Shown here piece by piece: positions 1 to 64,000 of a stretch of 64,000 bases of DNA; the stretch's first letter is position 1; the number at the start of each line of letters is the position of its first letter. The stretch lies in contig NZ_JACCFY010000001.1 in the NCBI RefSeq assembly GCF_013410745.1, positions 558,001 through 622,000 on the forward strand, read 5' to 3'. Made by a program: the position numbers and the translations under genes. The stretch is from Nesterenkonia xinjiangensis (GTDB taxonomy: Bacteria; Actinomycetota; Actinomycetes; Actinomycetales; Micrococcaceae). The notes beneath the pieces were generated by a model. That model saw only the letters and a program-made list of their open reading frames with translations, ran no database searches and was not told where the DNA came from.

Positions 1-3000
1 AGGGGCTGCTGAGCCCACAGCCCCTGCTGCTGAGCGTCCCCGCCGGCCAGGCGAGCGTCGCCCTCCCGCTGCCCGGCGTCGGGGACGGGCCCACGTCCTC
101 CTTCCTCGGGGCCGGACTGGTCGGGCGTCGTATCCGGGCTGAGGACGAGCTCACCTTCGCGGTCCTCCCGGAGGCGGGCGACGCCACCGAGGATCCGGAG
201 CGTCGTTGGGCGGCGACGGCCGTGACCGTGGACCTGTTGCTCGACGACGGCACGCGGCTCAGCGCCCACGGGGTGACCGACCAGTACGGGGCCGCCCTGG
301 ATCCCGAGGCTCAGGCCCGCGCGCGACGCACATGGGTGGACCAGTGGAACCTGCGGACCGTGGCCCTGCGCCCTGCCGCAGGACGGAGCATCGCGCAGGT
401 CCAGGTGCGGGCGGCCGCCCATCCTGAGGCCCACATCCGCTGCTGGATCGACGCAATCGCAATCGGCCCGGGCGCCCCCGTGCCACGGAGCCTGGTCGAC
501 GCCGTGGACATCCGCCGCGGCACCCACTCCAGCGGCGAATTCTCCCGCGGCAACAATGCTCCGCTGGTGTGCGTCCCCCACGGCGGACTGTTCGGCCTGC
601 CCATGACCGACGCCTCCGCCGGAAACTGGCCCTACTCCTATCAGGCACATTCCGCGGTGGACCCTTCCCCGCGCCACGGAGAGCCCCGGGTCCGGCCGCA
701 GCTGCAGGGCTTCGGGACCAGCCATCTCCCGAGCCCCTGGATGGGCGACCGTGGGGTGTTCATCCTGGCTCCCGCGCTGAGCAGCTCTCCCACCTCGGCC
801 CCTGCCGACGAGGCGCGTCGACGTCGGGCGCTGTGGTTCGACCACGCCGAGGAATCCCCACACGCGCACCAGTATCAGGTGAGGCTCGAAGGTGAGGACG
901 ATGCCGGTCGGCGGCGCCGGATCGAGGCCGCGTTGACCGCGACGCACCACGGGATCGGCCTCGCCCTGGACTATGAGGTGCCCGGCAGCCTCTGCCTCGA
1001 CCACCGGGGCCGGATGGAGAACCTCAGCTGGCAGCTCGAGGACGGAGTCCTGCTCCTGGAGGGGACGCTGCATGACCGGGAGGACACTCCGGCCCAGCAC
1101 GTGGCGCTGCGCGTGGAGGGCGTCACGGCGGCGCAGCTGAGCACCGAGGACGTCGCAGCAGGCCTGTGCGGGCACCTCACCGTCGGTGCAGGACACGTGG
1201 AGGCCGTCGTCGGGATGTCCTCTGTCAGTCCGGCCCTGGCCCGCGCCCATCGCGACGGGCTCCCCGACGTGGCGACCATGGGAGCCCGGGCCCGGCAGAG
1301 CTGGAGCGCGGTGCTGGACCGTATGCAGGTTGCGGAGCCCGCACTGCTCGGGGACGTTCCCGCCCAGCGCGACCGGCTCACCACGCTGGCCTCGAGCCTG
1401 TACCGGGTCTGGGCGTATCCGCAGCGATCCGGCGAGCCGGTCGACGGCGGCGGCCTGGTCCACCGGGCGGTGGCGGGAGAGGCACTGCGGATCCCGATCA
1501 CCCCGGACGGGGCCCCCGAGGTGGCCGCAGGAGAGCTGACGGTGACCAACGGATTCTGGGACACCTACCGCACGGAGTGGCCGCTGCTGGCGCTGCTGGA
1601 TCCCGTGCGGACCGGAGAACTGGCTGACGGGCTGCTCGCCCATGCCCGGCACGGCGGGTGGGTGCCCCGATGGAGCGCCCCAGGGCCCTGCGACATGATG
1701 ACCGGCACCTCCAGCGACATCGTCCTGGCCGACCTGCTAGCCCGCCAGGTGCCGGGGGTGAACTGGGAGGAGGCCTATCGGACGGCGGCCCGGCATGCCT
1801 TCACGGCCCCGCCCGACGACAGGGTCGGCCGCAAAGGGCTGCGTCCGGCGATCTTCCGCGGCCATGTGGACACCGCCACCGACGAGGGTCTCTCCTGGAC
1901 CTTGGACAACGCGATCAACGACGCCGGGGCGGCCCTGCTGGCGCGTCACCTGCTGGAGGCCGGCGCCGACCTGCCCGGCCATGACCTGGCCGCCGAGACG
2001 GAGCACCTTGAGCGTCGTGGCCTGGCCTACCAGGACGTCTTCCACCCGGAGCACCGGTTCTTCATCGGTCGGAGGCCCGACGGCGCCTGGCGCGTGGACC
2101 AGGACTTCGACCCCGATGTCTGGGGCCATGACTACACCGAGACGAACGCCTGGGGCACCCGGGTCACGGCACCGCACGACCCGTTGGGACTCGCCGAGCT
2201 GTTCGGCTCAGAGGCCGCACTCGGCGAGGCACTGGATGAGATCCTCGACCGCCCGGAGCTCGCCCGGGAGGAGACCAGCGGCAGCTACGGATTCGTCATC
2301 CACGAGCAGCGCGAGGCTCGGGACTGCCGCCAGGGGATGCTCGCGCTGTCCAACCAGCCGGCCCATCACATGCCGTTCATGCTGATGGCGGCCGGACGTC
2401 ACGACGACGCCCACCGGGTGCTCGGCGACGCGCTGGACCGGCTCTTCGTGGGGTCGGATCTGGGACAGGGGCATCCAGGCGATGAGGACAACGGGGAGAT
2501 GAGCGCCTGGTGGCTGTTCGTCTCGCTGGGCCTGTACCCGCTGGTGCCGGCCAGCGGCGAGTACGTGCTGACACCGCCGCGCTGGCGCAGCATCAGCCTG
2601 CAGATCCCCGGGGCCTCAGCGCCGCTGCGCGTGACCACCGACGGTCCGCTGCCCGGGGCCGGCCCCCGCTTCATCCAGGAGGTCCTGCTGGACGCCGAGC
2701 CGTGGGACCGGATCTCCGTGCCCCATGCCCGGCTGCGCGACGGCGCCCATCTGCACATCTCACTGAGCGACCGGCCGCAGGGTTGGGCCTCTGACACCCG
2801 CCCCGGCGGGCTGAGCGACCGGCTGCGGGCCGCCGGACGCCCGGACACCCCGCTGCGGGATGCGTTGACGGCGGCCCAGGACCCGGCCCATGCACCCCTG
2901 GTGGACGACGTCGGCCAGACCGCCGTGGAGCTGGCGCCGGGAGAGTCTGTGGTGCTGGAGGCGCTGCGCACCGAGGACGGCACCACCGCCCGGAGGACGC

Positions 3001-3245
3001 CGCTCTACACCCTGAGCTCCGCCCGGGCGGAGACGTCGGCGAGCTGGCAGCTGCACGGGATCACCGCGGCCGGCGGCGAGCTCCTCCTGGATGAGCGGAC
3101 CGACGAGCGCTTCGACCAGCCGCGCAGCACGCGCCCGTTCCTCACCCGGGCACCTGTGCCCCCCGGGGTCCCAGACTGGGCAGCCGTCCGGCTGACCGCA
3201 GGCACCGCCCTGGCCCTGGAGCAGGTCGAGCTCTTCCTGGACTGA
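1..3245 (+). CDS. GH92 family alpha-mannosidase, 5' partial
   Basis: Reading frame 3 is open from the left edge (no stop from base 3), so the gene begins outside the window; about 1080 residues are visible. The N-terminal part carries the GH92 beta-sandwich signature (LQGFGTSHLPSPWMGD, equivalent to the family GFSxTHLSG region). The (alpha/alpha)6 catalytic part has NGFWDTYRTEWPLLALLDP and the TSSDIV segment, with GQGHPGDEDNGEMSAWW near the C-terminus. Characterised GH92 enzymes are calcium-dependent exo-alpha-mannosidases, mostly alpha-1,2, acting on N-glycans or fungal mannan. Whether it has a signal peptide cannot be seen. It lies tail-to-tail with the LacI gene (29 bp gap) and close to GH38 and GH5 genes, which supports mannoside breakdown. 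The exact linkage specificity is not determinable here. Confidence 0.88.
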   Translation, partial: GLLSPQPLLLSVPAGQASVALPLPGVGDGPTSSFLGAGLVGRRIRAEDELTFAVLPEAGDATEDPERRWAATAVTVDLLLDDGTRLSAHGVTDQYGAALDPEAQARARRTWVDQWNLRTVALRPAAGRSIAQVQVRAAAHPEAHIRCWIDAIAIGPGAPVPRSLVDAVDIRRGTHSSGEFSRGNNAPLVCVPHGGLFGLPMTDASAGNWPYSYQAHSAVDPSPRHGEPRVRPQLQGFGTSHLPSPWMGDRGVFILAPALSSSPTSAPADEARRRRALWFDHAEESPHAHQYQVRLEGEDDAGRRRRIEAALTATHHGIGLALDYEVPGSLCLDHRGRMENLSWQLEDGVLLLEGTLHDREDTPAQHVALRVEGVTAAQLSTEDVAAGLCGHLTVGAGHVEAVVGMSSVSPALARAHRDGLPDVATMGARARQSWSAVLDRMQVAEPALLGDVPAQRDRLTTLASSLYRVWAYPQRSGEPVDGGGLVHRAVAGEALRIPITPDGAPEVAAGELTVTNGFWDTYRTEWPLLALLDPVRTGELADGLLAHARHGGWVPRWSAPGPCDMMTGTSSDIVLADLLARQVPGVNWEEAYRTAARHAFTAPPDDRVGRKGLRPAIFRGHVDTATDEGLSWTLDNAINDAGAALLARHLLEAGADLPGHDLAAETEHLERRGLAYQDVFHPEHRFFIGRRPDGAWRVDQDFDPDVWGHDYTETNAWGTRVTAPHDPLGLAELFGSEAALGEALDEILDRPELAREETSGSYGFVIHEQREARDCRQGMLALSNQPAHHMPFMLMAAGRHDDAHRVLGDALDRLFVGSDLGQGHPGDEDNGEMSAWWLFVSLGLYPLVPASGEYVLTPPRWRSISLQIPGASAPLRVTTDGPLPGAGPRFIQEVLLDAEPWDRISVPHARLRDGAHLHISLSDRPQGWASDTRPGGLSDRLRAAGRPDTPLRDALTAAQDPAHAPLVDDVGQTAVELAPGESVVLEALRTEDGTTARRTPLYTLSSARAETSASWQLHGITAAGGELLLDERTDERFDQPRSTRPFLTRAPVPPGVPDWAAVRLTAGTALALEQVELFLD

Positions 3246-3274
3246 GCAGCCGCGGCCTGTGCCCGGACCGGGAC

Positions 3275-4303
3275 TCAGCAGGGAGGAGCGGTGCTCGCCC
3301 GAACCTCCAGGGTGGCCTGGGGTCCCGGCTCTTCGCGGGCCGGGCCGCCGGCGACGGCGGCGAGCAGCAGCCTGGCGGCCTGTGCCCCCAGAGCGGTGGT
3401 GTCACGGGAGACGGCCGTGATGGGTGGCCGGACGAGTCGGGCGACGTGCGAGTCGTCGAAGGAGGCCAGGGAGAGGTCTCCGGGCACGGCGACGCCCATC
3501 TCGTGGGCCACGTTGAGCCCGGCGACGGCCATGACGTCGTTGTCATAGACGATGGCGCTGGGCCGCTCCCCCAGGCTGAGCAGGCTGCGGGTGCGTGCAG
3601 CGGCCGAGGCCGCTGAGAAGTCCCCGTCCTCCACGAGGGCCTGCAGCCCTCTGCCCTCGGCGGTTCGCCGCAGCTGAGCTCGGCGGGCCGCCACGTGGTC
3701 GAGCTCAGGATCGCCGCAGACGTAGGCCAGCCGGCGGTGCCCGAGCGCGGCCACATAGTCGAAGAGCATGGTGGCCACGCCGTCGTTGTCCATCCACACG
3801 GCCGAGACCTCCGGCCTCGGGGCGTGGGAGCCGACCACGACGGCGGGCAGCTCCAGCTCCGCCAGGAGCTTCAGCCGAGGATCGTCGGCGTGCGGATCGA
3901 TCACCACGACCCCGTCCACCCGCCGACTGGACCACCAGCTGGAATACGTCTCCAGCTCCTCCTCCTCCGCAGAGACCACACGGACCATCAGTGCGCTGTG
4001 GGAGTCACCGAGCCCGAGCTGCAGACCGGCGATGAGCTGGTTGAAGAAGGCCTCTGTGCCCAGCGCCGCGGGCGGTCGGTCGATCACCAGACCGATCGCC
4101 CCCACGGTGCCGCCGGTCAGCGCCCGGGCCGCTGAGTTGGGACGCCACCCCAGGTCCCGGGCGATGCGCAGGATCCGTTCCCGGGTGGCCTCGCTGACCC
4201 CGGGCCGCCCGTTCAGCGCGAAGGACACCGCACCCTTGGAGACACCGGCCTCTCGGGCGATGTCGGCGATGGTGGTCCGATGTCCGCTCCGTGATGCTGG
4301 CAC
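3275..4303 (-). CDS. LacI-family transcriptional regulator of the mannoside locus
   Basis: The protein has 342 residues from the GTG at 4303, which I prefer because GGAGAGG lies 8 nt upstream; an in-frame ATG at 4348 would add 15 residues without a comparable ribosome site. An N-terminal LacI helix-turn-helix (TIADIAREAGVSKGAVSFAL, residues about 10-30) and hinge (RPNSAARALTGG) precede a periplasmic-binding-protein-like effector domain ending in a polar tail. It is divergent from the sugar ABC operon starting at 4543, so it probably represses that operon and perhaps its own gene. The inducer is likely a mannose-containing oligosaccharide by context only. Each half of the family fold is present and nothing looks broken. 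Confidence 0.9.
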   Translation of the reverse strand: MPASRSGHRTTIADIAREAGVSKGAVSFALNGRPGVSEATRERILRIARDLGWRPNSAARALTGGTVGAIGLVIDRPPAALGTEAFFNQLIAGLQLGLGDSHSALMVRVVSAEEEELETYSSWWSSRRVDGVVVIDPHADDPRLKLLAELELPAVVVGSHAPRPEVSAVWMDNDGVATMLFDYVAALGHRRLAYVCGDPELDHVAARRAQLRRTAEGRGLQALVEDGDFSAASAAARTRSLLSLGERPSAIVYDNDVMAVAGLNVAHEMGVAVPGDLSLASFDDSHVARLVRPPITAVSRDTTALGAQAARLLLAAVAGGPAREEPGPQATLEVRASTAPPC

Positions 4304-4411
4304 TGTGCCGTCCTCTCCGCGTCCTCGACGTGCGCACTTCTGGTCCATCGTCGCCCATACCCATGCGGCCGGGACTGACAGTCCCTGATGATCTCGTCAT
4401 ACTCGAGGGCC

Positions 4412-4453
4412 TTGACTCTACCGGTTTAGATCACCATTATAGGGGACTACCGG
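4412..4453 (+). promoter_or_regulatory. Promoter of the sugar ABC/mannosidase operon with candidate LacI operator
   Basis: TTGACT (4412-4417), a 17-nt spacer and CATTAT (4435-4440) make a good sigma70-type promoter about 100 bp before the binding-protein start. An ACCGGT core with partly symmetric flanks (GACTCTACCGGTTTAGATC) lies inside the spacer, where a LacI-type repressor would block RNA polymerase. CTACCGG recurs 29 bp downstream at 4447-4453. The CG-centred core fits LacI-family operators, but the outer symmetry is imperfect. Confidence 0.5.
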
Positions 4454-4542
4454 CATCATCGTGAGCCAAGTCACGAAGAATTGCTGAACAGTTTTATCAC
4501 TCGTATCCGCGTCCGTCGCAGGACGCCGAGGAGGAACGGACC

Positions 4543-5859
4543 ATGACCCCCAGAGCCCCGCACCACCCAGGTCTCCCTCGCCCGCACGCCGGCCGCACCG
4601 GCCCTCGGGCCGCCCTGGGCGTCGTCGCCCTCTCCGGGCTGGCCCTGACCGCCTGCGGCGGAGGCGACGATGCCTCCGCCGAAGCCCAGGACGGCGAGAT
4701 CACCGGCTCGGTGACTCTGCAGACCTGGGCGCTCACCCCGAGCTACACCGACTATCTCGACGACGTCATCGAGGCCTTCGAGGAGGCGCACCCCGGCACC
4801 GAGGTCACCCTGCTCGACCAGCCAGGTGACGGCTACTCCGACCAGGTGCTCACCCAGGCGGCCGCCGGAGAGCTTCCGGACGTGGTCAACCTGCCGCCGG
4901 ACTTCGCCCTGCCGCTGGCCCAGGAGGGCATGCTCCTCGATGTGGCGGCCGCCGATGAGACCCTCCGCGACACCTATGTGGAGGGCGGCATCCAGGCCTA
5001 CGAGTTCGAGGGCCTCGAGGGCGTCTACGGCTACCCCTGGTACCTGAACACGGACATCAACTACTGGAACATCGACAAGCTCGAGAGCTGCGGGCTCGAT
5101 CCTGAGAACCCGCCCGCGGACCTGGATGAGCTCTTCGAGCAGGCCGCCGTCATGCATGACGAGTGCGACGGCGAGGAGCACCTGATCAGCGCCCGGCCAG
5201 GACTGGGCACCTTCACCCTGGCCGGCATCGAGATCCTCGACGACGCGGGCGACGAGTTCGTCTTCGCCGTCCCGGAGGCCGTCGAGATCCTGGACCGGTA
5301 CCGTGATGCCTACGCCGAGGGCCACATGCCCAGCCAGGTCCTCAACGACGACTACCTCGGCAACGCCACGATGTTCACCGAGGGTCAGGTCGCTTGGACC
5401 ACCGGCGGCGGCACCGCCATGGGCGACTTCATCACCAACAACCCCTCCCTGGAAGGCAACGTGGCGGTGAGCCCCGCGCTGGACACCCCGCCGCTCTACG
5501 TGCAGGGGTTCTCCGTGGCCGCCGACTCGGACAACCCGGCCACCGCCCTGGCGCTGGCCCAGTGGTTCACCAATGCGGAGAACCAGGAGGCCTTCGCCGC
5601 GGAGGTGAACATCTTCCCCTCCACCATCGCCTCCGAGGACAGCGAGGAGCTCGCCGAATCCGACGGCACACCGGAGGACGACGCCCGGGTCCTGGCCTTC
5701 GAGTCGATCTCCCAAGCTGAAGTGGTCCAGCCCTTCGCCATCAACGAGGCGATGACGGACTACTTCAACCAGCAACTCAGCCTGGCCATCAGCGGGGACA
5801 TCACCAGCGAGGAAGCCCTGGAGACCGCCCAAGAACGCATGAACCAGCTGCTCGACTGA
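4543..5859 (+). CDS. Sugar ABC transporter substrate-binding lipoprotein (CUT1)
   Basis: This 438-residue extracellular solute-binding protein family 1 member captures an oligosaccharide at the outer face of the membrane. A basic N-terminus, a hydrophobic stretch and the lipobox LTAC (Cys38) show it is a lipoprotein. The start is fixed by GAGGAGGAA upstream of ATG. The SBP1 fold is recognisable from LQTWALTPSYTDYLDDVIEAF and from the hinge region. It opens the operon SBP-permease-permease, with 17 bp to the first permease, and genes for GH5 and GH38 follow. The mature protein is very acidic, as in salt-tolerant organisms. The ligand is inferred as a mannose-rich glycan from the neighbouring hydrolases only. 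Confidence 0.9.
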   Translation: MTPRAPHHPGLPRPHAGRTGPRAALGVVALSGLALTACGGGDDASAEAQDGEITGSVTLQTWALTPSYTDYLDDVIEAFEEAHPGTEVTLLDQPGDGYSDQVLTQAAAGELPDVVNLPPDFALPLAQEGMLLDVAAADETLRDTYVEGGIQAYEFEGLEGVYGYPWYLNTDINYWNIDKLESCGLDPENPPADLDELFEQAAVMHDECDGEEHLISARPGLGTFTLAGIEILDDAGDEFVFAVPEAVEILDRYRDAYAEGHMPSQVLNDDYLGNATMFTEGQVAWTTGGGTAMGDFITNNPSLEGNVAVSPALDTPPLYVQGFSVAADSDNPATALALAQWFTNAENQEAFAAEVNIFPSTIASEDSEELAESDGTPEDDARVLAFESISQAEVVQPFAINEAMTDYFNQQLSLAISGDITSEEALETAQERMNQLLD

Positions 5860-5876
5860 GACGTGAGGACATCCCT

Positions 5877-6812
5877 GTGACTCTGGCCACACGCTCCGGC
5901 CCCCAGTCCGTGAAGCTCAGAAACGCCCGCAGCACCCAGGTGCCGACCAACGGCCCCGTCGTGCCCTGGGTGCTGCTGGCTCCGGCGATCCTGTTCCTCG
6001 CCGTCTTCACGGTCTGGCCCTCCCTCAACACCATCCGGGTCGCCTTCACCGACACCACCCCGCTGGGAGGCGGCGACTACATCGGATTCGACAACTTCGC
6101 CGCCATGGCGCAGGACCCCCAGGTGGTCAACGCGCTGCTCAACAGCGTCGTGTTCATGATCGTCTGCCTTCCGCTGCTGATCATCCTCCCTCTGCTGATC
6201 GCCATGCTGGTGCTCAAGGCGCTGCCGGGCATCGCCTTCTTCCGGATCGCCTACTACACCCCGGTGATCGCCTCGGCCGTCGTGGTCGGCCTGGTCTGGC
6301 AGTGGATGCTCAACGATCGTGGCCTGATCAACAACCTGGCGCTGCAGCTCGGCGTCCTCCAGACTCCGATGCCGTTCCTCACCGAACGCTGGCTGCTCAT
6401 CTTCAGCGCCATCGCGCTGACGGTGTGGCAGGGCCTGGGCTACTACATGATCATCTACATGGCCGCCCTGGGGAACGTGGACCGCAACCTCTATGAGGCG
6501 GCCGCCGTGGACGGAGCGGGCGCCATCCGCCGCTTCATCTCCGTGACCATTCCCGGGGTCCGGCGGACCATGACCCTGATCGGCATCCTGGTCTCCGTCT
6601 CGGCCCTGCGCGTCTTCTCCGAGATCTATGTGCTCTCGGGAGGAACCGGAGGGCCGGGCGGGCAGGCCATGACCCTGGTGATGCTCATCCAGCAATACTC
6701 CCGGGGCTTCTTCGGAGACCTGGGCTATGCCGCCACGCTGAGCATCCTGCTGTTCCTGGTCACCCTGGTCCCGCTGATCGTGCTGGCCAGACTCAACAAG
6801 GGAGACGACTGA
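5877..6812 (+). CDS. Sugar ABC transporter permease, MalF/UgpA type
   Basis: The protein has 311 residues from a GTG start. It has six predicted membrane segments beginning near residue 28 (VPWVLLAPAILFLAVFTVWP) and the cytoplasmic EAA loop (EAAAVDGAGAIRRF...TIPG), which docks the ATPase. It forms the translocation pore together with the next gene. The stop TGA overlaps the ATG of the next permease (TGATG), so translation is coupled. No ATPase gene is in the locus; actinobacterial CUT1 systems usually share a distant MsiK-like ATPase, so absence here is expected rather than a defect. Confidence 0.92.
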   Translation: MTLATRSGPQSVKLRNARSTQVPTNGPVVPWVLLAPAILFLAVFTVWPSLNTIRVAFTDTTPLGGGDYIGFDNFAAMAQDPQVVNALLNSVVFMIVCLPLLIILPLLIAMLVLKALPGIAFFRIAYYTPVIASAVVVGLVWQWMLNDRGLINNLALQLGVLQTPMPFLTERWLLIFSAIALTVWQGLGYYMIIYMAALGNVDRNLYEAAAVDGAGAIRRFISVTIPGVRRTMTLIGILVSVSALRVFSEIYVLSGGTGGPGGQAMTLVMLIQQYSRGFFGDLGYAATLSILLFLVTLVPLIVLARLNKGDD

Positions 6813-7753
6813 TGTCCACCACCGTCAGCACGGTCACGGAGCCCGTCGCGCCCGAAGGGCCGACCCGCCGTCCAGACCGCCCGGCCCGGCGCCGTCGGCC
6901 GCGCAGACGAAGCGGCCGCGGCTTCGGCACCCTCTCCCCCAGCGGCATCGCCCTGCGCTATGCCCTGCTGCTGTTCGTCCTGGTGATCACGATCGGGCCC
7001 TTCCTCTGGCAGTTCTCCACCTCGTTGCGCGGCCCCGGGGAGGACGTCTACTCCCGAGAGATCTCCTTCATCCCTCAGGAACCGACCCTGGACAACTATC
7101 TGCGGGTCACCGACGCCATCCCGGTGTTCGGATTCATCATGAACTCGGTGATCGTGGCGGCCCTGGCCGTCGGAGGCAACGTCCTCTTCGCCACGCTGGC
7201 CGGCTTCGCCCTGGCCCGTCTGCGCTTCAAGGGGCGGGTGGTCCTCATCGGCGCGCTGCTGGGCACCCTGGTGCTGCCCGGGGAGGCCACGATCATCGCG
7301 CAGTATCTGACCATCCGCGGCATGGGGCTCTCCGACACTCTGCTCGGCGTCGCCCTGCCCGGCATGGTGGCCGTGCTCAACGTCCTGCTGATGTACAACG
7401 CCTTCCGTCAGATCCCTCCGGAGATCGATCTCGCCGCCGTCGTCGACGGGGCCGGGGTCTGGCGCCGGCTCTGGAACGTGGCGCTGCCCTCGGCCAAAGG
7501 GACCATCGCGGTGGTCGCGATCTTCTCCTTCATCGGCGCCTGGAACGACTTCCTCTGGCCGCTGATCGCGCTGACCACCCCGAGCAACTACACCCTCACC
7601 GTCGGCCTGCAGTTCCTCGCCGGCACTTTCGTCAATGACCAGCGACTCATCGCCGCCGGAGCGATGATCGCCTTCATCCCGATCGCGATCGTCTTCGCGG
7701 TGCTGCAGCGTTACTTCTTCCGCGGCATCGAGGAAGGCGGGGTCAAGGGCTGA
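6812..7753 (+). CDS. Sugar ABC transporter permease, MalG/UgpE type
   Basis: This is the second membrane subunit of the importer, 313 residues. A long basic, Arg- and Pro-rich cytoplasmic leader (residues about 15-45, RRRRPRRRSGRG) comes before the first membrane helix. The EAA loop reads DLAAVVDGAGVWRRL...ALPSAKG near residue 210. It starts one base inside the stop of the preceding permease. It is the only permease pair in the window although two sugar-binding proteins are present (the other at 12256-13566), so the two binding proteins may share this pore; that is inference. The family assignment is firm and the substrate is not. Confidence 0.92.
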   Translation: MSTTVSTVTEPVAPEGPTRRPDRPARRRRPRRRSGRGFGTLSPSGIALRYALLLFVLVITIGPFLWQFSTSLRGPGEDVYSREISFIPQEPTLDNYLRVTDAIPVFGFIMNSVIVAALAVGGNVLFATLAGFALARLRFKGRVVLIGALLGTLVLPGEATIIAQYLTIRGMGLSDTLLGVALPGMVAVLNVLLMYNAFRQIPPEIDLAAVVDGAGVWRRLWNVALPSAKGTIAVVAIFSFIGAWNDFLWPLIALTTPSNYTLTVGLQFLAGTFVNDQRLIAAGAMIAFIPIAIVFAVLQRYFFRGIEEGGVKG

Positions 7754-7805
7754 AGCCCGCCCTCCTCAGTCCCACACGATCCACCAGTTCAGCAAAGGAC
7801 CCCGC

Positions 7806-7865
7806 ATGACCTGTTCCTGTCCCACCCCTGCCCCTGCCCCTTCGCCGATCGGTACGGTGCGCTGA
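7806..7865 (+). CDS. Possible 19-residue leader ORF coupled to the GH5 gene
   Basis: An ATG at 7806 with AAAGGA 6 nt upstream begins a 19-codon ORF, MTCSCPTPAPAPSPIGTVR, whose TGA overlaps the ATG of the GH5 gene (TGATG). The GH5 gene itself has no convincing ribosome site, so translation of this short ORF could deliver ribosomes to it. The peptide is Pro/Ala rich, which could slow ribosomes. It fills most of the 111-bp gap after the permease. It was judged from sequence only; it may be chance. Confidence 0.4.
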   Translation: MTCSCPTPAPAPSPIGTVR

Positions 7866-9130
7866 TGCGGTTCGGGCTCAATCACACACCGCGGCGCGGC
7901 TGGTTCCACGCCTGGCAGGACCTCGACCTCGCCGACGTCGCCGACGACATGTCCGCCATCGCCTCCCTCGGTGCAGACCATGTGCGGATCTTTCCGCTCT
8001 GGCCCCTGATCCAGCCCAACCGGGGACTCATCCGCGAGCGCGGACTGGCCGACGTCGTCGAGGTGGTCCGGGTGGCTCACGAGCATGGGCTCGACGTCGT
8101 CGTCGATGCGCTCCAGGGGCACCTCTCGAGCTTCGACTTCCTGCCGGCCTGGCTGGGCACCTGGCATCGTCGGAACATGTTCACCGACCCGGAGGTGGTC
8201 AGCTCCACCGCCGAGTACGTCCGGCGGCTCACGGCCGCGGTGGCGCGGGAGCCGAACCTGATGGGCATCACCCTGGGCAACGAGATCAACCAGTTCGCCG
8301 CCGCCCCGCATCCGGACCCGCACCCGGTGGACGCGGCCGGCGGCACCGCGTGGTTGGAGACCATGCTCGGCGCCGCCCGCGCCGAGACCGACGCCCTGGT
8401 GACCCATTCGATGTACGACGCCGGCTGGTACGACTCCACGCAGCCCTTCGGTCCCGCCCACGCCGCCGAGCTGGGCGACGCGACGATCACCCACTCCTGG
8501 GTCTTCAACGGCGCCGCCCAGCTCGCAGGAGGGCTCGCCGAGGAGTCGGTCAGCCACGCGGAGTACCTGACCCGCCTGGCCCAGGCCTGGCACCCACCCG
8601 GCTCGGCCCGGCCGATATGGCTCCAGGAAGCGGGAGCTCCGACCACCGTGATGGATCCGGCCGAGGCACCCGAGTTCATCCGCCGCAGCATGCGCCGGGT
8701 CGCGCAGGTCCCGCACCTGCTGGGGATCACCTGGTGGTGCAGCCATGACGTCTCCCGGGACCTGCTGGACTTCCCCGAGGTGGAGCACGACCTGGGGCTG
8801 ATCGACGTCTCCGGCCGGATCAAGCCCACCGGGGAGGCCTTCGCCGAGACGGTGGCCGAGCTGCGCGCCGAGCCTCCTGCCGGCACCGCGGCGCAGGCGC
8901 CCGCGGTGATCATCGACGACCTCGGCCGGGATCCCCGCGACGAGCTCGGCCCAGGCGGTGCCGTGCATCGGGCCTGGCTGGACGCCCGTGACGGGCATGT
9001 TGGCACTGCGCTGACGCTGCGCTCCCAGTCCCAGGATCAGGACCCGACCCAGGACCAGACCCGCGGATCCCTGTCCGCTCACCACCACTCAGACCTTCCG
9101 ACCCCTGCCCCCACCCCCCAGAGGAGCTGA
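7865..9130 (+). CDS. GH5 (subfamily 18-like) beta-mannosidase
   Basis: This 421-residue TIM-barrel glycosidase has no signal peptide, so it is cytoplasmic. The GH5 acid/base lies in TLGNEIN (Glu140) and the nucleophile in WLQEAG (Glu255). The N-terminal text (MRFGLNHTPRRGWFHAW, RIFPLWPLIQPN, LQGHLSSFDFLPAW) matches actinobacterial GH5_18 enzymes as I know them; characterised members cleave Man-beta-1,4-GlcNAc, the core linkage of N-glycans. It is coupled to a short upstream ORF and followed after 3 bp by the GH38 gene. Residues from about 345 on are low-complexity (QSQDQDPTQDQT) and may be dispensable. Subfamily placement is from pattern memory, not a search. Confidence 0.8.
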   Translation: MRFGLNHTPRRGWFHAWQDLDLADVADDMSAIASLGADHVRIFPLWPLIQPNRGLIRERGLADVVEVVRVAHEHGLDVVVDALQGHLSSFDFLPAWLGTWHRRNMFTDPEVVSSTAEYVRRLTAAVAREPNLMGITLGNEINQFAAAPHPDPHPVDAAGGTAWLETMLGAARAETDALVTHSMYDAGWYDSTQPFGPAHAAELGDATITHSWVFNGAAQLAGGLAEESVSHAEYLTRLAQAWHPPGSARPIWLQEAGAPTTVMDPAEAPEFIRRSMRRVAQVPHLLGITWWCSHDVSRDLLDFPEVEHDLGLIDVSGRIKPTGEAFAETVAELRAEPPAGTAAQAPAVIIDDLGRDPRDELGPGGAVHRAWLDARDGHVGTALTLRSQSQDQDPTQDQTRGSLSAHHHSDLPTPAPTPQRS

Positions 9131-9133
9131 CCT

Positions 9134-12100
9134 GTGCACGACGACGTCTCACTGACCCTCGGACGAGTCCGCCGCGTCCTGACCGAGCGCATCCGCCCAG
9201 CCGTCCATGGTCCCCGCCTGCCGATGGAGGTCCGGTCGCATCGGCTGCCGGGTGAGCCCGTGCCGCCCGACCAGGGTCTCGGGCTCGAGCATGACCCCTA
9301 TGAGGTCGGCACCCCCTGGGGCCCGGCCTGGTCCACCACCTGGTTCCGTCTGAGGGGCGAGATCCCCCAGCAGTGGGCCGGCCAGCCGGTGGAAGCCCTC
9401 ATCGATCTCGGCTTCGACGTCAACATGCCCGGATTCCAGTGCGAGGCCCTGGTCTACCTGCCTGACGGCACTCCGGTGAAGTCGCTCAACCCGCGCAATC
9501 AGTGGGTGCGGGTCTCCGATGCCGCCGTCGGCGGAGAAGCGGTGGAGCTCCACCTGGAGGCCGCCGCGAACCCGGTGCTGCTGGACTATCACCCATTCCT
9601 GCCCACTCAGGAGGGCGATGTGCAGACCAGCTCTCCGAAGCCCCTCTACACCACACGACACATGGACCTCGCAGTCTTCCACCCGGAGGTCTTCGAGCTG
9701 GCGAGCGACCTCACGGTGCTCCTCGAGCTGGTGGAGCAGCTGCCGGAAGGAGCCCGTCGGGGACGGATCCTGACCGCTCTCGACGCCGCACTGGACCAGG
9801 TCGACCTGCAGCGCATCCCTGAGACCGCCTCCGCAGGACGAGCTGAGCTGGTCGAGGTGCTGCAGGCTCCCGCCTCGGCGAGCGCGCACACGATCTCGGC
9901 GATCGGGCATGCCCACATCGACTCCGCCTGGCTGTGGCCGGTGCGCGAGACCATCCGCAAGGTGGCCCGGACGAGCTCGTCGATGACGGAGCTGATCGAC
10001 GCGACCGACGACTTCCTCTACGGAATGTCCTCGGCCCAGCAGTACGCCTGGCTCAAGGAGCACCGGCCGGAGGTCTTCACCCAGGTGAAGCAGGCCGTGC
10101 AGGAGGGCCGCTTCGTGCCGCTGGGCGGCATGTGGGTGGAGTCGGACACCACCATGCCCTCCGGGGAGTCCCTGGTCCGACAATTTCTCCACGGACAGCG
10201 GTTCTTCGAGTCCGAGTTCGGGATCCGCTGCCGTGGTGTGTGGCTGCCGGACTCCTTCGGCTACTCCCCCGCCCTCCCGCAGCTGATGCGCCGGGCCGGG
10301 TTCGAGTGGTTCTTCACACAGAAGATCTCCTGGAACCAGGTCAACAGGTTCCCGCATCACAGCTTCGACTGGGAGGGGATCGACGGGTCCCGGGTCTTCA
10401 CCCATTTCCCACCCATGGACACCTACAACGCCCAGCTCTCCGGGGAGGAGCTGGCGCGTGCTGACCGCCAGTTCCAGGAGCACCGCACCTCCACGAGCTC
10501 GGTGGCGCCCACCGGATGGGGAGACGGCGGAGGCGGCACCACCCGGGAGATGGTCGCGGCCGCGCGCAGGGTGGCCGACCTGGAGGGCAGTCCGAAGGTC
10601 CGCTGGGAGCACCCGGATGACTTCTTCTCCCGCGCCAGGTCCGAGCTGCCCGAGCCGCCGGTCTGGGTCGGTGAGCTGTACCTCGAGCTCCACCGGGCCA
10701 CGCTGACCAGCCAGCACGGCACCAAGCGCGGCAATCGCCGCACCGAGCACCTGCTGGTGGCCGCCGAGCTGTGGTCGACGCTGGCGGCCGTGCGGACCGG
10801 CGCGGACTACCCGTATGAGGCACTGGAGACGCTGTGGGAGACGGTGCTGCTGCACCAGTTCCACGACATCCTGCCGGGCACCTCGATCGCCTGGGTCCAC
10901 CGCGAGGCTGTGGAGACGTACGCCAGGGTGGAGGACGAGGCCCGCAAGATCATCGACGGCGCCCTGGATATGCTCGCCGGCAGCGGCACGGATCACCTGG
11001 TGGCCAACGCCGCCCCGGCGCCGGCCCGGCTGCACGGCATCGAGCTGCCAGCCGACACCCTGACGGCCCCGGGATCCGCCTCTGCGCCGGCCGTGGAGCT
11101 TCGCCGCGACGGTGAGGGCCTGCTGCTGGAGAACTCCCTGGTGAGGATCCGCCTCGACGACGCCGGGCACGTGGTCTCCGCCGTGGAGCTGGCCACCGGA
11201 CGGGAGGCGATCGTGGCCGGTGAGCGCGCCAACGTGCTTCGTCTGCACCAGGACTTCCCCAACATGTGGGACGCCTGGGACGTGGACCGCTTCTATCGCA
11301 ACACCGTGGAGGTCATCGACGGCGTCGACGAGCTGACCGCTGAGGTCGACGCCGCCGGTGCTGCGGTGGTCACGGTCACCCGTTCCTTCGGCAGCTCGAC
11401 GGTCACCCAGCGGCTCACCCTGGAGCCGGAGAGTCGGATGCTGCGCATCGAGCAGGAGACCGACTGGCACGAGGCGGAGAAGTTCCTCAAAGCGGTGTTC
11501 CCCCTCCAGGTCTGGGCCACCGAGACGATCGCCGAGACGCAGTTCGGCGTCCAGCGGCGTCCGACCCACACCAACACCAGCTGGGAGGCGGCGAAGTTCG
11601 AGACCTCCATGCACCGGTTCGTGCTGGTCGAGGAGGAGGACTTCGGCGTCGCACTGGTCAACGACTCCATCTACGGGTTCGACGTCACCCGCGATGCCGA
11701 CGGTGAGGTCACCACCACAGTGGGGCTCTCGCTGCTGCGCGCGCCCCGATTCCCCGACCCGGAGACGGACCAGGGCCTTCAGCACCACTGCCTCGGGCTG
11801 GTCGTCGGCGCCGATGTGGCGTCCGCGACCGCCGAGGCGTCCGCACTGAACACCCCGCCGGTGGAGATCGCCGGCGATGCACAGACCGCAGCTCGGCTGG
11901 GCCGCCCCCTGGTCCAAGTTGAGGGCCCAGCCGTGCTGCGGTCCGTGGTGAAGCTGGCCGCCGACAGATCCGGCGATGTGGTGCTGCGTGTCTACGAGCC
12001 CGCCGGCCGGCGCAGCCGGGCCCAGGTCACCCTGGATCCCGTGCTGGACGCCGAGGGAGCGCGCGCCGTCTCTCTTCTCGAGGAGGAGACCGATGACGCC

Positions 12101-12190
12101 CCGGAGCTCACCGTGGACTCCCAGGCAGGGCGACTGAGCTGGCCGATCAGACCGTTCGAGGTGACCACGGTGCGCATTCCGCAGGCCTGA
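9134..12190 (+). CDS. GH38 alpha-mannosidase
   Basis: The protein has 1018 residues, full length for the family, with a GTG start 3 bp after the GH5 stop. The zinc site and catalytic residues are visible: HAHID (His259, His261, Asp263 region) and the nucleophile Asp373 in WLPDSFGY, with LHQFHDILPGTSI giving the later His ligand. An N-terminal jelly-roll region (about 60-190), the three-helix middle domain and the C-terminal beta-sandwich follow in the normal order. No signal peptide is present. It removes alpha-linked mannose from imported oligosaccharides in the cytoplasm. With the adjacent beta-mannosidase it could convert a branched mannoside to free mannose and a reducing-end sugar. It is the last gene of the operon, before a strong hairpin. 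Confidence 0.93.
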   Translation: MHDDVSLTLGRVRRVLTERIRPAVHGPRLPMEVRSHRLPGEPVPPDQGLGLEHDPYEVGTPWGPAWSTTWFRLRGEIPQQWAGQPVEALIDLGFDVNMPGFQCEALVYLPDGTPVKSLNPRNQWVRVSDAAVGGEAVELHLEAAANPVLLDYHPFLPTQEGDVQTSSPKPLYTTRHMDLAVFHPEVFELASDLTVLLELVEQLPEGARRGRILTALDAALDQVDLQRIPETASAGRAELVEVLQAPASASAHTISAIGHAHIDSAWLWPVRETIRKVARTSSSMTELIDATDDFLYGMSSAQQYAWLKEHRPEVFTQVKQAVQEGRFVPLGGMWVESDTTMPSGESLVRQFLHGQRFFESEFGIRCRGVWLPDSFGYSPALPQLMRRAGFEWFFTQKISWNQVNRFPHHSFDWEGIDGSRVFTHFPPMDTYNAQLSGEELARADRQFQEHRTSTSSVAPTGWGDGGGGTTREMVAAARRVADLEGSPKVRWEHPDDFFSRARSELPEPPVWVGELYLELHRATLTSQHGTKRGNRRTEHLLVAAELWSTLAAVRTGADYPYEALETLWETVLLHQFHDILPGTSIAWVHREAVETYARVEDEARKIIDGALDMLAGSGTDHLVANAAPAPARLHGIELPADTLTAPGSASAPAVELRRDGEGLLLENSLVRIRLDDAGHVVSAVELATGREAIVAGERANVLRLHQDFPNMWDAWDVDRFYRNTVEVIDGVDELTAEVDAAGAAVVTVTRSFGSSTVTQRLTLEPESRMLRIEQETDWHEAEKFLKAVFPLQVWATETIAETQFGVQRRPTHTNTSWEAAKFETSMHRFVLVEEEDFGVALVNDSIYGFDVTRDADGEVTTTVGLSLLRAPRFPDPETDQGLQHHCLGLVVGADVASATAEASALNTPPVEIAGDAQTAARLGRPLVQVEGPAVLRSVVKLAADRSGDVVLRVYEPAGRRSRAQVTLDPVLDAEGARAVSLLEEETDDAPELTVDSQAGRLSWPIRPFEVTTVRIPQA

Positions 12191-12201
12191 TGCCCGCCAG
12201 A

Positions 12202-12244
12202 CGACGGGAGCCCCTCCACCGTCAGGGTGGAGGGGCTCCCGTCG
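12202..12244. terminator. Bidirectional hairpin terminator between GH38 and the second binding protein
   Basis: CGACGGGAGCCCCTCCACC (12202-12220) and its exact reverse complement (12226-12244) form a 19-bp perfect stem with a 5-nt loop. It sits between convergent genes, 11 bp after the GH38 stop and 11 bp after the binding-protein stop. There is no U tract on either side, which is common in high-GC actinobacteria. Confidence 0.85.
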
Positions 12245-12255
12245 CTGCGAGGTGG

Positions 12256-13566
12256 TCAGCTGATCGCGTCCTCGATCTCGCCGTGCATCCGTTCGGCGGC
12301 CTCCTCGGCGGTGACGCGGCCGAAGAAGAACTCGTCCTCGTACCGGATGACGATGTCCTGCACCGCGCCGTAGCCTTCGGGCGCCAGAGGCGGGGAGTCC
12401 GCGACGACGTCCTCGAGGCTCTCGGAGAACTCCACGATCCGAGACTCGACACCGTCGAGGTCGTCGCGGATCTGATCCCGGATCGAGGCGTTGCCGGGGA
12501 TGCCGCGCTCGATCTGCTGCAGCTCACCGGCACGCTCATCGTTGACCAGGAAGTCCACGAACAGCTGGGCCTCCTCTGGGTGGTCGCTGCCCGAGGCCAC
12601 GGAGTAGAACATCGAGGCCTTGTAGTACATGTAGGCGTCGGAGGCGTCCCCGGTGAGGCTGGGCATCATCAGCGGCTCGAGGTCGATCTCCTCGTTGCCG
12701 GAGAGCGCCACGAGCATGGCGTCCCAGGCGGGGAACATCGCTCCCTCCCCGGTGGCCAGCAGGGTCTGTTCGCGGGCGATGCCGCGCTGCTCGGCCATCT
12801 CGGCCGCATCGGGGAAGGCCCCGGCCTCGTCGAACTCGCCGAGCATCTCGAAGTAGCCGACAGCGTCCTCCGGCTCCCAGGCCAGCTGCCCCTCGTCGTC
12901 CACCATGCTGACCCCGTGGGTCTGCCGCAGCCAGGTCTCCAGACCGGCGGAGTCGAAGGAGCCGGACTGTCCGTAGGCGTCGGTGTTCTCCGAGACCCCG
13001 ACGGCGAGGTCCTTCAGATCGTCCCAGGTCCAGGTGGAGTCATCGGGCATCTCCAGCCCCGCCTCCTCGATCAGCTCCGGGTTGACCGCGAAGGTCAGTG
13101 CGGTCTGACCCACCGGCATCGCGTAGAGCTCGCCGTCGAGGGTGCCGGTGTCCATCAGCTCATCAGTGAACTCGCTGGTGTCGATGTCCTCAAGCGGCAG
13201 CAGGATGCCGCTCTCGATGTATTCGCGCAGGTACACCAGGTCCATCTGGATGATGTCGGGAGTGTCACCGGCCGCGGTCTGAGTGGCCAGCTGATCCCAG
13301 TAGCCGTCCCATTCACCGTACCGGTGGTCGATGGTGATGTGCGGGTGCTCCTCCTCGAAGATCTCGATGATCTCCTGGGTGTACTGGTGACGCACGTCCC
13401 CGCCCCACCAGCTGAAGGTCAACGTGACGTCGCCCTCGTCGTCGCCCCCGTTCCCGCAGGCGGTGGCGGCCAGACCGACGATCGCCAGGCCCGCACCTGC
13501 CTTCATCCATCGTCTCCGGCGAGCGCTCGGGGGCACGTGCCTCGGAGTTGTCAGTGTGCTGCTCAT
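12256..13566 (-). CDS. Orphan sugar-binding lipoprotein (SBP family 1)
   Basis: The protein has 436 residues from the ATG at 13566, chosen because GAGGAG lies upstream and a twin-basic leader (RRRRWMK) with lipobox LAATAC follows; the frame is open further upstream but that sequence overlaps the cupin gene. The solute-binding fold shows as FSWWGGDVRHQYTQEIIEIF and DTPDIIQMDLVYLREYI. It is the last gene of a four-gene operon (oxidoreductase, DUF6807, cupin, SBP) and has no permeases of its own. It may feed the permeases at 5877-7753. The mature protein is strongly acidic. The ligand is unknown. Confidence 0.9.
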   Translation of the reverse strand: MSSTLTTPRHVPPSARRRRWMKAGAGLAIVGLAATACGNGGDDEGDVTLTFSWWGGDVRHQYTQEIIEIFEEEHPHITIDHRYGEWDGYWDQLATQTAAGDTPDIIQMDLVYLREYIESGILLPLEDIDTSEFTDELMDTGTLDGELYAMPVGQTALTFAVNPELIEEAGLEMPDDSTWTWDDLKDLAVGVSENTDAYGQSGSFDSAGLETWLRQTHGVSMVDDEGQLAWEPEDAVGYFEMLGEFDEAGAFPDAAEMAEQRGIAREQTLLATGEGAMFPAWDAMLVALSGNEEIDLEPLMMPSLTGDASDAYMYYKASMFYSVASGSDHPEEAQLFVDFLVNDERAGELQQIERGIPGNASIRDQIRDDLDGVESRIVEFSESLEDVVADSPPLAPEGYGAVQDIVIRYEDEFFFGRVTAEEAAERMHGEIEDAIS

Positions 13567-13579
13567 GGGGTGCTCCTCA

Positions 13580-14365
13580 TCATCGGGGGCTCTGCCGGTC
13601 CAATAGGGTCTCGGGAGCGCTCCAGACCTGGAGCCGCCCGCACATGCCGAACAGCCGCGGCTCGGGTCTGGGTGCCCCACGGATCACGGAGGCTTCGCTG
13701 AGATGGGCACCGTCGCCTGCCGCCAGCGCGTCCATCTGGGCCCGCGTGCGCTCGGTCTCGGCCTCCACCGTGGCGGCCCAGATCCTCCGCCACTCGTCGA
13801 GGCGCGGCCGGACCAGCTCGACGGCGCGGGCATGAAGCCGCTGCAGCGCAGCAGGTCCCTCACGCTCGACGTCGGCCAGCAGCGTTCGGTAGCCCTCGAT
13901 CGCCAGATCTCTGCGCGTGCGCGCCGCCTCGGCCCGGGCCTGCTCGTCACCCTCGGACGGCAGCGCGACGGCCCGGCGGTACCGCTCGGGGTCGGCGAGG
14001 ATCTCGTCCGGGAAGGTCATCACGGCATCACCGGCCTCCGGGAGCCCGGCGTTCTGCATGATCACGGAGAGCTCCAGGCCCGCATGGTTGACCAGACGGT
14101 GCACCGTGCCGGGGGTGAACCACAGCAGCGAGCCCTTCTCCAGGTCGTCCCGGGCGGCACCAGCGGAGCTGAGCGTGTGGACCTCACCGCGCCCGGCCGT
14201 GACCACGTAGGCCTCGGTGGAGAGCGTGTGCAGGTGCGGCGTCCCGCCGTGCAACCCGTCCGGGGTGTCCCAGTCATAGACGCACAGGTCGCTGACCGAG
14301 GTCCCGCCGGGGAAGTCCGGGAGAGAGCGCAAAGGCTTCGCAGGGCTCTGATGCGCGGCGCTCAC
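13580..14365 (-). CDS. Cupin-domain protein of the oxidoreductase operon
   Basis: The protein has 261 residues from a GTG start that overlaps the stop of the upstream DUF6807 gene by 4 nt (GTGA). A single cupin barrel covers about residues 25-115; HLHTLSTEAYVVTAGRGEVHTL and LLWFTPGTVHRLVN hold the usual metal-binding His/Glu positions. A helical, charged C-terminal half (about 130-235) has no assignment I recognise. Cupins in such operons are often sugar isomerases, lactonases or sensors, but the sequence does not decide among these. It is 13 bp upstream of the binding-protein start, so it is transcribed with it. Confidence 0.7.
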   Translation of the reverse strand: MSAAHQSPAKPLRSLPDFPGGTSVSDLCVYDWDTPDGLHGGTPHLHTLSTEAYVVTAGRGEVHTLSSAGAARDDLEKGSLLWFTPGTVHRLVNHAGLELSVIMQNAGLPEAGDAVMTFPDEILADPERYRRAVALPSEGDEQARAEAARTRRDLAIEGYRTLLADVEREGPAALQRLHARAVELVRPRLDEWRRIWAATVEAETERTRAQMDALAAGDGAHLSEASVIRGAPRPEPRLFGMCGRLQVWSAPETLLDRQSPR

Positions 14366-15312
14366 CAGGCGAACTCCCTGCCCAGCTCGTCCAGCTCCGC
14401 ACGGGAACAGACCTTGGCGATGAACACGAACCGGTGGCCCAGCCGCAGCCGACCCTCATGGGGCAGGTGGATCTCCTGATCAAAAGCCGGGGACTGGCTG
14501 GTCACCGTGAAGATCCCGGTGCGGGTGAACCACTTGATCGGAGGCAGCTCAGCGTCCTGGGACTCCGAGGCCCCGGCGAAGGCCATCACGGTCCCACCGC
14601 CGTCGATCTCGTCATGTGCGGAGGAGAAGGCGACCCAGTCCGCCACCGCACCCATGGTGTTCTCCTCACCCTCGGCACCTGCGGAGTTGACGACGTCGCA
14701 TCCGGTCCAGGAGCGCGGGCCGCGCCAGAACCAGCCGGTGTATCCGGCGTTGGGCCGGCCGGCCGTGGTCGGGCTCCCCATCGGCAGGGTGCGCCCGCTG
14801 ACGTTGGTCAGCTCCGTGGTCAGATCGATGGCCCAGAGGCCCTGCCCGGGGCCGAAGCGGTCAGCGTCCAGGGAGTGGATCCGCTGGACGCGGTGCTCGT
14901 CGAACCAGTGTTCTCCGCGGGAGGTGAACCACTCCAGGGATTCGTCGAACACGACCTCCTCGCCACCCTGCGGCGCTGAGGCGAATCCGGTGTGCTTCAT
15001 CGTGCCGAGGTTGTCCCGCATCTGGTAGCCGGATTCGGTGGAGAAGGTCGGCCCGCCCCAGAAGTTCTGGTCAGCCACATGGGACCAGGTGAACTGCAGG
15101 CCGGTGTGCCAGCGGTGATCCCAGGGGCGGCGGACCGCGGCGGGACCGCCGTCAGTGAAGCGCAGCGGGTAGAGGTAGGGCTTCGGGGCCTCCTCCTGCG
15201 GTGAGTCCGGGTGGATCACATAGCGCAGGATCTCGGTGCCGCCGGCGTCGACGGAGACGGCGTCCTGCTCGGTGCGGACGTCGAAGCGGGTGGTGACTGC
15301 CGTGGTGGTCAC
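14362..15312 (-). CDS. DUF6807 / PmoA-like family protein
   Basis: The protein has 316 residues from a GTG start inside the stop of the upstream oxidoreductase gene (GTGA overlap). It has the family features YLYPLRF near residue 47, DHRWHTGLQF with paired histidines, WGGPTF, and a late MAFAGASES segment. The family (Pfam PF14100-like) is named after methane oxygenase PmoA but is not a methane enzyme; members sit beside Gfo/Idh/MocA dehydrogenases in sugar gene clusters and their biochemistry is not settled. Here it is sandwiched between such a dehydrogenase and a cupin, consistent with a role in handling an unusual sugar or glycoside. No signal peptide is present. Confidence 0.75.
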   Translation of the reverse strand: MTTTAVTTRFDVRTEQDAVSVDAGGTEILRYVIHPDSPQEEAPKPYLYPLRFTDGGPAAVRRPWDHRWHTGLQFTWSHVADQNFWGGPTFSTESGYQMRDNLGTMKHTGFASAPQGGEEVVFDESLEWFTSRGEHWFDEHRVQRIHSLDADRFGPGQGLWAIDLTTELTNVSGRTLPMGSPTTAGRPNAGYTGWFWRGPRSWTGCDVVNSAGAEGEENTMGAVADWVAFSSAHDEIDGGGTVMAFAGASESQDAELPPIKWFTRTGIFTVTSQSPAFDQEIHLPHEGRLRLGHRFVFIAKVCSRAELDELGREFAW

Positions 15313-16445
15313 TGGACGGTCTCCTTGCTGACAGCGGTGTTCTCCGCGCTGCCGTAGATGAATGCGGGGTCGTGCATGCCGGTGTAGTAGGTGCCCGTCG
15401 CGGCGAGCTGGTCGCGTGCGACGGTCCGGCCTGTCTCGGCGGACTCGTAGAGGGCTGCGATGAACTCCAGCACCCGACGGCCGTCATCGCCGGAGGCGCG
15501 TGGTCGGACCCCCGCCGCCATGGCGTCGAGCAGCTCGGCGAGCTGCTGCTTGTGCGATGAGGGGATGTTCTCCTGCGGCACCCAGCCGGTGGCCGCCTCG
15601 TCCCCGGCACGGTGCGGGGCCGGGGTCCAGGTCCAGGAGCTGTTGTCATAGCCGTAGAGGTGCTCGACCTCCACCGTGGCGTCCTGGAAGTCGAAGCGCA
15701 GGTAGGAGACCTCGCGTGGGGAGAGGACGCTGTTGACGATGGAGGCCATCGCGCCGTTGGCGAAGCGCACCGTGGCCATGGAGACGTCCTCAGTCTCGAC
15801 GTCGCGGTCCAGCGCGTCGGCGACGGCGGTGACCTCAGTCCAGTCGCCGAGGATCTCGAAGAGCAGGTCCATCTGGTGGATCCCGTGGCCCATCGCCGGC
15901 CCTCCGCCCTCGGTGGCCCATTTCCCGCGCCACGGCACCTCGTAGTAGCCGTGGGTGCGGTACCAGAGCGTGTGGCAGACCGCCACGAGGGGGCGCCCGA
16001 GGGTGTTGTCCCGGACCTGCTGCTTGAGCTGCTGGGCTCCGGATCCGAAGCGGTGCTGGAAGACGTACGAGGCGAAGGGCCCCTGCGCGCCCTCATGGGC
16101 GGCGACCTCGTCGTACTCGGCGAGCGTGAGCACCGGAGGCTTCTCGCACCATACCCAGGCGCCGGCCTTGAGCCCTTTGATGAGTCCTTCCTTATGGGCC
16201 ACCGGAGGGGTGCACAAGATCAGCAGGTCGGGCTCCTCGACCGCGAGCATGGAGTCCACGTCGGTGTGGCGGCCTGGGATCCCCCACTCGTCGGCGACGG
16301 CGGCCACCCGGTCGGCGTCGACATCGGCGATGGCGACCACCTCCACGCGGTCCTCGTGGGCCTTCAGCGTCGGCAGGTGCGCCCCGCTGGCGATCCCTCC
16401 GGCGCCGACGACGGCGGCACGGATGCGGGCGGAAGAGGCTGTCAT
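15309..16445 (-). CDS. Gfo/Idh/MocA-family NAD(P)-dependent oxidoreductase
   Basis: The protein has 378 residues. An N-terminal Rossmann fold (AAVVGAGGIASGAHLPTL, residues about 9-26) is followed by the conserved CEKPP motif (near 100) and the GHGIHQMDL region of the C-terminal alpha/beta domain, whose His/Asp contribute to catalysis in the family. Enzymes of this family oxidise or reduce sugar hydroxyls, for example in inositol or 3-keto-glycoside pathways. It is the first gene of the operon that continues with DUF6807, cupin and binding protein; AGGAGCC precedes the ATG. It is divergent from a LacI regulator. The substrate is unknown. Confidence 0.9.
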   Translation of the reverse strand: MTASSARIRAAVVGAGGIASGAHLPTLKAHEDRVEVVAIADVDADRVAAVADEWGIPGRHTDVDSMLAVEEPDLLILCTPPVAHKEGLIKGLKAGAWVWCEKPPVLTLAEYDEVAAHEGAQGPFASYVFQHRFGSGAQQLKQQVRDNTLGRPLVAVCHTLWYRTHGYYEVPWRGKWATEGGGPAMGHGIHQMDLLFEILGDWTEVTAVADALDRDVETEDVSMATVRFANGAMASIVNSVLSPREVSYLRFDFQDATVEVEHLYGYDNSSWTWTPAPHRAGDEAATGWVPQENIPSSHKQQLAELLDAMAAGVRPRASGDDGRRVLEFIAALYESAETGRTVARDQLAATGTYYTGMHDPAFIYGSAENTAVSKETVQ

Positions 16446-16486
16446 GGAAGGGCTCCTGGAAGTCGAGGGGCGATCTGCGCGTCAAT

Positions 16487-16546
16487 GTGATCGATCACTA
16501 TTCGGCGTCGGACACGAGCCTAAGGAGCCGATGGATATGCTGTCAA
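16487..16546 (-). promoter_or_regulatory. Promoter and palindromic operator of the oxidoreductase operon
   Basis: On the minus strand TTGACA (16546-16541), an 18-nt spacer and TAGGCT (16522-16517) form a promoter reading toward the oxidoreductase. Just downstream, GTGATCGATCAC (16487-16498) is a perfect 12-bp palindrome with the central CG typical of LacI-family operators, placed about 20 bases into the transcript. The divergent LacI gene (16666) is the obvious candidate for binding it. Confidence 0.6.
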
Positions 16547-16665
16547 CACCCTGATGTTGCTCAGATCACCTCTTCCCGTCGTCCTGGGCGCCCTGTCGCC
16601 CGGAACGGCGGGCGCTGACAGACTGGAGGAGATCAGCTCCACCCGACCCGACCAGAGGTGACCAC

Positions 16666-17697
16666 GTGGCGTCCCATCCCACATCCGAGGCGCGGCCGGC
16701 ACGCGCGGCGACGATCCACGAGGTCGCCCGGCGCGCCGGGGTGTCTCATCAGACCGTCTCGCGATTTCTGCGCGGGCTGGGTCCGTTCCGCCCGGACACG
16801 GTGACCCGCGTGGAGGCTGCGATCAAGGAGCTCGACTACCGGCCCAACATGATCGCCCGATCCATGCGCACCCGGCAGACCGGGGTGCTCACCGCCCTGC
16901 TCCCCTCCCCCGTGACCCAGATGCCGACCCCGATGCTCGCCGCGGCGGCCGAGGCCGCCCATGCCGCGGGCTACTTCATGGAGATCGCCGTCGTGGAGGG
17001 CCCCGCGGAGGCCCGCAGCCGCCGCGCCCGGGAGCTCATGGGCTCCGGGCGTGTGGAAGGGGTGCTCTCCCTGGCCGGCCTGCCGGACATGGACGACCAG
17101 CCGAAGACCGCCACCTCAGGGGCACTGACGATCATCGAGCAGTTCGATGATGACCTGCGCGGACTGGGCGGACTGGCAGACGCCGGAGCGCTGCGCGAGA
17201 TCGTCCGCACCCTGGCCGACTGGGGACACCGCCGCTTCCTGCACATCCAGGGCCCCGAGGAATGGACCTCGGCTCGGGCCCGCCGTGAGGTCTACGAGCA
17301 GACCATCGCCGAGCGAGGACTCGAGTCCCACGGCGTGGTGGGAGGAGGCTGGTCGGCCGCCATCGGATATGAGTCCATCCGCGCGCTCGAGGACTCCTCC
17401 GGCGTGACGGCGGTGATCGCGGCCAACGACTTCGTGGCCATGGGAGCGATCCGCGCCGCTCACGAACGCGGCTGGCAGATGCCTCGAGATATGAGCGTGA
17501 CCGGCTGGGACGACATCGACGTGGGCCGGTACGCGACCCCCTCACTGTCCACGGTGACGGTGGACCGGGCGGGGCGGGGCCGCGGGGCGATGCGTCGGCT
17601 CATCGCCCTCGTCCGCGGCGAGGAGCCGCCGAGCAGCGCACCGGAGCCGAACCGCGTGGTGCTGCGCGAGTCCACCGGACCGGCGCCGCAGCGCTGA
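16666..17697 (+). CDS. LacI-family transcriptional regulator (second)
   Basis: The protein has 343 residues from a GTG start preceded by AGAGGTG. Its helix-turn-helix is TIHEVARRAGVSHQTVSRFL at about residues 16-35, followed by the hinge YRPNMIARSM and an effector-binding domain with the family ending (DDIDVGRYATPSLSTVTVDRAGRG). It is divergent from the Gfo/Idh/DUF6807/cupin/SBP operon, whose control region holds a perfect palindrome, so it most likely represses that operon until a sugar ligand appears. It is clearly different from the LacI protein at 3275-4303 in both recognition helix and effector domain, so the two operons probably respond to different signals. Confidence 0.9.
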   Translation: MASHPTSEARPARAATIHEVARRAGVSHQTVSRFLRGLGPFRPDTVTRVEAAIKELDYRPNMIARSMRTRQTGVLTALLPSPVTQMPTPMLAAAAEAAHAAGYFMEIAVVEGPAEARSRRARELMGSGRVEGVLSLAGLPDMDDQPKTATSGALTIIEQFDDDLRGLGGLADAGALREIVRTLADWGHRRFLHIQGPEEWTSARARREVYEQTIAERGLESHGVVGGGWSAAIGYESIRALEDSSGVTAVIAANDFVAMGAIRAAHERGWQMPRDMSVTGWDDIDVGRYATPSLSTVTVDRAGRGRGAMRRLIALVRGEEPPSSAPEPNRVVLRESTGPAPQR

Positions 17698-17815
17698 CCC
17701 GCCATCACGACCCGCGGCCCCTCCCGGTGTCATCGAGGGGTCGATATGAATGCCGCAGGCCCTCGATCTCGGCCTCGCAAGCGATCAGATCGACGATTCG
17801 ATGAGTCAAGGGCGG
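17698..17815. other. Intergenic stretch before the tRNA, with a weak hairpin
   Basis: No ORF of note is present. GGCCCCTC (17716-17723) pairs with GAGGGGTC (17735-17742), including one G-T pair, across an 11-nt loop and could terminate the LacI transcript. Nothing else is recognised; with the tRNA and its flank this makes up the 312 bp between the LacI and ndh genes. Confidence 0.4.
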
Positions 17816-17889
17816 TGCCCCCACTGGGACTCGAACCCAGACTGTGCTGATTTTAAGTCAGCTGCCTCTGCCGATTGGGCTATGGGGGC
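17816..17889 (-). tRNA. tRNA with UAA anticodon (Leu), short variable loop
   Basis: The 74-nt cloverleaf reads from 17889 to 17816. The acceptor GCCCCCA pairs with TGGGGGC. A 3-bp D stem is GCC/GGC. The anticodon stem GCTGA/TCAGC closes the loop CTTAAAA, giving anticodon UAA, and the T arm is CTGGG-TTCGAGT-CCCAG. The discriminator base is A, and the CCA end is not encoded (ACCG follows). UAA decodes UUA leucine. Bacterial leucine tRNAs are normally class II with a long variable arm, but here the variable loop is only 5 nt (ACAGT). Confidence 0.88.
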
Positions 17890-18009
17890 GCACACATGAC
17901 GACGGCGAGCGGCCGCCAGGACCATCTTAGGTCCAGGCGACGGCTCGCCGTCGTCGTCTGTGGAACTCTTCGCGTCAGACCAGATCAGTCCTCGGCTCTC
18001 CCCCGGTGA

Positions 18010-19401
18010 TCAGGCGTCAGCCTTCTTCTTCGCCGGAGTCGCCGCCTCCTCGAACTGGCGACGCGGGGTCTCCAGGTCGCGCAGCGGGGTGATGTCGCGG
18101 CCGAAGATGAACTCGTTGATCCAGTTGCTGGCCACCCGCACCTTGCGCTCCACAGTGGGGATCGCCATGCCGTGGTAGCCACGGTGGGCCATCCAGGCCG
18201 GCACGCCCTTGAGCTTGACGCCCATCGGGTTGCCGACGCCCTTGAAGAGGCCCAGACCGGCGACCGCACCCAGGGAGTCGTGCTTGTACTCGCTGATCTT
18301 CCCCTCGCCGAAGCGAGCGGCCAGCAGGTTCTTCACCAGCTGCTTGGACTGGCGCAGGGCGTGCTGGGCGTTCGGGACGCAGAAGCCGCCGGGGCCGGCA
18401 CCGGTCAGATCCGGCACGGCGGCGACGTCGCCGGCGGTCCAGGCGCCCTCGATCGAGCGGCCCTCCTCGTCGACGATCTGCAGGGTGGCGGAGGCCGTGA
18501 TGCGGCCGCGCTCGTCGATGGGGAAGCTGGAACGGCGGGCCACCGCGTTGGCGGCCACACCGGCGGTCCAGACGAGGGTGTCGGACTCGAAGCGGTCGGC
18601 CTCGGACTTGTCGGCCATGTTGATGAGCTGGAGCTCACCGTCCACCGCGGAACCCAGGGAGGTGTTCAGCAGCACCTCGATGCCGCGGCCGCGCAGGTGC
18701 TCGACGACGCCGACCGCCTGGTCCTCGGAGACCTCGGGCATGATGCGGCCCATGGCCTCGACGAGCACGATGCGCACGTCGGACTGGCTCAGCCGGGGGT
18801 TGGCGGCCACGGCGGCGCGGATGATGTCCTCCATCTCCGCGATGCACTCGATGCCGGCGAAGCCGCCGCCGACCACGGTGAAGGCCAGGGCTCGGGCCTT
18901 GGCCTTCTCGTCGGTCATGGTGGAGGCCGCCTCGATCCGGTCGAGGATCTGGTTGCGCAGGGTCAGCGCCTCCTCGATGGTCTTCAGGCCGATGCCCTGC
19001 TCCGCGAGGCCTTCGATCGGGAAGGTGCGCGTCGTCGCGCCGGCGGCCAGGATGACGTCCTGATAGGGGATCTCGATGCTCTCACCGTCCTCCAGCTCGA
19101 CGCTCGCGGTGCGTGCGGAGTGGTCGACGTCGGTGACCTTGCCGGTGATGACCTCAGTGTCCCGCAGGTGCTTGCGGTGGGAGATGACCGCGTGGCGGGC
19201 CTCGATGTGACCCCCCACGACCTCCGGGAGGAACGGCTGGTAGGTCATGTAGGGAAGCGGGTCGACCAGGGTCACCACACCACCCTCGGCCTTGACCTTC
19301 TTCTGGAGCTTCTGGGCGACGGTGAGGCCGACATAGCCACCGCCGACGATCAGAATGCGCGGTTTCTCTGAGAGCTTCTGCGAGATTGCCATGGATGCCA
19401 T
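18010..19401 (-). CDS. ndh: Type II NADH:quinone oxidoreductase
   Basis: This 463-residue, single-subunit, non-proton-pumping NADH dehydrogenase passes electrons to menaquinone at the membrane. The FAD-binding motif is RILIVGGGYVGLTVAQKL (about 15-32) and the NADH-binding motif is FTVVGGGFAGIECIAEM (about 175). The AGDVAAVPD signature lies near 345, and an amphipathic C-terminal region (WMAHRGYHGMAIPTVERK) mediates membrane binding in the family. An alternative start at 19392 has AGGA 8 nt upstream and is perhaps the true one, giving 460 residues. The C-terminal Lys/Ala tail is ordinary. The gene stands alone between a tRNA and the S8 protease gene, whose terminator hairpin precedes it. Confidence 0.95.
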   Translation of the reverse strand: MASMAISQKLSEKPRILIVGGGYVGLTVAQKLQKKVKAEGGVVTLVDPLPYMTYQPFLPEVVGGHIEARHAVISHRKHLRDTEVITGKVTDVDHSARTASVELEDGESIEIPYQDVILAAGATTRTFPIEGLAEQGIGLKTIEEALTLRNQILDRIEAASTMTDEKAKARALAFTVVGGGFAGIECIAEMEDIIRAAVAANPRLSQSDVRIVLVEAMGRIMPEVSEDQAVGVVEHLRGRGIEVLLNTSLGSAVDGELQLINMADKSEADRFESDTLVWTAGVAANAVARRSSFPIDERGRITASATLQIVDEEGRSIEGAWTAGDVAAVPDLTGAGPGGFCVPNAQHALRQSKQLVKNLLAARFGEGKISEYKHDSLGAVAGLGLFKGVGNPMGVKLKGVPAWMAHRGYHGMAIPTVERKVRVASNWINEFIFGRDITPLRDLETPRRQFEEAATPAKKKADA

Positions 19402-19444
19402 CCTAGCGCTGGTGCCGAGGGGAACGTGAACTGCACACAGCAGA

Positions 19445-19485
19445 GGCGGTGGGCCGACGCCGAGTGCTCGGCACGGCCCACCGCC
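19445..19485 (-). terminator. Terminator hairpin after the S8 protease gene
   Basis: GGCGGTGGGCCG (19445-19456) pairs with CGGCCCACCGCC (19474-19485). An inner helix GCCGAG/CTCGGC stacks on it across a small internal loop. It lies between the protease stop (19583) and the ndh start on the same strand and so separates the two transcripts. No clear U tract follows. Confidence 0.65.
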
Positions 19486-19582
19486 ACGCTGCGTGTCCTT
19501 CTGCGGCTCATTCTACTGCCAGGCGCGGTGTCCAGCGCAGGTGTGACGCGGAACCCACCCGCCGAGGAGGCGGCAGGAGACG

Positions 19583-21163
19583 TCAGGACCTCCGGCGCGA
19601 GGTCAGGTGCACCGCGGCCACGCTGATCACGGAGATCACGAGCAGGGCGGCGACGCCGACCACCACAGGGCCTGCCCAGTTCTGCACGACCCGCGCCTCG
19701 GAGGCCTGAGGCTGATCGCGCGGGTCACCCTCCGGCCCTGGCGAGACGCCGGAGTCAGAGGGGATGTCGGTGTGCTCGGACTCCTGCGACTCTCCCCGTC
19801 GGTGGACGCGGATCCATTCCTCCAGGGTCTCGTACGCGGCCGAGTCGAACTCAGGGACGTCATCGCTGCCCACGGCCTCCGCCACGTTGAGCATGCCCTG
19901 CCCGAACTCCGGGTCGATGCCCTCCCCGTCGCCGACTCCGTCGGCGGTGCTCAGCAGGCGATGCTTGACCTCCGCCGCGGAGAGCTCCGGGTGTGCGGAC
20001 CAGACCAGCGCGGCCGCTCCGGCGACGATCGGTGCTGCGCCGGAGGTGCCCATCCACTGCGTGTTGTGGCCGTCAGGCACGGCACCGACGAGCGGTTCGG
20101 AGGGCGCCGCGATGTCCACGGCGATGCCCTGGGCAGAGGCGTCCTCGCTGATCTCCCGCTCCTCGTTGACCCCGGCGACGGTGAGCACCCCAGGGATGGT
20201 GGCCGGCGCGCCCACGCTCCAGCTGCCCGAGACGCGGTTGCCCGCGGCGGCGACGATGAGCACGTCGTTCTCGGCGGCGTTGAGGAAGGCCTCGTCCCAG
20301 GACTCGGGCCATTCCTGCTGGTTGGGCAGCCCGAAGGACATGTTGATGATGTCGGCTCCGTTGGCCACCGCCCAGTCCACGGCTTCAACGACCTGATCCT
20401 CCAGGTCGGGGCCGTAGGCGTTGGGGATCTCCAGAGCCATGGAGGCGCTGAGGACGTCAGCTTCCGGGGCCACTCCGATCACGCCCGCGGACTCCTCCTC
20501 GTCGTCCTCGTCGTCCTCGTCATCGTCGTCGTCATCATCATCGGAGTTCGACGCCGGCAGGACGGCGGAGGCGGTCAGATCCAGTGCCTCGCGGCCCTCC
20601 CCGGAGGTGAGCCGCGCGGGGCTGAGCACCCCGGTGCCCTGGGTGAGGCCCATGTTCTCCTGCTCTTCGAGCTCTTCGATGAGGTCGTCCCAGAACTCCT
20701 CCCAGTCCTCGTCGGAGAAGTCTTCGTAGTCCTCAGGCTCGGGAAGCTCCTCGAGATCGTCCTCGGTGGCCTCCTGCCCGCGACCAGCGGCCAGCGAGGC
20801 CACCATGGTCCCGTGCTCGGTGGAGAACTGGTCCACCGGACCACCGGAGCCGTCACCGCCACCGGAGACGTCGGTGCCTTCGACGACGGCCCCCTCCAGG
20901 GTCGGGTGGTCGCCGTCGACACCGGTGTCCAGGATCGCGATGGTGACCCCGTCGCCCCGCGCAGTCTCCCAGGCCTCCGTGACGCCGTAGTCCTCGAGCC
21001 AGAACTGGGCGTCCCGCCAGGCATCGGCGTGGGCGGAGGGTGCGGCGACCAGGCTCGGCGCAGCCAGCACCGGCGCCAGGAGCAGGGCGGCGGCGGCAAG
21101 GGCTCCGCCGCGTGCCGCACCCCGCCGGGCTGCATGTCTCGTCTCCGGCCCAACCTCAGTCAT
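19583..21163 (-). CDS. Secreted/membrane-anchored S8 subtilisin-like serine protease with acidic insert
   Basis: The protein has 526 residues from the ATG at 21163; the open frame continues upstream but a twin-arginine-like basic N-terminus and a hydrophobic signal (ALAAAALLLAPVLAAPS) begin here. The triad is complete: Asp79 (ILDTGVDGDHP), His117 (EHGTMVASL) and Ser374 (MGTSGAAP), with Asn309 for the oxyanion hole. A C-terminal membrane helix (VVVGVAALLVISVISVAAV) and a short basic tail anchor it. The layout resembles mycosins, but no type VII secretion genes are near. Between His and the GVAPEADVL strand is an insert of about 95 residues, extraordinarily rich in Asp/Glu, ending in 17 consecutive acidic residues. 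Confidence 0.9.
   Translation of the reverse strand: MTEVGPETRHAARRGAARGGALAAAALLLAPVLAAPSLVAAPSAHADAWRDAQFWLEDYGVTEAWETARGDGVTIAILDTGVDGDHPTLEGAVVEGTDVSGGGDGSGGPVDQFSTEHGTMVASLAAGRGQEATEDDLEELPEPEDYEDFSDEDWEEFWDDLIEELEEQENMGLTQGTGVLSPARLTSGEGREALDLTASAVLPASNSDDDDDDDDEDDEDDEEESAGVIGVAPEADVLSASMALEIPNAYGPDLEDQVVEAVDWAVANGADIINMSFGLPNQQEWPESWDEAFLNAAENDVLIVAAAGNRVSGSWSVGAPATIPGVLTVAGVNEEREISEDASAQGIAVDIAAPSEPLVGAVPDGHNTQWMGTSGAAPIVAGAAALVWSAHPELSAAEVKHRLLSTADGVGDGEGIDPEFGQGMLNVAEAVGSDDVPEFDSAAYETLEEWIRVHRRGESQESEHTDIPSDSGVSPGPEGDPRDQPQASEARVVQNWAGPVVVGVAALLVISVISVAAVHLTSRRRS
20492..20542 (-). repeat. Trinucleotide tract encoding 17 acidic residues in the S8 protease
   Basis: Seventeen consecutive GAC/GAT/GAG codons form a near-repeat of 3-bp units (plus strand gtc, ctc, atc). 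Length change by slippage would add or remove acidic residues without breaking the frame. It lies in the surface insert before the substrate-binding strand region. Confidence 0.85.
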
Positions 21164-21269
21164 GATGTGTCCCTCGGTTCCGCACCCCGTCGGGGTCCTC
21201 GTCGATCGTCTCGCCTGGTCCTCGCAGCCGACAGCCGGCCCGTCGGCTGAGCCGACGTCGTCGTCCGGC

Positions 21270-22319
21270 TCAGTCCTGGTGGGCCGTCTCCCGCGCCGCA
21301 CCGGTGGCGATCGACAGCGCGATGCCGTCCAGAATGTCATGCTCCGAGGTGAGGGTGGTAGTCACCCGCCCCTTGGTGACCTTGTTGACATAGTCCAGGA
21401 TCGTGCCCCAGATCAGCGCGCCGGCGCCGATGACGTCCACCCGCCCCGGGTGCATGAACGGCATCTGGGCACGCTGGTCGCGGGTGGAGTGCACCAGCTG
21501 GTCCACCGACTGGTGGATCCGGTCCAGGCCCACCTCGGCACCGTGGATGAGGTCGGGATCGTAGTCCTCAAGGTTCAGCGCGTGGGCCGTCACCGTGGTC
21601 ACGGTGCCGGCCACGCCGATGATGACGTCGGTCTCATCCAGCGGCATCACCTGCCCGACGTCCTCCAGGAAGGAGAGCGTCTCGAAGCTCGCCATGGAGG
21701 TCTCGGTCTCCTGCGGCGGGTCGGTGCGCATGTGCCGCTCGGTGAAGCGCACGCAGCCCATGTCCGTGGAGATGGCGTGCTCCATGCCTCGGGAGGTGCC
21801 CAGCACGAACTCCGTGGAGCCGCCGCCGAGGTCCACCACGAGCACCGTGCGGTCCGGATCCCAGTCCAGCAGGGAGGAGGCCCCCACGAAGGACAGACCG
21901 GCCTCCTCGCTGCCACGGATGACCTCCGGCTCCACTCCCAGGCGATCCCTGACGCCCTCGACGAACGCCGCTCGGTTCTTCACGTCGCGGGTGGCGGAGG
22001 TGGCCACGAAGCGCACGGCCTCGACCTTGTGGCGCCGGATCAGCGCCGCGTAGCTGTCCACGGCCGCGAAGGTGCGCTCCAACGCCCCCGCGGAGAACTC
22101 CCCGGTCTCGTCCACGCCCTCACCGAGGCGGACGACGGTCATCTGCCGGACGACGTCGGTGAGCCGAGAGCGATGCATCTGAGCGACCGCGGAACGTTCC
22201 CCGGTGTCGGTGCCGACCGGCTGTTCCGCCTCGTCGGGGACGGAGTCGCCCGCGCCCTCCACGTCGGCGATCAGCAGGCGGATCGAATTGGTCCCGCAGT
22301 CGATGGCGGCCACTCTCAT
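21270..22319 (-). CDS. Ppx/GppA family exopolyphosphatase/pppGpp phosphohydrolase
   Basis: The protein has 349 residues from the ATG at 22319, which has GGAGGAG 6 nt upstream and overlaps the DUF501 stop by 4 nt. The ASKHA-fold phosphate loops are visible: AAIDCGTNSIRLLIADVEG at the N-terminus and VLVVDLGGGSTEFVLG near 140. In actinobacteria two Ppx paralogues occur, one hydrolysing polyphosphate and both able to act on related polyphosphates or guanosine pentaphosphate; the sequence alone does not decide. The short single-domain length matches actinobacterial forms. It is translationally coupled to DUF501 and downstream of the FtsB-like gene, the usual group arrangement. Confidence 0.9.
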   Translation of the reverse strand: MRVAAIDCGTNSIRLLIADVEGAGDSVPDEAEQPVGTDTGERSAVAQMHRSRLTDVVRQMTVVRLGEGVDETGEFSAGALERTFAAVDSYAALIRRHKVEAVRFVATSATRDVKNRAAFVEGVRDRLGVEPEVIRGSEEAGLSFVGASSLLDWDPDRTVLVVDLGGGSTEFVLGTSRGMEHAISTDMGCVRFTERHMRTDPPQETETSMASFETLSFLEDVGQVMPLDETDVIIGVAGTVTTVTAHALNLEDYDPDLIHGAEVGLDRIHQSVDQLVHSTRDQRAQMPFMHPGRVDVIGAGALIWGTILDYVNKVTKGRVTTTLTSEHDILDGIALSIATGAARETAHQD

Positions 22320-22918
22320 TGCTGCTCCTCCTTCAGTCGCCGCACATGTCGGCTGAGGTCTTTGGTCGGGATCTCTGCGGCGTGGTCCCACGCCTCGGCG
22401 CAGGTACACACCGCAGGCGTCCAGTCATCGGAGATGCGGTCCAGGGTCTCGTCGCCGAGCGGGCTGATCCCCCGGCCCACGGCCAGTGTGTGCCCCAGGA
22501 GCACATGGAGGCACTTGACCCGGTCCGGCATGCCGCCGGCCGAGATGCCTTCGATCTCCCACACCGGCTCCAGCCCGGAGGCGAGCCGGATGCGCTCACG
22601 CTCGGCGAGGTAGTCCTGATGCGCGGCGCGGTGCTGGGCGGCCAGCTCCTCGTCCTGACCGAGCCGCTCGGTCATCTCCGCCATCACTCCGGCGGCCTCC
22701 AGCCGCGAGACCGCCTGGGTCAGCGTCGGGTGGGTGAGATAGAAGGTGGTCGGGAAGGGGATCCCGTTCGAGAGCCGCGGCGCCGTGGCCGCCACCAGCG
22801 GGCTGCCGCAGCGGCAGCGGGCGGGGATCTCGACGACGTCGCGCACCGGCCTCCCCAGCTGCAGGCTGAGGGTGTCTAGATCTTCCTGGGTCGGCAGGGA
22901 CGGGCTGGGCTGACTCAT
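22316..22918 (-). CDS. DUF501 family protein
   Basis: The protein has 200 residues from the ATG at 22918 (an ATG at 22957 is also possible). DUF501 features are visible: a paired-Cys region CRCGSPLV near residue 36, PFPTTFYLTHP, and GGMPDRVKCLHVLLGHTLA with conserved Cys/His, then a WTPAVCTCAE segment; the cysteines and histidines suggest a metal site. Function is unknown in the literature I know. The gene is nearly always placed between a DivIC/FtsB-like gene and ppx in actinobacteria, as here, and it overlaps ppx by 4 nt, so the two products are made together. Confidence 0.85.
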   Translation of the reverse strand: MSQPSPSLPTQEDLDTLSLQLGRPVRDVVEIPARCRCGSPLVAATAPRLSNGIPFPTTFYLTHPTLTQAVSRLEAAGVMAEMTERLGQDEELAAQHRAAHQDYLAERERIRLASGLEPVWEIEGISAGGMPDRVKCLHVLLGHTLAVGRGISPLGDETLDRISDDWTPAVCTCAEAWDHAAEIPTKDLSRHVRRLKEEQQ

Positions 22919-22984
22919 CGTCTTGCGGGGTCTCCTGAAGGTGGTGGGCGGGCCCACCTCCGCGATGGACCTCCACAGTCGAGA

Positions 22985-23611
22985 CTAATCTACGGCAGAC
23001 CGGACCAGGGAATCCCAGAGGGCGTCGGCCCACGGAAGGTCGGTGCGGACCTCGCTGTCCTCCTGGTTCTCCGGGGCGTCGTCGTCCCCACCGAGGTCAC
23101 CGATGACGTGATACTGCCGCTCCCCCGGCATCACCAGGTTGACGCGCTCCCGTGCCTGCTGGCGGACATACTCGGGATCGTCCCAGCGGGTGACCTCGGA
23201 CTCGAGCTCGTCCTGGCGTTCCTGCTGCTCGGCGATGCCGGCCTCCAGCTCGGCGATCTCGCCGCGCTGTTGGATGTAGGTGCGCACCGTGGGGACCAGG
23301 AAGGACACCACGACCAGCGCCACCAGAGTCATCACGATCAGCCGGCCGGAGAGCGTGCGCTCCGGGACCATGGTGCGGGCGCTGGCGGTCGTCTTCCCTG
23401 CTGGCCTCCCGGTGGAGTCCCGGTCGAGGTCCTTCTGCGGGGCTGCGCGGCGAGCCCGGCGGGCGGTGATGTCGACCGGCATGCGGATCTCCCCGGAGAT
23501 CTGCTCGCGCTCGGCGAGCCGACGAGCCTCAGCGGTTGGACGACGGCGCTCTGACCTGGGTTTTTCTGTCTCTGAAGGTCTCTCGCGGGGATACTTGGCG
23601 TGCCTGCCCAT
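22985..23611 (-). CDS. FtsB/DivIC-like septum formation protein
   Basis: The protein has 208 residues from the ATG at 23611, with GGGAAGG upstream; a GTG two codons earlier is too close to that site. A long basic cytoplasmic region (1-90) precedes one membrane helix (RLIVMTLVALVVVSFLVPTV) and a coiled coil (QQRGEIAELEAGIAEQQERQDELESEV shortened here to its heptad core). The WDDPEYVRQQARERVNLVMPGE motif, diagnostic of the DivIC/FtsB family, follows. It joins FtsL/FtsQ-type proteins in the divisome. A short acidic tail ends the protein. Its position between eno and DUF501 is conserved in actinobacteria. Confidence 0.88.
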   Translation of the reverse strand: MGRHAKYPRERPSETEKPRSERRRPTAEARRLAEREQISGEIRMPVDITARRARRAAPQKDLDRDSTGRPAGKTTASARTMVPERTLSGRLIVMTLVALVVVSFLVPTVRTYIQQRGEIAELEAGIAEQQERQDELESEVTRWDDPEYVRQQARERVNLVMPGERQYHVIGDLGGDDDAPENQEDSEVRTDLPWADALWDSLVRSAVD

Positions 23612-23742
23612 GGTCACCGCCTTCCCTCTGCCACCGGCGTCTCACCTGCGGCGACGCCACTCGCGCCGTCGGAGTTCAAGGGTAGTCGCGGCCTGGGGCT
23701 CGACCGCGGCAGACACGCTGGGCGGCGCCGGGGATGACAGAA

Positions 23743-23787
23743 AGAGGCCACGTCCTGCCGCGTGTCGACGCAGCGGACGTGGCCTCT
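23743..23787 (-). terminator. Rho-independent terminator of eno
   Basis: On the minus strand AGAGGCCACGTCC (23787-23775 read in reverse complement) and GGACGTGGCCTCT pair as a 13-bp stem around a 19-nt loop, followed by TTCTGTC. It lies 32 bp past the enolase stop and well upstream of the FtsB-like gene, so it ends the eno transcript. Confidence 0.75.
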
Positions 23788-23818
23788 CTCTCAGCCCTTC
23801 AGCGGGCGGGCAGGAGTG

Positions 23819-25933
<2,115 letters not shown>

Positions 25934-25937
<4 letters not shown>

Positions 25938-27091
25938 TGCCAGGCCTCGAGGATCAGCGCGGAGAGCGCCTCACGCTCCTCGTGCCCGAGGAAGGCGGAC
26001 TCCAGGGCGTTGATCTGGAAGTCCGCGAGTTCGGCCAGATCGTAGTCGAAGGCCTCCGCCAACAGGGCGAGCTCCCCGGAGAGGGTGACCCCGGAGACCA
26101 GCCGGTTGTCCGTGTTGACACCGACGTTGAAGCCCAGCTGGTAGAGCATGTCGAAGGGGTGGTCAGTGATGGCCGCCGGAGCATCGTCCGGGCCGAAGGG
26201 GGCGATGGCACCGGTCTGCAGGTTCGAGGTCGGGCAGACCTCGAGGTGCACCTGACGGTCACGCACCCAGCGGGCCACCTCGCCGAGCGCGACCTCGTAG
26301 GCCTCGCCGGCCTCGTCGGAGGTCACCGGCTCCTCTGAGATCGTGATGTCCTGGGCCACCCGCACCCCGTGGCCCAGCCGCCGGGCACGTCCGGACACCA
26401 GCGCGTCGCGGACGGACTCGACGCCGTCGGCCTCCCCGGCATGCACGGTCGCGGGGATCATCTCCTCGGCCAGGGTGGTGAAGGCGGCGGCGAAGCGAGA
26501 GGGAGGGAAGCCGTGCTCCGGACCAGCGATGTCGAAGCCGACCACGCCACGGTCGCGGTGACGCACGGTGAGCTCCACGGCCTCCTTCGCACGATCGGAC
26601 TGGCGCATCGCGGAGATGATCTGCCCGACGACCACGAATTCGTCCCGGTCCTCCAGGGCGGCCATGCCTTCGTCCAGGCCGGCTTGGACCGCCTCGACGG
26701 CCTCGTCCAGGCTGAGGCCCTGCCGCTGGTGCTGCTCGGGGGCCCAGCGGACCTCGCCGTAGACCACGCCGTCCTCCGCCAGGTCCTCGACGTACTCGCG
26801 GGCCACCCGGCGCAGGTTCTCGGCGGTCTGCATCACCCCTGTGGTCATGATGAAGGCCTCCAGGTAGCGCTCCAGGGAGCCGGAGTCGGCGTTCTCCCGG
26901 AACCGACGGGCCAACACCTCGGCATCCTGGGTGGGGAGCTCGACGCCGGCCGGGCCGGCGAGCTCGATCAGCGTGGCGGGACGCAGGCCGCCGTCGAGGT
27001 GGTCGTGGAGGCTGACCTTCGGCAGCGAGCGGAGCTGCTCGATGAGGGCTTCGGAGGGACCGGTGGTCTCGGGCGAGGAAGTCGCAGTCAT
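25934..27091 (-). CDS. add: Adenosine deaminase
   Basis: The protein has 385 residues and converts adenosine or deoxyadenosine to inosine in purine salvage. Zinc ligands and catalytic residues appear in order: LHDHLDGG (two His), VHAGEADG (His and catalytic Glu), LGHGVRVA (His), and VNTDNRLVSG (Asp ligand). The last motif is NTDN instead of the NTDD of many homologues, a form I associate with actinobacterial enzymes. CPTSN is also conserved. It forms part of a nucleoside-salvage run with thymidine phosphorylase and cytidine deaminase upstream on the same strand, and overlaps mazG by 4 nt. Confidence 0.93.
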
Positions 27092-27133
27092 GGCACCAGC
27101 CTATCGGCCGCAGGGTGGGTGTCGGAGCACCGG

Positions 27134-27871
27134 TCACGTCTCGCCGACGTCCTCCTCCTCTGCATGACGATGGTGCCGACGCAGCCTGATCGGCGCCTCC
27201 ACCTCGATCACCCCGGTGTCCTGGTAGCCCTCGGGGTCGATGTGCACGCCCTTGCGGTCCAGCCAGACGGAGAGCAGCCGGAAGAGTCTGTCGCAGAGCA
27301 GCCCCAGCAGCACCGCGGCGCCGATGCCCACCAGCATGGCCAGCAGCTGGTTGCCCAGCAGCTCGGTGCCCACCGCTCCCAGCAGGATCAGCCAGGCCGC
27401 CCACATCAGCGAGGCGGCCGCATCGATGAGCAGGAACCGCCGGAGCGAATACCGGGTTGATCCGGCCACGAAGTTGATCGCCACCCTCGCCCCGGGGATG
27501 AACCGGCCCACGAAGATCAGCAGGACCCCACGCTTGTCCAGCTCGTGGCGGGACCAGGTCAAGGTCCGTTGCATGGCCGGGCGGCGCAGCAGACGGAACC
27601 TGTCGGTGCCGATCACCCGACCCAGGTTGTAGGCCGCGAAATCACCCAGCAGCGCAGCCCCTGCCGCCACCAGGATCACCCACAGCCACCAGGGCGTCCC
27701 CGGCTGGTCCTGGACCGAGCCCAGGGTGATGATCAGCGAGTCCGAGGGCAGCGGTGGGAACACGCCGTTGACGAAGACGAAGCCGGCCAGACCGATGAGG
27801 GTCCACCAGCCTGAGGCCACCTCGATGACCAGCGCATTGAAGAACTCGCTCCACTCCTGGAAACGCGTCAT
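27134..27871 (-). CDS. DedA family (SNARE-associated/VTT) membrane protein
   Basis: The protein has 245 residues from the ATG at 27871 (GAGAGGGA upstream); the longer open frame overlaps thymidine phosphorylase and is not used. Four or five membrane helices are visible. The DedA motifs FPPLPSD near residue 38, GDFAAYNLGRVIG, and GRFIPGARVAINFVAG with the essential Arg are intact. DedA proteins are proton-coupled lipid-carrier flippases or scramblases needed for envelope integrity. The basic-acidic C-terminal tail (RLRRHHRHAEEEDVGE) is cytoplasmic. It lies 37 bp after the thymidine phosphorylase stop. Confidence 0.9.
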   Translation of the reverse strand: MTRFQEWSEFFNALVIEVASGWWTLIGLAGFVFVNGVFPPLPSDSLIITLGSVQDQPGTPWWLWVILVAAGAALLGDFAAYNLGRVIGTDRFRLLRRPAMQRTLTWSRHELDKRGVLLIFVGRFIPGARVAINFVAGSTRYSLRRFLLIDAAASLMWAAWLILLGAVGTELLGNQLLAMLVGIGAAVLLGLLCDRLFRLLSVWLDRKGVHIDPEGYQDTGVIEVEAPIRLRRHHRHAEEEDVGET

Positions 27872-27908
27872 CGACGTCCCTCTCAGCTGTGCCGCGGCCG
27901 CGTGCTGC

Positions 27909-29267
27909 TTACAGGTCCTCGGCGCTGATACGGTCCAGCACCAGGTCCCCGACCTCCACCGGGCCGCCGTCGGCATCGACGTCGACGGCACCGTCCAGAG
28001 CCTCCTCGGCGCGGGCCATCCGGGACTCCTCATCGGTGAGCAGGGTGAACAGAGGCTGCCCCGCCGTGACGTCGTCTCCCGGCTTGACGTGCATCCGCAC
28101 GCCGGCGCCGGCCTGGACCGCGTCCTCCTTGCGCGCTCGGCCCGCGCCCAGGCGCCAGGCAGCGATCCCGACCGCCATGGCGTCCAGGCGGGTCACCGTC
28201 CCGGAGACCCCCGCGGTGACCGTGTGCTGGTGCGCCGCCGTCGGCAGTGTGGCCTCCGGGTCTCCGCCCTGGGCGGCGATCATCCGCCGCCAGGTGTCCA
28301 TGGCCCGGCCGTCCTGCAGGGCCTGCGCCGGATCGGCGTCGGGCATCCCGGCCGCGGTCAGCATCTCCTGGGCCAGCGCCACGGTCAGCTCGACGACGTC
28401 GGCCGGCCCGCCTCCGGCGAGCACCTCCACCGACTCCTGGACCTCGATCGCGTTGCCGGCGGTCAGTCCCAGCGGCGCCTCCATGGCCGTGATCAGCGCT
28501 GTCGTGGCCACTCCGGCGTCCGTGCCCAGGGCGACCATCGTGCGGGCCAGCTCCTCGGCGTCGTCCCGGGACTTCATGAACGCCCCGGAGCCCACCTTCA
28601 CGTCCAGCACGAGCGCGTCGGTGCCCTCTGCGATCTTCTTGGACATGATCGAACTGGCGATCAGCGGGATCGCCTCCACGGTGCCGGTGACGTCGCGCAG
28701 CGCGTAGAGCTTCTTGTCCGCCGGGGCCAGGCCCGCACCGGCGGCGCAGATCACCGCGCCCACCTCATCGAGCTGGGTCAGCATCTCCTCATTGCTCAGC
28801 GCGGCCCGCCAGCCGGGGATGGACTCGAGCTTGTCCAGGGTGCCGCCGGTGTGGCCCAGCCCGCGCCCGGAGAGCTGCGGGACCGGCACCCCGAAGCAGG
28901 CCACCAGGGGAGCCAGCGGCAGGGTGATCTTGTCCCCGACCCCGCCGGTGGAGTGCTTGTCCGCCGTGCGGCGCCACGCACCCTCGGCGGTCTTCAGCGA
29001 AGAGAAGTCCATGCGTTCCCCGGACGCGATCATCGCCCGAGTCCAGTGGGAGATCTCGTCACGCCGCATCCCGCGCAGCAGGATCGCCATGGCCATGGCG
29101 GACATCTGCTCGTCGGCCACCCGTCCCGCGGTGTAGGCGGCGATCACCCAGTCGATCTCCGACTGGGAGAGCCGGCCGCCGTCGCGCTTGGTACGGATCA
29201 GGTCGACGACGTCGAAGGCCTGGGGGTCGAAGGAGTTCTTCTCGGCAGGGGTCTGCTCAGCGCTCAT
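27909..29267 (-). CDS. deoA: Thymidine phosphorylase
   Basis: The protein has 452 residues and cleaves thymidine or deoxyuridine with phosphate to the base and deoxyribose-1-phosphate. The family signature SGRGLGHTGGTLDKLES (about 130-146) and the phosphate-binding KHSTGGVGDKITLPLAPL (about 103) are intact, and the C-terminal domain is complete (TGTVTRLDAMAVGIAAWRLGAGR). It ends in TAA, a rare stop in this window. It is 54 bp downstream of cytidine deaminase on the same strand, so cytidine to uridine to base can be handled by adjacent products. The upstream region contains no terminator. Confidence 0.95.
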   Translation of the reverse strand: MSAEQTPAEKNSFDPQAFDVVDLIRTKRDGGRLSQSEIDWVIAAYTAGRVADEQMSAMAMAILLRGMRRDEISHWTRAMIASGERMDFSSLKTAEGAWRRTADKHSTGGVGDKITLPLAPLVACFGVPVPQLSGRGLGHTGGTLDKLESIPGWRAALSNEEMLTQLDEVGAVICAAGAGLAPADKKLYALRDVTGTVEAIPLIASSIMSKKIAEGTDALVLDVKVGSGAFMKSRDDAEELARTMVALGTDAGVATTALITAMEAPLGLTAGNAIEVQESVEVLAGGGPADVVELTVALAQEMLTAAGMPDADPAQALQDGRAMDTWRRMIAAQGGDPEATLPTAAHQHTVTAGVSGTVTRLDAMAVGIAAWRLGAGRARKEDAVQAGAGVRMHVKPGDDVTAGQPLFTLLTDEESRMARAEEALDGAVDVDADGGPVEVGDLVLDRISAEDL

Positions 29268-29321
29268 GGGGCGTCCTCTCGGATCGACGGTGCAGGGAAC
29301 GGAAGGTCGGCTCCGCGGCGT

Positions 29322-29834
29322 TCAGGCCTCGAGGTCTCGAGGGCCGAAGGCCTGCGGCAGCAGGTCCTGCAGGGTGGTGACACCCTCGGCGGTGCGGATG
29401 TACATGGTCTCGGCCGAGAACTCATGCAGCAGCTGACGGCACCGGCCGCACGGCGTGATGGGCTCACCGTCGCCGTTGACACACGTGAACGCCACGATGC
29501 GCCCACCACCGGTCATCTGCAGCTGACCGACCATCGTGCACTCCGCACAGAGGGTCAGCCCGTAGGAGGCGTTCTCCACATTGCAGCCGGAGACGATGCT
29601 GCCGGTCTCCAGCAGCGCCGCCGCCCCGACAGGGTACTTCGAGTACGGCACATAGGCCTTGGTCATGGCGATCCGGGCCTGGGTGTGCAGGACGTCCCAA
29701 TCCACCCCCCCGCCGCCGGGGGCGAGCCGCAGGCTGCCGGTGAAGTCGAAGTCGTCCGGCTCCGCAGGGGGTCCGCCGACAGGACCTGAGGGTCCTGGGA
29801 CGGAGCCCGAGCCGCTGGGGTGTTCAACGCTCAT
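29322..29834 (-). CDS. cdd: Cytidine deaminase
   Basis: The protein has 170 residues. It deaminates cytidine/deoxycytidine to uridine forms. Zinc site: GCNVENASYGLTLCAECTMVG (Cys plus catalytic Glu) and TPCGRCRQLLHEF (two Cys). The catalytic domain starts near residue 45 (WDVLHTQARIAMTKAYVPYS); before it is a 40-residue Pro/Gly/Asp-rich extension not needed for the fold, so the true start could be internal (no better in-frame ATG with a ribosome site was found). It is 54 bp upstream of deoA and 9 bp after the amidohydrolase stop. Confidence 0.92.
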   Translation of the reverse strand: MSVEHPSGSGSVPGPSGPVGGPPAEPDDFDFTGSLRLAPGGGGVDWDVLHTQARIAMTKAYVPYSKYPVGAAALLETGSIVSGCNVENASYGLTLCAECTMVGQLQMTGGGRIVAFTCVNGDGEPITPCGRCRQLLHEFSAETMYIRTAEGVTTLQDLLPQAFGPRDLEA

Positions 29835-29843
29835 GGGGTCATC

Positions 29844-31082
29844 CTACGGGTGGTCGGGGACGCCGTCGTGGCGGTGGTCCTGCAGCGCACGCAGCGCGGC
29901 GGCCACCATGACCTTGGTGCCGGCCGCCAGCGCGCGCTCGTCAGGGGCATAGTCGCCGCGGTGCAGGTCGAAGTCCTCCCCGCCGGGGGTGCGGGTGCCG
30001 AGGCGGAACATGGCCCCGGGCCGTTCCTGCGTCATCCAGGCGAAGTCCTCCCCGCCCATGGACTGCGGTGCCAGCTCCACCGCGTCGGCGCCGAGCATGG
30101 CCCGTCCGCACTCCTCCAGCAGCATGGTCTCAGCCTCGGCGTTGTTCACCGGAGGCACTCCGCGGATGTGCTCCAAGGCGACGTCGACTCCGAAGGGCGC
30201 CGCGCACTGGGTGATGATCTCCTCCAGCAGCTCGCCGGCCCCGCGCCAGGCCTCCGCGTCCAGCACCCGCATGGTGCCGACCAGAGTGCCCGTGGAGGGG
30301 ATGGCGTTGTGCGCGCTGCCGGCCTGGATCTGCCCCCACACCAGGGAGACCGCCGAGCGGACGTCCACCCGGCGGGAAAGCACGCTGGGGGCGGTGCTGG
30401 CGATGTGGGCGAGCGCCGAGACGACGTCCTCGGTCAGGTGCGGCCGCGAGGTGTGCCCGCCCCGTCCGGTCACCTCGATGCGCACCACGTCCGCCGCCGA
30501 GGTGATCGCGCCGATCCGGGTGCCGATGGTGCCGACGTCGATGCGCGGGTCCGAGTGCAGCGCGAAGACCCGAGGCACCGGCTCCAGCACGCCGCGGCGA
30601 ATGACCTCCAGGGCGCCGCCGGGCATGGTCTCCTCGGCCGGCTGGAAGATCACCCGCACGGAGCCGCCGAGCCCGCCCGGGTTCTCGGTGTGCAGCCGCT
30701 GCAGGCTCAGCACCAGGCCGAGCATCACCGTGGTGTGGATGTCATGCCCGCAGGCGTGGGCGACGCCGGGGTTCCGTGAGGCGTACTCCAGGTCGGTGAG
30801 CTCGGTGACCGGCAGCGCGTCGATGTCTCCCCGGAAGCCGGCCACCAGCGGCCCGGCGCCGACGTCGACGAACAGCCCGGTGGTCTCCGGCAGCATCTGC
30901 GGCTCCAGACCCGCCTCGCGCAGCCAGGCGGCGAGCCGGGTCGTGGTCTCCACCTCCTGCCAGGACAGCTCCGGGCGGCTGTGGATCTCGCGGCGCATGG
31001 CGATCAGTCGCTGCTCGAGGTCCTCGACGACGTCGGCCGCGCCACGGCGCGTCGCCCCGAAGGGCGCCTGGCTAGAGGACAT
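29844..31082 (-). CDS. M20D family amidohydrolase
   Basis: The protein has 412 residues from the ATG at 31082, which lies inside the last codons of the guanylyltransferase gene (11-nt overlap). Metal ligands of the M20 family are visible: HACGHDIHTTVML (about 108-120), FQPAEETMPGG with the catalytic Glu, and GGEDFAWM near the end; an internal dimerisation domain (EVTGRGGHTSRPHLTEDVV) is normal. Relatives hydrolyse N-acyl amino acids, hippurate or indole-acetyl amino acids; the substrate here is not evident. The gene is between manC and cdd, where it has no clear functional link and may simply be co-transcribed. Confidence 0.88.
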   Translation of the reverse strand: MSSSQAPFGATRRGAADVVEDLEQRLIAMRREIHSRPELSWQEVETTTRLAAWLREAGLEPQMLPETTGLFVDVGAGPLVAGFRGDIDALPVTELTDLEYASRNPGVAHACGHDIHTTVMLGLVLSLQRLHTENPGGLGGSVRVIFQPAEETMPGGALEVIRRGVLEPVPRVFALHSDPRIDVGTIGTRIGAITSAADVVRIEVTGRGGHTSRPHLTEDVVSALAHIASTAPSVLSRRVDVRSAVSLVWGQIQAGSAHNAIPSTGTLVGTMRVLDAEAWRGAGELLEEIITQCAAPFGVDVALEHIRGVPPVNNAEAETMLLEECGRAMLGADAVELAPQSMGGEDFAWMTQERPGAMFRLGTRTPGGEDFDLHRGDYAPDERALAAGTKVMVAAALRALQDHRHDGVPDHP

Positions 31083-32295
31083 CGGAGTCTCCCTTCTCGC
31101 GCAGCGCCTCCACGGCCTGTTTGACGGACTGAGCGTGATCTGTGGTGGTGACCAGCAGCGCATCCTCGGTGTCGACCACTACGATGCCCTCCACCCCGAT
31201 GAGCGCGACCACCCGTTGGGTGTCCGAGACGACGACCCCGCTGGACTGGTCGGAGTAGACCCGTGCCTTCTCCCCCAGCACGGTCATCTCGTCCTGCTCG
31301 TGGGCGGGGTTCAGCCGCGCGATCGCCGCGAAGTCGCCGACGTCGTCCCAGGTGAAGTCCCCGGGGATGACCGCCACATCGCCGGCGTCGGCGGCCGGCT
31401 CGGCCACCGCGTAGTCGATGGCGGTCTTCGGCAGGCCCGGCCAGACCCGCTGCATGACCTCGTCCTGGCGCTCGGTGCCCCAGGCCTCGGCGATCTCCAC
31501 CAGGCCGGCGTGCAGCTGCGGCTCGGCGGCCTGCAGGTGCTGCAGCAGCAGTCCCACCGGGGCGACGAACATCCCGGCGTTCCAGAGGTAGTCCCCGTCG
31601 GCCACATACTGCCGGGCGCGCTCCTCTCCGGGCTTCTCCACGAACTCGGCGACCTGCCGGGCGCTGGGAGCGTGAGGGACCTCCAGCCGATCGCCCCGGC
31701 GGATGTAGCCGAAGGCCGTCGACGGGTGGGTCGGCGTGATGCCGATGGTGACGATCTTGCCGCTGACCGCGGTGGCGACCGCCTCCCGCACCGCCGCCTG
31801 GAAGACGTCCACCGGAGCGATGACCTGGTCCGCGGCGAAGGACCCCATGATGATGTCAGGGCTGCGCCGGTGCAGGATGGCCGCGGCCAGGCCGATCGCC
31901 GCCGCGGAGTCCTTCGGCGATGGCTCCAGCACCAGGTCGGCGTCGTCGACCTCGGGCAGCTGGGCGCGCACGGCGTCGCGATGCTGCTCCCCGGTGACGA
32001 CGACGACCCGCTCCCCGGTCAGCGGGGCCAGCCGCTCGTAGGTGCCGCGGATCAGCGTGGTGCCCGAACCGGTGAGGTCATGCAGGAACTTCGGCGCGTT
32101 GGCGCGCGAGAGCGGCCACAGGCGCGTGCCCACGCCGCCGGCGGGGATCACGGTGTAGAAGCGTTCGAAGCTGAGGGGCTCTGCGGAGGATCCTGCCGCG
32201 GCGTCGACGTCAGCGCCGTGCGTGGCGGCGTCGGAGTCCCCGGCATGCCGGGGGCCCGCGGCCCCGGCCAGGTATGCGTCATGTGCGAAAGTCAC
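31072..32295 (-). CDS. manC: Mannose-1-phosphate guanylyltransferase
   Basis: The protein has 407 residues from a GTG start. It makes GDP-mannose from GTP and mannose-1-phosphate for glycan and lipid mannosylation. The nucleotidyltransferase loop PAGGVGTRLWPLSR (about 51-64), PKFLHDL, and the sugar-phosphate motif FVEKPG are intact. No C-terminal isomerase domain is present, as usual for actinobacterial short forms. The first 45 residues are Ala/Asp/Gly rich and may be poorly conserved, so a start further in is possible. The gene is divergent from sdhC; a TACCCT box 6 nt before the GTG suggests a leaderless mRNA. Confidence 0.92.
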   Translation of the reverse strand: MTFAHDAYLAGAAGPRHAGDSDAATHGADVDAAAGSSAEPLSFERFYTVIPAGGVGTRLWPLSRANAPKFLHDLTGSGTTLIRGTYERLAPLTGERVVVVTGEQHRDAVRAQLPEVDDADLVLEPSPKDSAAAIGLAAAILHRRSPDIIMGSFAADQVIAPVDVFQAAVREAVATAVSGKIVTIGITPTHPSTAFGYIRRGDRLEVPHAPSARQVAEFVEKPGEERARQYVADGDYLWNAGMFVAPVGLLLQHLQAAEPQLHAGLVEIAEAWGTERQDEVMQRVWPGLPKTAIDYAVAEPAADAGDVAVIPGDFTWDDVGDFAAIARLNPAHEQDEMTVLGEKARVYSDQSSGVVVSDTQRVVALIGVEGIVVVDTEDALLVTTTDHAQSVKQAVEALREKGDSDVL

Positions 32296-32629
32296 GTCAC
32301 CAGGGTAGACGCGTCAGCCGCAGAAGACCTGATCGGGTCCTGCGTACCGACCGAGGCCGTCGAGGAAAGTGGCTTTCCGCCTCCCGTTGAACCTGGCATG
32401 GATCAGGTCATGATTCCGCGGCCTCCCGGTGGAAGGTCTACGATGATCCGCGCAACATAGCGTCCAGGAATGCGCCACGGCCCGTGTCACAGGTGACGGT
32501 GGCTTACCCTGGTACGTAGATCGCACTCGCACCGGCGTCACAGATATCCGCTCCGCCAACTGCGATCAGATGCGCACCCAAGGAAGGGCGGGCGGAACGC
32601 CATGCGACGATGCAGGGAGGTTTACACAC
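32296..32629. promoter_or_regulatory. Divergent control region between manC and sdhCDAB
   Basis: This is 334 bp without a gene. On the minus strand TACCCT (32307-32302) ends 6 nt before the manC GTG, compatible with leaderless transcription. Toward sdhC there is a 12-bp inverted repeat GTCAC-AG-GTGAC (32486-32497), followed by TACCCT (32505-32510), a possible -10 box. A regulator of succinate dehydrogenase could bind the repeat, but none is identified. GGGAGG lies 11 nt before the sdhC GTG. Confidence 0.4.
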
Positions 32630-33010
32630 GTGACGCAAACCAAAGGCACCCTCTACAGGGGCCGAGAAGGCATGTGGTCCTGGGTCGGCCACAGGATCAC
32701 CGGCGTCGGCATCTTCTTCTTCCTCCTGGTCCACGTGCTCGACACCTCACTCGTGCGCGTCTCCCCGGAGGCATACGATGCCGTCATCGGTGCCTATAAG
32801 AACCCCATCATGATCGTCGGAGAGATCGGCCTCGTCGGCGCGATCGTCTTCCACGCCTTCAACGGCCTGCGGATCATCCTGGTGGACTTCTGGAAGAAGG
32901 GCACCCGCTACCACAAGCAGATGCTCTGGGGCGTGCTCGCCCTCTGGCTCGTGACCATGGTCGCCTTCAGCGTCCGTCACCTGATGCTCTTCCTGGAAGG
33001 GTGGAACTGA
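32630..33010 (+). CDS. sdhC: Succinate dehydrogenase cytochrome b556 subunit
   Basis: The protein has 126 residues from the GTG at 32630 (GGGAGG upstream); an in-frame ATG at 32570 has no such site and would add non-conserved residues. Three membrane helices are visible: WVGHRITGVGIFFFLLVHVLD with the heme- or quinone-site HRITG motif, a second around IMIVGEIGLVGAIVFHAFNGL including a likely heme-ligand His, and MLWGVLALWLVTMVAF. It anchors SdhAB and passes electrons to menaquinone. It is the first gene of sdhCDAB, with only 3 bp to sdhD. Confidence 0.93.
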   Translation: MTQTKGTLYRGREGMWSWVGHRITGVGIFFFLLVHVLDTSLVRVSPEAYDAVIGAYKNPIMIVGEIGLVGAIVFHAFNGLRIILVDFWKKGTRYHKQMLWGVLALWLVTMVAFSVRHLMLFLEGWN

Positions 33011-33013
33011 TCG

Positions 33014-33511
33014 ATGACCACCACGAACTCTGAAGCAGTCCTTCCCGCGCAGGGCATCGAGGCTCCGCGCTCGGGACGCGTGGACCCCAAGTACCTGCGG
33101 AACAAGACCTCCTCGGGGAGTTTCGAGATGGCCGCCTGGGTCTTTATGCGCCTCTCCGGCATCGCCCTGGTGGTACTGATCTTCGTGCACCTCTGGGTGA
33201 ACCTCATGGTGGGCGACGGCATCCACCAGGTCGACTTCGGCTTCGTCGCCGGCAAGTGGGCCAACCCGGTCTGGCAGTTCTGGGACCTGACGATGCTGTG
33301 GCTGGCGATGCTGCACGGCACCAACGGCATGCGCACCATCATCAACGACTACGCCGAGAAGGACTCGACGCGCCTGTGGCTGAAGTCGATCCTCTACATC
33401 GGCAGCGCCGTGATCATCATCCTGGGCACCCTGGTGATCTTCACCTTCGAGCCCTGCCTGCTGGACAGCACCACCGGCGAGCCGCTGCCGCGGGCCGTCT
33501 GCCCGAGCTGA
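33014..33511 (+). CDS. sdhD: Succinate dehydrogenase hydrophobic membrane anchor subunit
   Basis: The protein has 165 residues. A polar N-terminus of about 38 residues is followed by three membrane helices ([21 protein letters not shown]; a middle segment around [18 protein letters not shown] with the His/Gly heme-site pattern; [19 protein letters not shown]). It pairs with SdhC to bind heme b and quinone. It starts 3 bp after sdhC. The 118-bp gap to sdhA is longer than elsewhere in the operon, but no terminator is visible there. Confidence 0.92.
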
Positions 33512-33629
33512 CCGACGTGCGCCCCTCCCCGTCGTGGCCCCCGGGCATCGCCGCCCGGGACGACGGCGGGGAGCGCGGGCCCGCCGGAGACGCTTCCACC
33601 ACTTCGACCGAAGAGAGACACCCAAGCTG

Positions 33630-35417
33630 ATGCAGGTTCACAAGTACGACGTCGTGATCGTCGGTGCGGGCGGCGCGGGCATGCGTGCCGCCATCGAATC
33701 GGGCCAGCGCGCCCACACCGCGGTGCTGACCAAGCTCTACCCCACCCGCTCCCACACCGGCGCCGCCCAGGGCGGCATGTGCGCCGCGCTGGCGAACGTC
33801 GAGGAGGACAACTGGGAGTGGCACACCTTCGACACGGTCAAGGGCGGTGACTACTTGGTCGACCAGGATGCTGCCGAGGTCATGGCCAAGGAGGCCATCG
33901 ACGCGGTCCTCGACCTGGAGAAGATGGGCCTGCCCTTCAACCGCACCCCGGAGGGCAAGATCGACCAGCGCCGCTTCGGCGGCCACACCCGCGATCACGG
34001 CAAGGCCGCAGTGCGTCGCGCCTGCTACGCCGCGGACCGCACCGGCCACATGATCCTGCAGACGCTCTACCAGAACTGCGTCAAGCACAATGTGGAGTTC
34101 CACAACGAGTACTACGTGCTCGACCTCCTCACCGTGGAGGAGGAAGCCACCCGTGAGGACGGCACCCGGTACATGCAGAAGCGCGTAGCCGGCGTCGTCT
34201 CCTATGACCTTGCCAATGGTGAGATCCACATCTTCCAGGCCAAGTCCGTGGTCTTCGCCACCGGCGGCCTGGGCAAGATCTTCAAGACCACCTCCAATGC
34301 CCACACGCTGACCGGCGACGGCATGGCCATCGCCTACCGCGCCGGCATCCCGCTGGAGGACATGGAATTCGTGCAGTTCCACCCCACCGGCCTGGCCGGG
34401 CTGGGCATCCTGCTCTCCGAGGCGGCCCGCGGCGAGGGCGGCATCCTCCGCAACTCCGAGGGTGAGCGTTTCATGGAGCGCTACGCCCCCACCATCAAGG
34501 ACCTCGCCCCGCGAGACATCGTGGCCCGATCCATGGCCAACGAGGTGCGCGAGGGCCGCGGCTGCGGCCCGAACAAGGACTACGTCCTGCTGGACCTGAC
34601 GCACCTGGAACCGGAGCACATCGATGCGAAGCTCCCGGACATCACCGAGTTCGCCCGCACCTACCTGGGCGTGGAGCCCTACACCGAGCCGGTGCCGGTG
34701 TTCCCGACCTGCCACTACGCGATGGGCGGGGTGCCGACCACGGTGACCTCGGAGGTCCTCCAGGACAACACCACCACCGTCCCCGGCCTCTACGCCGCCG
34801 GTGAGGTCGCCTGCGTCTCCGTGCACGGCTCCAACCGACTCGGCACCAACTCCCTGCTTGACATCAACGTCTTCGGCAAGCGGGCCGGAATCGCGGCCGC
34901 CGAGTACGCCTCCGGTGCGGACTTCGTGGAGCTGCCGGAGAACCCGACCGCCCGCACCGAAGAGCTGCTGGCCACCGTGCGCAACGGCAACGGCGGCGAA
35001 CGGGTGGCCGCGATCCGCGCGGAGCTCCAAGAGACCATGGACGCCAACATGCAGGTGTTTCGCTCCGAGGAGACCATCAAGGAGGCGCTCGGAGTCATCG
35101 CGAACCTGCGCGAGCGCTACAAGCAGGTGCAGATCCAGGACAAGGGCCGCCGCTTCAACCTCGACCTGCTCGAGGCCGTGGAGCTCGGCTTCCTCCTGGA
35201 CATGGCCGAAGTCATGACAGTGGCCGCACTGCACCGGCAGGAATCCCGCGGCGGCCACTACCGCGAGGACTTCCCGGACCGCGACGACGCGAACTTCATG
35301 CTGCACTCGATGCTGTACCAGGACCCCGAGGCCGAGACCGAGGGCACCCAGGGCATCCGCTTCGACACCAAGCCGGTCGTCTTCACCCGCTACGAGCCGA
35401 TGGAGCGTAAGTACTGA
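33630..35417 (+). CDS. sdhA: Succinate dehydrogenase flavoprotein subunit
   Basis: The protein has 595 residues from the ATG at 33630; the frame is open upstream but the FAD-binding N-terminus ([18 protein letters not shown]) starts here. The covalent-FAD histidine is in [11 protein letters not shown] (near residue 45). Active-site segments HPTGLAG and RGEGGILRN are visible, with the catalytic Arg region ([15 protein letters not shown]) and [15 protein letters not shown] toward the end. It oxidises succinate to fumarate. The stop TGA overlaps the sdhB ATG (TGATG), so the two subunits are coupled. Confidence 0.97.
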
Positions 35418-36208
35418 TGAGCACCCCCACCCAAGACGTCGCCGAGCCAGCCTCGAAGGTTGACCTCGCCCAGAGCACCGGCGGAGGCGGGGAGATCCCC
35501 AGCTTCGAGATCACCCTGAAGGTGCGCCGCTACGACCCGGAGTTCTCCGACGAGGCCCGCTGGGACGAGTGGACCCTGACCATGTACGGCACCGACCGCG
35601 TGCTCGACGCCCTGCACAAGGTCAAGTGGGAGCACGACGGCTCGCTGACCTTCCGCCGGTCCTGCGCCCACGGCATCTGCGGCTCCGACGCCATGCGGAT
35701 CAACGGCCGCAACCGACTGGCCTGCAAATCTCTGCTGAAGGACCTCGACACCTCCAAGCCGATCCTGGTGGAGCCGATCAAGGGCCTTCCGGTGGAGAAG
35801 GACCTGGTGGTGGACATGGAGCCCTTCTTCCAGTCCTACCGCGAGATCATGCCGTTCCTGGTCAACAACTCCCCCGCCCCGACGGCGGAGCGGCTGCAGT
35901 CCCCCGAGGACCGTGCGCGCTTCGACGACACCACCAAGTGCATCCTCTGCGCGGCCTGCACCTCCTCCTGCCCCGTGTTCTGGACCGACGGCCAGTACTT
36001 CGGCCCTGCGGCGATCGTGAATGCGCACCGCTTCATCTTCGACTCCCGCGACGACGCCGGCGACATGCGCCTGGAGGTCCTCAACGACAAGGAGGGAGTG
36101 TGGCGCTGCCGCACCACCTTCAACTGTTCGGACGCCTGTCCGCGCGGCATCGAGGTCACCAAAGCCATCCAGGAGGTCAAGACCGCCATCCTGACCCGGG
36201 CCATGTGA
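35417..36208 (+). CDS. sdhB: Succinate dehydrogenase iron-sulfur subunit
   Basis: The protein has 263 residues. The N-terminal plant-type [2Fe-2S] ferredoxin fold has its ligands in SCAHGICGSDAMRINGRNRL plus the following Cys. The C-terminal half has CILCAACTSSCP for [4Fe-4S] and CRTTFNCSDACPRGI completing the [3Fe-4S] and [4Fe-4S] sites. It carries electrons from SdhA to the membrane subunits. It starts on the last base of the sdhA stop codon. It is the last gene of sdhCDAB, followed by a rho-independent terminator. Confidence 0.97.
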   Translation: MSTPTQDVAEPASKVDLAQSTGGGGEIPSFEITLKVRRYDPEFSDEARWDEWTLTMYGTDRVLDALHKVKWEHDGSLTFRRSCAHGICGSDAMRINGRNRLACKSLLKDLDTSKPILVEPIKGLPVEKDLVVDMEPFFQSYREIMPFLVNNSPAPTAERLQSPEDRARFDDTTKCILCAACTSSCPVFWTDGQYFGPAAIVNAHRFIFDSRDDAGDMRLEVLNDKEGVWRCRTTFNCSDACPRGIEVTKAIQEVKTAILTRAM

Positions 36209-36243
36209 CCTGCTGACCCGCACACGCTGAAAAGTACGCACAG

Positions 36244-36270
36244 AGGCCCGCCGCGTGATGCGGCGGGCCT
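36244..36270 (+). terminator. Rho-independent terminator of sdhCDAB
   Basis: AGGCCCGCCGC (36244-36254), loop GTGAT, and GCGGCGGGCCT (36260-36270) form an 11-bp perfect stem followed by TTTGTG. It lies 35 bp after the sdhB stop. Confidence 0.9.
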
Positions 36271-36310
36271 TTGTGCGTCAGCAGACGGTGCGGCCAGTGC
36301 CCTTCCCCTG

Positions 36311-36380
36311 CGCAGATCGTCTCTTCGTTGCAGATCGTCTCCGGGTTCAGGGACGATCTGCAACGAAGAGACGATCTGCG
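36311..36380. repeat. 29-bp perfect inverted repeat (IR1) upstream of the AbiEi-like gene
   Basis: The arm at 36311-36339 and the arm at 36352-36380 are exact reverse complements with a 12-nt spacer. Each arm contains two copies of GATCGTC flanking TCTTCGTTGCA, so the whole element holds four GATCGTC words in mirror order. A second, related element lies at 37592-37657 on the other side of the gene. It is not a simple terminator: the sdhB terminator already lies just upstream and there is no T tract. Confidence 0.95.
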
Positions 36381-36526
36381 GCGGCGGAGAATGGGCCTGT
36401 GGAGAACGTCTGCAGGGAGCAGGCGATATGGGGCAGAGTGCTGGTCATGCTCACACGTCATCACCCGCGCATCAGTCTTCACGTCGCCGGTCCGGATGCT
36501 GATGGTGGCCACACGCCGGTGTCCGG
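36381..36526. other. Stretch between IR1 and the AbiEi-like gene
   Basis: The rest of the 318-bp gap after sdhB. It contains no complete gene. A neighbouring frame encodes text resembling an AbiEi-type N-terminal winged helix (VITRASVFTSP, then ATRRCPVEQ near 36500-36530) but is one base out of frame with the downstream gene, which could mean a frameshift in the gene's 5' end or chance. Confidence 0.35.
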
Positions 36527-37588
36527 TTGAGCAGGCAGGTGGACGCAGGCCAGATGCTTCGGCTCCGGCGCGGAGTCTACGTCGCCGCTCGAGACTGGAT
36601 GGAAGCACACCCTTGGGATCGTTCGGCGCTGGCGGTGGTTGCGACCGCTCTGGCTGATCCTCGCACCGTCTTCTGCCGCACCAGCGCACTTCTTCTCCAG
36701 GGCATCCCCCTTCTCACGCCGCCCCAGCGAGTCCACGTGCGGACGCTCCGAAGGAGCTCCGTCCGCCTCACACGCCAGACACCGATGACAGGCAGAACAG
36801 CGCCGGAGCGGCTCGTCAGGACCCTGGGGCTGCCTCCTGCGGCCGTGGCACGGCTCCGCGGCATCCCGACCCAACGGCATGAGCCGGTGATCCCACCCGA
36901 GCGGGTGAGAGACGACCTGCGGGAGCACTCGGCACAGAATCCCGCCTCCGCTGCCGAGACTCTGCTCCCTCGAGTTCATCTGCCCCGCACAGCCTCACCG
37001 CTGTGCGCTGGTCCAGAAGGCGGCTATCTGGTTGAGCCGCTGCCGCTGGCCACCGTGGACACGGTGACGCGTCTGCCGGCTCCCGACGCCGTCGTCGTAT
37101 TGGATGCCGTGGTGGCCCGACTCATGACTGACGGACTCGCGGAGAGGGACGCCCGGGCCCAGCTGCTCACCTGGTGGGGCCACGTCCCTACGATTCGCCG
37201 TCGAAGCCTCCTGGCCCAGCGGCTGGATTTCGCCGATCCGCGTGCCGAATCTCCCGGAGAGTCACTCTCCCGGTGGCGGATCCATGAGCTCGGATTCGTC
37301 GCCCCGGAGCTGCAGACGACCGTCTCTTCCGACGCCGGGCGGGCTCGGTTGGACTTCGAGTGGCGAGAAGCCGGCGTCGCCGGGGAGTTCGACGGTCGGT
37401 TGAAGTACGGAGCAGACTCAGGCCTCTCGGGTGAGGAAGCGGCCGATGCCGTGTACGCCGAGAAGCTTCGTGAGGATGCGATCAGGCGGACCGGGCGCGT
37501 CGTCGTGCGCTGGGGCTGGGAGCAGCTCCAACAGCCTGACGAGCTGGCACGGAGACTCACTCGCGCCGGCGTCCCCCGACGCCGCTGA
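36527..37588 (+). CDS. AbiEi-like N-domain / endonuclease-fold (DUF559-like) protein
   Basis: Up to 353 residues; start uncertain: TTG 36527, GTG 36539 or ATG 36554, none with a strong ribosome site. MLRLRRGVYVAA near the start and the VFCRTSALLLQGIPLL region match the type IV antitoxin-like AbiEi domain found in many actinobacterial single genes, though the usual first 25-30 residues (winged-helix part) are missing. The C-terminal third (LDFEWREAGVAGEFDGRLKYG, then VVVRWGWEQL) resembles DUF559/Vsr-like endonuclease folds with an acidic metal site. No partner toxin gene is adjacent. It is flanked closely by the two inverted repeats. Function unknown; a defence or regulatory role is only a guess. 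Confidence 0.7.
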   Translation: MSRQVDAGQMLRLRRGVYVAARDWMEAHPWDRSALAVVATALADPRTVFCRTSALLLQGIPLLTPPQRVHVRTLRRSSVRLTRQTPMTGRTAPERLVRTLGLPPAAVARLRGIPTQRHEPVIPPERVRDDLREHSAQNPASAAETLLPRVHLPRTASPLCAGPEGGYLVEPLPLATVDTVTRLPAPDAVVVLDAVVARLMTDGLAERDARAQLLTWWGHVPTIRRRSLLAQRLDFADPRAESPGESLSRWRIHELGFVAPELQTTVSSDAGRARLDFEWREAGVAGEFDGRLKYGADSGLSGEEAADAVYAEKLREDAIRRTGRVVVRWGWEQLQQPDELARRLTRAGVPRRR

Positions 37589-37591
37589 CCC

Positions 37592-37657
37592 CGGATCGTC
37601 TCTTCTTTGCGGATCGTCCCTGAATATCCGGACGATCCGCAAAGAAGAGACGATCTG
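37592..37657. repeat. 28-bp inverted repeat (IR2) downstream of the AbiEi-like gene
   Basis: Arms 37592-37619 and 37630-37657 pair over 28 positions with one G-T pair and a 10-nt spacer. The sequence is the same as IR1 except for changes that keep pairing: TTCGTTG/CAACGAA in IR1 is TTCTTTG/CAAAGAA here, and CAGATC/GATCTG is CGGATC/GATCCG in the inner copies. It begins 4 nt after the stop of the AbiEi-like gene and 17 nt past the end of the convergent YihY gene, so it could also act as a bidirectional terminator. Confidence 0.95.
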
Positions 37658-37673
37658 TGAAGGATTGGGCAGG

Positions 37674-38759
37674 TCAGCCCTTGTCCGCGCGGTCGGCGGC
37701 GACGACGGCGCCCCAGGCGGCCGCCAGCAGGTACACCAGGCTGAACAGGTAGAAGTAGAAGAAGAGCCCCAGGACCGTGGCGAAGGGCAGGAGCAGCTCG
37801 TTCGCGGTCGCATTCGAGATCAGCTGCGTGGAGAGCTGCCGCAGCAGCGAGGACCCGATGCCGGCGATGATCGCCGCCTGCCACAGAGCAGAGACGGGGA
37901 TCACGATCCGCGAGGCCACACGCATCAGCAGGATCGCCACCAGCACGTCCAGGACGAATGAGACCCCGAGCGTGGTCAGCCGCGTCAGCGGACCGTCCAT
38001 GACCTCCCAGCCCAGGAACCCCAACGTGGCGTCCAGGAACACCGTCGTGAGCAGGTTGGCCGCCGTGGTGGTGGCCAGCACCACTCCCAGGATCAGCATG
38101 ATGAGGAAGTCCCGGGACTTCACCACCCAGATGTACTCGGCCATCAGCGGGCGGTCGAAGATGCTGCGGATCCCAGAGCGCAGACCGTGGATCCAGCTCA
38201 ACGAAGCGACGATCGTCACGATCACCGAGACCACCAGTGCCGCGTTGAATCCGGCGGTGTCGAAAAGCCGCTCGGGACTGGCCAGCCCACCGTCGCCGGT
38301 GTCGATGACTCCGGGCACAGCCGTCTCCACGGCCTCCACGATGAAGGCCTGCATCTCCTCGTCCCCGCCGATGACCAGTCCCGCCACGGAGAACCCGGCC
38401 ACCAGCATGGCGGCCACCGAGAAGAACATCATGTACGCCGCCCCGGCGGCCATGACGGTGCCGTAGTGGAAGAAGAACAGATTGATCGCGCGGATCAGCC
38501 GGAACCGCGCCCAGCGGGCCAGCGCCCACTCGAGCATGGCCATCCCCACTTTCACCCGGCCCTGACGCTCACGGCGGGCCCGGCCCAGCGCCACCCGGGC
38601 GCGCAGCTCCTCCTGCTTCAGCACCGCCGAGTCGATGGGGTCCGGGCGTGCACGGACCTCCGTGCTCTCGTCGATCCTCTCAATCCGGGCACGAGCCGAC
38701 TGCACCAGTGCATTGTGACCGGAGCTCCGCGGGCGCAGCCGTGAGGGGTGCTGGTTCAC
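37674..38759 (-). CDS. YihY/BrkB family inner-membrane protein
   Basis: The protein has 361 residues. A basic cytoplasmic N-terminus of about 95 residues precedes six membrane helices, with the family features FFFHYGTVMAAGAAYMMFFS (first helix), a small loop, SWIHGLRSGIRSIFD, and the last helices ending FYFYLFSLVYLLAAAWGAVVA. The family was once annotated as ribonuclease BN, which is not correct; its role is unknown, perhaps in transport or envelope function. It lies 36 bp downstream of trpS on the same strand and may be co-transcribed with it. Confidence 0.88.
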   Translation of the reverse strand: MNQHPSRLRPRSSGHNALVQSARARIERIDESTEVRARPDPIDSAVLKQEELRARVALGRARRERQGRVKVGMAMLEWALARWARFRLIRAINLFFFHYGTVMAAGAAYMMFFSVAAMLVAGFSVAGLVIGGDEEMQAFIVEAVETAVPGVIDTGDGGLASPERLFDTAGFNAALVVSVIVTIVASLSWIHGLRSGIRSIFDRPLMAEYIWVVKSRDFLIMLILGVVLATTTAANLLTTVFLDATLGFLGWEVMDGPLTRLTTLGVSFVLDVLVAILLMRVASRIVIPVSALWQAAIIAGIGSSLLRQLSTQLISNATANELLLPFATVLGLFFYFYLFSLVYLLAAAWGAVVAADRADKG

Positions 38760-38795
38760 TCGCGTCTCACCTCCGGGCTCACCATCAGGGGCGGG

Positions 38796-39851
38796 TCAGG
38801 CCCGGGTCGAGGGCAGGAAACCGACCTTCGCATAGACGTCGTCAAGAAGCGGAGAGGCGATCGCGCGGGCCTTCTCTGCGCCTCGGGCCAGCAGGGCGTC
38901 CAGCTCGGCCGGATCCTCCAGCAGCTCCAGTGCGCGGTCACGGATCGGACCGAACCTCGCCACCACGGCATCAGCCAGGTCCACCTTCAGATGCCCGTAC
39001 ATCTTTCCCTGATACTCCTCGACCAGCTCGTCGATGCTCTTCCCAGAGACTGCCGAGTAGATGCTCAGCAGGTTGGAGATGCCGGGCTTGGTCTCCCGGT
39101 CGAAACGGATCTCCGTCCCGGCGTCGGTGACGGCGGACTTGATCTTCTTGGCGAGCTTCTTGTCCGTATCCAGGATGTTCAGCCGACCGTTCGGCGAGGA
39201 CGCTGACTTGCTCATCTTGGTGGTCGGGTCCTGCAGGTCATAGATCCGCGCCCCGACCTCGGGGATGAACGGCTCCGGGACGCGGAAGGTCTCCCCGAAG
39301 CGGTGGTTGAACCGCTGGGCGAGGTTGCGCGCGAGCTCCACATGCTGCTTCTGGTCGTCGCCCACCGGCACTCCGTCGGGCTGGTAGAGCAGGATGTCGG
39401 CGGCCATCAGCATCGGGTAGGTCAGCAGGCCCACCCCGGCGGAGTCTGCCCCCTGCTTGGCGGACTTGTCCTTGAACTGGGTCATCCGAGAGGCCTCACC
39501 CATCCCGGTGATGCAGGTCAGGATCCAGGACAGCTGAACATGCTCCGGCACATGGGACTGCACGAACAGGGTGGAACGCTCCACGTCGATGCCTCCGGCC
39601 AGAAACTGGGCGGCGGTGTTGCGCGTGCGGCTCCGCAGCTCGGCGGGCTCATGGGGCACGGTGATGCCGTGCAGGTCCGGGATAAAGAAGAACGCATCGT
39701 ACTTCTCCTGCATCGTCACCCAGTTCAGCAGCGCGCCCACGTAGTTCCCCAAGTGCAGGGAATCCCCGGAGGGCTGCATGCCGGAGAGCACCCGGTGCTC
39801 ATCTGAGATGCCCACCAGCTGCGCACTGTGCTCGACCATGTTCTCCCTCAT
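38796..39851 (-). CDS. trpS: Tryptophanyl-tRNA synthetase
   Basis: The protein has 351 residues, the usual bacterial length. It charges tRNA-Trp with tryptophan. The class I motifs are [14 protein letters not shown] (HIGH equivalent, near residue 30) and [11 protein letters not shown] (KMSKS, near 205). [19 protein letters not shown] is the conserved substrate-domain segment. An internal start at 39839 (MVEHS) is preceded by GAGGGAG and could be the true one. It sits 123 bp past the tryptophan-degrading kynurenine operon on the same strand, so a biosynthetic user and a catabolic user of tryptophan are neighbours. No T-box was seen in the leader. Confidence 0.96.
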
Positions 39852-39973
39852 CGCTCGCGCCGGATCAGCTCCGGCGTCGTCTCTTCTCCATGCCCCGTCA
39901 GGTTACCAGCGCGACGCCGGACTCCCCGGTCAGGGGCCCGGAACGGCGCCGATCGGTCCCCGCGGGTCCCCTC

Positions 39974-40771
39974 TCAGTCCAGCAGCGCATGCCGCACCCG
40001 GGGGAACCACTCGGACTGGGGATCGATGAGGTCGACGTGCCCGGCGCCCTCCAGTTCGGTCAGCGGCAGCGGGACGTCTCGGGAGAAGGCGACGTCGACC
40101 GTGGCGTCGGCGGTCCCGTGGAGGATCTGCACGTCGAGACCTGCCGGCAGCAGCCCGACCCGCGAGCGCGGATCCTCCCACCGGTAGGCCTCAGGGGAAT
40201 CGGCCGGGTCGGCGCCCATGTAGTCCCGCACGGCTCCCTCGGCGAGCCCCAGCCGCGCCTCGCGGACCAGGTCGGTGATCGGCGCCAGCCCCCGGACACG
40301 CGCCCGCGGCAGTCCGGCCCCTCGGTGGCTTGCCCAGGCCAGCGCCAGGCATCCTCCGGCGGAGTGACCAGCGATCACGGGAGCCTCCTCCAGACCCGGG
40401 GGCAGGCCCCAGCCCGGCCAGTGGTCCACGCAGTGCGCGACGGCGGCCATGACGTCCTGCAGGGTGCGGGGATGTCCGCCGCCGCCTCCGGCACGTCGAT
40501 ACTCCACCAGCGCCACGGCGGCGCCCGCCTCGGCGAGCGCAGCGGCCAGCGGACGCGCGTGGACAAGGTTCGTCCGATCCCTGAAGTAGCCCCCATGGAT
40601 CAGGACGACGGCGCGCTGAGCGGTCTCGGCCGGGCCGAAGAGCTCCAGGTGCTGCTCCGGGTGGTCTCCGTAGGCGACGCGTTCCCCTGGCCCGACAGGG
40701 CGTGCCAGCAGGGCCTCCAGCTGCTCCTGCTCACGCTCGGCGGCCGAAAGTGCGTGGGGCGGGTGCGTCAT
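39974..40771 (-). CDS. Kynurenine formamidase (alpha/beta-hydrolase type)
   Basis: The protein has 265 residues. Alpha/beta-hydrolase fold: oxyanion HGGYF (near residue 59), nucleophile elbow GHSAGG (near 145), Asp in the LHGTADATV region and a late His in EGAGHVDL. The HGGYF/GHSAGG pattern fits arylformamidases that hydrolyse N-formylkynurenine to kynurenine and formate, unlike the bacterial metal-dependent KynB fold. The start overlaps the kynureninase stop by one base, and kynA is two genes upstream, so the pathway role rests mostly on context. It is the last gene of the operon. Confidence 0.8.
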   Translation of the reverse strand: MTHPPHALSAAEREQEQLEALLARPVGPGERVAYGDHPEQHLELFGPAETAQRAVVLIHGGYFRDRTNLVHARPLAAALAEAGAAVALVEYRRAGGGGGHPRTLQDVMAAVAHCVDHWPGWGLPPGLEEAPVIAGHSAGGCLALAWASHRGAGLPRARVRGLAPITDLVREARLGLAEGAVRDYMGADPADSPEAYRWEDPRSRVGLLPAGLDVQILHGTADATVDVAFSRDVPLPLTELEGAGHVDLIDPQSEWFPRVRHALLD

Positions 40772-42048
40772 CAGCGTGCGTCTCGGACGTCGAGGAGGAC
40801 CCGCCGGATGGTTTCCACTCCGAGCAGCACCTCGGTGAAGCTCGTCGACAACGGCGACAGGCCGAGGCGCAGACCGTGCGGAGGCCGGAAGTCGGGGATC
40901 ACTCCCTGCTTCCAGAGCTGCGGCAGCACCGAGCCGAAGTCCTCATGGTCCACTGTGATGTGTGAGCCTCGGTGCGCCGGGTCCCGCGGCGAGGAGTAGC
41001 GGACCCCCTCGGGCAGGAGCAGCACGTCCACGAGCTCGGTGGCGAAGCCGGTCAGCGCCTCGGACTTCTGCCGGATCGCCGGCATGCCGGCCTTCTCGAT
41101 GAGATCCAACATCGATTCCATGGCGATCATGCCCGTCACCGGCGGGGTCCCGCTGATGAAGCGGCGGATTCCCGGGTGGGGCTGATAGGCGGGCCCCATC
41201 GCGAACGGGTCGGCCGCACCCATCCAGCCCTGCACAGGCTGCTGCAGGCTCTCCTGATGCCGGTGGGCCACATACCCGAAGGCCGGGGCACCGGGGCCCG
41301 CGTTGAGGTACTTATAGGTGCATCCCACCGCCAGGTCCACCCCGCAGGTGTCCAGGGCGATCTCCACGGAGCCCACCGAGTGGCACAGGTCCCAGAGCAC
41401 CAGCGCGCCGTGCCGGTGTGCCGCCGCGGTGATCCCCGGCAGGTCCGCAAGGTGTCCGGAGCGATACTCCACATGGCTGAGCACCACCAGGGCTGTGCGC
41501 TCCCCCAGCAGCGCCTCGACGTCGTCGAGTCCGACGCCGTCGACCGGGTCCGGCTGGATCCAGCGCAGGGTCATGCCGTGATCCCGGGCGATGCCCTCCA
41601 GGACGTAGCGGTCGGTGGGGAAGTTCCCGGCGTCGAGGATGATCTCGTCACGATCGGGCTGGGCGGTGAGTGCGGCCCGGATCAGCTTGTAGAGGATGAC
41701 GGTTGTGGAGTCACCCACGAAGGTCTGGCCCGGTGCGGCTCCCAGGGTCAGCGCGGCGATGCGGTCGCCGAGACGCAGCGGCAGCTCGAACCAGGACTCG
41801 TCCCACCCGCGGATCAGCCGGGCGCCCCACTCGTCGACGGCGAAGCTGCCCAGCCGCTCGGCGGCGGCACGAGTCGGCCGGCCTAGGGAGTTGCCGTCCA
41901 GGTAGGAGCGCACCTCCGCGGGGAGCAGGAACTCCTCCCGGAGCGGGGCCAGCGGGTCCTGGGTGTCCAGGTCGGCGGCACGCTCCGTGAAGGCGCTGGT
42001 GTCCGAGAAGCTGGTGTCCGAGAAGCTGGTGCGAGGGGGCATCGTCAT
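40771..42048 (-). CDS. kynU: Kynureninase
   Basis: The protein has 425 residues. This PLP enzyme of fold type I cleaves kynurenine to anthranilate and alanine. The PLP lysine is in GCTYKYLNAGPGAP (near residue 225); DLCHSVGSVEI and VGDSTTVILYKLI are also family segments, and the C-terminal RPPHGLRLGLSPL matches. The N-terminus has a short repeated SFSDT caused by a 15-bp tandem duplication. It starts 4 nt after the kynA stop and its own stop overlaps the formamidase start, so the three genes are one tightly coupled unit. Confidence 0.95.
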   Translation of the reverse strand: MTMPPRTSFSDTSFSDTSAFTERAADLDTQDPLAPLREEFLLPAEVRSYLDGNSLGRPTRAAAERLGSFAVDEWGARLIRGWDESWFELPLRLGDRIAALTLGAAPGQTFVGDSTTVILYKLIRAALTAQPDRDEIILDAGNFPTDRYVLEGIARDHGMTLRWIQPDPVDGVGLDDVEALLGERTALVVLSHVEYRSGHLADLPGITAAAHRHGALVLWDLCHSVGSVEIALDTCGVDLAVGCTYKYLNAGPGAPAFGYVAHRHQESLQQPVQGWMGAADPFAMGPAYQPHPGIRRFISGTPPVTGMIAMESMLDLIEKAGMPAIRQKSEALTGFATELVDVLLLPEGVRYSSPRDPAHRGSHITVDHEDFGSVLPQLWKQGVIPDFRPPHGLRLGLSPLSTSFTEVLLGVETIRRVLLDVRDAR

Positions 42049-42052
42049 CTCC

Positions 42053-42919
42053 TCAGCGTCCGATCTCGGTACGGACTGCGAAGAGCTCGGGGAAGAAGGT
42101 CAGGTCCAGGGCTTTCTGCAGGAATCCGACCCCGCTGGAGCCTCCGGTGCCCTGCTTGGTCCCGATGATCCGCAGCACCGTGCGCATGTGCCGGTACCGC
42201 CAGAGCTGGAAGTTCTCCTCCAGGTCCACCAGCTCCTCGCAGCTCTCGTAGACCAGCCAGTGCTCCTCCGGGTTCTCATAGACTGCCCGGAACACCTCGA
42301 CCAGTCCCTCATGTGAGGTGTGGGCCCGGCGCACGTCCCGCTCCAGCAGCTCCTGCGGGACCGGGTGCCCCTGCCGAGCCAGGTGACGGATGAACTCGTC
42401 ATAGATGCTGGGCTGCTCGAGCAGCTCCGCCAGCTGCCGGTGGGACTCCGGCTCGGTCTCGAAGACTGTCAGCATGCGGGAGTTCTTGTTGCCCAGCAGG
42501 AACTCCACCGCCCGGTACTGCCAGGACTGGAATCCCGAGGAGCTGCCCAGGGAATCGCGGAACTCGGCGTACTCGCTGGGGGTCAGCGTGGCCAGTACCG
42601 ACCATTGCTCAGTGAGGGTGCGCTGGATGTGCTTGACCCGGGCGATGCGCTTCAGGGCGGGCTGCAGCTGATCGGCGACGATGAGGTCCCGGGCGGCGAG
42701 GAGCTCGTGGACCACGAGCTTGAGCCACAGCTCGGTGGTCTGATGCTGGATGATGAACAGCAGCTCGTCATGGTGCTCGGGGTCGCTGACCGGCTCCTGC
42801 GCGGAGAGCAGCCTGTCCAGCTGCAGATAGGACCCGTAGGTCATCTTCTCCCGCAGATCCGTGTGGATCCCCTCTTCCAACGCGCGCTCGTTCTGCCGCG
42901 CCGTCGACGACTCTGTCAT
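42053..42919 (-). CDS. kynA: Tryptophan 2,3-dioxygenase
   Basis: The protein has 288 residues. This heme enzyme opens the indole ring of tryptophan to give N-formylkynurenine. Family signatures: [33 protein letters not shown] with the substrate-binding His, [17 protein letters not shown], and [23 protein letters not shown] near the C-terminus with the heme-ligand His. First gene of the kynA-kynU-formamidase operon; the product anthranilate can re-enter tryptophan synthesis or be degraded. No NAD-synthesis branch genes are nearby. Confidence 0.96.
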
Positions 42920-42997
42920 GACACCTCTCTGCTGCGCTCCTCCACCGGCGACGGCGGCCCTCGCCTCGCCGTCACGGACCCTGCGGTCGGCGTCGCC

Positions 42998-43279
42998 TCA
43001 CTCGTCCAGCCCGAGGGCGAACCCCGCTTCGAGGTCCTGGTCCGAGTAGGTGCGGAAGGCCAGCAGCGTCTCGGTGTCCCGGATCCCCGCCACCTTCGAG
43101 ATGCGGTCCGGGATCAGCTCGGCGAGCTCGTCGAAGCTGGGGCCCTGGACCATGGCGATCAGGTCCCAGGGGCCGGTCACCGAGTAGACCGCCTGGACGC
43201 CGTCGATGTCGGCGATCTGGTGGCCGGCCTCAGGGATGCCCTGCGGGTCGGTCTTGATCATCACGAAGGCTGTCACCAT
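42998..43279 (-). CDS. Stand-alone Lrp/AsnC ligand-binding (RAM) domain protein
   Basis: The protein has 93 residues with AGGAGCAGGCG before the ATG. The whole protein is the Lrp/AsnC C-terminal effector domain (VTAFVMIKTDPQG, VQAVYSVTGPWDLIAMVQG, VAGIRDTETLLAFRTYS); no DNA-binding half exists. Such stand-alone modules form ring oligomers and bind amino acids. It is 78 bp upstream of kynA on the same strand, so it could be a co-expressed tryptophan or aromatic amino-acid sensor, but a link is only suggested by position. Confidence 0.88.
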   Translation of the reverse strand: MVTAFVMIKTDPQGIPEAGHQIADIDGVQAVYSVTGPWDLIAMVQGPSFDELAELIPDRISKVAGIRDTETLLAFRTYSDQDLEAGFALGLDE

Positions 43280-43372
43280 CGCCTGCTCCTCGTCCGTCTC
43301 TGTGCTGGTCCTCCGGGCGTGCCTTCCCGGCTCATCCTCGAGCCGGCCCCGGTCTGTGATCTGTCGGACAGC

Positions 43373-44260
43373 CTACGGGAGGCGATAGTCCACTACGAGG
43401 GGGGCGTGATCGGACCAGCGCAGCGAGTAGTCCAGCGCCCGGTCCACCGTGGCGTTGTGCGCCAGGGCTGCCAGGGCCGGTGTGGCCATCTGATAGTCGA
43501 TGCGCCAGCCGGTGTCGTTGTCGAAGGCCTTCCCGCGGTAGGACCACCAGGTGTAGGGGCCCTCCACCGGCCCGGCCAGGCTGCGGGCGACGTCGACGTA
43601 GCCGCCCTCCTCACCGAAGTAGCCGTCGAAGAAGGCGCGCTCCTCCGGCAGGAAGCCGGAGTTCTTCACGTTGCCCTTCCAGTTCTTGATGTCCAGCTCG
43701 GTGTGGCCGACGTTGAGGTCACCGACGACGAGCACGTGGTCCCGGGTTCGGGCCAGCTCCGGCAGGTGGTGGCGCATGTACTCCAGGAACCGCATCTTGT
43801 GGTCCTGCTTGATCGAGCCGACCTCCCCGGAGTGGACGTAGACGCTGGCCACCGTCAGGGTGCTCCCGTCCCCGAGGGTGAAGTCGGCCTCCACCCAGCG
43901 ACCCTGGTCCTCGAGGTGGGCCTCGCCGATTCCCGCACGGACCTCGGTGGGTGCGCTGCGGGAGACGATCGCGACCCCGGCCCGGCCCTTCGCGGCGGCC
44001 TCCTCATCGTGGATGTGCCAGTCCACGCCGGTGGATGCGGTCATCTCCGTGATGAGCTTGGTGAGGATCGCCTCATCGGCGCGGACCTCCTGCAGGGCGA
44101 GGACGTCGACGTCGCGCGCTGCCAGCCACTCCCCCATACCCTTGCGGTGGGCGGCCCGGATGCCGTTGACGTTCACCGAGGCCACACGGGTGACGCCGTC
44201 GGCCTTGGGGTCGACGACGCGGTGCGGGAATTCGCCGAAGGGGTTGGTCTCGTCTGCCAC
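43373..44260 (-). CDS. xthA: Exodeoxyribonuclease III (ExoIII/AP endonuclease)
   Basis: The protein has 295 residues from the GTG at 44260, which has GAGAGGAC upstream; the frame is open further up but only as a shadow. Exonuclease-endonuclease-phosphatase fold: VASVNVNGIRAAHRKG, LALQEVRADE (metal Glu), VVGDLNVGHTELDIKNWKGN (catalytic Asp/Asn) and LRWSDHAPLVVDY (Asp-His at the end). GWRIDYQMA carries the last Asp region. It processes abasic sites and blocked 3' ends in base-excision repair. Confidence 0.95.
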   Translation of the reverse strand: MADETNPFGEFPHRVVDPKADGVTRVASVNVNGIRAAHRKGMGEWLAARDVDVLALQEVRADEAILTKLITEMTASTGVDWHIHDEEAAAKGRAGVAIVSRSAPTEVRAGIGEAHLEDQGRWVEADFTLGDGSTLTVASVYVHSGEVGSIKQDHKMRFLEYMRHHLPELARTRDHVLVVGDLNVGHTELDIKNWKGNVKNSGFLPEERAFFDGYFGEEGGYVDVARSLAGPVEGPYTWWSYRGKAFDNDTGWRIDYQMATPALAALAHNATVDRALDYSLRWSDHAPLVVDYRLP

Positions 44261-44322
44261 GGATGGTCCTCTCGTCGGTCTGTGGGGGCGCCCGGCCGGC
44301 GCCCGGGGCGAGCACGCGGCTG

Positions 44323-44895
44323 CTAGTCGACGACCTCGCCGCTGATCGGCCGGTCGTCGTCGGTGCGGCGGCGATCCTCCCCGCCGCGTCCGACATGGTC
44401 GGCGAGCATGTCCCGACCGTTGGCGGCGGTCATCTCGATGGTCTCCAGGGCACGGTCGACCATCTCCAGGTCGGCCTCCTCGCCCTTGGCCAGCTCTTGG
44501 ACGATCACCCGGCGCTGGACCTGCACGATCTTGAACGAATGGTCCAGCTTCATGTTGCGGGAGTGCGCGTCCTCGTCCACGATCGCGGTGCCGCCGGCAC
44601 CGGTGTGGCGTGCGGCGGCGTCCGCCCGGGCGGAGTCCAGGGTCTGGCCGACCTTCTGTGCGCCGCGGCGCACCGACATCACCAGGATGCCGGCCAGGAT
44701 CAGCCAACCGGCGGAGATGGCGACGATGATCCAGCCGATGACGTCATTCTGGTTGGCGGCGAAGATCAGCGCCACCAGCAGCACCGTGATCATCACGGCG
44801 AAGGTGATGCCGGATGAGCGGCGCCCGAAGCTGCGGAGGGCGTCATCGGCGCGTCGCCCGGTGGCGCCGGATTCAAGGGGAGGCTGCGAACTCAT
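44323..44895 (-). CDS. Two-helix membrane protein of unknown function
   Basis: The protein has 190 residues from the ATG at 44895. Two adjacent membrane helices (ITFAVMITVLLVALIFA and VIGWIIVAISAGWLILAGILV) with the rest cytoplasmic, including a charged helical region (EELAKGEEADLEMVDRALETIE) that could form a coiled coil. No family is recognised. It lies 62 bp upstream of xthA and 43 bp after the small gene at 44939, on the same strand, so it may be co-transcribed with them. Confidence 0.75.
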   Translation of the reverse strand: MSSQPPLESGATGRRADDALRSFGRRSSGITFAVMITVLLVALIFAANQNDVIGWIIVAISAGWLILAGILVMSVRRGAQKVGQTLDSARADAAARHTGAGGTAIVDEDAHSRNMKLDHSFKIVQVQRRVIVQELAKGEEADLEMVDRALETIEMTAANGRDMLADHVGRGGEDRRRTDDDRPISGEVVD

Positions 44896-44938
44896 GGTCC
44901 CGATTATCTCCGAGATCGGGCCAGGACCGCGAATCCCG

Positions 44939-45217
44939 TCAGCGTGGCGGTCGCAGCAGATGGTGGCTCCACCCGAAACGCGGCAGCGCGTGCGCCGGGT
45001 CGCGATGGAGCCCCTCGTCATCGACCGGTTCGGAGAGCTCGATCTCGGCGTGCTCTCGATGCTGGGAGTAGGTGTAGTGCTCCACGGTGAACGTGAACCC
45101 CTCCTCGCCGCGGATCAGGTGCTGGCCGGTGTACCCCTCGACGTCGTTGTCGTGATGCTGCTCCTCCTTGACCAGCATGCCGCCTGGAACCTTCAGGATC
45201 AGCGTGGCCGTCAGCAT
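44939..45217 (-). CDS. Small conserved-looking protein of unknown function
   Basis: About 92 residues from the ATG at 45217, which has AGGGGTGAGG directly upstream (a GTG at 45226 is the alternative). The sequence looks like a small beta-rich domain (LTATLILKVPGGMLVKEEQHHDND, then FTFTVEHYTYSQHREHAEIEL); no motif I recognise. It is followed on the same strand by the two-helix membrane protein. Codon use (G/C third positions) is normal for the window, which supports it being real. Confidence 0.55.
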   Translation of the reverse strand: MLTATLILKVPGGMLVKEEQHHDNDVEGYTGQHLIRGEEGFTFTVEHYTYSQHREHAEIELSEPVDDEGLHRDPAHALPRFGWSHHLLRPPR

Positions 45218-45328
45218 GGCCCTCACCCCTGTTCATCAGCACTGTGCCCTATACCACTGTGCGCGTGAGTGTAGGGTGCGGGCAGCCGGCGGGGGAAGAT
45301 TTCGCGGGTCGGATCGGTTGGCCCCGAT

Positions 45329-46795
45329 GTGACCAGCCCCACCCCGCATGACGACGACGGCGCCGCCGACTCCCCCGCGCCCCCGGCCCGCCGGGTGATG
45401 ATCGCGCTGCTGACCCCGCTGTTCGCCGCGCTGATGAGCATCAGCATCGTCAATGTGGCGCTGCCGGCCATCGAGACCGGACTGGGCGCCGGCTCCTCCG
45501 ATCTGCAGTGGGTGCTCTCCGGCTATGCGCTGGCCTTCGGCGTCGCCCTGGTGCCGGCGGGCCGCGCCGGCGACCTGTGGGGACGGCGGCGGTTCTTCCT
45601 CGTCGGAGTCGCGTTCTTCGGAGCCGCCTCGCTGCTCTGCGCCCTGGCCCCCACCCCGCTGGTGCTGAACCTCGCCCGCGTGCTGATGGGCATCGGCGCA
45701 GGCCTGCTGACCCCGCAGATCATCGGCATGATCCAGAGACTGTTCAGCGGGGCCGCTCGCGGGCGCGCCTACGGGCTGATGAGCACGGTCATCGGTGTGG
45801 CGGTCGCGGCGGGCCCCGCGATCGGCGGGCTGATCATCGACGTCGCCGGCGAGGACGTCGGCTGGCGGCTGACCTTCCTGATCAACGTGCCGCTGACGCT
45901 GCTGGCCTTCGTGCTGGCCGCGCTGTGGCTTCCCCGGCCCACCGAGGACGTCGGCCCGGCCGCCGCGCGCCGCGGGCTGGGCGCCCTGGACCCGTTGGGG
46001 GTGGTGCTGCTCTCCGGGGCGGTGGTGCTGATCATGCTGCCGTTCATCCAGTTCCGCTCAGCGGCCGGGGCCGCGATCGGCCTCGCCGGAGCGGCCCTGA
46101 TGGGACTCTGGGTGCTGTGGGAGAGACGCCTCGGCCGCCGCTCGGCGGAGGCGCCCATGGTGGATCTCTCCCTGTTCACATGGCCGAGCTACACGCTGAA
46201 CACCCTGGTGCTCTCCTTGTACTTCCTGGGGATGCCGGCGGTGTGGGCGATCGTGGCCGTCTATGTGCAGCAGGGGCTGGGCCACGGGGCGCTGATGGCC
46301 GGCCTGGTCACGCTGCCCTCGGCGGTGATGGTCATGCTGCTCTCCGCCCAGGTGGGGCGGCGGGTGGAGAGCAGCGGACCGGCGATGCTGCTGCTGGGCA
46401 CGATCCTCTCAGTGGTCTCGATGCTCGGACTGGCCGGCGCCACGGCGCTGATCGGCACCGGGACGGGCGGGCTGTGGCTGATCGGGGTCGCGCTGGCGCT
46501 CAACGGGATCTCCCAGGCGCTGATCATCCCCAGCGCGCAGACGCTGTCCATGCAGGACGTCCCTCACCGGATGGCCGGTGCGGCCGGCGGCGTCGCGCAG
46601 ACCTCCCAACGGCTTTTCACCGCCGTGGGCATCGCCGGGGTGACCGGCGCGTACTTCACCATCGCGGCCCTGGCCGACCATCACACCGCGATGCTGGTGG
46701 GCTCGCTGACCATCGCCGCGTGCATGCTGACCTCGGTGGTGGGCGCCGTGTTCGCCGCCCGTCGTGCCCGACGGGCGGCGATGACGTCATCATGA
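45329..46795 (+). CDS. DHA2-type MFS drug exporter (EmrB/QacA subfamily)
   Basis: The protein has 488 residues from a GTG start with only a weak ribosome site. Fourteen membrane helices. The motif A loop GRAGDLWGRRRFFL (near residue 78), motif C region (GPAIGGLIID, near 165), and SIVNVALPAIETGL at helix 1 are typical of DHA2 exporters, proton-driven multidrug or metabolite efflux pumps. It has no adjacent regulator gene; a small unknown gene is divergent and the NIPSNAP-like gene converges. It ends at a pair of TGACGTCA palindromes. Confidence 0.9.
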   Translation: MTSPTPHDDDGAADSPAPPARRVMIALLTPLFAALMSISIVNVALPAIETGLGAGSSDLQWVLSGYALAFGVALVPAGRAGDLWGRRRFFLVGVAFFGAASLLCALAPTPLVLNLARVLMGIGAGLLTPQIIGMIQRLFSGAARGRAYGLMSTVIGVAVAAGPAIGGLIIDVAGEDVGWRLTFLINVPLTLLAFVLAALWLPRPTEDVGPAAARRGLGALDPLGVVLLSGAVVLIMLPFIQFRSAAGAAIGLAGAALMGLWVLWERRLGRRSAEAPMVDLSLFTWPSYTLNTLVLSLYFLGMPAVWAIVAVYVQQGLGHGALMAGLVTLPSAVMVMLLSAQVGRRVESSGPAMLLLGTILSVVSMLGLAGATALIGTGTGGLWLIGVALALNGISQALIIPSAQTLSMQDVPHRMAGAAGGVAQTSQRLFTAVGIAGVTGAYFTIAALADHHTAMLVGSLTIAACMLTSVVGAVFAARRARRAAMTSS

Positions 46796-46801
46796 CGTCA
46801 T
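46781..46801. repeat. Two adjacent ATGACGTCAT palindromes
   Basis: ATGACGTCAT at 46781-46790 and again at 46792-46801, one base apart, cover the end of the MFS gene (its TGA is inside the second copy) and the 11-bp gap before the convergent gene. Each is a 10-bp perfect palindrome. Confidence 0.9.
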
Positions 46802-46806
46802 GAGGC

Positions 46807-47148
46807 TCAGCGCAGCCGGGTGACCTGCTGCAGATCCTTGTCCAGCACGTACTTCGGCCGGCCGGAGAAGATCCGAGCCCGCTCCTCGGACTCCTCCCAC
46901 GCTTGCTCGGCCTTCGCGAACTCCTCAGACGTGCCGAAGCGGCTGACGAACCAGGTCAACTGCCTGCTGTCCGCGGAGAGCCACACGGATTCGACCGTGA
47001 ATCCGCGCTCCTCACGGGCAGGGAAGACCTCGTCGCGCAGGAAGGCGACGAACTCCTGGGCCAGCTCGGGGTCCACGGCGTAGCGACGCATCCACGTCGT
47101 GCGCTGGGTCTCTTCAGCACCGACGGGGGTCTCGGGTAGCTCGGTCAT
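46807..47148 (-). CDS. NIPSNAP-like/dimeric alpha-beta barrel protein
   Basis: The protein has 113 residues with AAGGAGAGAG before the ATG. RRYAVDPELAQEFVAFLRDEVFPAREERGFTVES, then LTWFVSRFGTSEEFAKAEQAWEESEERA, is the pattern of small ferredoxin-fold proteins of the NIPSNAP/ABM group, which form dimers. Function unknown. It lies 48 bp downstream of the amidase, so it may be the last gene of the polyamine operon. It is convergent with the MFS gene. Confidence 0.65.
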   Translation of the reverse strand: MTELPETPVGAEETQRTTWMRRYAVDPELAQEFVAFLRDEVFPAREERGFTVESVWLSADSRQLTWFVSRFGTSEEFAKAEQAWEESEERARIFSGRPKYVLDKDLQQVTRLR

Positions 47149-47196
47149 CTCTCTCCTTCGTGACAGGGGCTGAGGAACTGCGCCTCACCACCCATC

Positions 47197-48942
47197 CTAC
47201 GAAGCAGACAGCCGCGGCGTCCTGGGCGGCTCCGTGCGACGCCGACCGGTGGCCTCGAAGGCAGCGGCGATCTGCAGCAGCCTCACATCGTCGTACGCCC
47301 GTCCGGCGAAGGTCAGCCCGACCGGCATCCCGGTGTCCTCCATGGTGCCCATCGGCACCGTCACCGTGGGAATGCCCAGGTGCCGCCAGACGAGGTTCCC
47401 GTTCGCCACCCAGACGCCGTTGCGCCAGGCCAGCTCCGCCGACTCCGGATCGACGTCGGCGTCGGCGGGACCCACGTCGGCCACCGCAGGGAAGGCGATG
47501 ACGTCGAGCCCGAGCCGGTCCATCCACTGCTCGAAGTCGACCTCCCGGGTGCGGACCAGCCCGTGCAGTCCTTCGGCGAGATGCGGGATGTCTTCCAGCC
47601 GCAGATCCGGGTTGTCCCGCATGAACTGCGGCGAGGCGGCGATGTCGTCGTCGAAACCGTGGTACCGGTCGGGCAGGGCGCCCTCGGGATGCGGGAAGAT
47701 CTGGTCCCCATCGACGGCGGCCAGCCTGTCCAGCGCGGGATCACCGTTAGCCTGCAGGAAGTCGTCCCAGCCCCAGGCGGAGAGGTCGAAGATCTCGCGA
47801 TCCAGATAGTCCTCCCCCACCAGCCCGCGGGTGCGGATGGTCGGAGCCCCGGGCCGGTCACCCTCATAGTTGGTGACCACCGGTAGATCGGTGATGCTCA
47901 CCTGGCTGCCGTGACGCTCCAGGTCCTGGCGTGCCTGCTCCCACAGCCGCAGCACACTGGGCCGCGGCGAGATGGGTCGACCGGTGGAACCCCCGATGCC
48001 GGTCACCCCGTTCGGGCCCGGCTCGGCGGTCCCCGCGGAGCCGTCCAGGCCCAGGTACAGGGCCGGGGCGCCGATCCGCACGCCGTCGAGGACCTCGGCG
48101 GCGGCCGCGGCGTCGGCGGGTCCCAGCGCGGGGAAGCTCTCCGGCCGGAGCTGGGAGGCCTTCGGGATCTCCACCCAGGGCTGCACCCGCCAGAAGTCGC
48201 CGCGGGTCTGGACGTCGTCGACCACGACGGCGTCGAGGACCTCGAGCATGTCTTCCATGCTGCGGGTGTGCGGCACCACCACGTCCATGGTGGGCACCAG
48301 CGGCCAGTTTCCGCGGATGGAGATCATCCCCCAGGAGGGGGTGTAGGCGCACAGGGCGTTGCTCGAGGCCGGGGCCCGGCCCGAGGACCAGGTCTCCTCC
48401 GCCAGGCCGAACGCGCCGAAGCTCGCCGCCGTCGCCGTGCCGGAGCCGTTGGAGGAGCCGGAGCCGAAGGCCGAGGTGAGATAGTCACCGTTGTACGGGC
48501 TCTCGGCCCGTCCCCGCAGACCGCGCTGCATGCCGCCGTTGGCCATCGGGGGCATCGTGGTCAGCCCGATCAGCACCGCTCCGGCCGCACGCAGCCGCTC
48601 CACGGTGAAGGAGTCCTTCTGGGCCACCAGTTCTGCAAAGGCCGGAGAGCCCGCCGCCACCGTCAGTCCCGCGGCCTGGTAGCTCTCCTTGGCGGTGTAC
48701 GGGATGCCCTCCAGCGGCCCCCGGGACTCGCCTCGGGCACGCCGCGCGTCAGACTCCCGGGCTTCGGCGAGCGCCTGCTCGTTGCGCACGGGCACGGCGT
48801 TGAGCCGCGGCCCCTGCTGGTCATAGGCTTCGATCCTCGCCAACGAGGCCTGCACGAGCTCCTCGCTGGTGGTCTCACCCCGCTCGAGAGCGGCCCGCAT
48901 CTGCGGGATCGTCGCCTCCACGACGTCGAATCCTGCCATCAT
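47197..48942 (-). CDS. Amidase-signature family hydrolase in the agmatine/putrescine operon
   Basis: The protein has 581 residues. Amidase-signature fold: catalytic Lys in YTAKESY (near residue 84), the cis-Ser loop GSGSSNGSGTATAAS (near 160), and the nucleophile Ser in AEETWSSGRAPASSN. The usual GGSSGGS and GGS are altered but the serines remain. It overlaps the agmatine deiminase stop by 4 nt (ATGA), so translation is coupled. Agmatine deiminase product N-carbamoylputrescine needs an amidohydrolase, normally the nitrilase AguB, which is absent here; this amidase may do that step. That function is inference from coupling; another amide is possible. Confidence 0.85.
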   Translation of the reverse strand: MMAGFDVVEATIPQMRAALERGETTSEELVQASLARIEAYDQQGPRLNAVPVRNEQALAEARESDARRARGESRGPLEGIPYTAKESYQAAGLTVAAGSPAFAELVAQKDSFTVERLRAAGAVLIGLTTMPPMANGGMQRGLRGRAESPYNGDYLTSAFGSGSSNGSGTATAASFGAFGLAEETWSSGRAPASSNALCAYTPSWGMISIRGNWPLVPTMDVVVPHTRSMEDMLEVLDAVVVDDVQTRGDFWRVQPWVEIPKASQLRPESFPALGPADAAAAAEVLDGVRIGAPALYLGLDGSAGTAEPGPNGVTGIGGSTGRPISPRPSVLRLWEQARQDLERHGSQVSITDLPVVTNYEGDRPGAPTIRTRGLVGEDYLDREIFDLSAWGWDDFLQANGDPALDRLAAVDGDQIFPHPEGALPDRYHGFDDDIAASPQFMRDNPDLRLEDIPHLAEGLHGLVRTREVDFEQWMDRLGLDVIAFPAVADVGPADADVDPESAELAWRNGVWVANGNLVWRHLGIPTVTVPMGTMEDTGMPVGLTFAGRAYDDVRLLQIAAAFEATGRRRTEPPRTPRLSAS

Positions 48943-50021
48943 CGCTGATCCTCTTCCGTCATCCGTGCGGCCTGCCCGGCCTCGTCACCTCGGGGACGGG
49001 GCTGCTGCTGAGTGATGCAGTGGATCCCTCCGCCGAAGCAGAGGATGTCCCGGGCGTCGACCAGCTCGATGCGGCAGTCGGGGTAGGCCTGGGCGAGGAT
49101 GGCGGCGGCCTGCTCGTCGTGGGCGTCGTCGTAGGCGCAGAGCACCACGAGCCCCTGGGCCACATAGTGGTTGATGTAGGTCCAGTCGACGAACTCGCCG
49201 TCCTCGTCGCGGACGGTGCGCGGGGCCGGCACGTCGATGATCTCGAAGGGCCGTCCCTCCGCGTCGACGGCCTCCTCCAGCACCTGCCGCATCTGCCGGG
49301 TGACCTCGTGGTCCGGGTGGGAGGGGTCGTCCTGCCGGTGCAGCAGCACGCTGCCCGAGGGGGTGAAGCAGGCGAACATGTCCACGTGTCCGCGGGTGCC
49401 GAACTCCTCATAGTCGCGGGTCAGTCCGCGGGGGAACCACACCGCATGCCGGGTGCCCAACCGAGCGTGGAGCTCGGCCTCGATTGCGGCACGGTCCAGG
49501 CCCGGGTTCCGGCCCGGATCGGTCTGGACCGTCTCGGTGAGCAGCACGTTCCCGCGGCCGTCGACGTGGAATGCCCCGCCCTCGTTGACCAGCGGGCTGC
49601 CGATGCGTTCGACGCCGGCGAGCCCGGCCATCTCGACGCCGACCTTCGCGTCGCGCTCGTGCGGCGCCCACGGCTGGTCTCCCCACCCGTTGAAGACCCA
49701 GTCGACCCCGGCGACGTTTCCCTCGGCGGTCTGGACGAACGTCAGTCCGATGTCTCGCATCCAGGCGTCGTCGAGACCGATGGTGACGATCTCGGCGACC
49801 TCGCCCAGGGCCTCCCGGGCGGCCTCGTGGTCAGCGGGGTCGGCCACCACGGTGACCGGCTCCACGGCGGCGATGGTCCGCGCGACCCGTGACCAGGCTG
49901 CCCGGGCACGCGCCAGAGACAGGGATCCGGCGGGGCCGAAGGTCTCGTTCTCCGGCGGGAAGGCCATCCAGGTGCGCTCATGCGGCGCCCACTCGGGGGG
50001 CATGAAGGTGCGGGTGTCCAT
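48939..50021 (-). CDS. aguA: Agmatine deiminase
   Basis: The protein has 360 residues with AAGGAG before the ATG. Peptidylarginine-deiminase-like fold of the guanidino-modifying enzymes: nucleophile Cys in GGGIHCITQQQP (near residue 338), VNEGGAFHVDGRGNVLLTE, EFGTRGHVDMFACF with the catalytic His-Asp pair, and WMRDIGLTFV, where the more common MRDxGPT is altered. It converts agmatine to N-carbamoylputrescine and ammonia. It lies between the APC permease (69 bp upstream) and the coupled amidase, and the operon's first gene is an amine oxidase for putrescine, so the pathway is coherent. Confidence 0.93.
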   Translation of the reverse strand: MDTRTFMPPEWAPHERTWMAFPPENETFGPAGSLSLARARAAWSRVARTIAAVEPVTVVADPADHEAAREALGEVAEIVTIGLDDAWMRDIGLTFVQTAEGNVAGVDWVFNGWGDQPWAPHERDAKVGVEMAGLAGVERIGSPLVNEGGAFHVDGRGNVLLTETVQTDPGRNPGLDRAAIEAELHARLGTRHAVWFPRGLTRDYEEFGTRGHVDMFACFTPSGSVLLHRQDDPSHPDHEVTRQMRQVLEEAVDAEGRPFEIIDVPAPRTVRDEDGEFVDWTYINHYVAQGLVVLCAYDDAHDEQAAAILAQAYPDCRIELVDARDILCFGGGIHCITQQQPRPRGDEAGQAARMTEEDQR

Positions 50022-50090
50022 GTCTCTCCTTGGGGTCTCTCCTCAGCCGGCCGTGCGTCGACGAGACGTCGTCACCCAGCCAGGCGGCTG

Positions 50091-51629
50091 TCAGTCGGTG
50101 GGGTGCTCGGTGGTCTCGAATCGGCGGCGGAAGAACTCTGGGCTGCGTCGGTGCTGCACGAGCATCGCGGCGACGCCGAGGACGAAGATCAGCACCCCGA
50201 GGATGAAGACCAGCCCCACTCCGCCGATCTGCGAACCGGAGCCGTAGGCCGGGTCCATCGAGTCCCAGGCGGTCTGGAAGAAGAAGATCAGCAGCAGGAT
50301 CCCGCCCAGCAGCGGGGCCAGCAGCTTGTTGATGAAGGAGCCCAGCGAATCGGTGGCCTGGGCTCGGAAGTACCAGACGCAGGCCAGGGCGGTGACTCCG
50401 TAGTAGAAGCAGACCATCATGCCCAGGGTGGTGATGGTGTCCCAGAGGACGTTCTCCGAGACCACGCGCATCACCGCGTAGAACACCGAGGCGATGATCA
50501 CCGAGACGATCGTCGCGTAGGCCGGGGTCTGGTGCTTGGGGCTGATCCGGGCGTACTTCGGGCTCAGCGCTCCGTAGTGGCCCATGGCGAGCATGGTCCG
50601 CGCCGGGGAGATCATCGTGGACTGCAGCGAGGAGGCGGAGGAGGAGAGCACCGCCAGGGAGATCAGGATCGCCAGAGGGCCCATGACCGGGCCGGCCAGG
50701 GCCGCGAAGACGTTCTCCTGGATGTCCGGGTTGCCCAGGCCGAGCTCCGTGGCGGAGACTCCGGCGAAGGACAGCGTCGCCAGGGTCACCAGCGTGTAGA
50801 GCCCGACGACGACCAGGATGGTCAGCAGGGCGGCCTTGCCCGGTGTGGTGGTCATCCCGCGGGACTCCTCGTTCATGGTCAGCACCACGTCCCAGCCCCA
50901 GTAGATGAACACTGAGAGCGCGATCCCTGCGGCGAAGGCGGAGAAGGACTCCACGCCGAAGGGGTTGAACCAGTCCCAGGAGAACTGGGTGGCGTCGAAG
51001 GCTGTGCCGGTGGCCACGTGCCGGAAGGCGGCGACCGAGAACCAGACGAGCACGATCACCTGGAAGGAGACCAGCACGTACTGGAAGGCCTTCGTGGCCT
51101 CCAGCCCTCGATAGGAGATGTAGGCGGCCACCGCCATGAATGCCAGGCAGGTGATGATGTTGATCGGCACGTTGCGGGTCAGGTCGGCGATCCAGTCCAT
51201 GCCGGTGAGCTGACTGATCGCCAGATAGAAGAAGTCCACCGCGATCCCGGCCAGATTGGAGAGCACCAGGATGGTGGAGGCCAGCAGGCACCAGCTGCCC
51301 ATCCAGCCGATCCAGGGCCCGAACGCCCGCGAGGCCCAGGTGAACGTGGTCCCCGAGTCCGGCATGGCCCGGTTCAGCTGCCGGTAGCCCAGCGCGACCA
51401 GCAGCATCGGGATGAACCCGACGATGAGCACGGCAGGCAGGTGCTCGCCGACCGCGGAGGCGGTGGGTCCCACCGCGCCGGAGAGCGTGTAGGCCGGGGC
51501 GATGGTGGAGACCCCGATGACGACGCCGCCCAGCACGCCGATCGCACCGGCGCTGAGCCCTTTCCTGTGGTCACCGCCCTGCGAGGCGTCGAGCCCGTCG
51601 GCGGGGGCGCTGCGTGAAGTCTGAGTCAT
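50091..51629 (-). CDS. APC superfamily amino acid/polyamine permease
   Basis: The protein has 512 residues with GAGGAG before the ATG. Twelve-helix APC fold; the helix-1 unwound segment GVVIGVSTIAPAYTLSGA and the helix-6 region are visible. SYRGLEATKAFQYVLVSFQV and SSSASSLQSTMISPARTMLAMG are family segments. It imports an amino acid, agmatine or putrescine by cation coupling or exchange; its place between a universal stress protein and agmatine deiminase in an amine-oxidase operon argues for agmatine or putrescine. The substrate is not provable from sequence. Confidence 0.88.
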   Translation of the reverse strand: MTQTSRSAPADGLDASQGGDHRKGLSAGAIGVLGGVVIGVSTIAPAYTLSGAVGPTASAVGEHLPAVLIVGFIPMLLVALGYRQLNRAMPDSGTTFTWASRAFGPWIGWMGSWCLLASTILVLSNLAGIAVDFFYLAISQLTGMDWIADLTRNVPINIITCLAFMAVAAYISYRGLEATKAFQYVLVSFQVIVLVWFSVAAFRHVATGTAFDATQFSWDWFNPFGVESFSAFAAGIALSVFIYWGWDVVLTMNEESRGMTTTPGKAALLTILVVVGLYTLVTLATLSFAGVSATELGLGNPDIQENVFAALAGPVMGPLAILISLAVLSSSASSLQSTMISPARTMLAMGHYGALSPKYARISPKHQTPAYATIVSVIIASVFYAVMRVVSENVLWDTITTLGMMVCFYYGVTALACVWYFRAQATDSLGSFINKLLAPLLGGILLLIFFFQTAWDSMDPAYGSGSQIGGVGLVFILGVLIFVLGVAAMLVQHRRSPEFFRRRFETTEHPTD

Positions 51630-51643
51630 GGCTGTCTCCTCGC

Positions 51644-52459
51644 TCAGCGGACGGAGTCCGCGAGGTTCCGGTGTTCGGGGGTGTCGTGGCGCGGCATGAC
51701 GATCAACGGGATCGGCAGCTGCGTGAGGATCCGCGCGGCAGTGTCTCCGAGGAAGAGCCGACGGCGGCCGGCCAGCCTCGAGGAGCCGATCAGCAGCACT
51801 CCCCCGGCCGGCCAGTCGACGGCCGTGGCGTCGCCTGCATGGAAGGTCACCTGGCTGACGGGCACGTGAAGCTGCTCGGCCCAGGAGGCGGCGGCGTCGG
51901 TGACCTGATGGACGGCATGGTCGGCGGAGACCGCGGCGAACACATGGCTGACCGTGTCCTCACCCGTGTGCCCCACCGGGGCGAGGGCGAGCGGCACCGG
52001 GGAGGAGTGCAGCAGAGCGTTCACCGCCGGGTGGGTGGTGAGCCGCCGGGAGCCGACTCCGGAACCGGTGACGAGCAGGTCGGCGTCGAACTCCTCGGCG
52101 GCCGCGATGAGTCCCTCCGCCACCGAGGCCGCGCGGCTGATCCTGCTGCTGAGCTCCACGTCGGCCGGGATCATGTCCTCAGCCTCGGCCAGCCAGCCGC
52201 GCCCCTGCTCGGCAATGATGTCCTCGACGTCGCCCACCGGCGGGTATGCCGGGGTGAAGGAGGCGTCCTGGCGAACCACCAGCTGGATGCGCAGCGCCGC
52301 GTCGGAGGCTTGGGCGAGCTGGACGCCCAGACGCAGGGCGTCGCGGCTGCGGTCGTCGCCGCCGAATCCGACGAGGATCCGGCGCAGGGCCGAGGGCTGG
52401 TCCGAGGAGACGACGGCGGCGTCGCCGGCGGTCTGAACCTCTGGGGTCTTCGAACTCAT
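51644..52459 (-). CDS. Universal stress protein, tandem domain
   Basis: The protein has 271 residues with GAGAGAGGAG before the ATG. Two UspA-like halves: RRILVGFGGDDRSRDALRLG (start of the first) and ADLLVTGSGVGSRRL (ATP-loop-like end of the first, near 130), with a second half ending GVLLIGSSRLAGRRRLFLGDTAARIL. The GX2GX9G(S/T)-type nucleotide loop is only partly kept. It sits 14 bp from genes on either side in the polyamine operon. USP genes are often placed beside APC transporters in actinobacteria; a link to transport control or to the H2O2 produced by the oxidase is speculative. Confidence 0.88.
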   Translation of the reverse strand: MSSKTPEVQTAGDAAVVSSDQPSALRRILVGFGGDDRSRDALRLGVQLAQASDAALRIQLVVRQDASFTPAYPPVGDVEDIIAEQGRGWLAEAEDMIPADVELSSRISRAASVAEGLIAAAEEFDADLLVTGSGVGSRRLTTHPAVNALLHSSPVPLALAPVGHTGEDTVSHVFAAVSADHAVHQVTDAAASWAEQLHVPVSQVTFHAGDATAVDWPAGGVLLIGSSRLAGRRRLFLGDTAARILTQLPIPLIVMPRHDTPEHRNLADSVR

Positions 52460-52473
52460 CGCGTGCTCCTCTC

Positions 52474-53880
52474 TCAGGCCTGGATCGCCGGGGCCGGCAG
52501 CGCGGCGAGCACGTCCTGCGCCGCGCGGCGACCCTGCCGCAGGGCACCGTCGACGTGCTGGTAGCCCTCGGCCGCCAGATCCGAGCAGGCCCAGTGGAGC
52601 GGGCCGACGGCGTCACGCTGGTGGGCGCCGTAGCGGCTCAGGCCGCCGAGGTCGAAGCTGGCCGCGTAGGCCCCGCGGGTCCACTCTTCGGAGCCGAAGT
52701 CGGACTCGTAGTAGACCACCGGCTCCAGGGCCTCATCACCGAGGTAGTGGGCCAGCGACTGCAGGATTCGCCGGCGGCGCTGCTCCTCCGGGAGGGCGAA
52801 CATCTCGTCGGCCTTCTCATCGGAGACGAAGGCGACCAGGGTGCCGCGCGGGTCCTCGTGGTTGGTGTTGTCGTAGACCTCCTGGCAGACCTCCGCGGCG
52901 CCGAAGCCGGTGCCGGAGAGTCCCGCCTCCCGCCAGAACGGACGGTCATAGACCGCATGCACCTTGATGACCAGGCCCATGGACTGGTGCTGGTGCATCT
53001 GGTGCTGCAACCGCGGCAGGGCCGGCTCGAAGCTGATCCGGGAGTAGAGGTTCGGAGGAACGGCGACGATCACCTGGCGGGCGCGGACGGTGACCCGGTC
53101 CGACCAGACGGTGGCGCCGTGCGGCTCGTCCCAGGCGATGGTGCGCACCGGGCTCTCCAGGTGGACGGTCCCTGGCTCGAGCTGATCGGCCATGGCCTGG
53201 GAGACGCCCTGCATGCCCCCGACCACGCGGCGGTCCAGGATGAAATCCTCGTCGACCAGGTTGCTGAAGGACCCCGCCGAGGCGGCCATGAGCACCGCCT
53301 GAAGGGTGGAGAAGGCGTGATCCGGCTTGGTGAGCATGCCTCCGGCCAGGAAGATGGCGATGTTCTCGCGGGCGGCCGCATCCTGGGTCTGTCCGCGCAG
53401 CCATTCGGCGAAGGTGACGGTGTCGAGCTCGCGGGCCTTCGGGTGCGCCCAGGGCTCGTGCGCGCCGATCTCGTCGACGAGCTGGTCGAGGATGCCGATG
53501 ACCCGGGTCATCTCGGCAACGGTGTGCTCACCGGCGGGGAACATGTCCCCGTTGAACTCGTGCCGGGTGCCGTCCGGGGCCAGGTAGACGTTGGCGCCGT
53601 CGCGGTGCCGAGGGAAGGTCTGCAGACCCAGCTCCTCGAGCAGCCCGAGCAGCTCGCTCTGGTCTGGGGAGACCCACTGGCCACCGATCTCGAGGAACGC
53701 GCCGTCGATCTCCTGGGACCAGGTGCGGCCGCCGACGCGGTCACGGGCTTCGAGGACGGCCACACTGCGGCCCTCCTGCTGCAGACGACGGGCCGCGCTG
53801 AGGCCGGCCGGGCCGGCCCCCACCACGACGACGTCACGGTCGAGGACCTCGTTGCTTCCCACCGAACGGATGCCTGTCAC
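52474..53880 (-). CDS. Flavin monoamine oxidase, putrescine-oxidase-like
   Basis: The protein has 468 residues from the GTG at 53880, preceded by AAGGAG; the frame's ATG at 53916 lies inside the operator region and is unlikely. FAD-binding Rossmann motif DVVVVGAGPAGLSAARRL (about 16-33), ARDRVGGRTWS, and the GGQWVSPDQSELLGLLEELG active-site segment are intact, with YHQHVDGAL-type C-terminal FAD contacts (GYQHVDGALRQG). Actinobacterial relatives oxidise putrescine to 4-aminobutanal, NH3 and H2O2. It is the first gene of the operon with USP, APC permease, agmatine deiminase and amidase, and its promoter shares an operator with the aldehyde dehydrogenase gene. Confidence 0.88.
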   Translation of the reverse strand: MTGIRSVGSNEVLDRDVVVVGAGPAGLSAARRLQQEGRSVAVLEARDRVGGRTWSQEIDGAFLEIGGQWVSPDQSELLGLLEELGLQTFPRHRDGANVYLAPDGTRHEFNGDMFPAGEHTVAEMTRVIGILDQLVDEIGAHEPWAHPKARELDTVTFAEWLRGQTQDAAARENIAIFLAGGMLTKPDHAFSTLQAVLMAASAGSFSNLVDEDFILDRRVVGGMQGVSQAMADQLEPGTVHLESPVRTIAWDEPHGATVWSDRVTVRARQVIVAVPPNLYSRISFEPALPRLQHQMHQHQSMGLVIKVHAVYDRPFWREAGLSGTGFGAAEVCQEVYDNTNHEDPRGTLVAFVSDEKADEMFALPEEQRRRRILQSLAHYLGDEALEPVVYYESDFGSEEWTRGAYAASFDLGGLSRYGAHQRDAVGPLHWACSDLAAEGYQHVDGALRQGRRAAQDVLAALPAPAIQA

Positions 53881-53899
53881 TGTGCTCTCCTTCACATCT

Positions 53900-53943
53900 A
53901 AATGAACTACATTCATTAACGGTCATGGAGCTGGGATTGTCAA
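53900..53943 (-). promoter_or_regulatory. Promoter and operator of the amine-oxidase operon
   Basis: On the minus strand TTGACA (53943-53938), a 17-nt spacer and GTTAAT (53920-53915) form the promoter. Overlapping the -10 is AAATGAACTACATTCATTAA (53900-53919), with AATGAA/TTCATT arms. The same AAATGAAC-N5-TCATTAA element occurs over the aldehyde dehydrogenase promoter. A TetR gene starts 200 bp away, reading divergently. Confidence 0.75.
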
Positions 53944-54120
53944 CCCCTGCTGAGGATCACCGGCTCCTCAATTCATCGAGAGGATCCCCCTCAGGCCGGG
54001 CCCTAGACTGGGATCGTCCTGTCGCCCTCGGCGAGGATCGCCGAGGACACGGGCTGATCAGCACCGACTCCGACAGCCGCCCCTCACGCACGCACCCGCC
54101 ATCGACCCGAAGGACCTTCG
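53944..54120. other. Upstream region of the TetR gene
   Basis: The part of the 240-bp gap between the oxidase operon promoter and the TetR start. A TAGACT box at 54004-54009 is a possible -10 for tetR with a weak -35. No ORF or repeat is seen. Confidence 0.35.
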
Positions 54121-54792
54121 TTGACTCCGGATCACCCCACACCTCGACGCCGAGGCAGACCGTCATCGCCGGTCCTCTCCCGCGAGGGAATCACCGCGGC
54201 CGCCATCCGGATCGTCAGCACGCGCGGCTACGACCATCTGACGATGGCCTCACTGGCCCGGGAGCTCGGGGTCGCCGCCTCTGCGTTGTACAACCACGTC
54301 TCCTCGAAGCAGGACGTGCTCGTGCTGCTCCAGGACCGGCTCAACGAGCAGATCGACACCAGCGGATTCAGCACCCTCCCCTGGGAGGAGGCGCTGCGGC
54401 GCTGGGCCCTGTCCTACCGGGACTGCTACATCCGGCACACGGAGCTGATCCCGATCATGGCCGTTCTTCCCGTGGCTGACGCACCCCAGACGCTGCGCAT
54501 GTACGAACGCGTCACGGCCGCCCTGGAGAACGCGGGGATCCCCGGGCCGGAAGCCGTGGACATGATCGTCGGCGTGGAGGCGCTGGTGTTCGGCGCCGCC
54601 TATGACGCCTCTGCTCCGGCGGACATCTTCAATCCGGGGCGTCGCGCCGACCTCGCGCCCCGCTTCAGCGAGGCCGCAGCGGGACGCGGCCAGGATGCGC
54701 GGGCCGCGGCGGACCGCGCGTTCAGCCTGACCCTCGATGCCCTGATCGACGGACTGCGCCGTCACGTGGCCGCCCAGCCCGCAGCAGACTGA
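54121..54792 (+). CDS. TetR-family transcriptional regulator of polyamine catabolism
   Basis: The protein has 223 residues from a TTG start with AAGGA upstream. Helix-turn-helix: ITAAAIRIVSTRGYDHLTMASLARELGVAASALYNHVSSK (shown here only as its parts TMASLARELGV and ALYNHVSSK, about residues 40-62), then an all-helical ligand-binding domain. It stands divergently between the amine-oxidase operon and the aldehyde dehydrogenase, whose promoters both carry AAATGAAC-N5-TCATTAA over the -10. It is therefore the likely repressor, released by putrescine or a related amine. A TAGACT box at 54004-54009 may be its own -10. Confidence 0.85.
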   Translation: MTPDHPTPRRRGRPSSPVLSREGITAAAIRIVSTRGYDHLTMASLARELGVAASALYNHVSSKQDVLVLLQDRLNEQIDTSGFSTLPWEEALRRWALSYRDCYIRHTELIPIMAVLPVADAPQTLRMYERVTAALENAGIPGPEAVDMIVGVEALVFGAAYDASAPADIFNPGRRADLAPRFSEAAAGRGQDARAAADRAFSLTLDALIDGLRRHVAAQPAAD

Positions 54793-54854
54793 GCCTGCTG
54801 CGGACAGACACCTGGACGGTCAGCTCGGCGGCCGGGCGGCGGGCCACACTCTCG

Positions 54855-54887
54855 TCAGGCTCTCATCAGGCTCTCATCAGGCTCCGA
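54855..54887 (-). repeat. 11-bp tandem repeat at the stop codon of the aldehyde dehydrogenase gene
   Basis: TCAGGCTCTCA at 54855-54865 and 54866-54876, then TCAGGCTCCGA at 54877-54887. The aldehyde dehydrogenase stop (TGA, plus-strand tca 54877-54879) is the start of the third unit, so on the minus strand the stop context is repeated twice more downstream. Confidence 0.9.
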
Positions 54888-56304
54888 GGGCGTGCATCAC
54901 ATGCTTGACGCGGGTGTACTCCTCCACGGCGTATCCCGAGAGATCCTTCCCGTGCCCGGAGGACTTGAACCCACCGTGGGGCATCTCCGCCACCAGCAGA
55001 AGATGCGTGTTCACCCACACGCACCCGAAGTCCAGATCCCGGGTGAACCGCAGCCCCCTGGCACCATCTGTGGTCCATACGCTCGAGGCCAGGGCGTAGT
55101 CGACCCCGTTGGCGAGCTCAAGAGCCTCCTGCTCACTGGAGAAGGACTGCACCGTGATCACCGGACCGAAGGTCTCCTCCTGAACGATCGCATCTGACTG
55201 CTTCACTCCGGTGATGATGGTGGGCTCGAAGAAGAACCCCGCCGATCCCTGCACCGCACGACCCCCGGTGACGATCCGCGCATGCTGCGGCAATGACTCC
55301 ACCCGAGCCTTCACCGAGGCGAAATGCCGAGCATTGTTCAGCGGACCATAGTCGTTCTTCGCCTCATCAGCCTCACCGGTGACGGTGGCCTGCGCAGCGG
55401 CCACCAGATGCTCCACCAACTCATCATGGACGGCATCCTCGACCAGCACCCGGGTCAACGCCGTACAGTCCTGACCCGCATTGAAGGTCCCGAACTCCAC
55501 CAGCGCCTTCGCCGTGGCCCCCAGATCCACATCGCCGAAGACCACCGCCGGAGCTTTGCCACCCAGCTCCAGATGAGTCCGCTTCAACCCCGCCTGGGAG
55601 GCCACTGCCTCACCAGCACGCACCGACCCGGTCAGCGAGACCATCACCGCCGAGGGATGCTGGGAGAGCAGCGCCCCCGTGGAGGCATCACCGAGGACCA
55701 CATTGACCACTCCCGCCGGGAAGATCTCACCGGCCAGACGGGCCAGCACCAGAGTGGACTCCGGAGTGGTCTCCGAGGGCTTGAGCACCACTGTGTTGCC
55801 CGCCGCCAGCGCCGGGCCGATCTTCCAGATCGCCATCATCAACGGAAAGTTCCACGGAGTGATCTGGGCGATGACGCCCACCGGCTCCCGTCGCACGTAG
55901 GAGGTGTGGCCCTCCATATACTCCGCGGCCGCCCGACCCTCCAGCATCCGGGCCGCCCCGGCGAAGAACCGCAGCTGATCCGCCCCCGCGGCGACCTCCT
56001 CGGCGGCGATGATCGCCCGCGGCTGGCCGGTGTTGCGATGCTGGGCCTCCACGAGCTCATCGGCATGGGCCTCCACCGCATCCGCCAGGGCCAGCAGGTG
56101 CTTCTGTCGCTGCGAAGGAGTCACCGCCTTCCACGTGGCAAACGCGCCGGAGGCGGCCGCGAAGGCCGCCTCGACATCACCGGTCTCCGAGACCGGGGCG
56201 AGCGCGACCTGCTCCCCGGTGACCGGACTGATCACCTCAAAGACCCCCGCACCCTGAGCAGGGACGAATCGGCCATCGATGAAGTTCTGAAGTCGCTCAC
56301 CCAT
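54877..56304 (-). CDS. NAD(P)-dependent aldehyde dehydrogenase (gamma-aminobutyraldehyde type)
   Basis: The protein has 475 residues from the ATG at 56304, which has AGGAGG 8 nt upstream. ALDH fold: ITPWNFPLMMAIWKIGPALAAGN (about 145-165), HLELGGKAPAVVFGDVD (catalytic Glu near 245), FNAGQDCTALTRVLV (catalytic Cys near 279), and the PFG-type segment EETFGPVITV. The group oxidises aminoaldehydes or betaine aldehyde; beside putrescine oxidase it should convert 4-aminobutanal to GABA. Its promoter carries the same operator as the oxidase operon. It is convergent with the TetR gene. No GABA aminotransferase is in view. Confidence 0.92.
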   Translation of the reverse strand: MGERLQNFIDGRFVPAQGAGVFEVISPVTGEQVALAPVSETGDVEAAFAAASGAFATWKAVTPSQRQKHLLALADAVEAHADELVEAQHRNTGQPRAIIAAEEVAAGADQLRFFAGAARMLEGRAAAEYMEGHTSYVRREPVGVIAQITPWNFPLMMAIWKIGPALAAGNTVVLKPSETTPESTLVLARLAGEIFPAGVVNVVLGDASTGALLSQHPSAVMVSLTGSVRAGEAVASQAGLKRTHLELGGKAPAVVFGDVDLGATAKALVEFGTFNAGQDCTALTRVLVEDAVHDELVEHLVAAAQATVTGEADEAKNDYGPLNNARHFASVKARVESLPQHARIVTGGRAVQGSAGFFFEPTIITGVKQSDAIVQEETFGPVITVQSFSSEQEALELANGVDYALASSVWTTDGARGLRFTRDLDFGCVWVNTHLLLVAEMPHGGFKSSGHGKDLSGYAVEEYTRVKHVMHALGA

Positions 56305-56389
56305 GAGTGAACCTCCTGGTCTGTGGTGGTGCCTGCGGGCCCGGACGTGCGAGGCCGACTGCGGGGCCGGCACTCTCTGCGTCTCGGAT

Positions 56390-56434
56390 TTAATGATCCG
56401 TGTTCATTTTAGGAGTGCGAGACGTGATGCGCAA
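56390..56434 (-). promoter_or_regulatory. Promoter and operator of the aldehyde dehydrogenase gene
   Basis: On the minus strand TTGCGC (56434-56429), a 17-nt spacer and TAAAAT (56411-56406) form a promoter. The element AAATGAAC-N5-TCATTAA (56409-56390; N5 is ACGGA) overlaps the -10 and matches the copy at 53900-53919. It begins 86 bp upstream of the ATG and lies in the 208-bp gap shared with the flavin oxidoreductase gene. Confidence 0.75.
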
Positions 56435-56512
56435 CACGTCGCCGTCGGGCGGAGGCAGCCCGTCGGAGGCCTGCCGCGGAATACCTGCCTCTGACCGACG
56501 GTTCTCGGAGAT

Positions 56513-57535
56513 GTGAAGCGCATCGGATTCCTCTCGTTCGGCCACTGGACGCCCTCCCCGCATTCGCGGACGCAGTCGGCCCAGGACGCCTTGCTGCAGT
56601 CGATCGATCTGGCTGTCGCGGCCGAGGAGCTGGGGGCCGACGCCGCCTCCTTCCGGGTGCACCATTTCGCGCGCCAGCTGGCCTCCCCCTTCCCGCTGCT
56701 GGCGGCAGTCGGAGCCCGGACCAGCCGGATCGAGATCGGCACCGGCGTCATCGACATGCGCTACGAGAACCCCGTGGCCTTCGCGGAGAACGCCGGCGCC
56801 GCGGACCTGATCTCCGGCGGCAGGCTCCAGCCGGGCATCTCCCGCGGCTCGCCCGAACAGGTCATCGACGGATGGCGGCACTTCGGGTTCGCCCCTGCTG
56901 AGGGCGAGACCGACGCGGACATGGCACGCCGCCACACCGAGTCGATGCTCCAGATCCTCAGCGGCGAGGGTTTCGCCCCGCCGAACCCGCAGCCGATGTT
57001 CCCGAATCCGCCCGGGCTGCTGCGTCCTGAGCCGCACTCCCCCGGACTTCGGGAGCGCATCTGGTGGGGCGCCGGATCTGACTCCACCGCCCGATGGGCC
57101 GCCGCGCAGGGGATGAACCTGATGAGCTCGACCCTGAAGGACGACGAGACGGGTGAGCCCTTCCACGTTCAGCAGCGGCGCCAGATCGAGGCGTTCCACC
57201 AGGAATGGCAGGCCCACGACCACGCCTTCACCCCACGGGTCTCGGTGAGCCGATCGATCATCGCGATCACCAGCGACCAAGACCGGGCCTACTTCCTGGG
57301 CCAGCGCGACGCCCAGGACCAGGTCGGCATGCTCGATGAGAGAACCCGGGCGATCTTCGGCCGCAGCTACATCGGCGAGCCCGAGGAGCTGGTGCGGGAG
57401 CTCGCCCGCGACGAGGCCATCGCCTCCGCGGACACGCTGCTGGTCACCGTGCCGAACCAGCTCGGGGTGGAGTACAACGCTCACCTGATGGAGTCGATCC
57501 TCACCGCGGTGGCACCCCAGCTAGGCTGGCGCTGA
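56513..57535 (+). CDS. LLM-class (luciferase-like) flavin-dependent oxidoreductase
   Basis: The protein has 340 residues from a GTG start preceded by GGAG. Bacterial-luciferase-like TIM barrel: FLSFGHWTP at the first strand, AAEELGADAASFRVHHFARQ, TSRIEIGTGVIDMRYENP, and SGGRLQPGISRGSPEQVIDG near 105-125, with a late PEELVRELARDEAI segment. Members are FMN- or F420-dependent monooxygenases or reductases. The F420-type histidine pattern is not obvious. It is divergent from the aldehyde dehydrogenase gene; the shared operator is about 100 bp from its start, so it may or may not be in the same regulon. Substrate unknown. Confidence 0.85.
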   Translation: MKRIGFLSFGHWTPSPHSRTQSAQDALLQSIDLAVAAEELGADAASFRVHHFARQLASPFPLLAAVGARTSRIEIGTGVIDMRYENPVAFAENAGAADLISGGRLQPGISRGSPEQVIDGWRHFGFAPAEGETDADMARRHTESMLQILSGEGFAPPNPQPMFPNPPGLLRPEPHSPGLRERIWWGAGSDSTARWAAAQGMNLMSSTLKDDETGEPFHVQQRRQIEAFHQEWQAHDHAFTPRVSVSRSIIAITSDQDRAYFLGQRDAQDQVGMLDERTRAIFGRSYIGEPEELVRELARDEAIASADTLLVTVPNQLGVEYNAHLMESILTAVAPQLGWR

Positions 57536-57562
57536 TGATGGTATCTGTCGTCGGGAGTGATC

Positions 57563-58318
57563 ATGACTGAATCTGTCCAGTTTCCAAGTTCGACCGGGCC
57601 GAAGCTGGCCGGTCTCATCGATCATCCCGAGGGTGACGTCCGCGGGTGGGGAGTGTTCGTCCACGGGTTCACGCTCGGCAAGGACAACCCGGCCGCTTCG
57701 CGGATCTGCAAGCAGCTCGCCCACGAAGGCATCGGCATGCTCCGCTTCGATGCGCTGGGTCTCCGTGGCTCTGGCGGAGACTGGGGTGACGGGTCCTTCA
57801 CCGTCAAAGTCGACGACACTGTCCGGGCGTGCCAGTTCATGGCTGAGCGCGGCACCCCGGCAGACATCCTGGTGGGACATTCCTGGGGCGGGGCCGCGGT
57901 GATCGCCGCAGCCGAGCGGGCCGCCGGCCTACGCGCCGTGGTGAGCATCGGCGCTCCGGCAGACCCGAGCCACGTCGAGCATCACTTCGATGCTCTCGCC
58001 GACCGAGCCGTGGCTGACGGTGAGGCCGAGTGGCTCGTCGGCGGCCGGGCACTCACCCTGAAGCGCGATTTCGTCGAGGACGTGCGCCGGGCCGACATCG
58101 ACGACAAGATCCGTGCTCTGTCTCTGCCGTTCTTGGTGATGCACTCTCCCACCGACAACACCGTCAGCATCGAGAACGCCAGCACGCTCTTCTGGGCCAC
58201 GAAACACCCGCGCAGCTTCGTGGCCCTCGAGGGGTCCGACCACCTGCTCACTGCCGAGGGGCAGGCCGCGCGGGCGGGGAAGATCATCAGCGCGTGGTCC
58301 GATCAGTACGTGGGCTGA
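57563..58318 (+). CDS. Alpha/beta hydrolase
   Basis: The protein has 251 residues from the ATG at 57563 (GGAG 7 nt upstream); a GTG at 57557 overlaps that site. Alpha/beta-hydrolase fold of the small serine-esterase type: FVHGFTLGKDNPAAS (oxyanion strand), RFDALGLRGSGGDWGDGSFT, the nucleophile elbow VGHSWGGAAV (Ser near 107), and a late Asp/His pair (HSPTDNTVSIE and EGSDHLLT). Homologues are often fused to an OsmC domain in other bacteria, not here. It is 27 bp after the flavin oxidoreductase and may be co-transcribed. Substrate unknown. Confidence 0.85.
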   Translation: MTESVQFPSSTGPKLAGLIDHPEGDVRGWGVFVHGFTLGKDNPAASRICKQLAHEGIGMLRFDALGLRGSGGDWGDGSFTVKVDDTVRACQFMAERGTPADILVGHSWGGAAVIAAAERAAGLRAVVSIGAPADPSHVEHHFDALADRAVADGEAEWLVGGRALTLKRDFVEDVRRADIDDKIRALSLPFLVMHSPTDNTVSIENASTLFWATKHPRSFVALEGSDHLLTAEGQAARAGKIISAWSDQYVG

Positions 58319-58321
58319 TCA

Positions 58322-58359
58322 GAGGGGCGGGGCCCACCGGATGGTGGACCCCGCCCCTC
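58322..58359. terminator. Bidirectional terminator hairpin
   Basis: GAGGGGCGGGG (58322-58332) pairs with CCCCGCCCCTC (58349-58359); after a C-A mismatch, CCACC pairs with GGTGG around a GGAT loop. It lies between the convergent alpha/beta hydrolase and membrane-protein genes. Confidence 0.85.
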
Positions 58360-58379
58360 GTCCTGCCGAATACTGTCGA

Positions 58380-58991
58380 TCAGGCGACGCGCCCCTGGGC
58401 GAAGTACTGGCCGACCTCCTTGCTGAAGGCGGTGATGAACCAGTAGATGTTCACGGCGATGAACGCGATCGAGAGGATCAGCGAGAGGACGCCGATCGCC
58501 CCCATGTCCAGCATCGTTCCGATGCCGGTGAGGCCCCACACGGTGAACAGCGTGCCGAGGGCACCGAAGACAGCGCCGAGGATCCGGCCCCAGTTCTTCA
58601 CCTTGGTGATGCCCAGGTAGGCCACGATGTAGAGCACCACGGGGATGATCAGCATGGCGACGGCGAAGACGAGTCCCATCGTCGCCGCTGCGGCGAGCGT
58701 GGACTCATCGACGGCGAGCCCCTGGGCGGTCATCTGCTCACGGAGCATGTCCTCGTCCATGGCGGGGAAGATGCTGGCGATCCCGGAGAGCACATAGACC
58801 CCCAGCGAGATCAGCGTGAGCTTCTTCAGCAGGGCGAACTTGGGAGGCTCAGCCATGGGGCCGCCCACCGCGTTCGGGTCATAAGGGCTGGTACCGAACT
58901 TCGAGCCGGCGTCCGGACCGGGCTGCTGGTAGGGAGCGGGTCCCGGCTGCTGGTTCGGGTCCTGCGGGTTCTCATAGGGCGAGCTGGTCAC
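58380..58991 (-). CDS. Membrane protein with Pro/Gln-rich cytoplasmic N-terminus
   Basis: The protein has 203 residues from a GTG start with AGAAGGAGAGAG upstream. Residues 1-45 are rich in Pro, Gln, Asn and Tyr (PYENPQDPNQQPGPAPYQQ), a disordered leader common in actinobacterial membrane proteins. Four helices follow (LTLISLGVYVLSGIASIF; TMGLVFAVAMLIIPVVLYIVA; ILGAVFGALGTLFTVWG; AIGVLSLILSIAFIAVNIY). No catalytic motif or named family recognised. It lies 44 bp after the FtsX-type permease gene on the same strand and may be part of that unit. Confidence 0.75.
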   Translation of the reverse strand: MTSSPYENPQDPNQQPGPAPYQQPGPDAGSKFGTSPYDPNAVGGPMAEPPKFALLKKLTLISLGVYVLSGIASIFPAMDEDMLREQMTAQGLAVDESTLAAAATMGLVFAVAMLIIPVVLYIVAYLGITKVKNWGRILGAVFGALGTLFTVWGLTGIGTMLDMGAIGVLSLILSIAFIAVNIYWFITAFSKEVGQYFAQGRVA

Positions 58992-59035
58992 GACTCTCTC
59001 CTTCTCTGATGGTGTGGTTCACAGTACCTGGATGC

Positions 59036-60346
59036 CTACTCGTAGCGTAGGGCCTCGATGGGGTCCTTCTTCGCCGCACGCGCCGCCGGCAACGTTCCGG
59101 CGAGGAACGCGATGCCCACGACCAGCCCGGTGATGCTGAGGATCGCCACCGGACTCACCGCATAGAGGATGAGCCCGCCGACGTCGCCCAGCGGACCTCC
59201 GCTGCCGGTGAGCAGCGCGTTGGCCACCACACCGGCGAGCACACCGCCGCCGACTCCGATCAGCGATCCGAGCAGGCCGATCATCACGGCCTCCATCGAG
59301 AACAGACCGAAGATCCTGCCCCCGGACATGCCCAGCGCCTTCATCAGACCGATCTCCCGGGTCCGCTCCTGCACGGACATCAACAGCGTGTTCACGATGC
59401 CGAAGGACGCGGCGATCAGCGCGATGAACGCGAAGCCGTACAGCACCCACGCGATGGCGTCGATGACGGTCTGGATGATCCCCATGAAGTCCTCGACGGT
59501 CAGGCCGACCAGGCCTTCCTCCTGCAGGGCCTCCTTGATGGAGTCCTCGTAGGCCTCCATGTCCTCGACGTCGGCCGCCGCCTGGACGAAGGAGTCGGAC
59601 TGCTCCACATCCAGGCCGGAGCTCTGAAGCTCGTACAGCTCGTCGTTCAGCCCGTGGGAGGGCATCGGCGAGCCGCCGATGCCGGCCAGGTTCTGGACCG
59701 AGACGCCGACGACCTCGGCCTCCACAGTGTGCACCTCACGGGCCATGTCCGTGATGCCGATCTCCACGGTCTCCCCGATCGCCGTCTCCGGGTCGGCGTC
59801 CTCATAATCGTCGGTGGAGTCGTCGAAGACGGCGAGCCAGGTCTCGGGGACGGTGACCTCCATGGCGTCCCGCTCCGGAGCGTCCCCGGCCAGCAGGTCC
59901 ATGCCCGGGGCGTCCGCGGGGAGGCCCAGGTCGTTCAGCCCATACTGATTCCCGTCGGGGGTCTCCAGGTAGCTCGGTGAGACGAAGAAGATCGGATCCA
60001 CATTCGTGATCCCCTCGATCCCCTCGATGGTGTCGATGTCCTCCTCGGAGAGCATCTCCTGACCGAACTCGCTCTGCTGCCCGGCGGCTTCAGGGTCATA
60101 CTCCTGAGGTCCTGGTCCGGTCTCCTCGCCCTGACCCATGGCGCTGGCCTGCATCACATAGATCTGGTCCTGCTCGCCGTAGCCGGCCACCATGTCGTCG
60201 ATGGTCTGGTTCACGCCTGCGGCCAGCCCGGTGGTCACGGCGAGGGTGAAGGCACCGATGACGATCGCGATGACGGTCAGGAACGTCCGCAGCTTGGACC
60301 GCATGGTGTTGCCCAGCGCGGTGCGGGTGACGTCGACTGCTCTCAT
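59036..60346 (-). CDS. MacB/FtsX-family ABC transporter permease
   Basis: The protein has 436 residues. An N-terminal helix (LRTFLTVIAIVIGAFTLAVTT) is followed by a large extracellular MacB-type domain (about 45-290) very rich in Asp and Glu, then three C-terminal helices with the FtsX signature (ASFGIVNTLLMSVQERTREIGLMKALGM). The short cytoplasmic ends include AARAAKKDPIEALRYE, typical of this family. Such proteins drive mechanotransmission, peptide or lipoprotein export rather than import. It overlaps the ATPase stop by 4 nt. Substrate unknown. Confidence 0.9.
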   Translation of the reverse strand: MRAVDVTRTALGNTMRSKLRTFLTVIAIVIGAFTLAVTTGLAAGVNQTIDDMVAGYGEQDQIYVMQASAMGQGEETGPGPQEYDPEAAGQQSEFGQEMLSEEDIDTIEGIEGITNVDPIFFVSPSYLETPDGNQYGLNDLGLPADAPGMDLLAGDAPERDAMEVTVPETWLAVFDDSTDDYEDADPETAIGETVEIGITDMAREVHTVEAEVVGVSVQNLAGIGGSPMPSHGLNDELYELQSSGLDVEQSDSFVQAAADVEDMEAYEDSIKEALQEEGLVGLTVEDFMGIIQTVIDAIAWVLYGFAFIALIAASFGIVNTLLMSVQERTREIGLMKALGMSGGRIFGLFSMEAVMIGLLGSLIGVGGGVLAGVVANALLTGSGGPLGDVGGLILYAVSPVAILSITGLVVGIAFLAGTLPAARAAKKDPIEALRYE

Positions 60347-61107
60347 GCCTGACCCCTCTCATCCTCGACGCCCAGCTGAGCCGGGTCGAACGTGGTGTCC
60401 AGCTGTCCCTCGGTGACGACTCCGTGCTCCTCGGCGACGATCAGCCCGTCCTGCATCATCAGGCGCCGCTCGCAGCGGCCCGCCAAGTCTTCATCATGGG
60501 TGACCACCACCAGGGTGATGCCCTGATCACGGTGCAGGCCGAAGAGGATGTCCTCGACGACTTCCGAGGTGGTGGAGTCCAGGTTCCCGGTGGGCTCGTC
60601 GGCGAAGATCACCGAGGGGCGGTTCACCAGGGCCCGGGCGATGCACACACGCTGCTTCTGCCCGCCGGAGAGATCAGTGGCGCGGTTCTTCGCCTTGTCG
60701 GCGATCTCCAGCTGCTCAAGGACCTCCAGACCGCGGGCATGACGATCAGCCTTGCTCAGGCCGGCGATCTTCAGCGGCAGGGTGACGTTCTCCAGCACCG
60801 TCTGGTTCGCGTTGAGGAAGAACTGCTGGAAGACGAAACCGAAGGTCTCGTTGCGCAGCCGGGAGATCTTCTTGGGCTCCAGCTGGGAGACCGGCTGGCC
60901 GTCCAGGGCGACGACGCCGGAGGTCGGCTCGTCGAGCAGCGCCAGCAGGTGCATCAGGGTGGACTTGCCAGAGCCGGACTTGCCGACGATCGCCACGGAC
61001 TCACCGTCGTGGATCTCGAAGGTCAGACCTTTGAGCGCGTCGAAGCGCGAGGCTCCGCGGCCGTAGACCTTGGCCAGGTTCTCCGTCTCGAGGACCGGAG
61101 TGGACAT
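60343..61107 (-). CDS. ABC transporter ATPase, LolD/MacB type
   Basis: The protein has 254 residues from the ATG at 61107 (AAGGA 8 nt upstream); the ATG at 61125 lacks such a site. Walker [10 protein letters not shown] (near 45), Q-loop [10 protein letters not shown], signature LSGGQKQRV (near 142), Walker B SVIFADEP and switch His in VVVTHD are all intact. It powers the FtsX-type permease encoded immediately downstream (4-nt overlap, TCAT on the plus strand). The pair is a complete two-gene exporter without a membrane-fusion protein, as usual in Gram-positives. Confidence 0.95.
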
Positions 61108-61256
61108 GGGCAGTGTCCTTTCCATGCAGTGGGGTGGGAAGAGGAACGCTGATCATTCTTCCGGATGAGGCGATCCACCACATCGCCCCTGAGGATGATC
61201 CGGGGCTCCTCCGGCTCCCGCCCCCGGGGCTGAGAGCGGATCAGCCCTCAGAACCC

Positions 61257-61285
61257 TGGTCAGGCAGTGGTTGCACGCGTAAACT
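61257..61285 (+). promoter_or_regulatory. Promoter for the DrrA-like ATPase, probably leaderless
   Basis: TGGTCA (61257-61262), a 17-nt spacer and TAAACT (61280-61285) lie so that the ATG at 61293 is 8 bases from the end of the -10. No ribosome site is present, which suggests transcription starts at or next to the ATG. Confidence 0.5.
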
Positions 61286-61292
61286 GCTGGTC

Positions 61293-62372
61293 ATGCCCGA
61301 ATCCGTCCGTGCCACCAGTGTGCCCGCAGAATCCCCGTCCCTGGAGGGCTCCACCGCCCAGGGCGCCGCCCAGACCCCCGAGGAGGCCGGAGTCGTGAAC
61401 CGTTCCGTGCCACAGTCGGCCGCACTGCCCGAGTCCGCGATCACCGCCACCGGGCTCACCAAGCGCTATGGGGACTTCACCGCCGTGGACGGAATCGACT
61501 TCGCCGTCTCCCGCGGCGAGTCCTTCGGCCTGTTGGGCCCCAACGGCGCCGGGAAGTCGACGACGATGCGGATGATCGCAGCAGTGGCCTCACGCACCGC
61601 CGGGGACCTCACCGTCGCGGGACTGGACCCGGAGAGACAGGGCCCGGAGGTCCGCGCCAGACTGGGCGTCATCCCCCAGCAGGACAACCTGGACGAGGAG
61701 CTCACCGTCCGGGAGAACATCATCATGTACGGCCGCTACTTCGGACTGCCGCGGCGTTGGCTGCTCGCCAAGGCCGAGGAGCTGCTGGACTTCGCCCAGC
61801 TCACCCATAAGGCCAAGGCCCGGGTCGAGGACCTCTCCGGCGGCATGAAGCGCCGGCTGACCATCGCCCGCGCCCTGGTCAACGAACCTGATGTGCTGCT
61901 GCTGGACGAGCCCACCACCGGCCTGGACCCGCAGGCCCGCCATGTGCTGTGGGACCGGCTCTTCCGGCTCAAGGAGAACGGCACCACGCTGGTGCTCACC
62001 ACTCACCACATGGACGAGGCCGAGCAGCTCTGCGACCGGCTGATCGTGGTGGATCACGGCCGCATCATGGCCGAAGGGAGCCCCTCGGGGCTCATCCGCG
62101 AGCACTCCACCCGAGAGGTCCTCGAGCTGCGCTTCGGCATGGACCGCAATGCCGAGCTGGCCGAGGAGCTGGGCGCCGTGCTCGACGGCGGCGACTCCGG
62201 CTTCGACCGGTTCGAGGTCCTGCCGGACCGGCTGCTGGTGTATGCGGAGCGCGCTGAAGAGGCGCTGGAACACATCCACGCCGCCGGCCACCGGCCGGTG
62301 ACCTCGTTGGTGCGCCGTTCCTCGCTCGAGGATGTCTTCCTACGGCTGACCGGGAGGACCCTCGTTGACTGA
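61293..62372 (+). CDS. ABC transporter ATPase, DrrA/NodI-like (ABC-2 type exporter)
   Basis: The protein has 359 residues from the ATG at 61293. An unusual 55-residue Ala/Ser/Pro leader precedes the nucleotide-binding domain. Walker A LLGPNGAGKSTT (near 85), signature DLSGGMKRRLT (near 180), Walker B VLLLDEPTTGLD and switch TTHHMDEAEQL are intact; a C-terminal daunorubicin-resistance-type extension follows (FDRFEVLPDRLLVYAE, then RRSSLEDVFLRLTGR). It overlaps by 8 nt the permease start at 62365. Together they form an ABC-2 exporter for a drug, lipid or polysaccharide precursor; the substrate is unknown. Confidence 0.93.
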   Translation: MPESVRATSVPAESPSLEGSTAQGAAQTPEEAGVVNRSVPQSAALPESAITATGLTKRYGDFTAVDGIDFAVSRGESFGLLGPNGAGKSTTMRMIAAVASRTAGDLTVAGLDPERQGPEVRARLGVIPQQDNLDEELTVRENIIMYGRYFGLPRRWLLAKAEELLDFAQLTHKAKARVEDLSGGMKRRLTIARALVNEPDVLLLDEPTTGLDPQARHVLWDRLFRLKENGTTLVLTTHHMDEAEQLCDRLIVVDHGRIMAEGSPSGLIREHSTREVLELRFGMDRNAELAEELGAVLDGGDSGFDRFEVLPDRLLVYAERAEEALEHIHAAGHRPVTSLVRRSSLEDVFLRLTGRTLVD

Positions 62373-64000
62373 GACGACGCTGCCTCGCTCCACGACCGGC
62401 CCGCGCACCGGCGACGGCGACCCGCCGCCGTCGCCGGCTGCTGACAAGGCGGTGCTGGCCTCCCGGGTGCGGAGCCGCGGGATCCTCTACCAGGCCGAGC
62501 ACACGCTGCGCGGCATGCGCGCCTATGCGGTGGTGATCCTGACCAGCTCCATCGCGCAGCCGATCATGTACATCCTGGCCATGGGCCTGGGGCTCGGGGT
62601 GCTGGTGGGCGACCGTGCTGATCTGACCGCCTACGGCGCCGAGTCCTACCTGATGTACATCGGCCCGGCGATCCTGGCCTCGACGATGGCGATGTCCGCC
62701 GGCATCGAGTTCACCTTCCCGGTGATGGAGAAGTTCAAGTGGCGACGCATCTACTACGGGGCGCAGGCATCCCCGCTGACTCCGACGCAGATCGCCTCCG
62801 GCCACATCCTGGCTGTCTGCGCGCGCTTCGGCGTCCACGGGCTGGTGTTCACCGGGGTGCTGGTGGCCGTCGGCGCGACGACCAGTCCCTGGGCGTGGCT
62901 GCAGGTGTTCACCGCCGCGTTGGGCTCGCTCGCGCTGGGCCTGCCGATCATGGCCTACATCGCGTCGCTGCGGGATGAGAAGGGCCATGCCGCGCTGATC
63001 CAGCGGTTCATCATCATGCCGCTGTTCCTGTTCTCCGGCACCTTCTATCCGCTGACCAACCTGCCCGGAGCCCTCCAGCTGATCGGCTGGTTCTCCCCCA
63101 TCTGGCACGCCAACGAGCTGGGCCGAGTGCTGGCCTTCGGGCAGCCGATGTCGGCGGGCATGGCCACCGTGCACCTGGGCTACCTGCTGGTGCTCGCCGG
63201 AGCCGCCTGGTTCTGGGTGCGCCGGATCTACATCCGCCGCCTGGGACTCGCCGAGTGGCGCGGCCGCACCCCCGGGGAGAAGTCTCGCCTGAAGCGCGAG
63301 GCCCGTCTGGAGGCCAAGGACCTGGCCGCCGGTCCCCCGGCGCCCGGGACGCCTCCGGTGAAGGTCCGGTCCGGACTGGCCGGGAACTACTACTCGGGGA
63401 ACATCCGTGCGGTCTTCTCCCGCGGAATGTCGGCCATCCGCAACAACCGTGGTGTCATCTTCCTCTCCGGATTCCTCGAGCCGGTGCTGTTCCTGACCTC
63501 CTTCGGGCTGGGCATCAGTCCGATGATCTCCGGGATCGAAGCCGCCGACGGCGGCCAGATGAGCTACGCCGCGTTCATCGCCCCGGCGCTGCTGGCCGTC
63601 TCCGCGATGAACGGCGCGGTGTTCGACTCCACGTGGAACGTGTTCTTCAAGCTCAAGATCACGAAGCTGTATCAGTCGATGATGGCGACCTCGCTGGGGC
63701 CTCTCGACGTCGCGGTCGGGGAGATCCTTCTGGCGCTCTTCCGCGGCGGGATCTATGCCCTGGGCTTCCTCACCGTGCTGGTCGCCGCCGACCTGGTCAG
63801 CCCGCTCTCGGCGCTGGTGATGCTGGTGGCGGCGCTGTTCATCGCCTTCGGCTTCGCCGCCGTGGGGATGGCGGTCACCTCCTTCATGAGCCGGTTCCAG
63901 CAGATGGACTGGATGATGATGGTCATGATGCCGATGTTCCTGTTCTCGGCCACCCTGTTCCCCATCGACGTCTACCCGTCGGGAGTGCAGTGGGTGATCC
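62365..64000 (+). CDS. Tandem ABC-2 permease fusion, 3' partial
   Basis: Open from a TTG at 62365 (GGGAGG upstream, overlapping the ATPase stop) to the right edge without a stop, at least 545 residues. The first ABC-2 membrane domain spans about 45-290 ([54 protein letters not shown]). After a charged linker (EKSRLKREARLEAKD), a second complete ABC-2 domain begins near 345 (LSGFLEPVLFLTSFGLGI, FIAPALLAVSAMNGAVF, MFLFSATLFPIDVYPSG). Members usually carry one domain and pair as homo- or heterodimers, so one chain here may form both halves of the pore. The end lies outside the window. Confidence 0.88.
   Translation, partial: MTETTLPRSTTGPRTGDGDPPPSPAADKAVLASRVRSRGILYQAEHTLRGMRAYAVVILTSSIAQPIMYILAMGLGLGVLVGDRADLTAYGAESYLMYIGPAILASTMAMSAGIEFTFPVMEKFKWRRIYYGAQASPLTPTQIASGHILAVCARFGVHGLVFTGVLVAVGATTSPWAWLQVFTAALGSLALGLPIMAYIASLRDEKGHAALIQRFIIMPLFLFSGTFYPLTNLPGALQLIGWFSPIWHANELGRVLAFGQPMSAGMATVHLGYLLVLAGAAWFWVRRIYIRRLGLAEWRGRTPGEKSRLKREARLEAKDLAAGPPAPGTPPVKVRSGLAGNYYSGNIRAVFSRGMSAIRNNRGVIFLSGFLEPVLFLTSFGLGISPMISGIEAADGGQMSYAAFIAPALLAVSAMNGAVFDSTWNVFFKLKITKLYQSMMATSLGPLDVAVGEILLALFRGGIYALGFLTVLVAADLVSPLSALVMLVAALFIAFGFAAVGMAVTSFMSRFQQMDWMMMVMMPMFLFSATLFPIDVYPSGVQWVI

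Follow-up and report, generated by a model that had tools for sequence, protein, structure and literature searches.

Why should a single bacterial gene be bracketed by two long palindromes of the same family? This question is raised by a locus of Nesterenkonia xinjiangensis, which lies in a stretch of 64,000 nucleotides that we call the window. We compared the source genome (G000, 3.57 Mb) with other genomes of the genus and of the order. The features of the locus are as follows.

36236..36278, no strand assigned: separate hairpin after sdhB, probably the sdhB terminator, outside the GATCGTC family
36311..36380, no strand assigned: IR1, palindrome with arms of 29 nt and a loop of 12 nt; 62-nt core at 36315-36376
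36447..36530, + strand: probable N-terminal part of the gene between the repeats, in another frame (apparent frameshift), within ORF 36255-36530, by comparison with the intact orthologue in G008
36527..37588, + strand: gene between the repeats, a 353-aa open frame from TTG with an AbiEi-like N-terminus and a PD-(D/E)XK/DUF559-like C-terminus
37592..37657, no strand assigned: IR2, palindrome with arms of 28 nt including one G-T pair; 62-nt core at 37594-37655

The anatomy given in an earlier, sequence-only reading of the window was confirmed. The arms of IR1 are perfect, and in IR2 the 26 perfect pairs at 37594-37655 are extended to 28 by a G-T and a C-G pair. GATCGTC occurs four times in each repeat, arranged as mirror pairs. 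The differences between the repeats keep the pairing at two sites (TCTTC[G/T]TTGC[A/G]), matched on both arms. The predicted hairpins are very stable (-60 kcal/mol for IR1 and -53 kcal/mol for IR2). It was fair to say that the repeats bracket the gene almost exactly, because IR2 starts 5 nt past the stop of ORF 36527-37588 and IR1 ends about 70 nt before the ATG at 36447, where the apparent missing N-terminus begins in the other frame; the distance from IR1 to the TTG of the ORF is 150 nt. As had been stated, the window holds no further full copy: a search allowing up to three mismatches returned two matches, and none in 100 shuffles. A genome-wide search, which the same reading proposed, found seven copies in the source genome, so that IR1 and IR2 are not the only two; the reversed pattern used as a control has 0 copies genome-wide.

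The family has a rigid design of 62 bp, GATCGTC-11-GATCGTC-12-GACGATC-11-GACGATC. With up to three mismatches this pattern occurs nine times in Nesterenkonia sp. PF2B19 (G008) and in none of the other 28 genomes of the genus. A covariance model built from 12 copies recovered the seven copies of G000 and ten in G008. Its weaker matches in seven other genomes are mostly other palindromes; one of them (G041, L061) resembles the family that lies beside a G041 gene. A pattern scan of GTDB returned 84 stretches, most of them single hits from unrelated phyla, and these we ascribe to chance. The G008 copies have the same GATCGTC words and their own spacers. In an alignment of 12 of the 17 copies, 92% of cells pair. 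Changes on both sides of a pair occupy 30 cells vs 11.3 in shuffles (0 of 500 as high), and two of the five covariation measures are unexceptional (9 double-change pairs, reached by 53 of 500 shuffles, and pair types, by 137 of 500); the relatedness of the copies is a caveat here.

The 11-nt spacers were compared in 16 of the 17 copies, the C44 copy of G008 being of another length. For G000 the difference is 0.86 within a copy, from arm to arm, and 3.44 from copy to copy; the respective values in G008 are 1.89 and 2.42, and between the two species the difference is 6.1. The orthologous IR2 sites of the two species retain the words, and their spacers follow the consensus of each species, a pattern that looks like that of concerted or co-evolving repeats. 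The two genomes share further copy sites, namely after a gene that we take from its translation to be tatC, between a presumed mmsA and an iol-type gene, and between presumed gcvP and gcvT.

IR2 is common to both species, and IR1 is found in G000 only. The order of the locus is the same in both (sdhB, gene, palindrome, yihY). The gene is thus no recent cassette, because the G008 orthologue holds the same place, with IR2 present and IR1 absent; a mobile cassette boundary, as it had been suggested, does not agree with this. The comparison indicates that the palindromes alone come and go at this locus and that the gene stays. We do not favour a terminator or an assembly artefact: neither IR1 nor IR2 is followed by a T tract or was called as a terminator, sdhB has its separate hairpin, and IR2 is conserved in another species. 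A known Rfam RNA was rejected as well, since the scan gave seven matches, all weak and none near the gathering score.

What is the gene between the repeats? Relatives of ORF 36527-37588 are encoded in 28 of the 30 Nesterenkonia genomes, and a profile search found them in 65 of 119 order-level genomes (37 of 56 genera). At the N-terminus, the PADLOC AbiEi model PDLC02225 matches all 25 relatives scanned; Pfam AbiEi_4 matches six of them at E 0.01, and the scores that were available lie below its cut-off. At the C-terminus, DUF559 is matched in three of 25 at E 0.01 (best 9.7e-6) and above the cut-off in one of ten order-level proteins; the window protein itself has no Pfam match to DUF559 or PD-(D/E)XK. 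The residues D276, E287, D289 and K293 are conserved in 75-76 of 77 proteins, the remainder being gaps. Together with the weak Pfam matches, these residues suggest a nuclease fold. The protein has no match in the PDB, no NCBIfam model was found among the 18 proteins scanned (8 + 10), and a single-sequence structure model was unusable (pLDDT 39). The neighbours encode an iron-sulphur (SdhB-like) protein and a BrkB-family protein, in the window and in G008 alike. An AbiEii nucleotidyltransferase toxin is not among the neighbours in either genome, nor is a methylase among those of the window gene. The window copy of the gene is probably broken, or else there is a sequence error at the frameshift.

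The association between this gene family and palindromes of any sequence was assessed in two non-random sets: 63 gene regions of the genus, mostly the best of 103 match rows (several genes give two rows), and 68 order-level regions from the top of the profile-match list. In the genus set 37 of the 63 genes have a palindrome nearby, 12 of them on both sides. There are 50 palindromes within 300 nt of the gene ends in 37.8 kb vs 12 elsewhere in 344 kb; the former include some ordinary hairpins, such as the one of sdhB, and some of the latter are copies of the families. In the order set palindromes accompany 42 of 68 genes (13 on both sides), with 15 palindromes in 194 kb elsewhere; by our tally these 42 genes represent 21 of the 24 genera examined. 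Palindromes lie 3' and 5' of the genes about equally often (27 and 23 in the genus set, 28 and 28 in the order set).

Since the DNA near the genes is intergenic, we used intergenic gaps as a control. Palindromes occur in 49 of 121 flanking gaps vs 9 of 86 other gaps in the genus (p 9e-7) and in 34 of 71 vs 5 of 28 in 40 order-level regions (p 0.005). With a score of at least 18 the counts are 29/121 vs 4/86 (genus) and 20/71 vs 0/28 (order); if an 18-20-nt repeat is required, they are 15/121 vs 1/86 (p 0.002) and 8/71 vs 0/28 (p 0.06). The plain count gives a 38-fold excess. Because the gap comparison corrects for the intergenic nature of near-gene DNA, the true excess is three- to five-fold. 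The linkage between gene and palindrome is well supported; recognition and mechanism are what we infer from it.

Palindrome sequences differ between protein clades. Where a gene has palindromes on both sides, the 5' and the 3' one match each other in 21 of 27 pairs, representing 21 of 25 genes; among pairs taken from different genes the number is 8 of 800. If the proteins of two genes are at least 60% identical, the genes share a palindrome family in 18 of 22 cases; at 40-60% identity this holds for about 1% of 216 pairs. The Mantel correlation of palindrome family with protein is 0.28 (0 of 2000 permutations as high). In the underlying measure of pair similarity, ordinary hairpins lower the values of WIN and L224, and the two score below 0.5 although both carry GATCGTC words. 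Palindrome family therefore follows protein clade and changes fast, and shared descent alone would give a part of this agreement. The arms also repeat internally. In the 73 palindromes (of 106) with arms of at least 22 nt there is a sharp period of 19 nt (identity 0.535 vs 0.271, z 16), with z about 3 for each of the periods 18 and 20. GATCGTC, with its period of 18, is one case of a general design of four words per palindrome.

A second family, F5, illustrates the dispersal of copies. Its unit of 72 nt, starting TGTCGCAT, is present in 17, 12, 10, 8, 2, 1 and 1 copies in seven Nesterenkonia genomes (51 in total); an eighth genome has one weak match, and at E 1e-6 no copy was found in the remaining 22. 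G011 and G015 each have a gene of the AbiEi-like family that is followed directly on its 3' side by an F5 palindrome, and in both genomes two further copies lie within 10 kb of that gene (P 0.006 and 0.003, respectively). Among 19 F5 copies, flanking similarity ends about 4 nt from the unit, save for a G-rich outward skew. F5 is thus a discrete unit, because its copies share no flanking sequence past this distance. At loci L284-L304 the G-rich outward flanks are seen on both sides, past the border of the unit. At the site after tatC a copy is present in G010 and absent in G042. Among 36 usable copies, 16 lie between convergent and 16 between tandem genes, one lies between divergent genes, and three overlap an ORF call. 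These counts rest on crude gene calls, with 19 of the 21 F5 loci usable (contig ends truncate L286 and L298, and a 37th row, from L286, was left out), and the sole divergent case is the weak G041 match.

Several other palindromes were observed along the way. Two of them, L083 and L084, occupy the same place 3' of tatC in G007 and G041; they have the same outer arm, GATGACTCCGCGG, and differ from each other in the inner arm sequence, on both sides together. L062, L063, L064, L071 and L072 (G009, G004 and G006) belong to another palindrome family, CAGAGCGTCTC. The stretch L066:1501-1575 (G002:C1:2394500-2394574) is palindrome-like and adjoins a C-terminal fragment of a relative, as if it were the remnant of a decayed gene.

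Outside the order, a relative matched only in its C-terminal third was found in Collinsella aerofaciens, which belongs to another class. Six palindromes of a single family surround this gene, four on its 5' side and two on its 3' side, with a pitch of about 80 nt. Of two other 50-kb stretches, one holds three more copies, located between convergent genes, and the second has none; BLAST places the palindrome at 11 sites of the 900-kb record. The tandem arrays in this record, NZ_OY725717.1, are as follows.

L376:2019-3561: array around the relative
L378:10908-11127: array in another intergenic place

A relative in Tsukamurella has no palindrome beside the gene. We rejected a phage or plasmid element: there was no phage match and no confirmed relative on a viral contig, and two records filed as plasmids have only partial C-terminal matches and carry core genes. 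Both of these records, NZ_OY725717.1 and NZ_LR134465.1, include ribosomal protein genes and appear to be chromosomal; RNA polymerase subunits are encoded in the first as well.

How can these observations be explained? With modest confidence, we lean towards IR1 and IR2 being REP-like palindromes that serve the protein of the intervening gene as its cognate target, in a REPtron-like unit of gene and palindromes. Its observed basis is a palindrome family of fixed architecture, statistically linked to the gene in many genera, with matching 5' and 3' copies, with agreement between palindrome family and protein clade, and with discrete dispersed units biased to the 3' side of genes. The AbiEi-type winged-helix N-terminus would recognize the palindrome, each clade its own; this is a natural guess because AbiEi proteins are described as binding to long inverted repeats in front of their own genes, at the promoter. 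The word to be recognized would stand twice per arm, 18-20 nt apart. The C-terminal PD-(D/E)XK-like (DUF559-like) domain may then nick or process the hairpin, followed by copying, and this would drive the spread of palindromes and keep their arms alike. The gene would stay put, and the short palindromes would appear, spread and change in concert at the 3' ends of other genes. Among the three guesses of the sequence-only reading, a recurrent protein-binding palindrome fits best: the recurrence stands, with copies genome-wide and families that track protein clades, and the binding we infer. A structured RNA, another of these guesses, may also apply, given how stable the hairpins are predicted to be.

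A number of findings count against such a cognate unit. The window gene appears frameshifted, and its position has not moved between G000 and G008. At the threshold used, each set contains 26 genes without a palindrome (of 63 in the genus and of 68 in the order). We found no F5-clade gene in G020 and G010, with their 10 and 8 F5 copies, no gene matching the L083 and L084 palindromes in G007 and G041, and no gene flanked by CAGAGCGTCTC palindromes in G009, G004 and G006. Paired arm changes were not found in F5 either, so that a pressure on the hairpin, as suggested by the co-change of arms, is supported for the GATCGTC family only.

Alternatively, the protein could be an AbiEi-like autoregulator, the flanking palindromes its operators, the dispersed ones its regulon, and the nuclease-like domain incidental. 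The AbiEi match of all 25 relatives and the repetition of words within arms are consistent with this, and AbiEi of Streptococcus agalactiae is described as repressing its own promoter via inverted repeats (PMC3985639). Still, we consider operators alone unlikely, because palindromes are equally frequent 3' of the gene and dispersed copies sit 3' of other genes; in addition, the spacers pair too, which is needless for a plain operator, and copies form local clusters and arrays. The 3' position would suit an RNA-level element, with hairpins selected as transcript 3' ends or as processing or stabilizing signals and the gene merely one of their hosts. Their high predicted stability and the excess of paired changes in the GATCGTC family speak for it. 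In L235:4055-4104, L279:2949-2998 and L280:4137-4186 the gene-linked palindromes have an A run at the start and a T run at the end, and could act as terminators in both directions. Such an element leaves the enrichment at one gene family and the matching with clades unexplained, IR1 and IR2 lack a T tract, and the covariation is unexceptional by two measures and missing in F5; we regard this explanation as quite improbable.

The combination of AbiEi-like and nuclease-like domains also brings defence to mind, in which the nuclease would attack palindromes or cruciforms of invading DNA and the host copies would serve as decoys or marks. This is very improbable in our opinion: a matched target in the own genome would be cut, there are no phage relatives, and the inspected neighbours of the window gene include neither toxin nor methylase. 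Finally, the placement and copy behaviour of the palindromes are like those of REPs as described in PMC3733652, and classical REPs could be moved by a RAYT (Y1/HUH) transposase encoded elsewhere in the genome. PF01797 is absent from 29 of the 30 genus genomes, including G000, G008, G010, G011, G015 and G020, in a search in which 5 of 14 controls gave a signal; the exception, G005, is 79% complete. For Nesterenkonia this contradicts RAYT-driven REPs, provided that the search did not overlook a diverged HUH enzyme, and we give them hardly any credence; in Collinsella, which has an IS200/IS605 tnpA, a RAYT may be at work.

If the reading as a REPtron-like unit is right, its extension would be a second, independently evolved system of this kind across actinobacteria, in which a winged-helix/PD-(D/E)XK protein creates, spreads and homogenizes its own palindromes, one "word" per clade, and thus seeds the 3' ends of genes with long hairpins. 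We offer this extension tentatively, as one that may well prove too broad. We met no earlier account of the system in the open-licence PMC literature, which is without bioRxiv and has few subscription journals. REP-like palindromes without RAYT had no candidate enzyme, and a gene family is now tied to them by position, by the match of 5' and 3' copies and by clade. With this linkage, in a family that we saw in 37 of the 56 genera sampled, recognition can be put to a direct test. Should the protein mobilize or maintain its palindromes, this would be a new route by which bacterial genomes gain dispersed hairpins, and many genes now called hypothetical would acquire a role.

Among known systems, AbiE type IV toxin-antitoxin systems share with our gene the AbiEi-like winged-helix N-terminus and a long inverted repeat nearby. 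AbiEi of S. agalactiae is reported to bind inverted repeats with 23-bp half-sites and to repress the promoter (Dy 2014, PMC3985639). Here, in contrast, no AbiEii-like toxin is next to the window gene, the C-terminus resembles DUF559, and palindromes are also found 3' of the gene and dispersed. The C-terminus shares the conserved D...ExDGxxK...EKxR residues with the PD-(D/E)XK-like DUF559 (PF04480) and REase_MTES_1575 (PF18741), with most members below the threshold; unlike in those, it is fused to an AbiEi-like domain and linked to palindromes. CGTC-tagged REPs, according to the account in PMC3733652, were reported without a dedicated transposase, which is a likeness, but they are 20-40 bp long with an unpaired tag, whereas here CGTC lies inside the stem and in one family only.

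The closest likeness is to REPs and RAYTs. In the description of Di Nocera 2013 (PMC3733652), REPs are dispersed extragenic palindromes, mostly 3' of genes and between tandem or convergent ORFs, RAYT genes are flanked by matching repeats, and the families are species-specific, several per genome. Likewise, our palindromes are multiple, extragenic and dispersed (7 and 10 copies of the GATCGTC family, 51 of F5 in seven genomes), mostly 3' of genes in tandem or convergent arrangement; where palindromes stand on both sides of a gene, they belong to one family in 21 of 25 cases, and families are species-specific, with several per genome. The differences are that the gene matches AbiEi and DUF559 models rather than a Y1/HUH transposase, that the palindromes are about 60-75 nt long with two word repeats per arm, and that there are few copies (7-17) and no unpaired GTAG tag was seen in them. 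Because the defining transposase was tested for and is absent, we do not file the system as a member of the REP/REPtron kind, of which it looks like a variant by its apparent mode of action.
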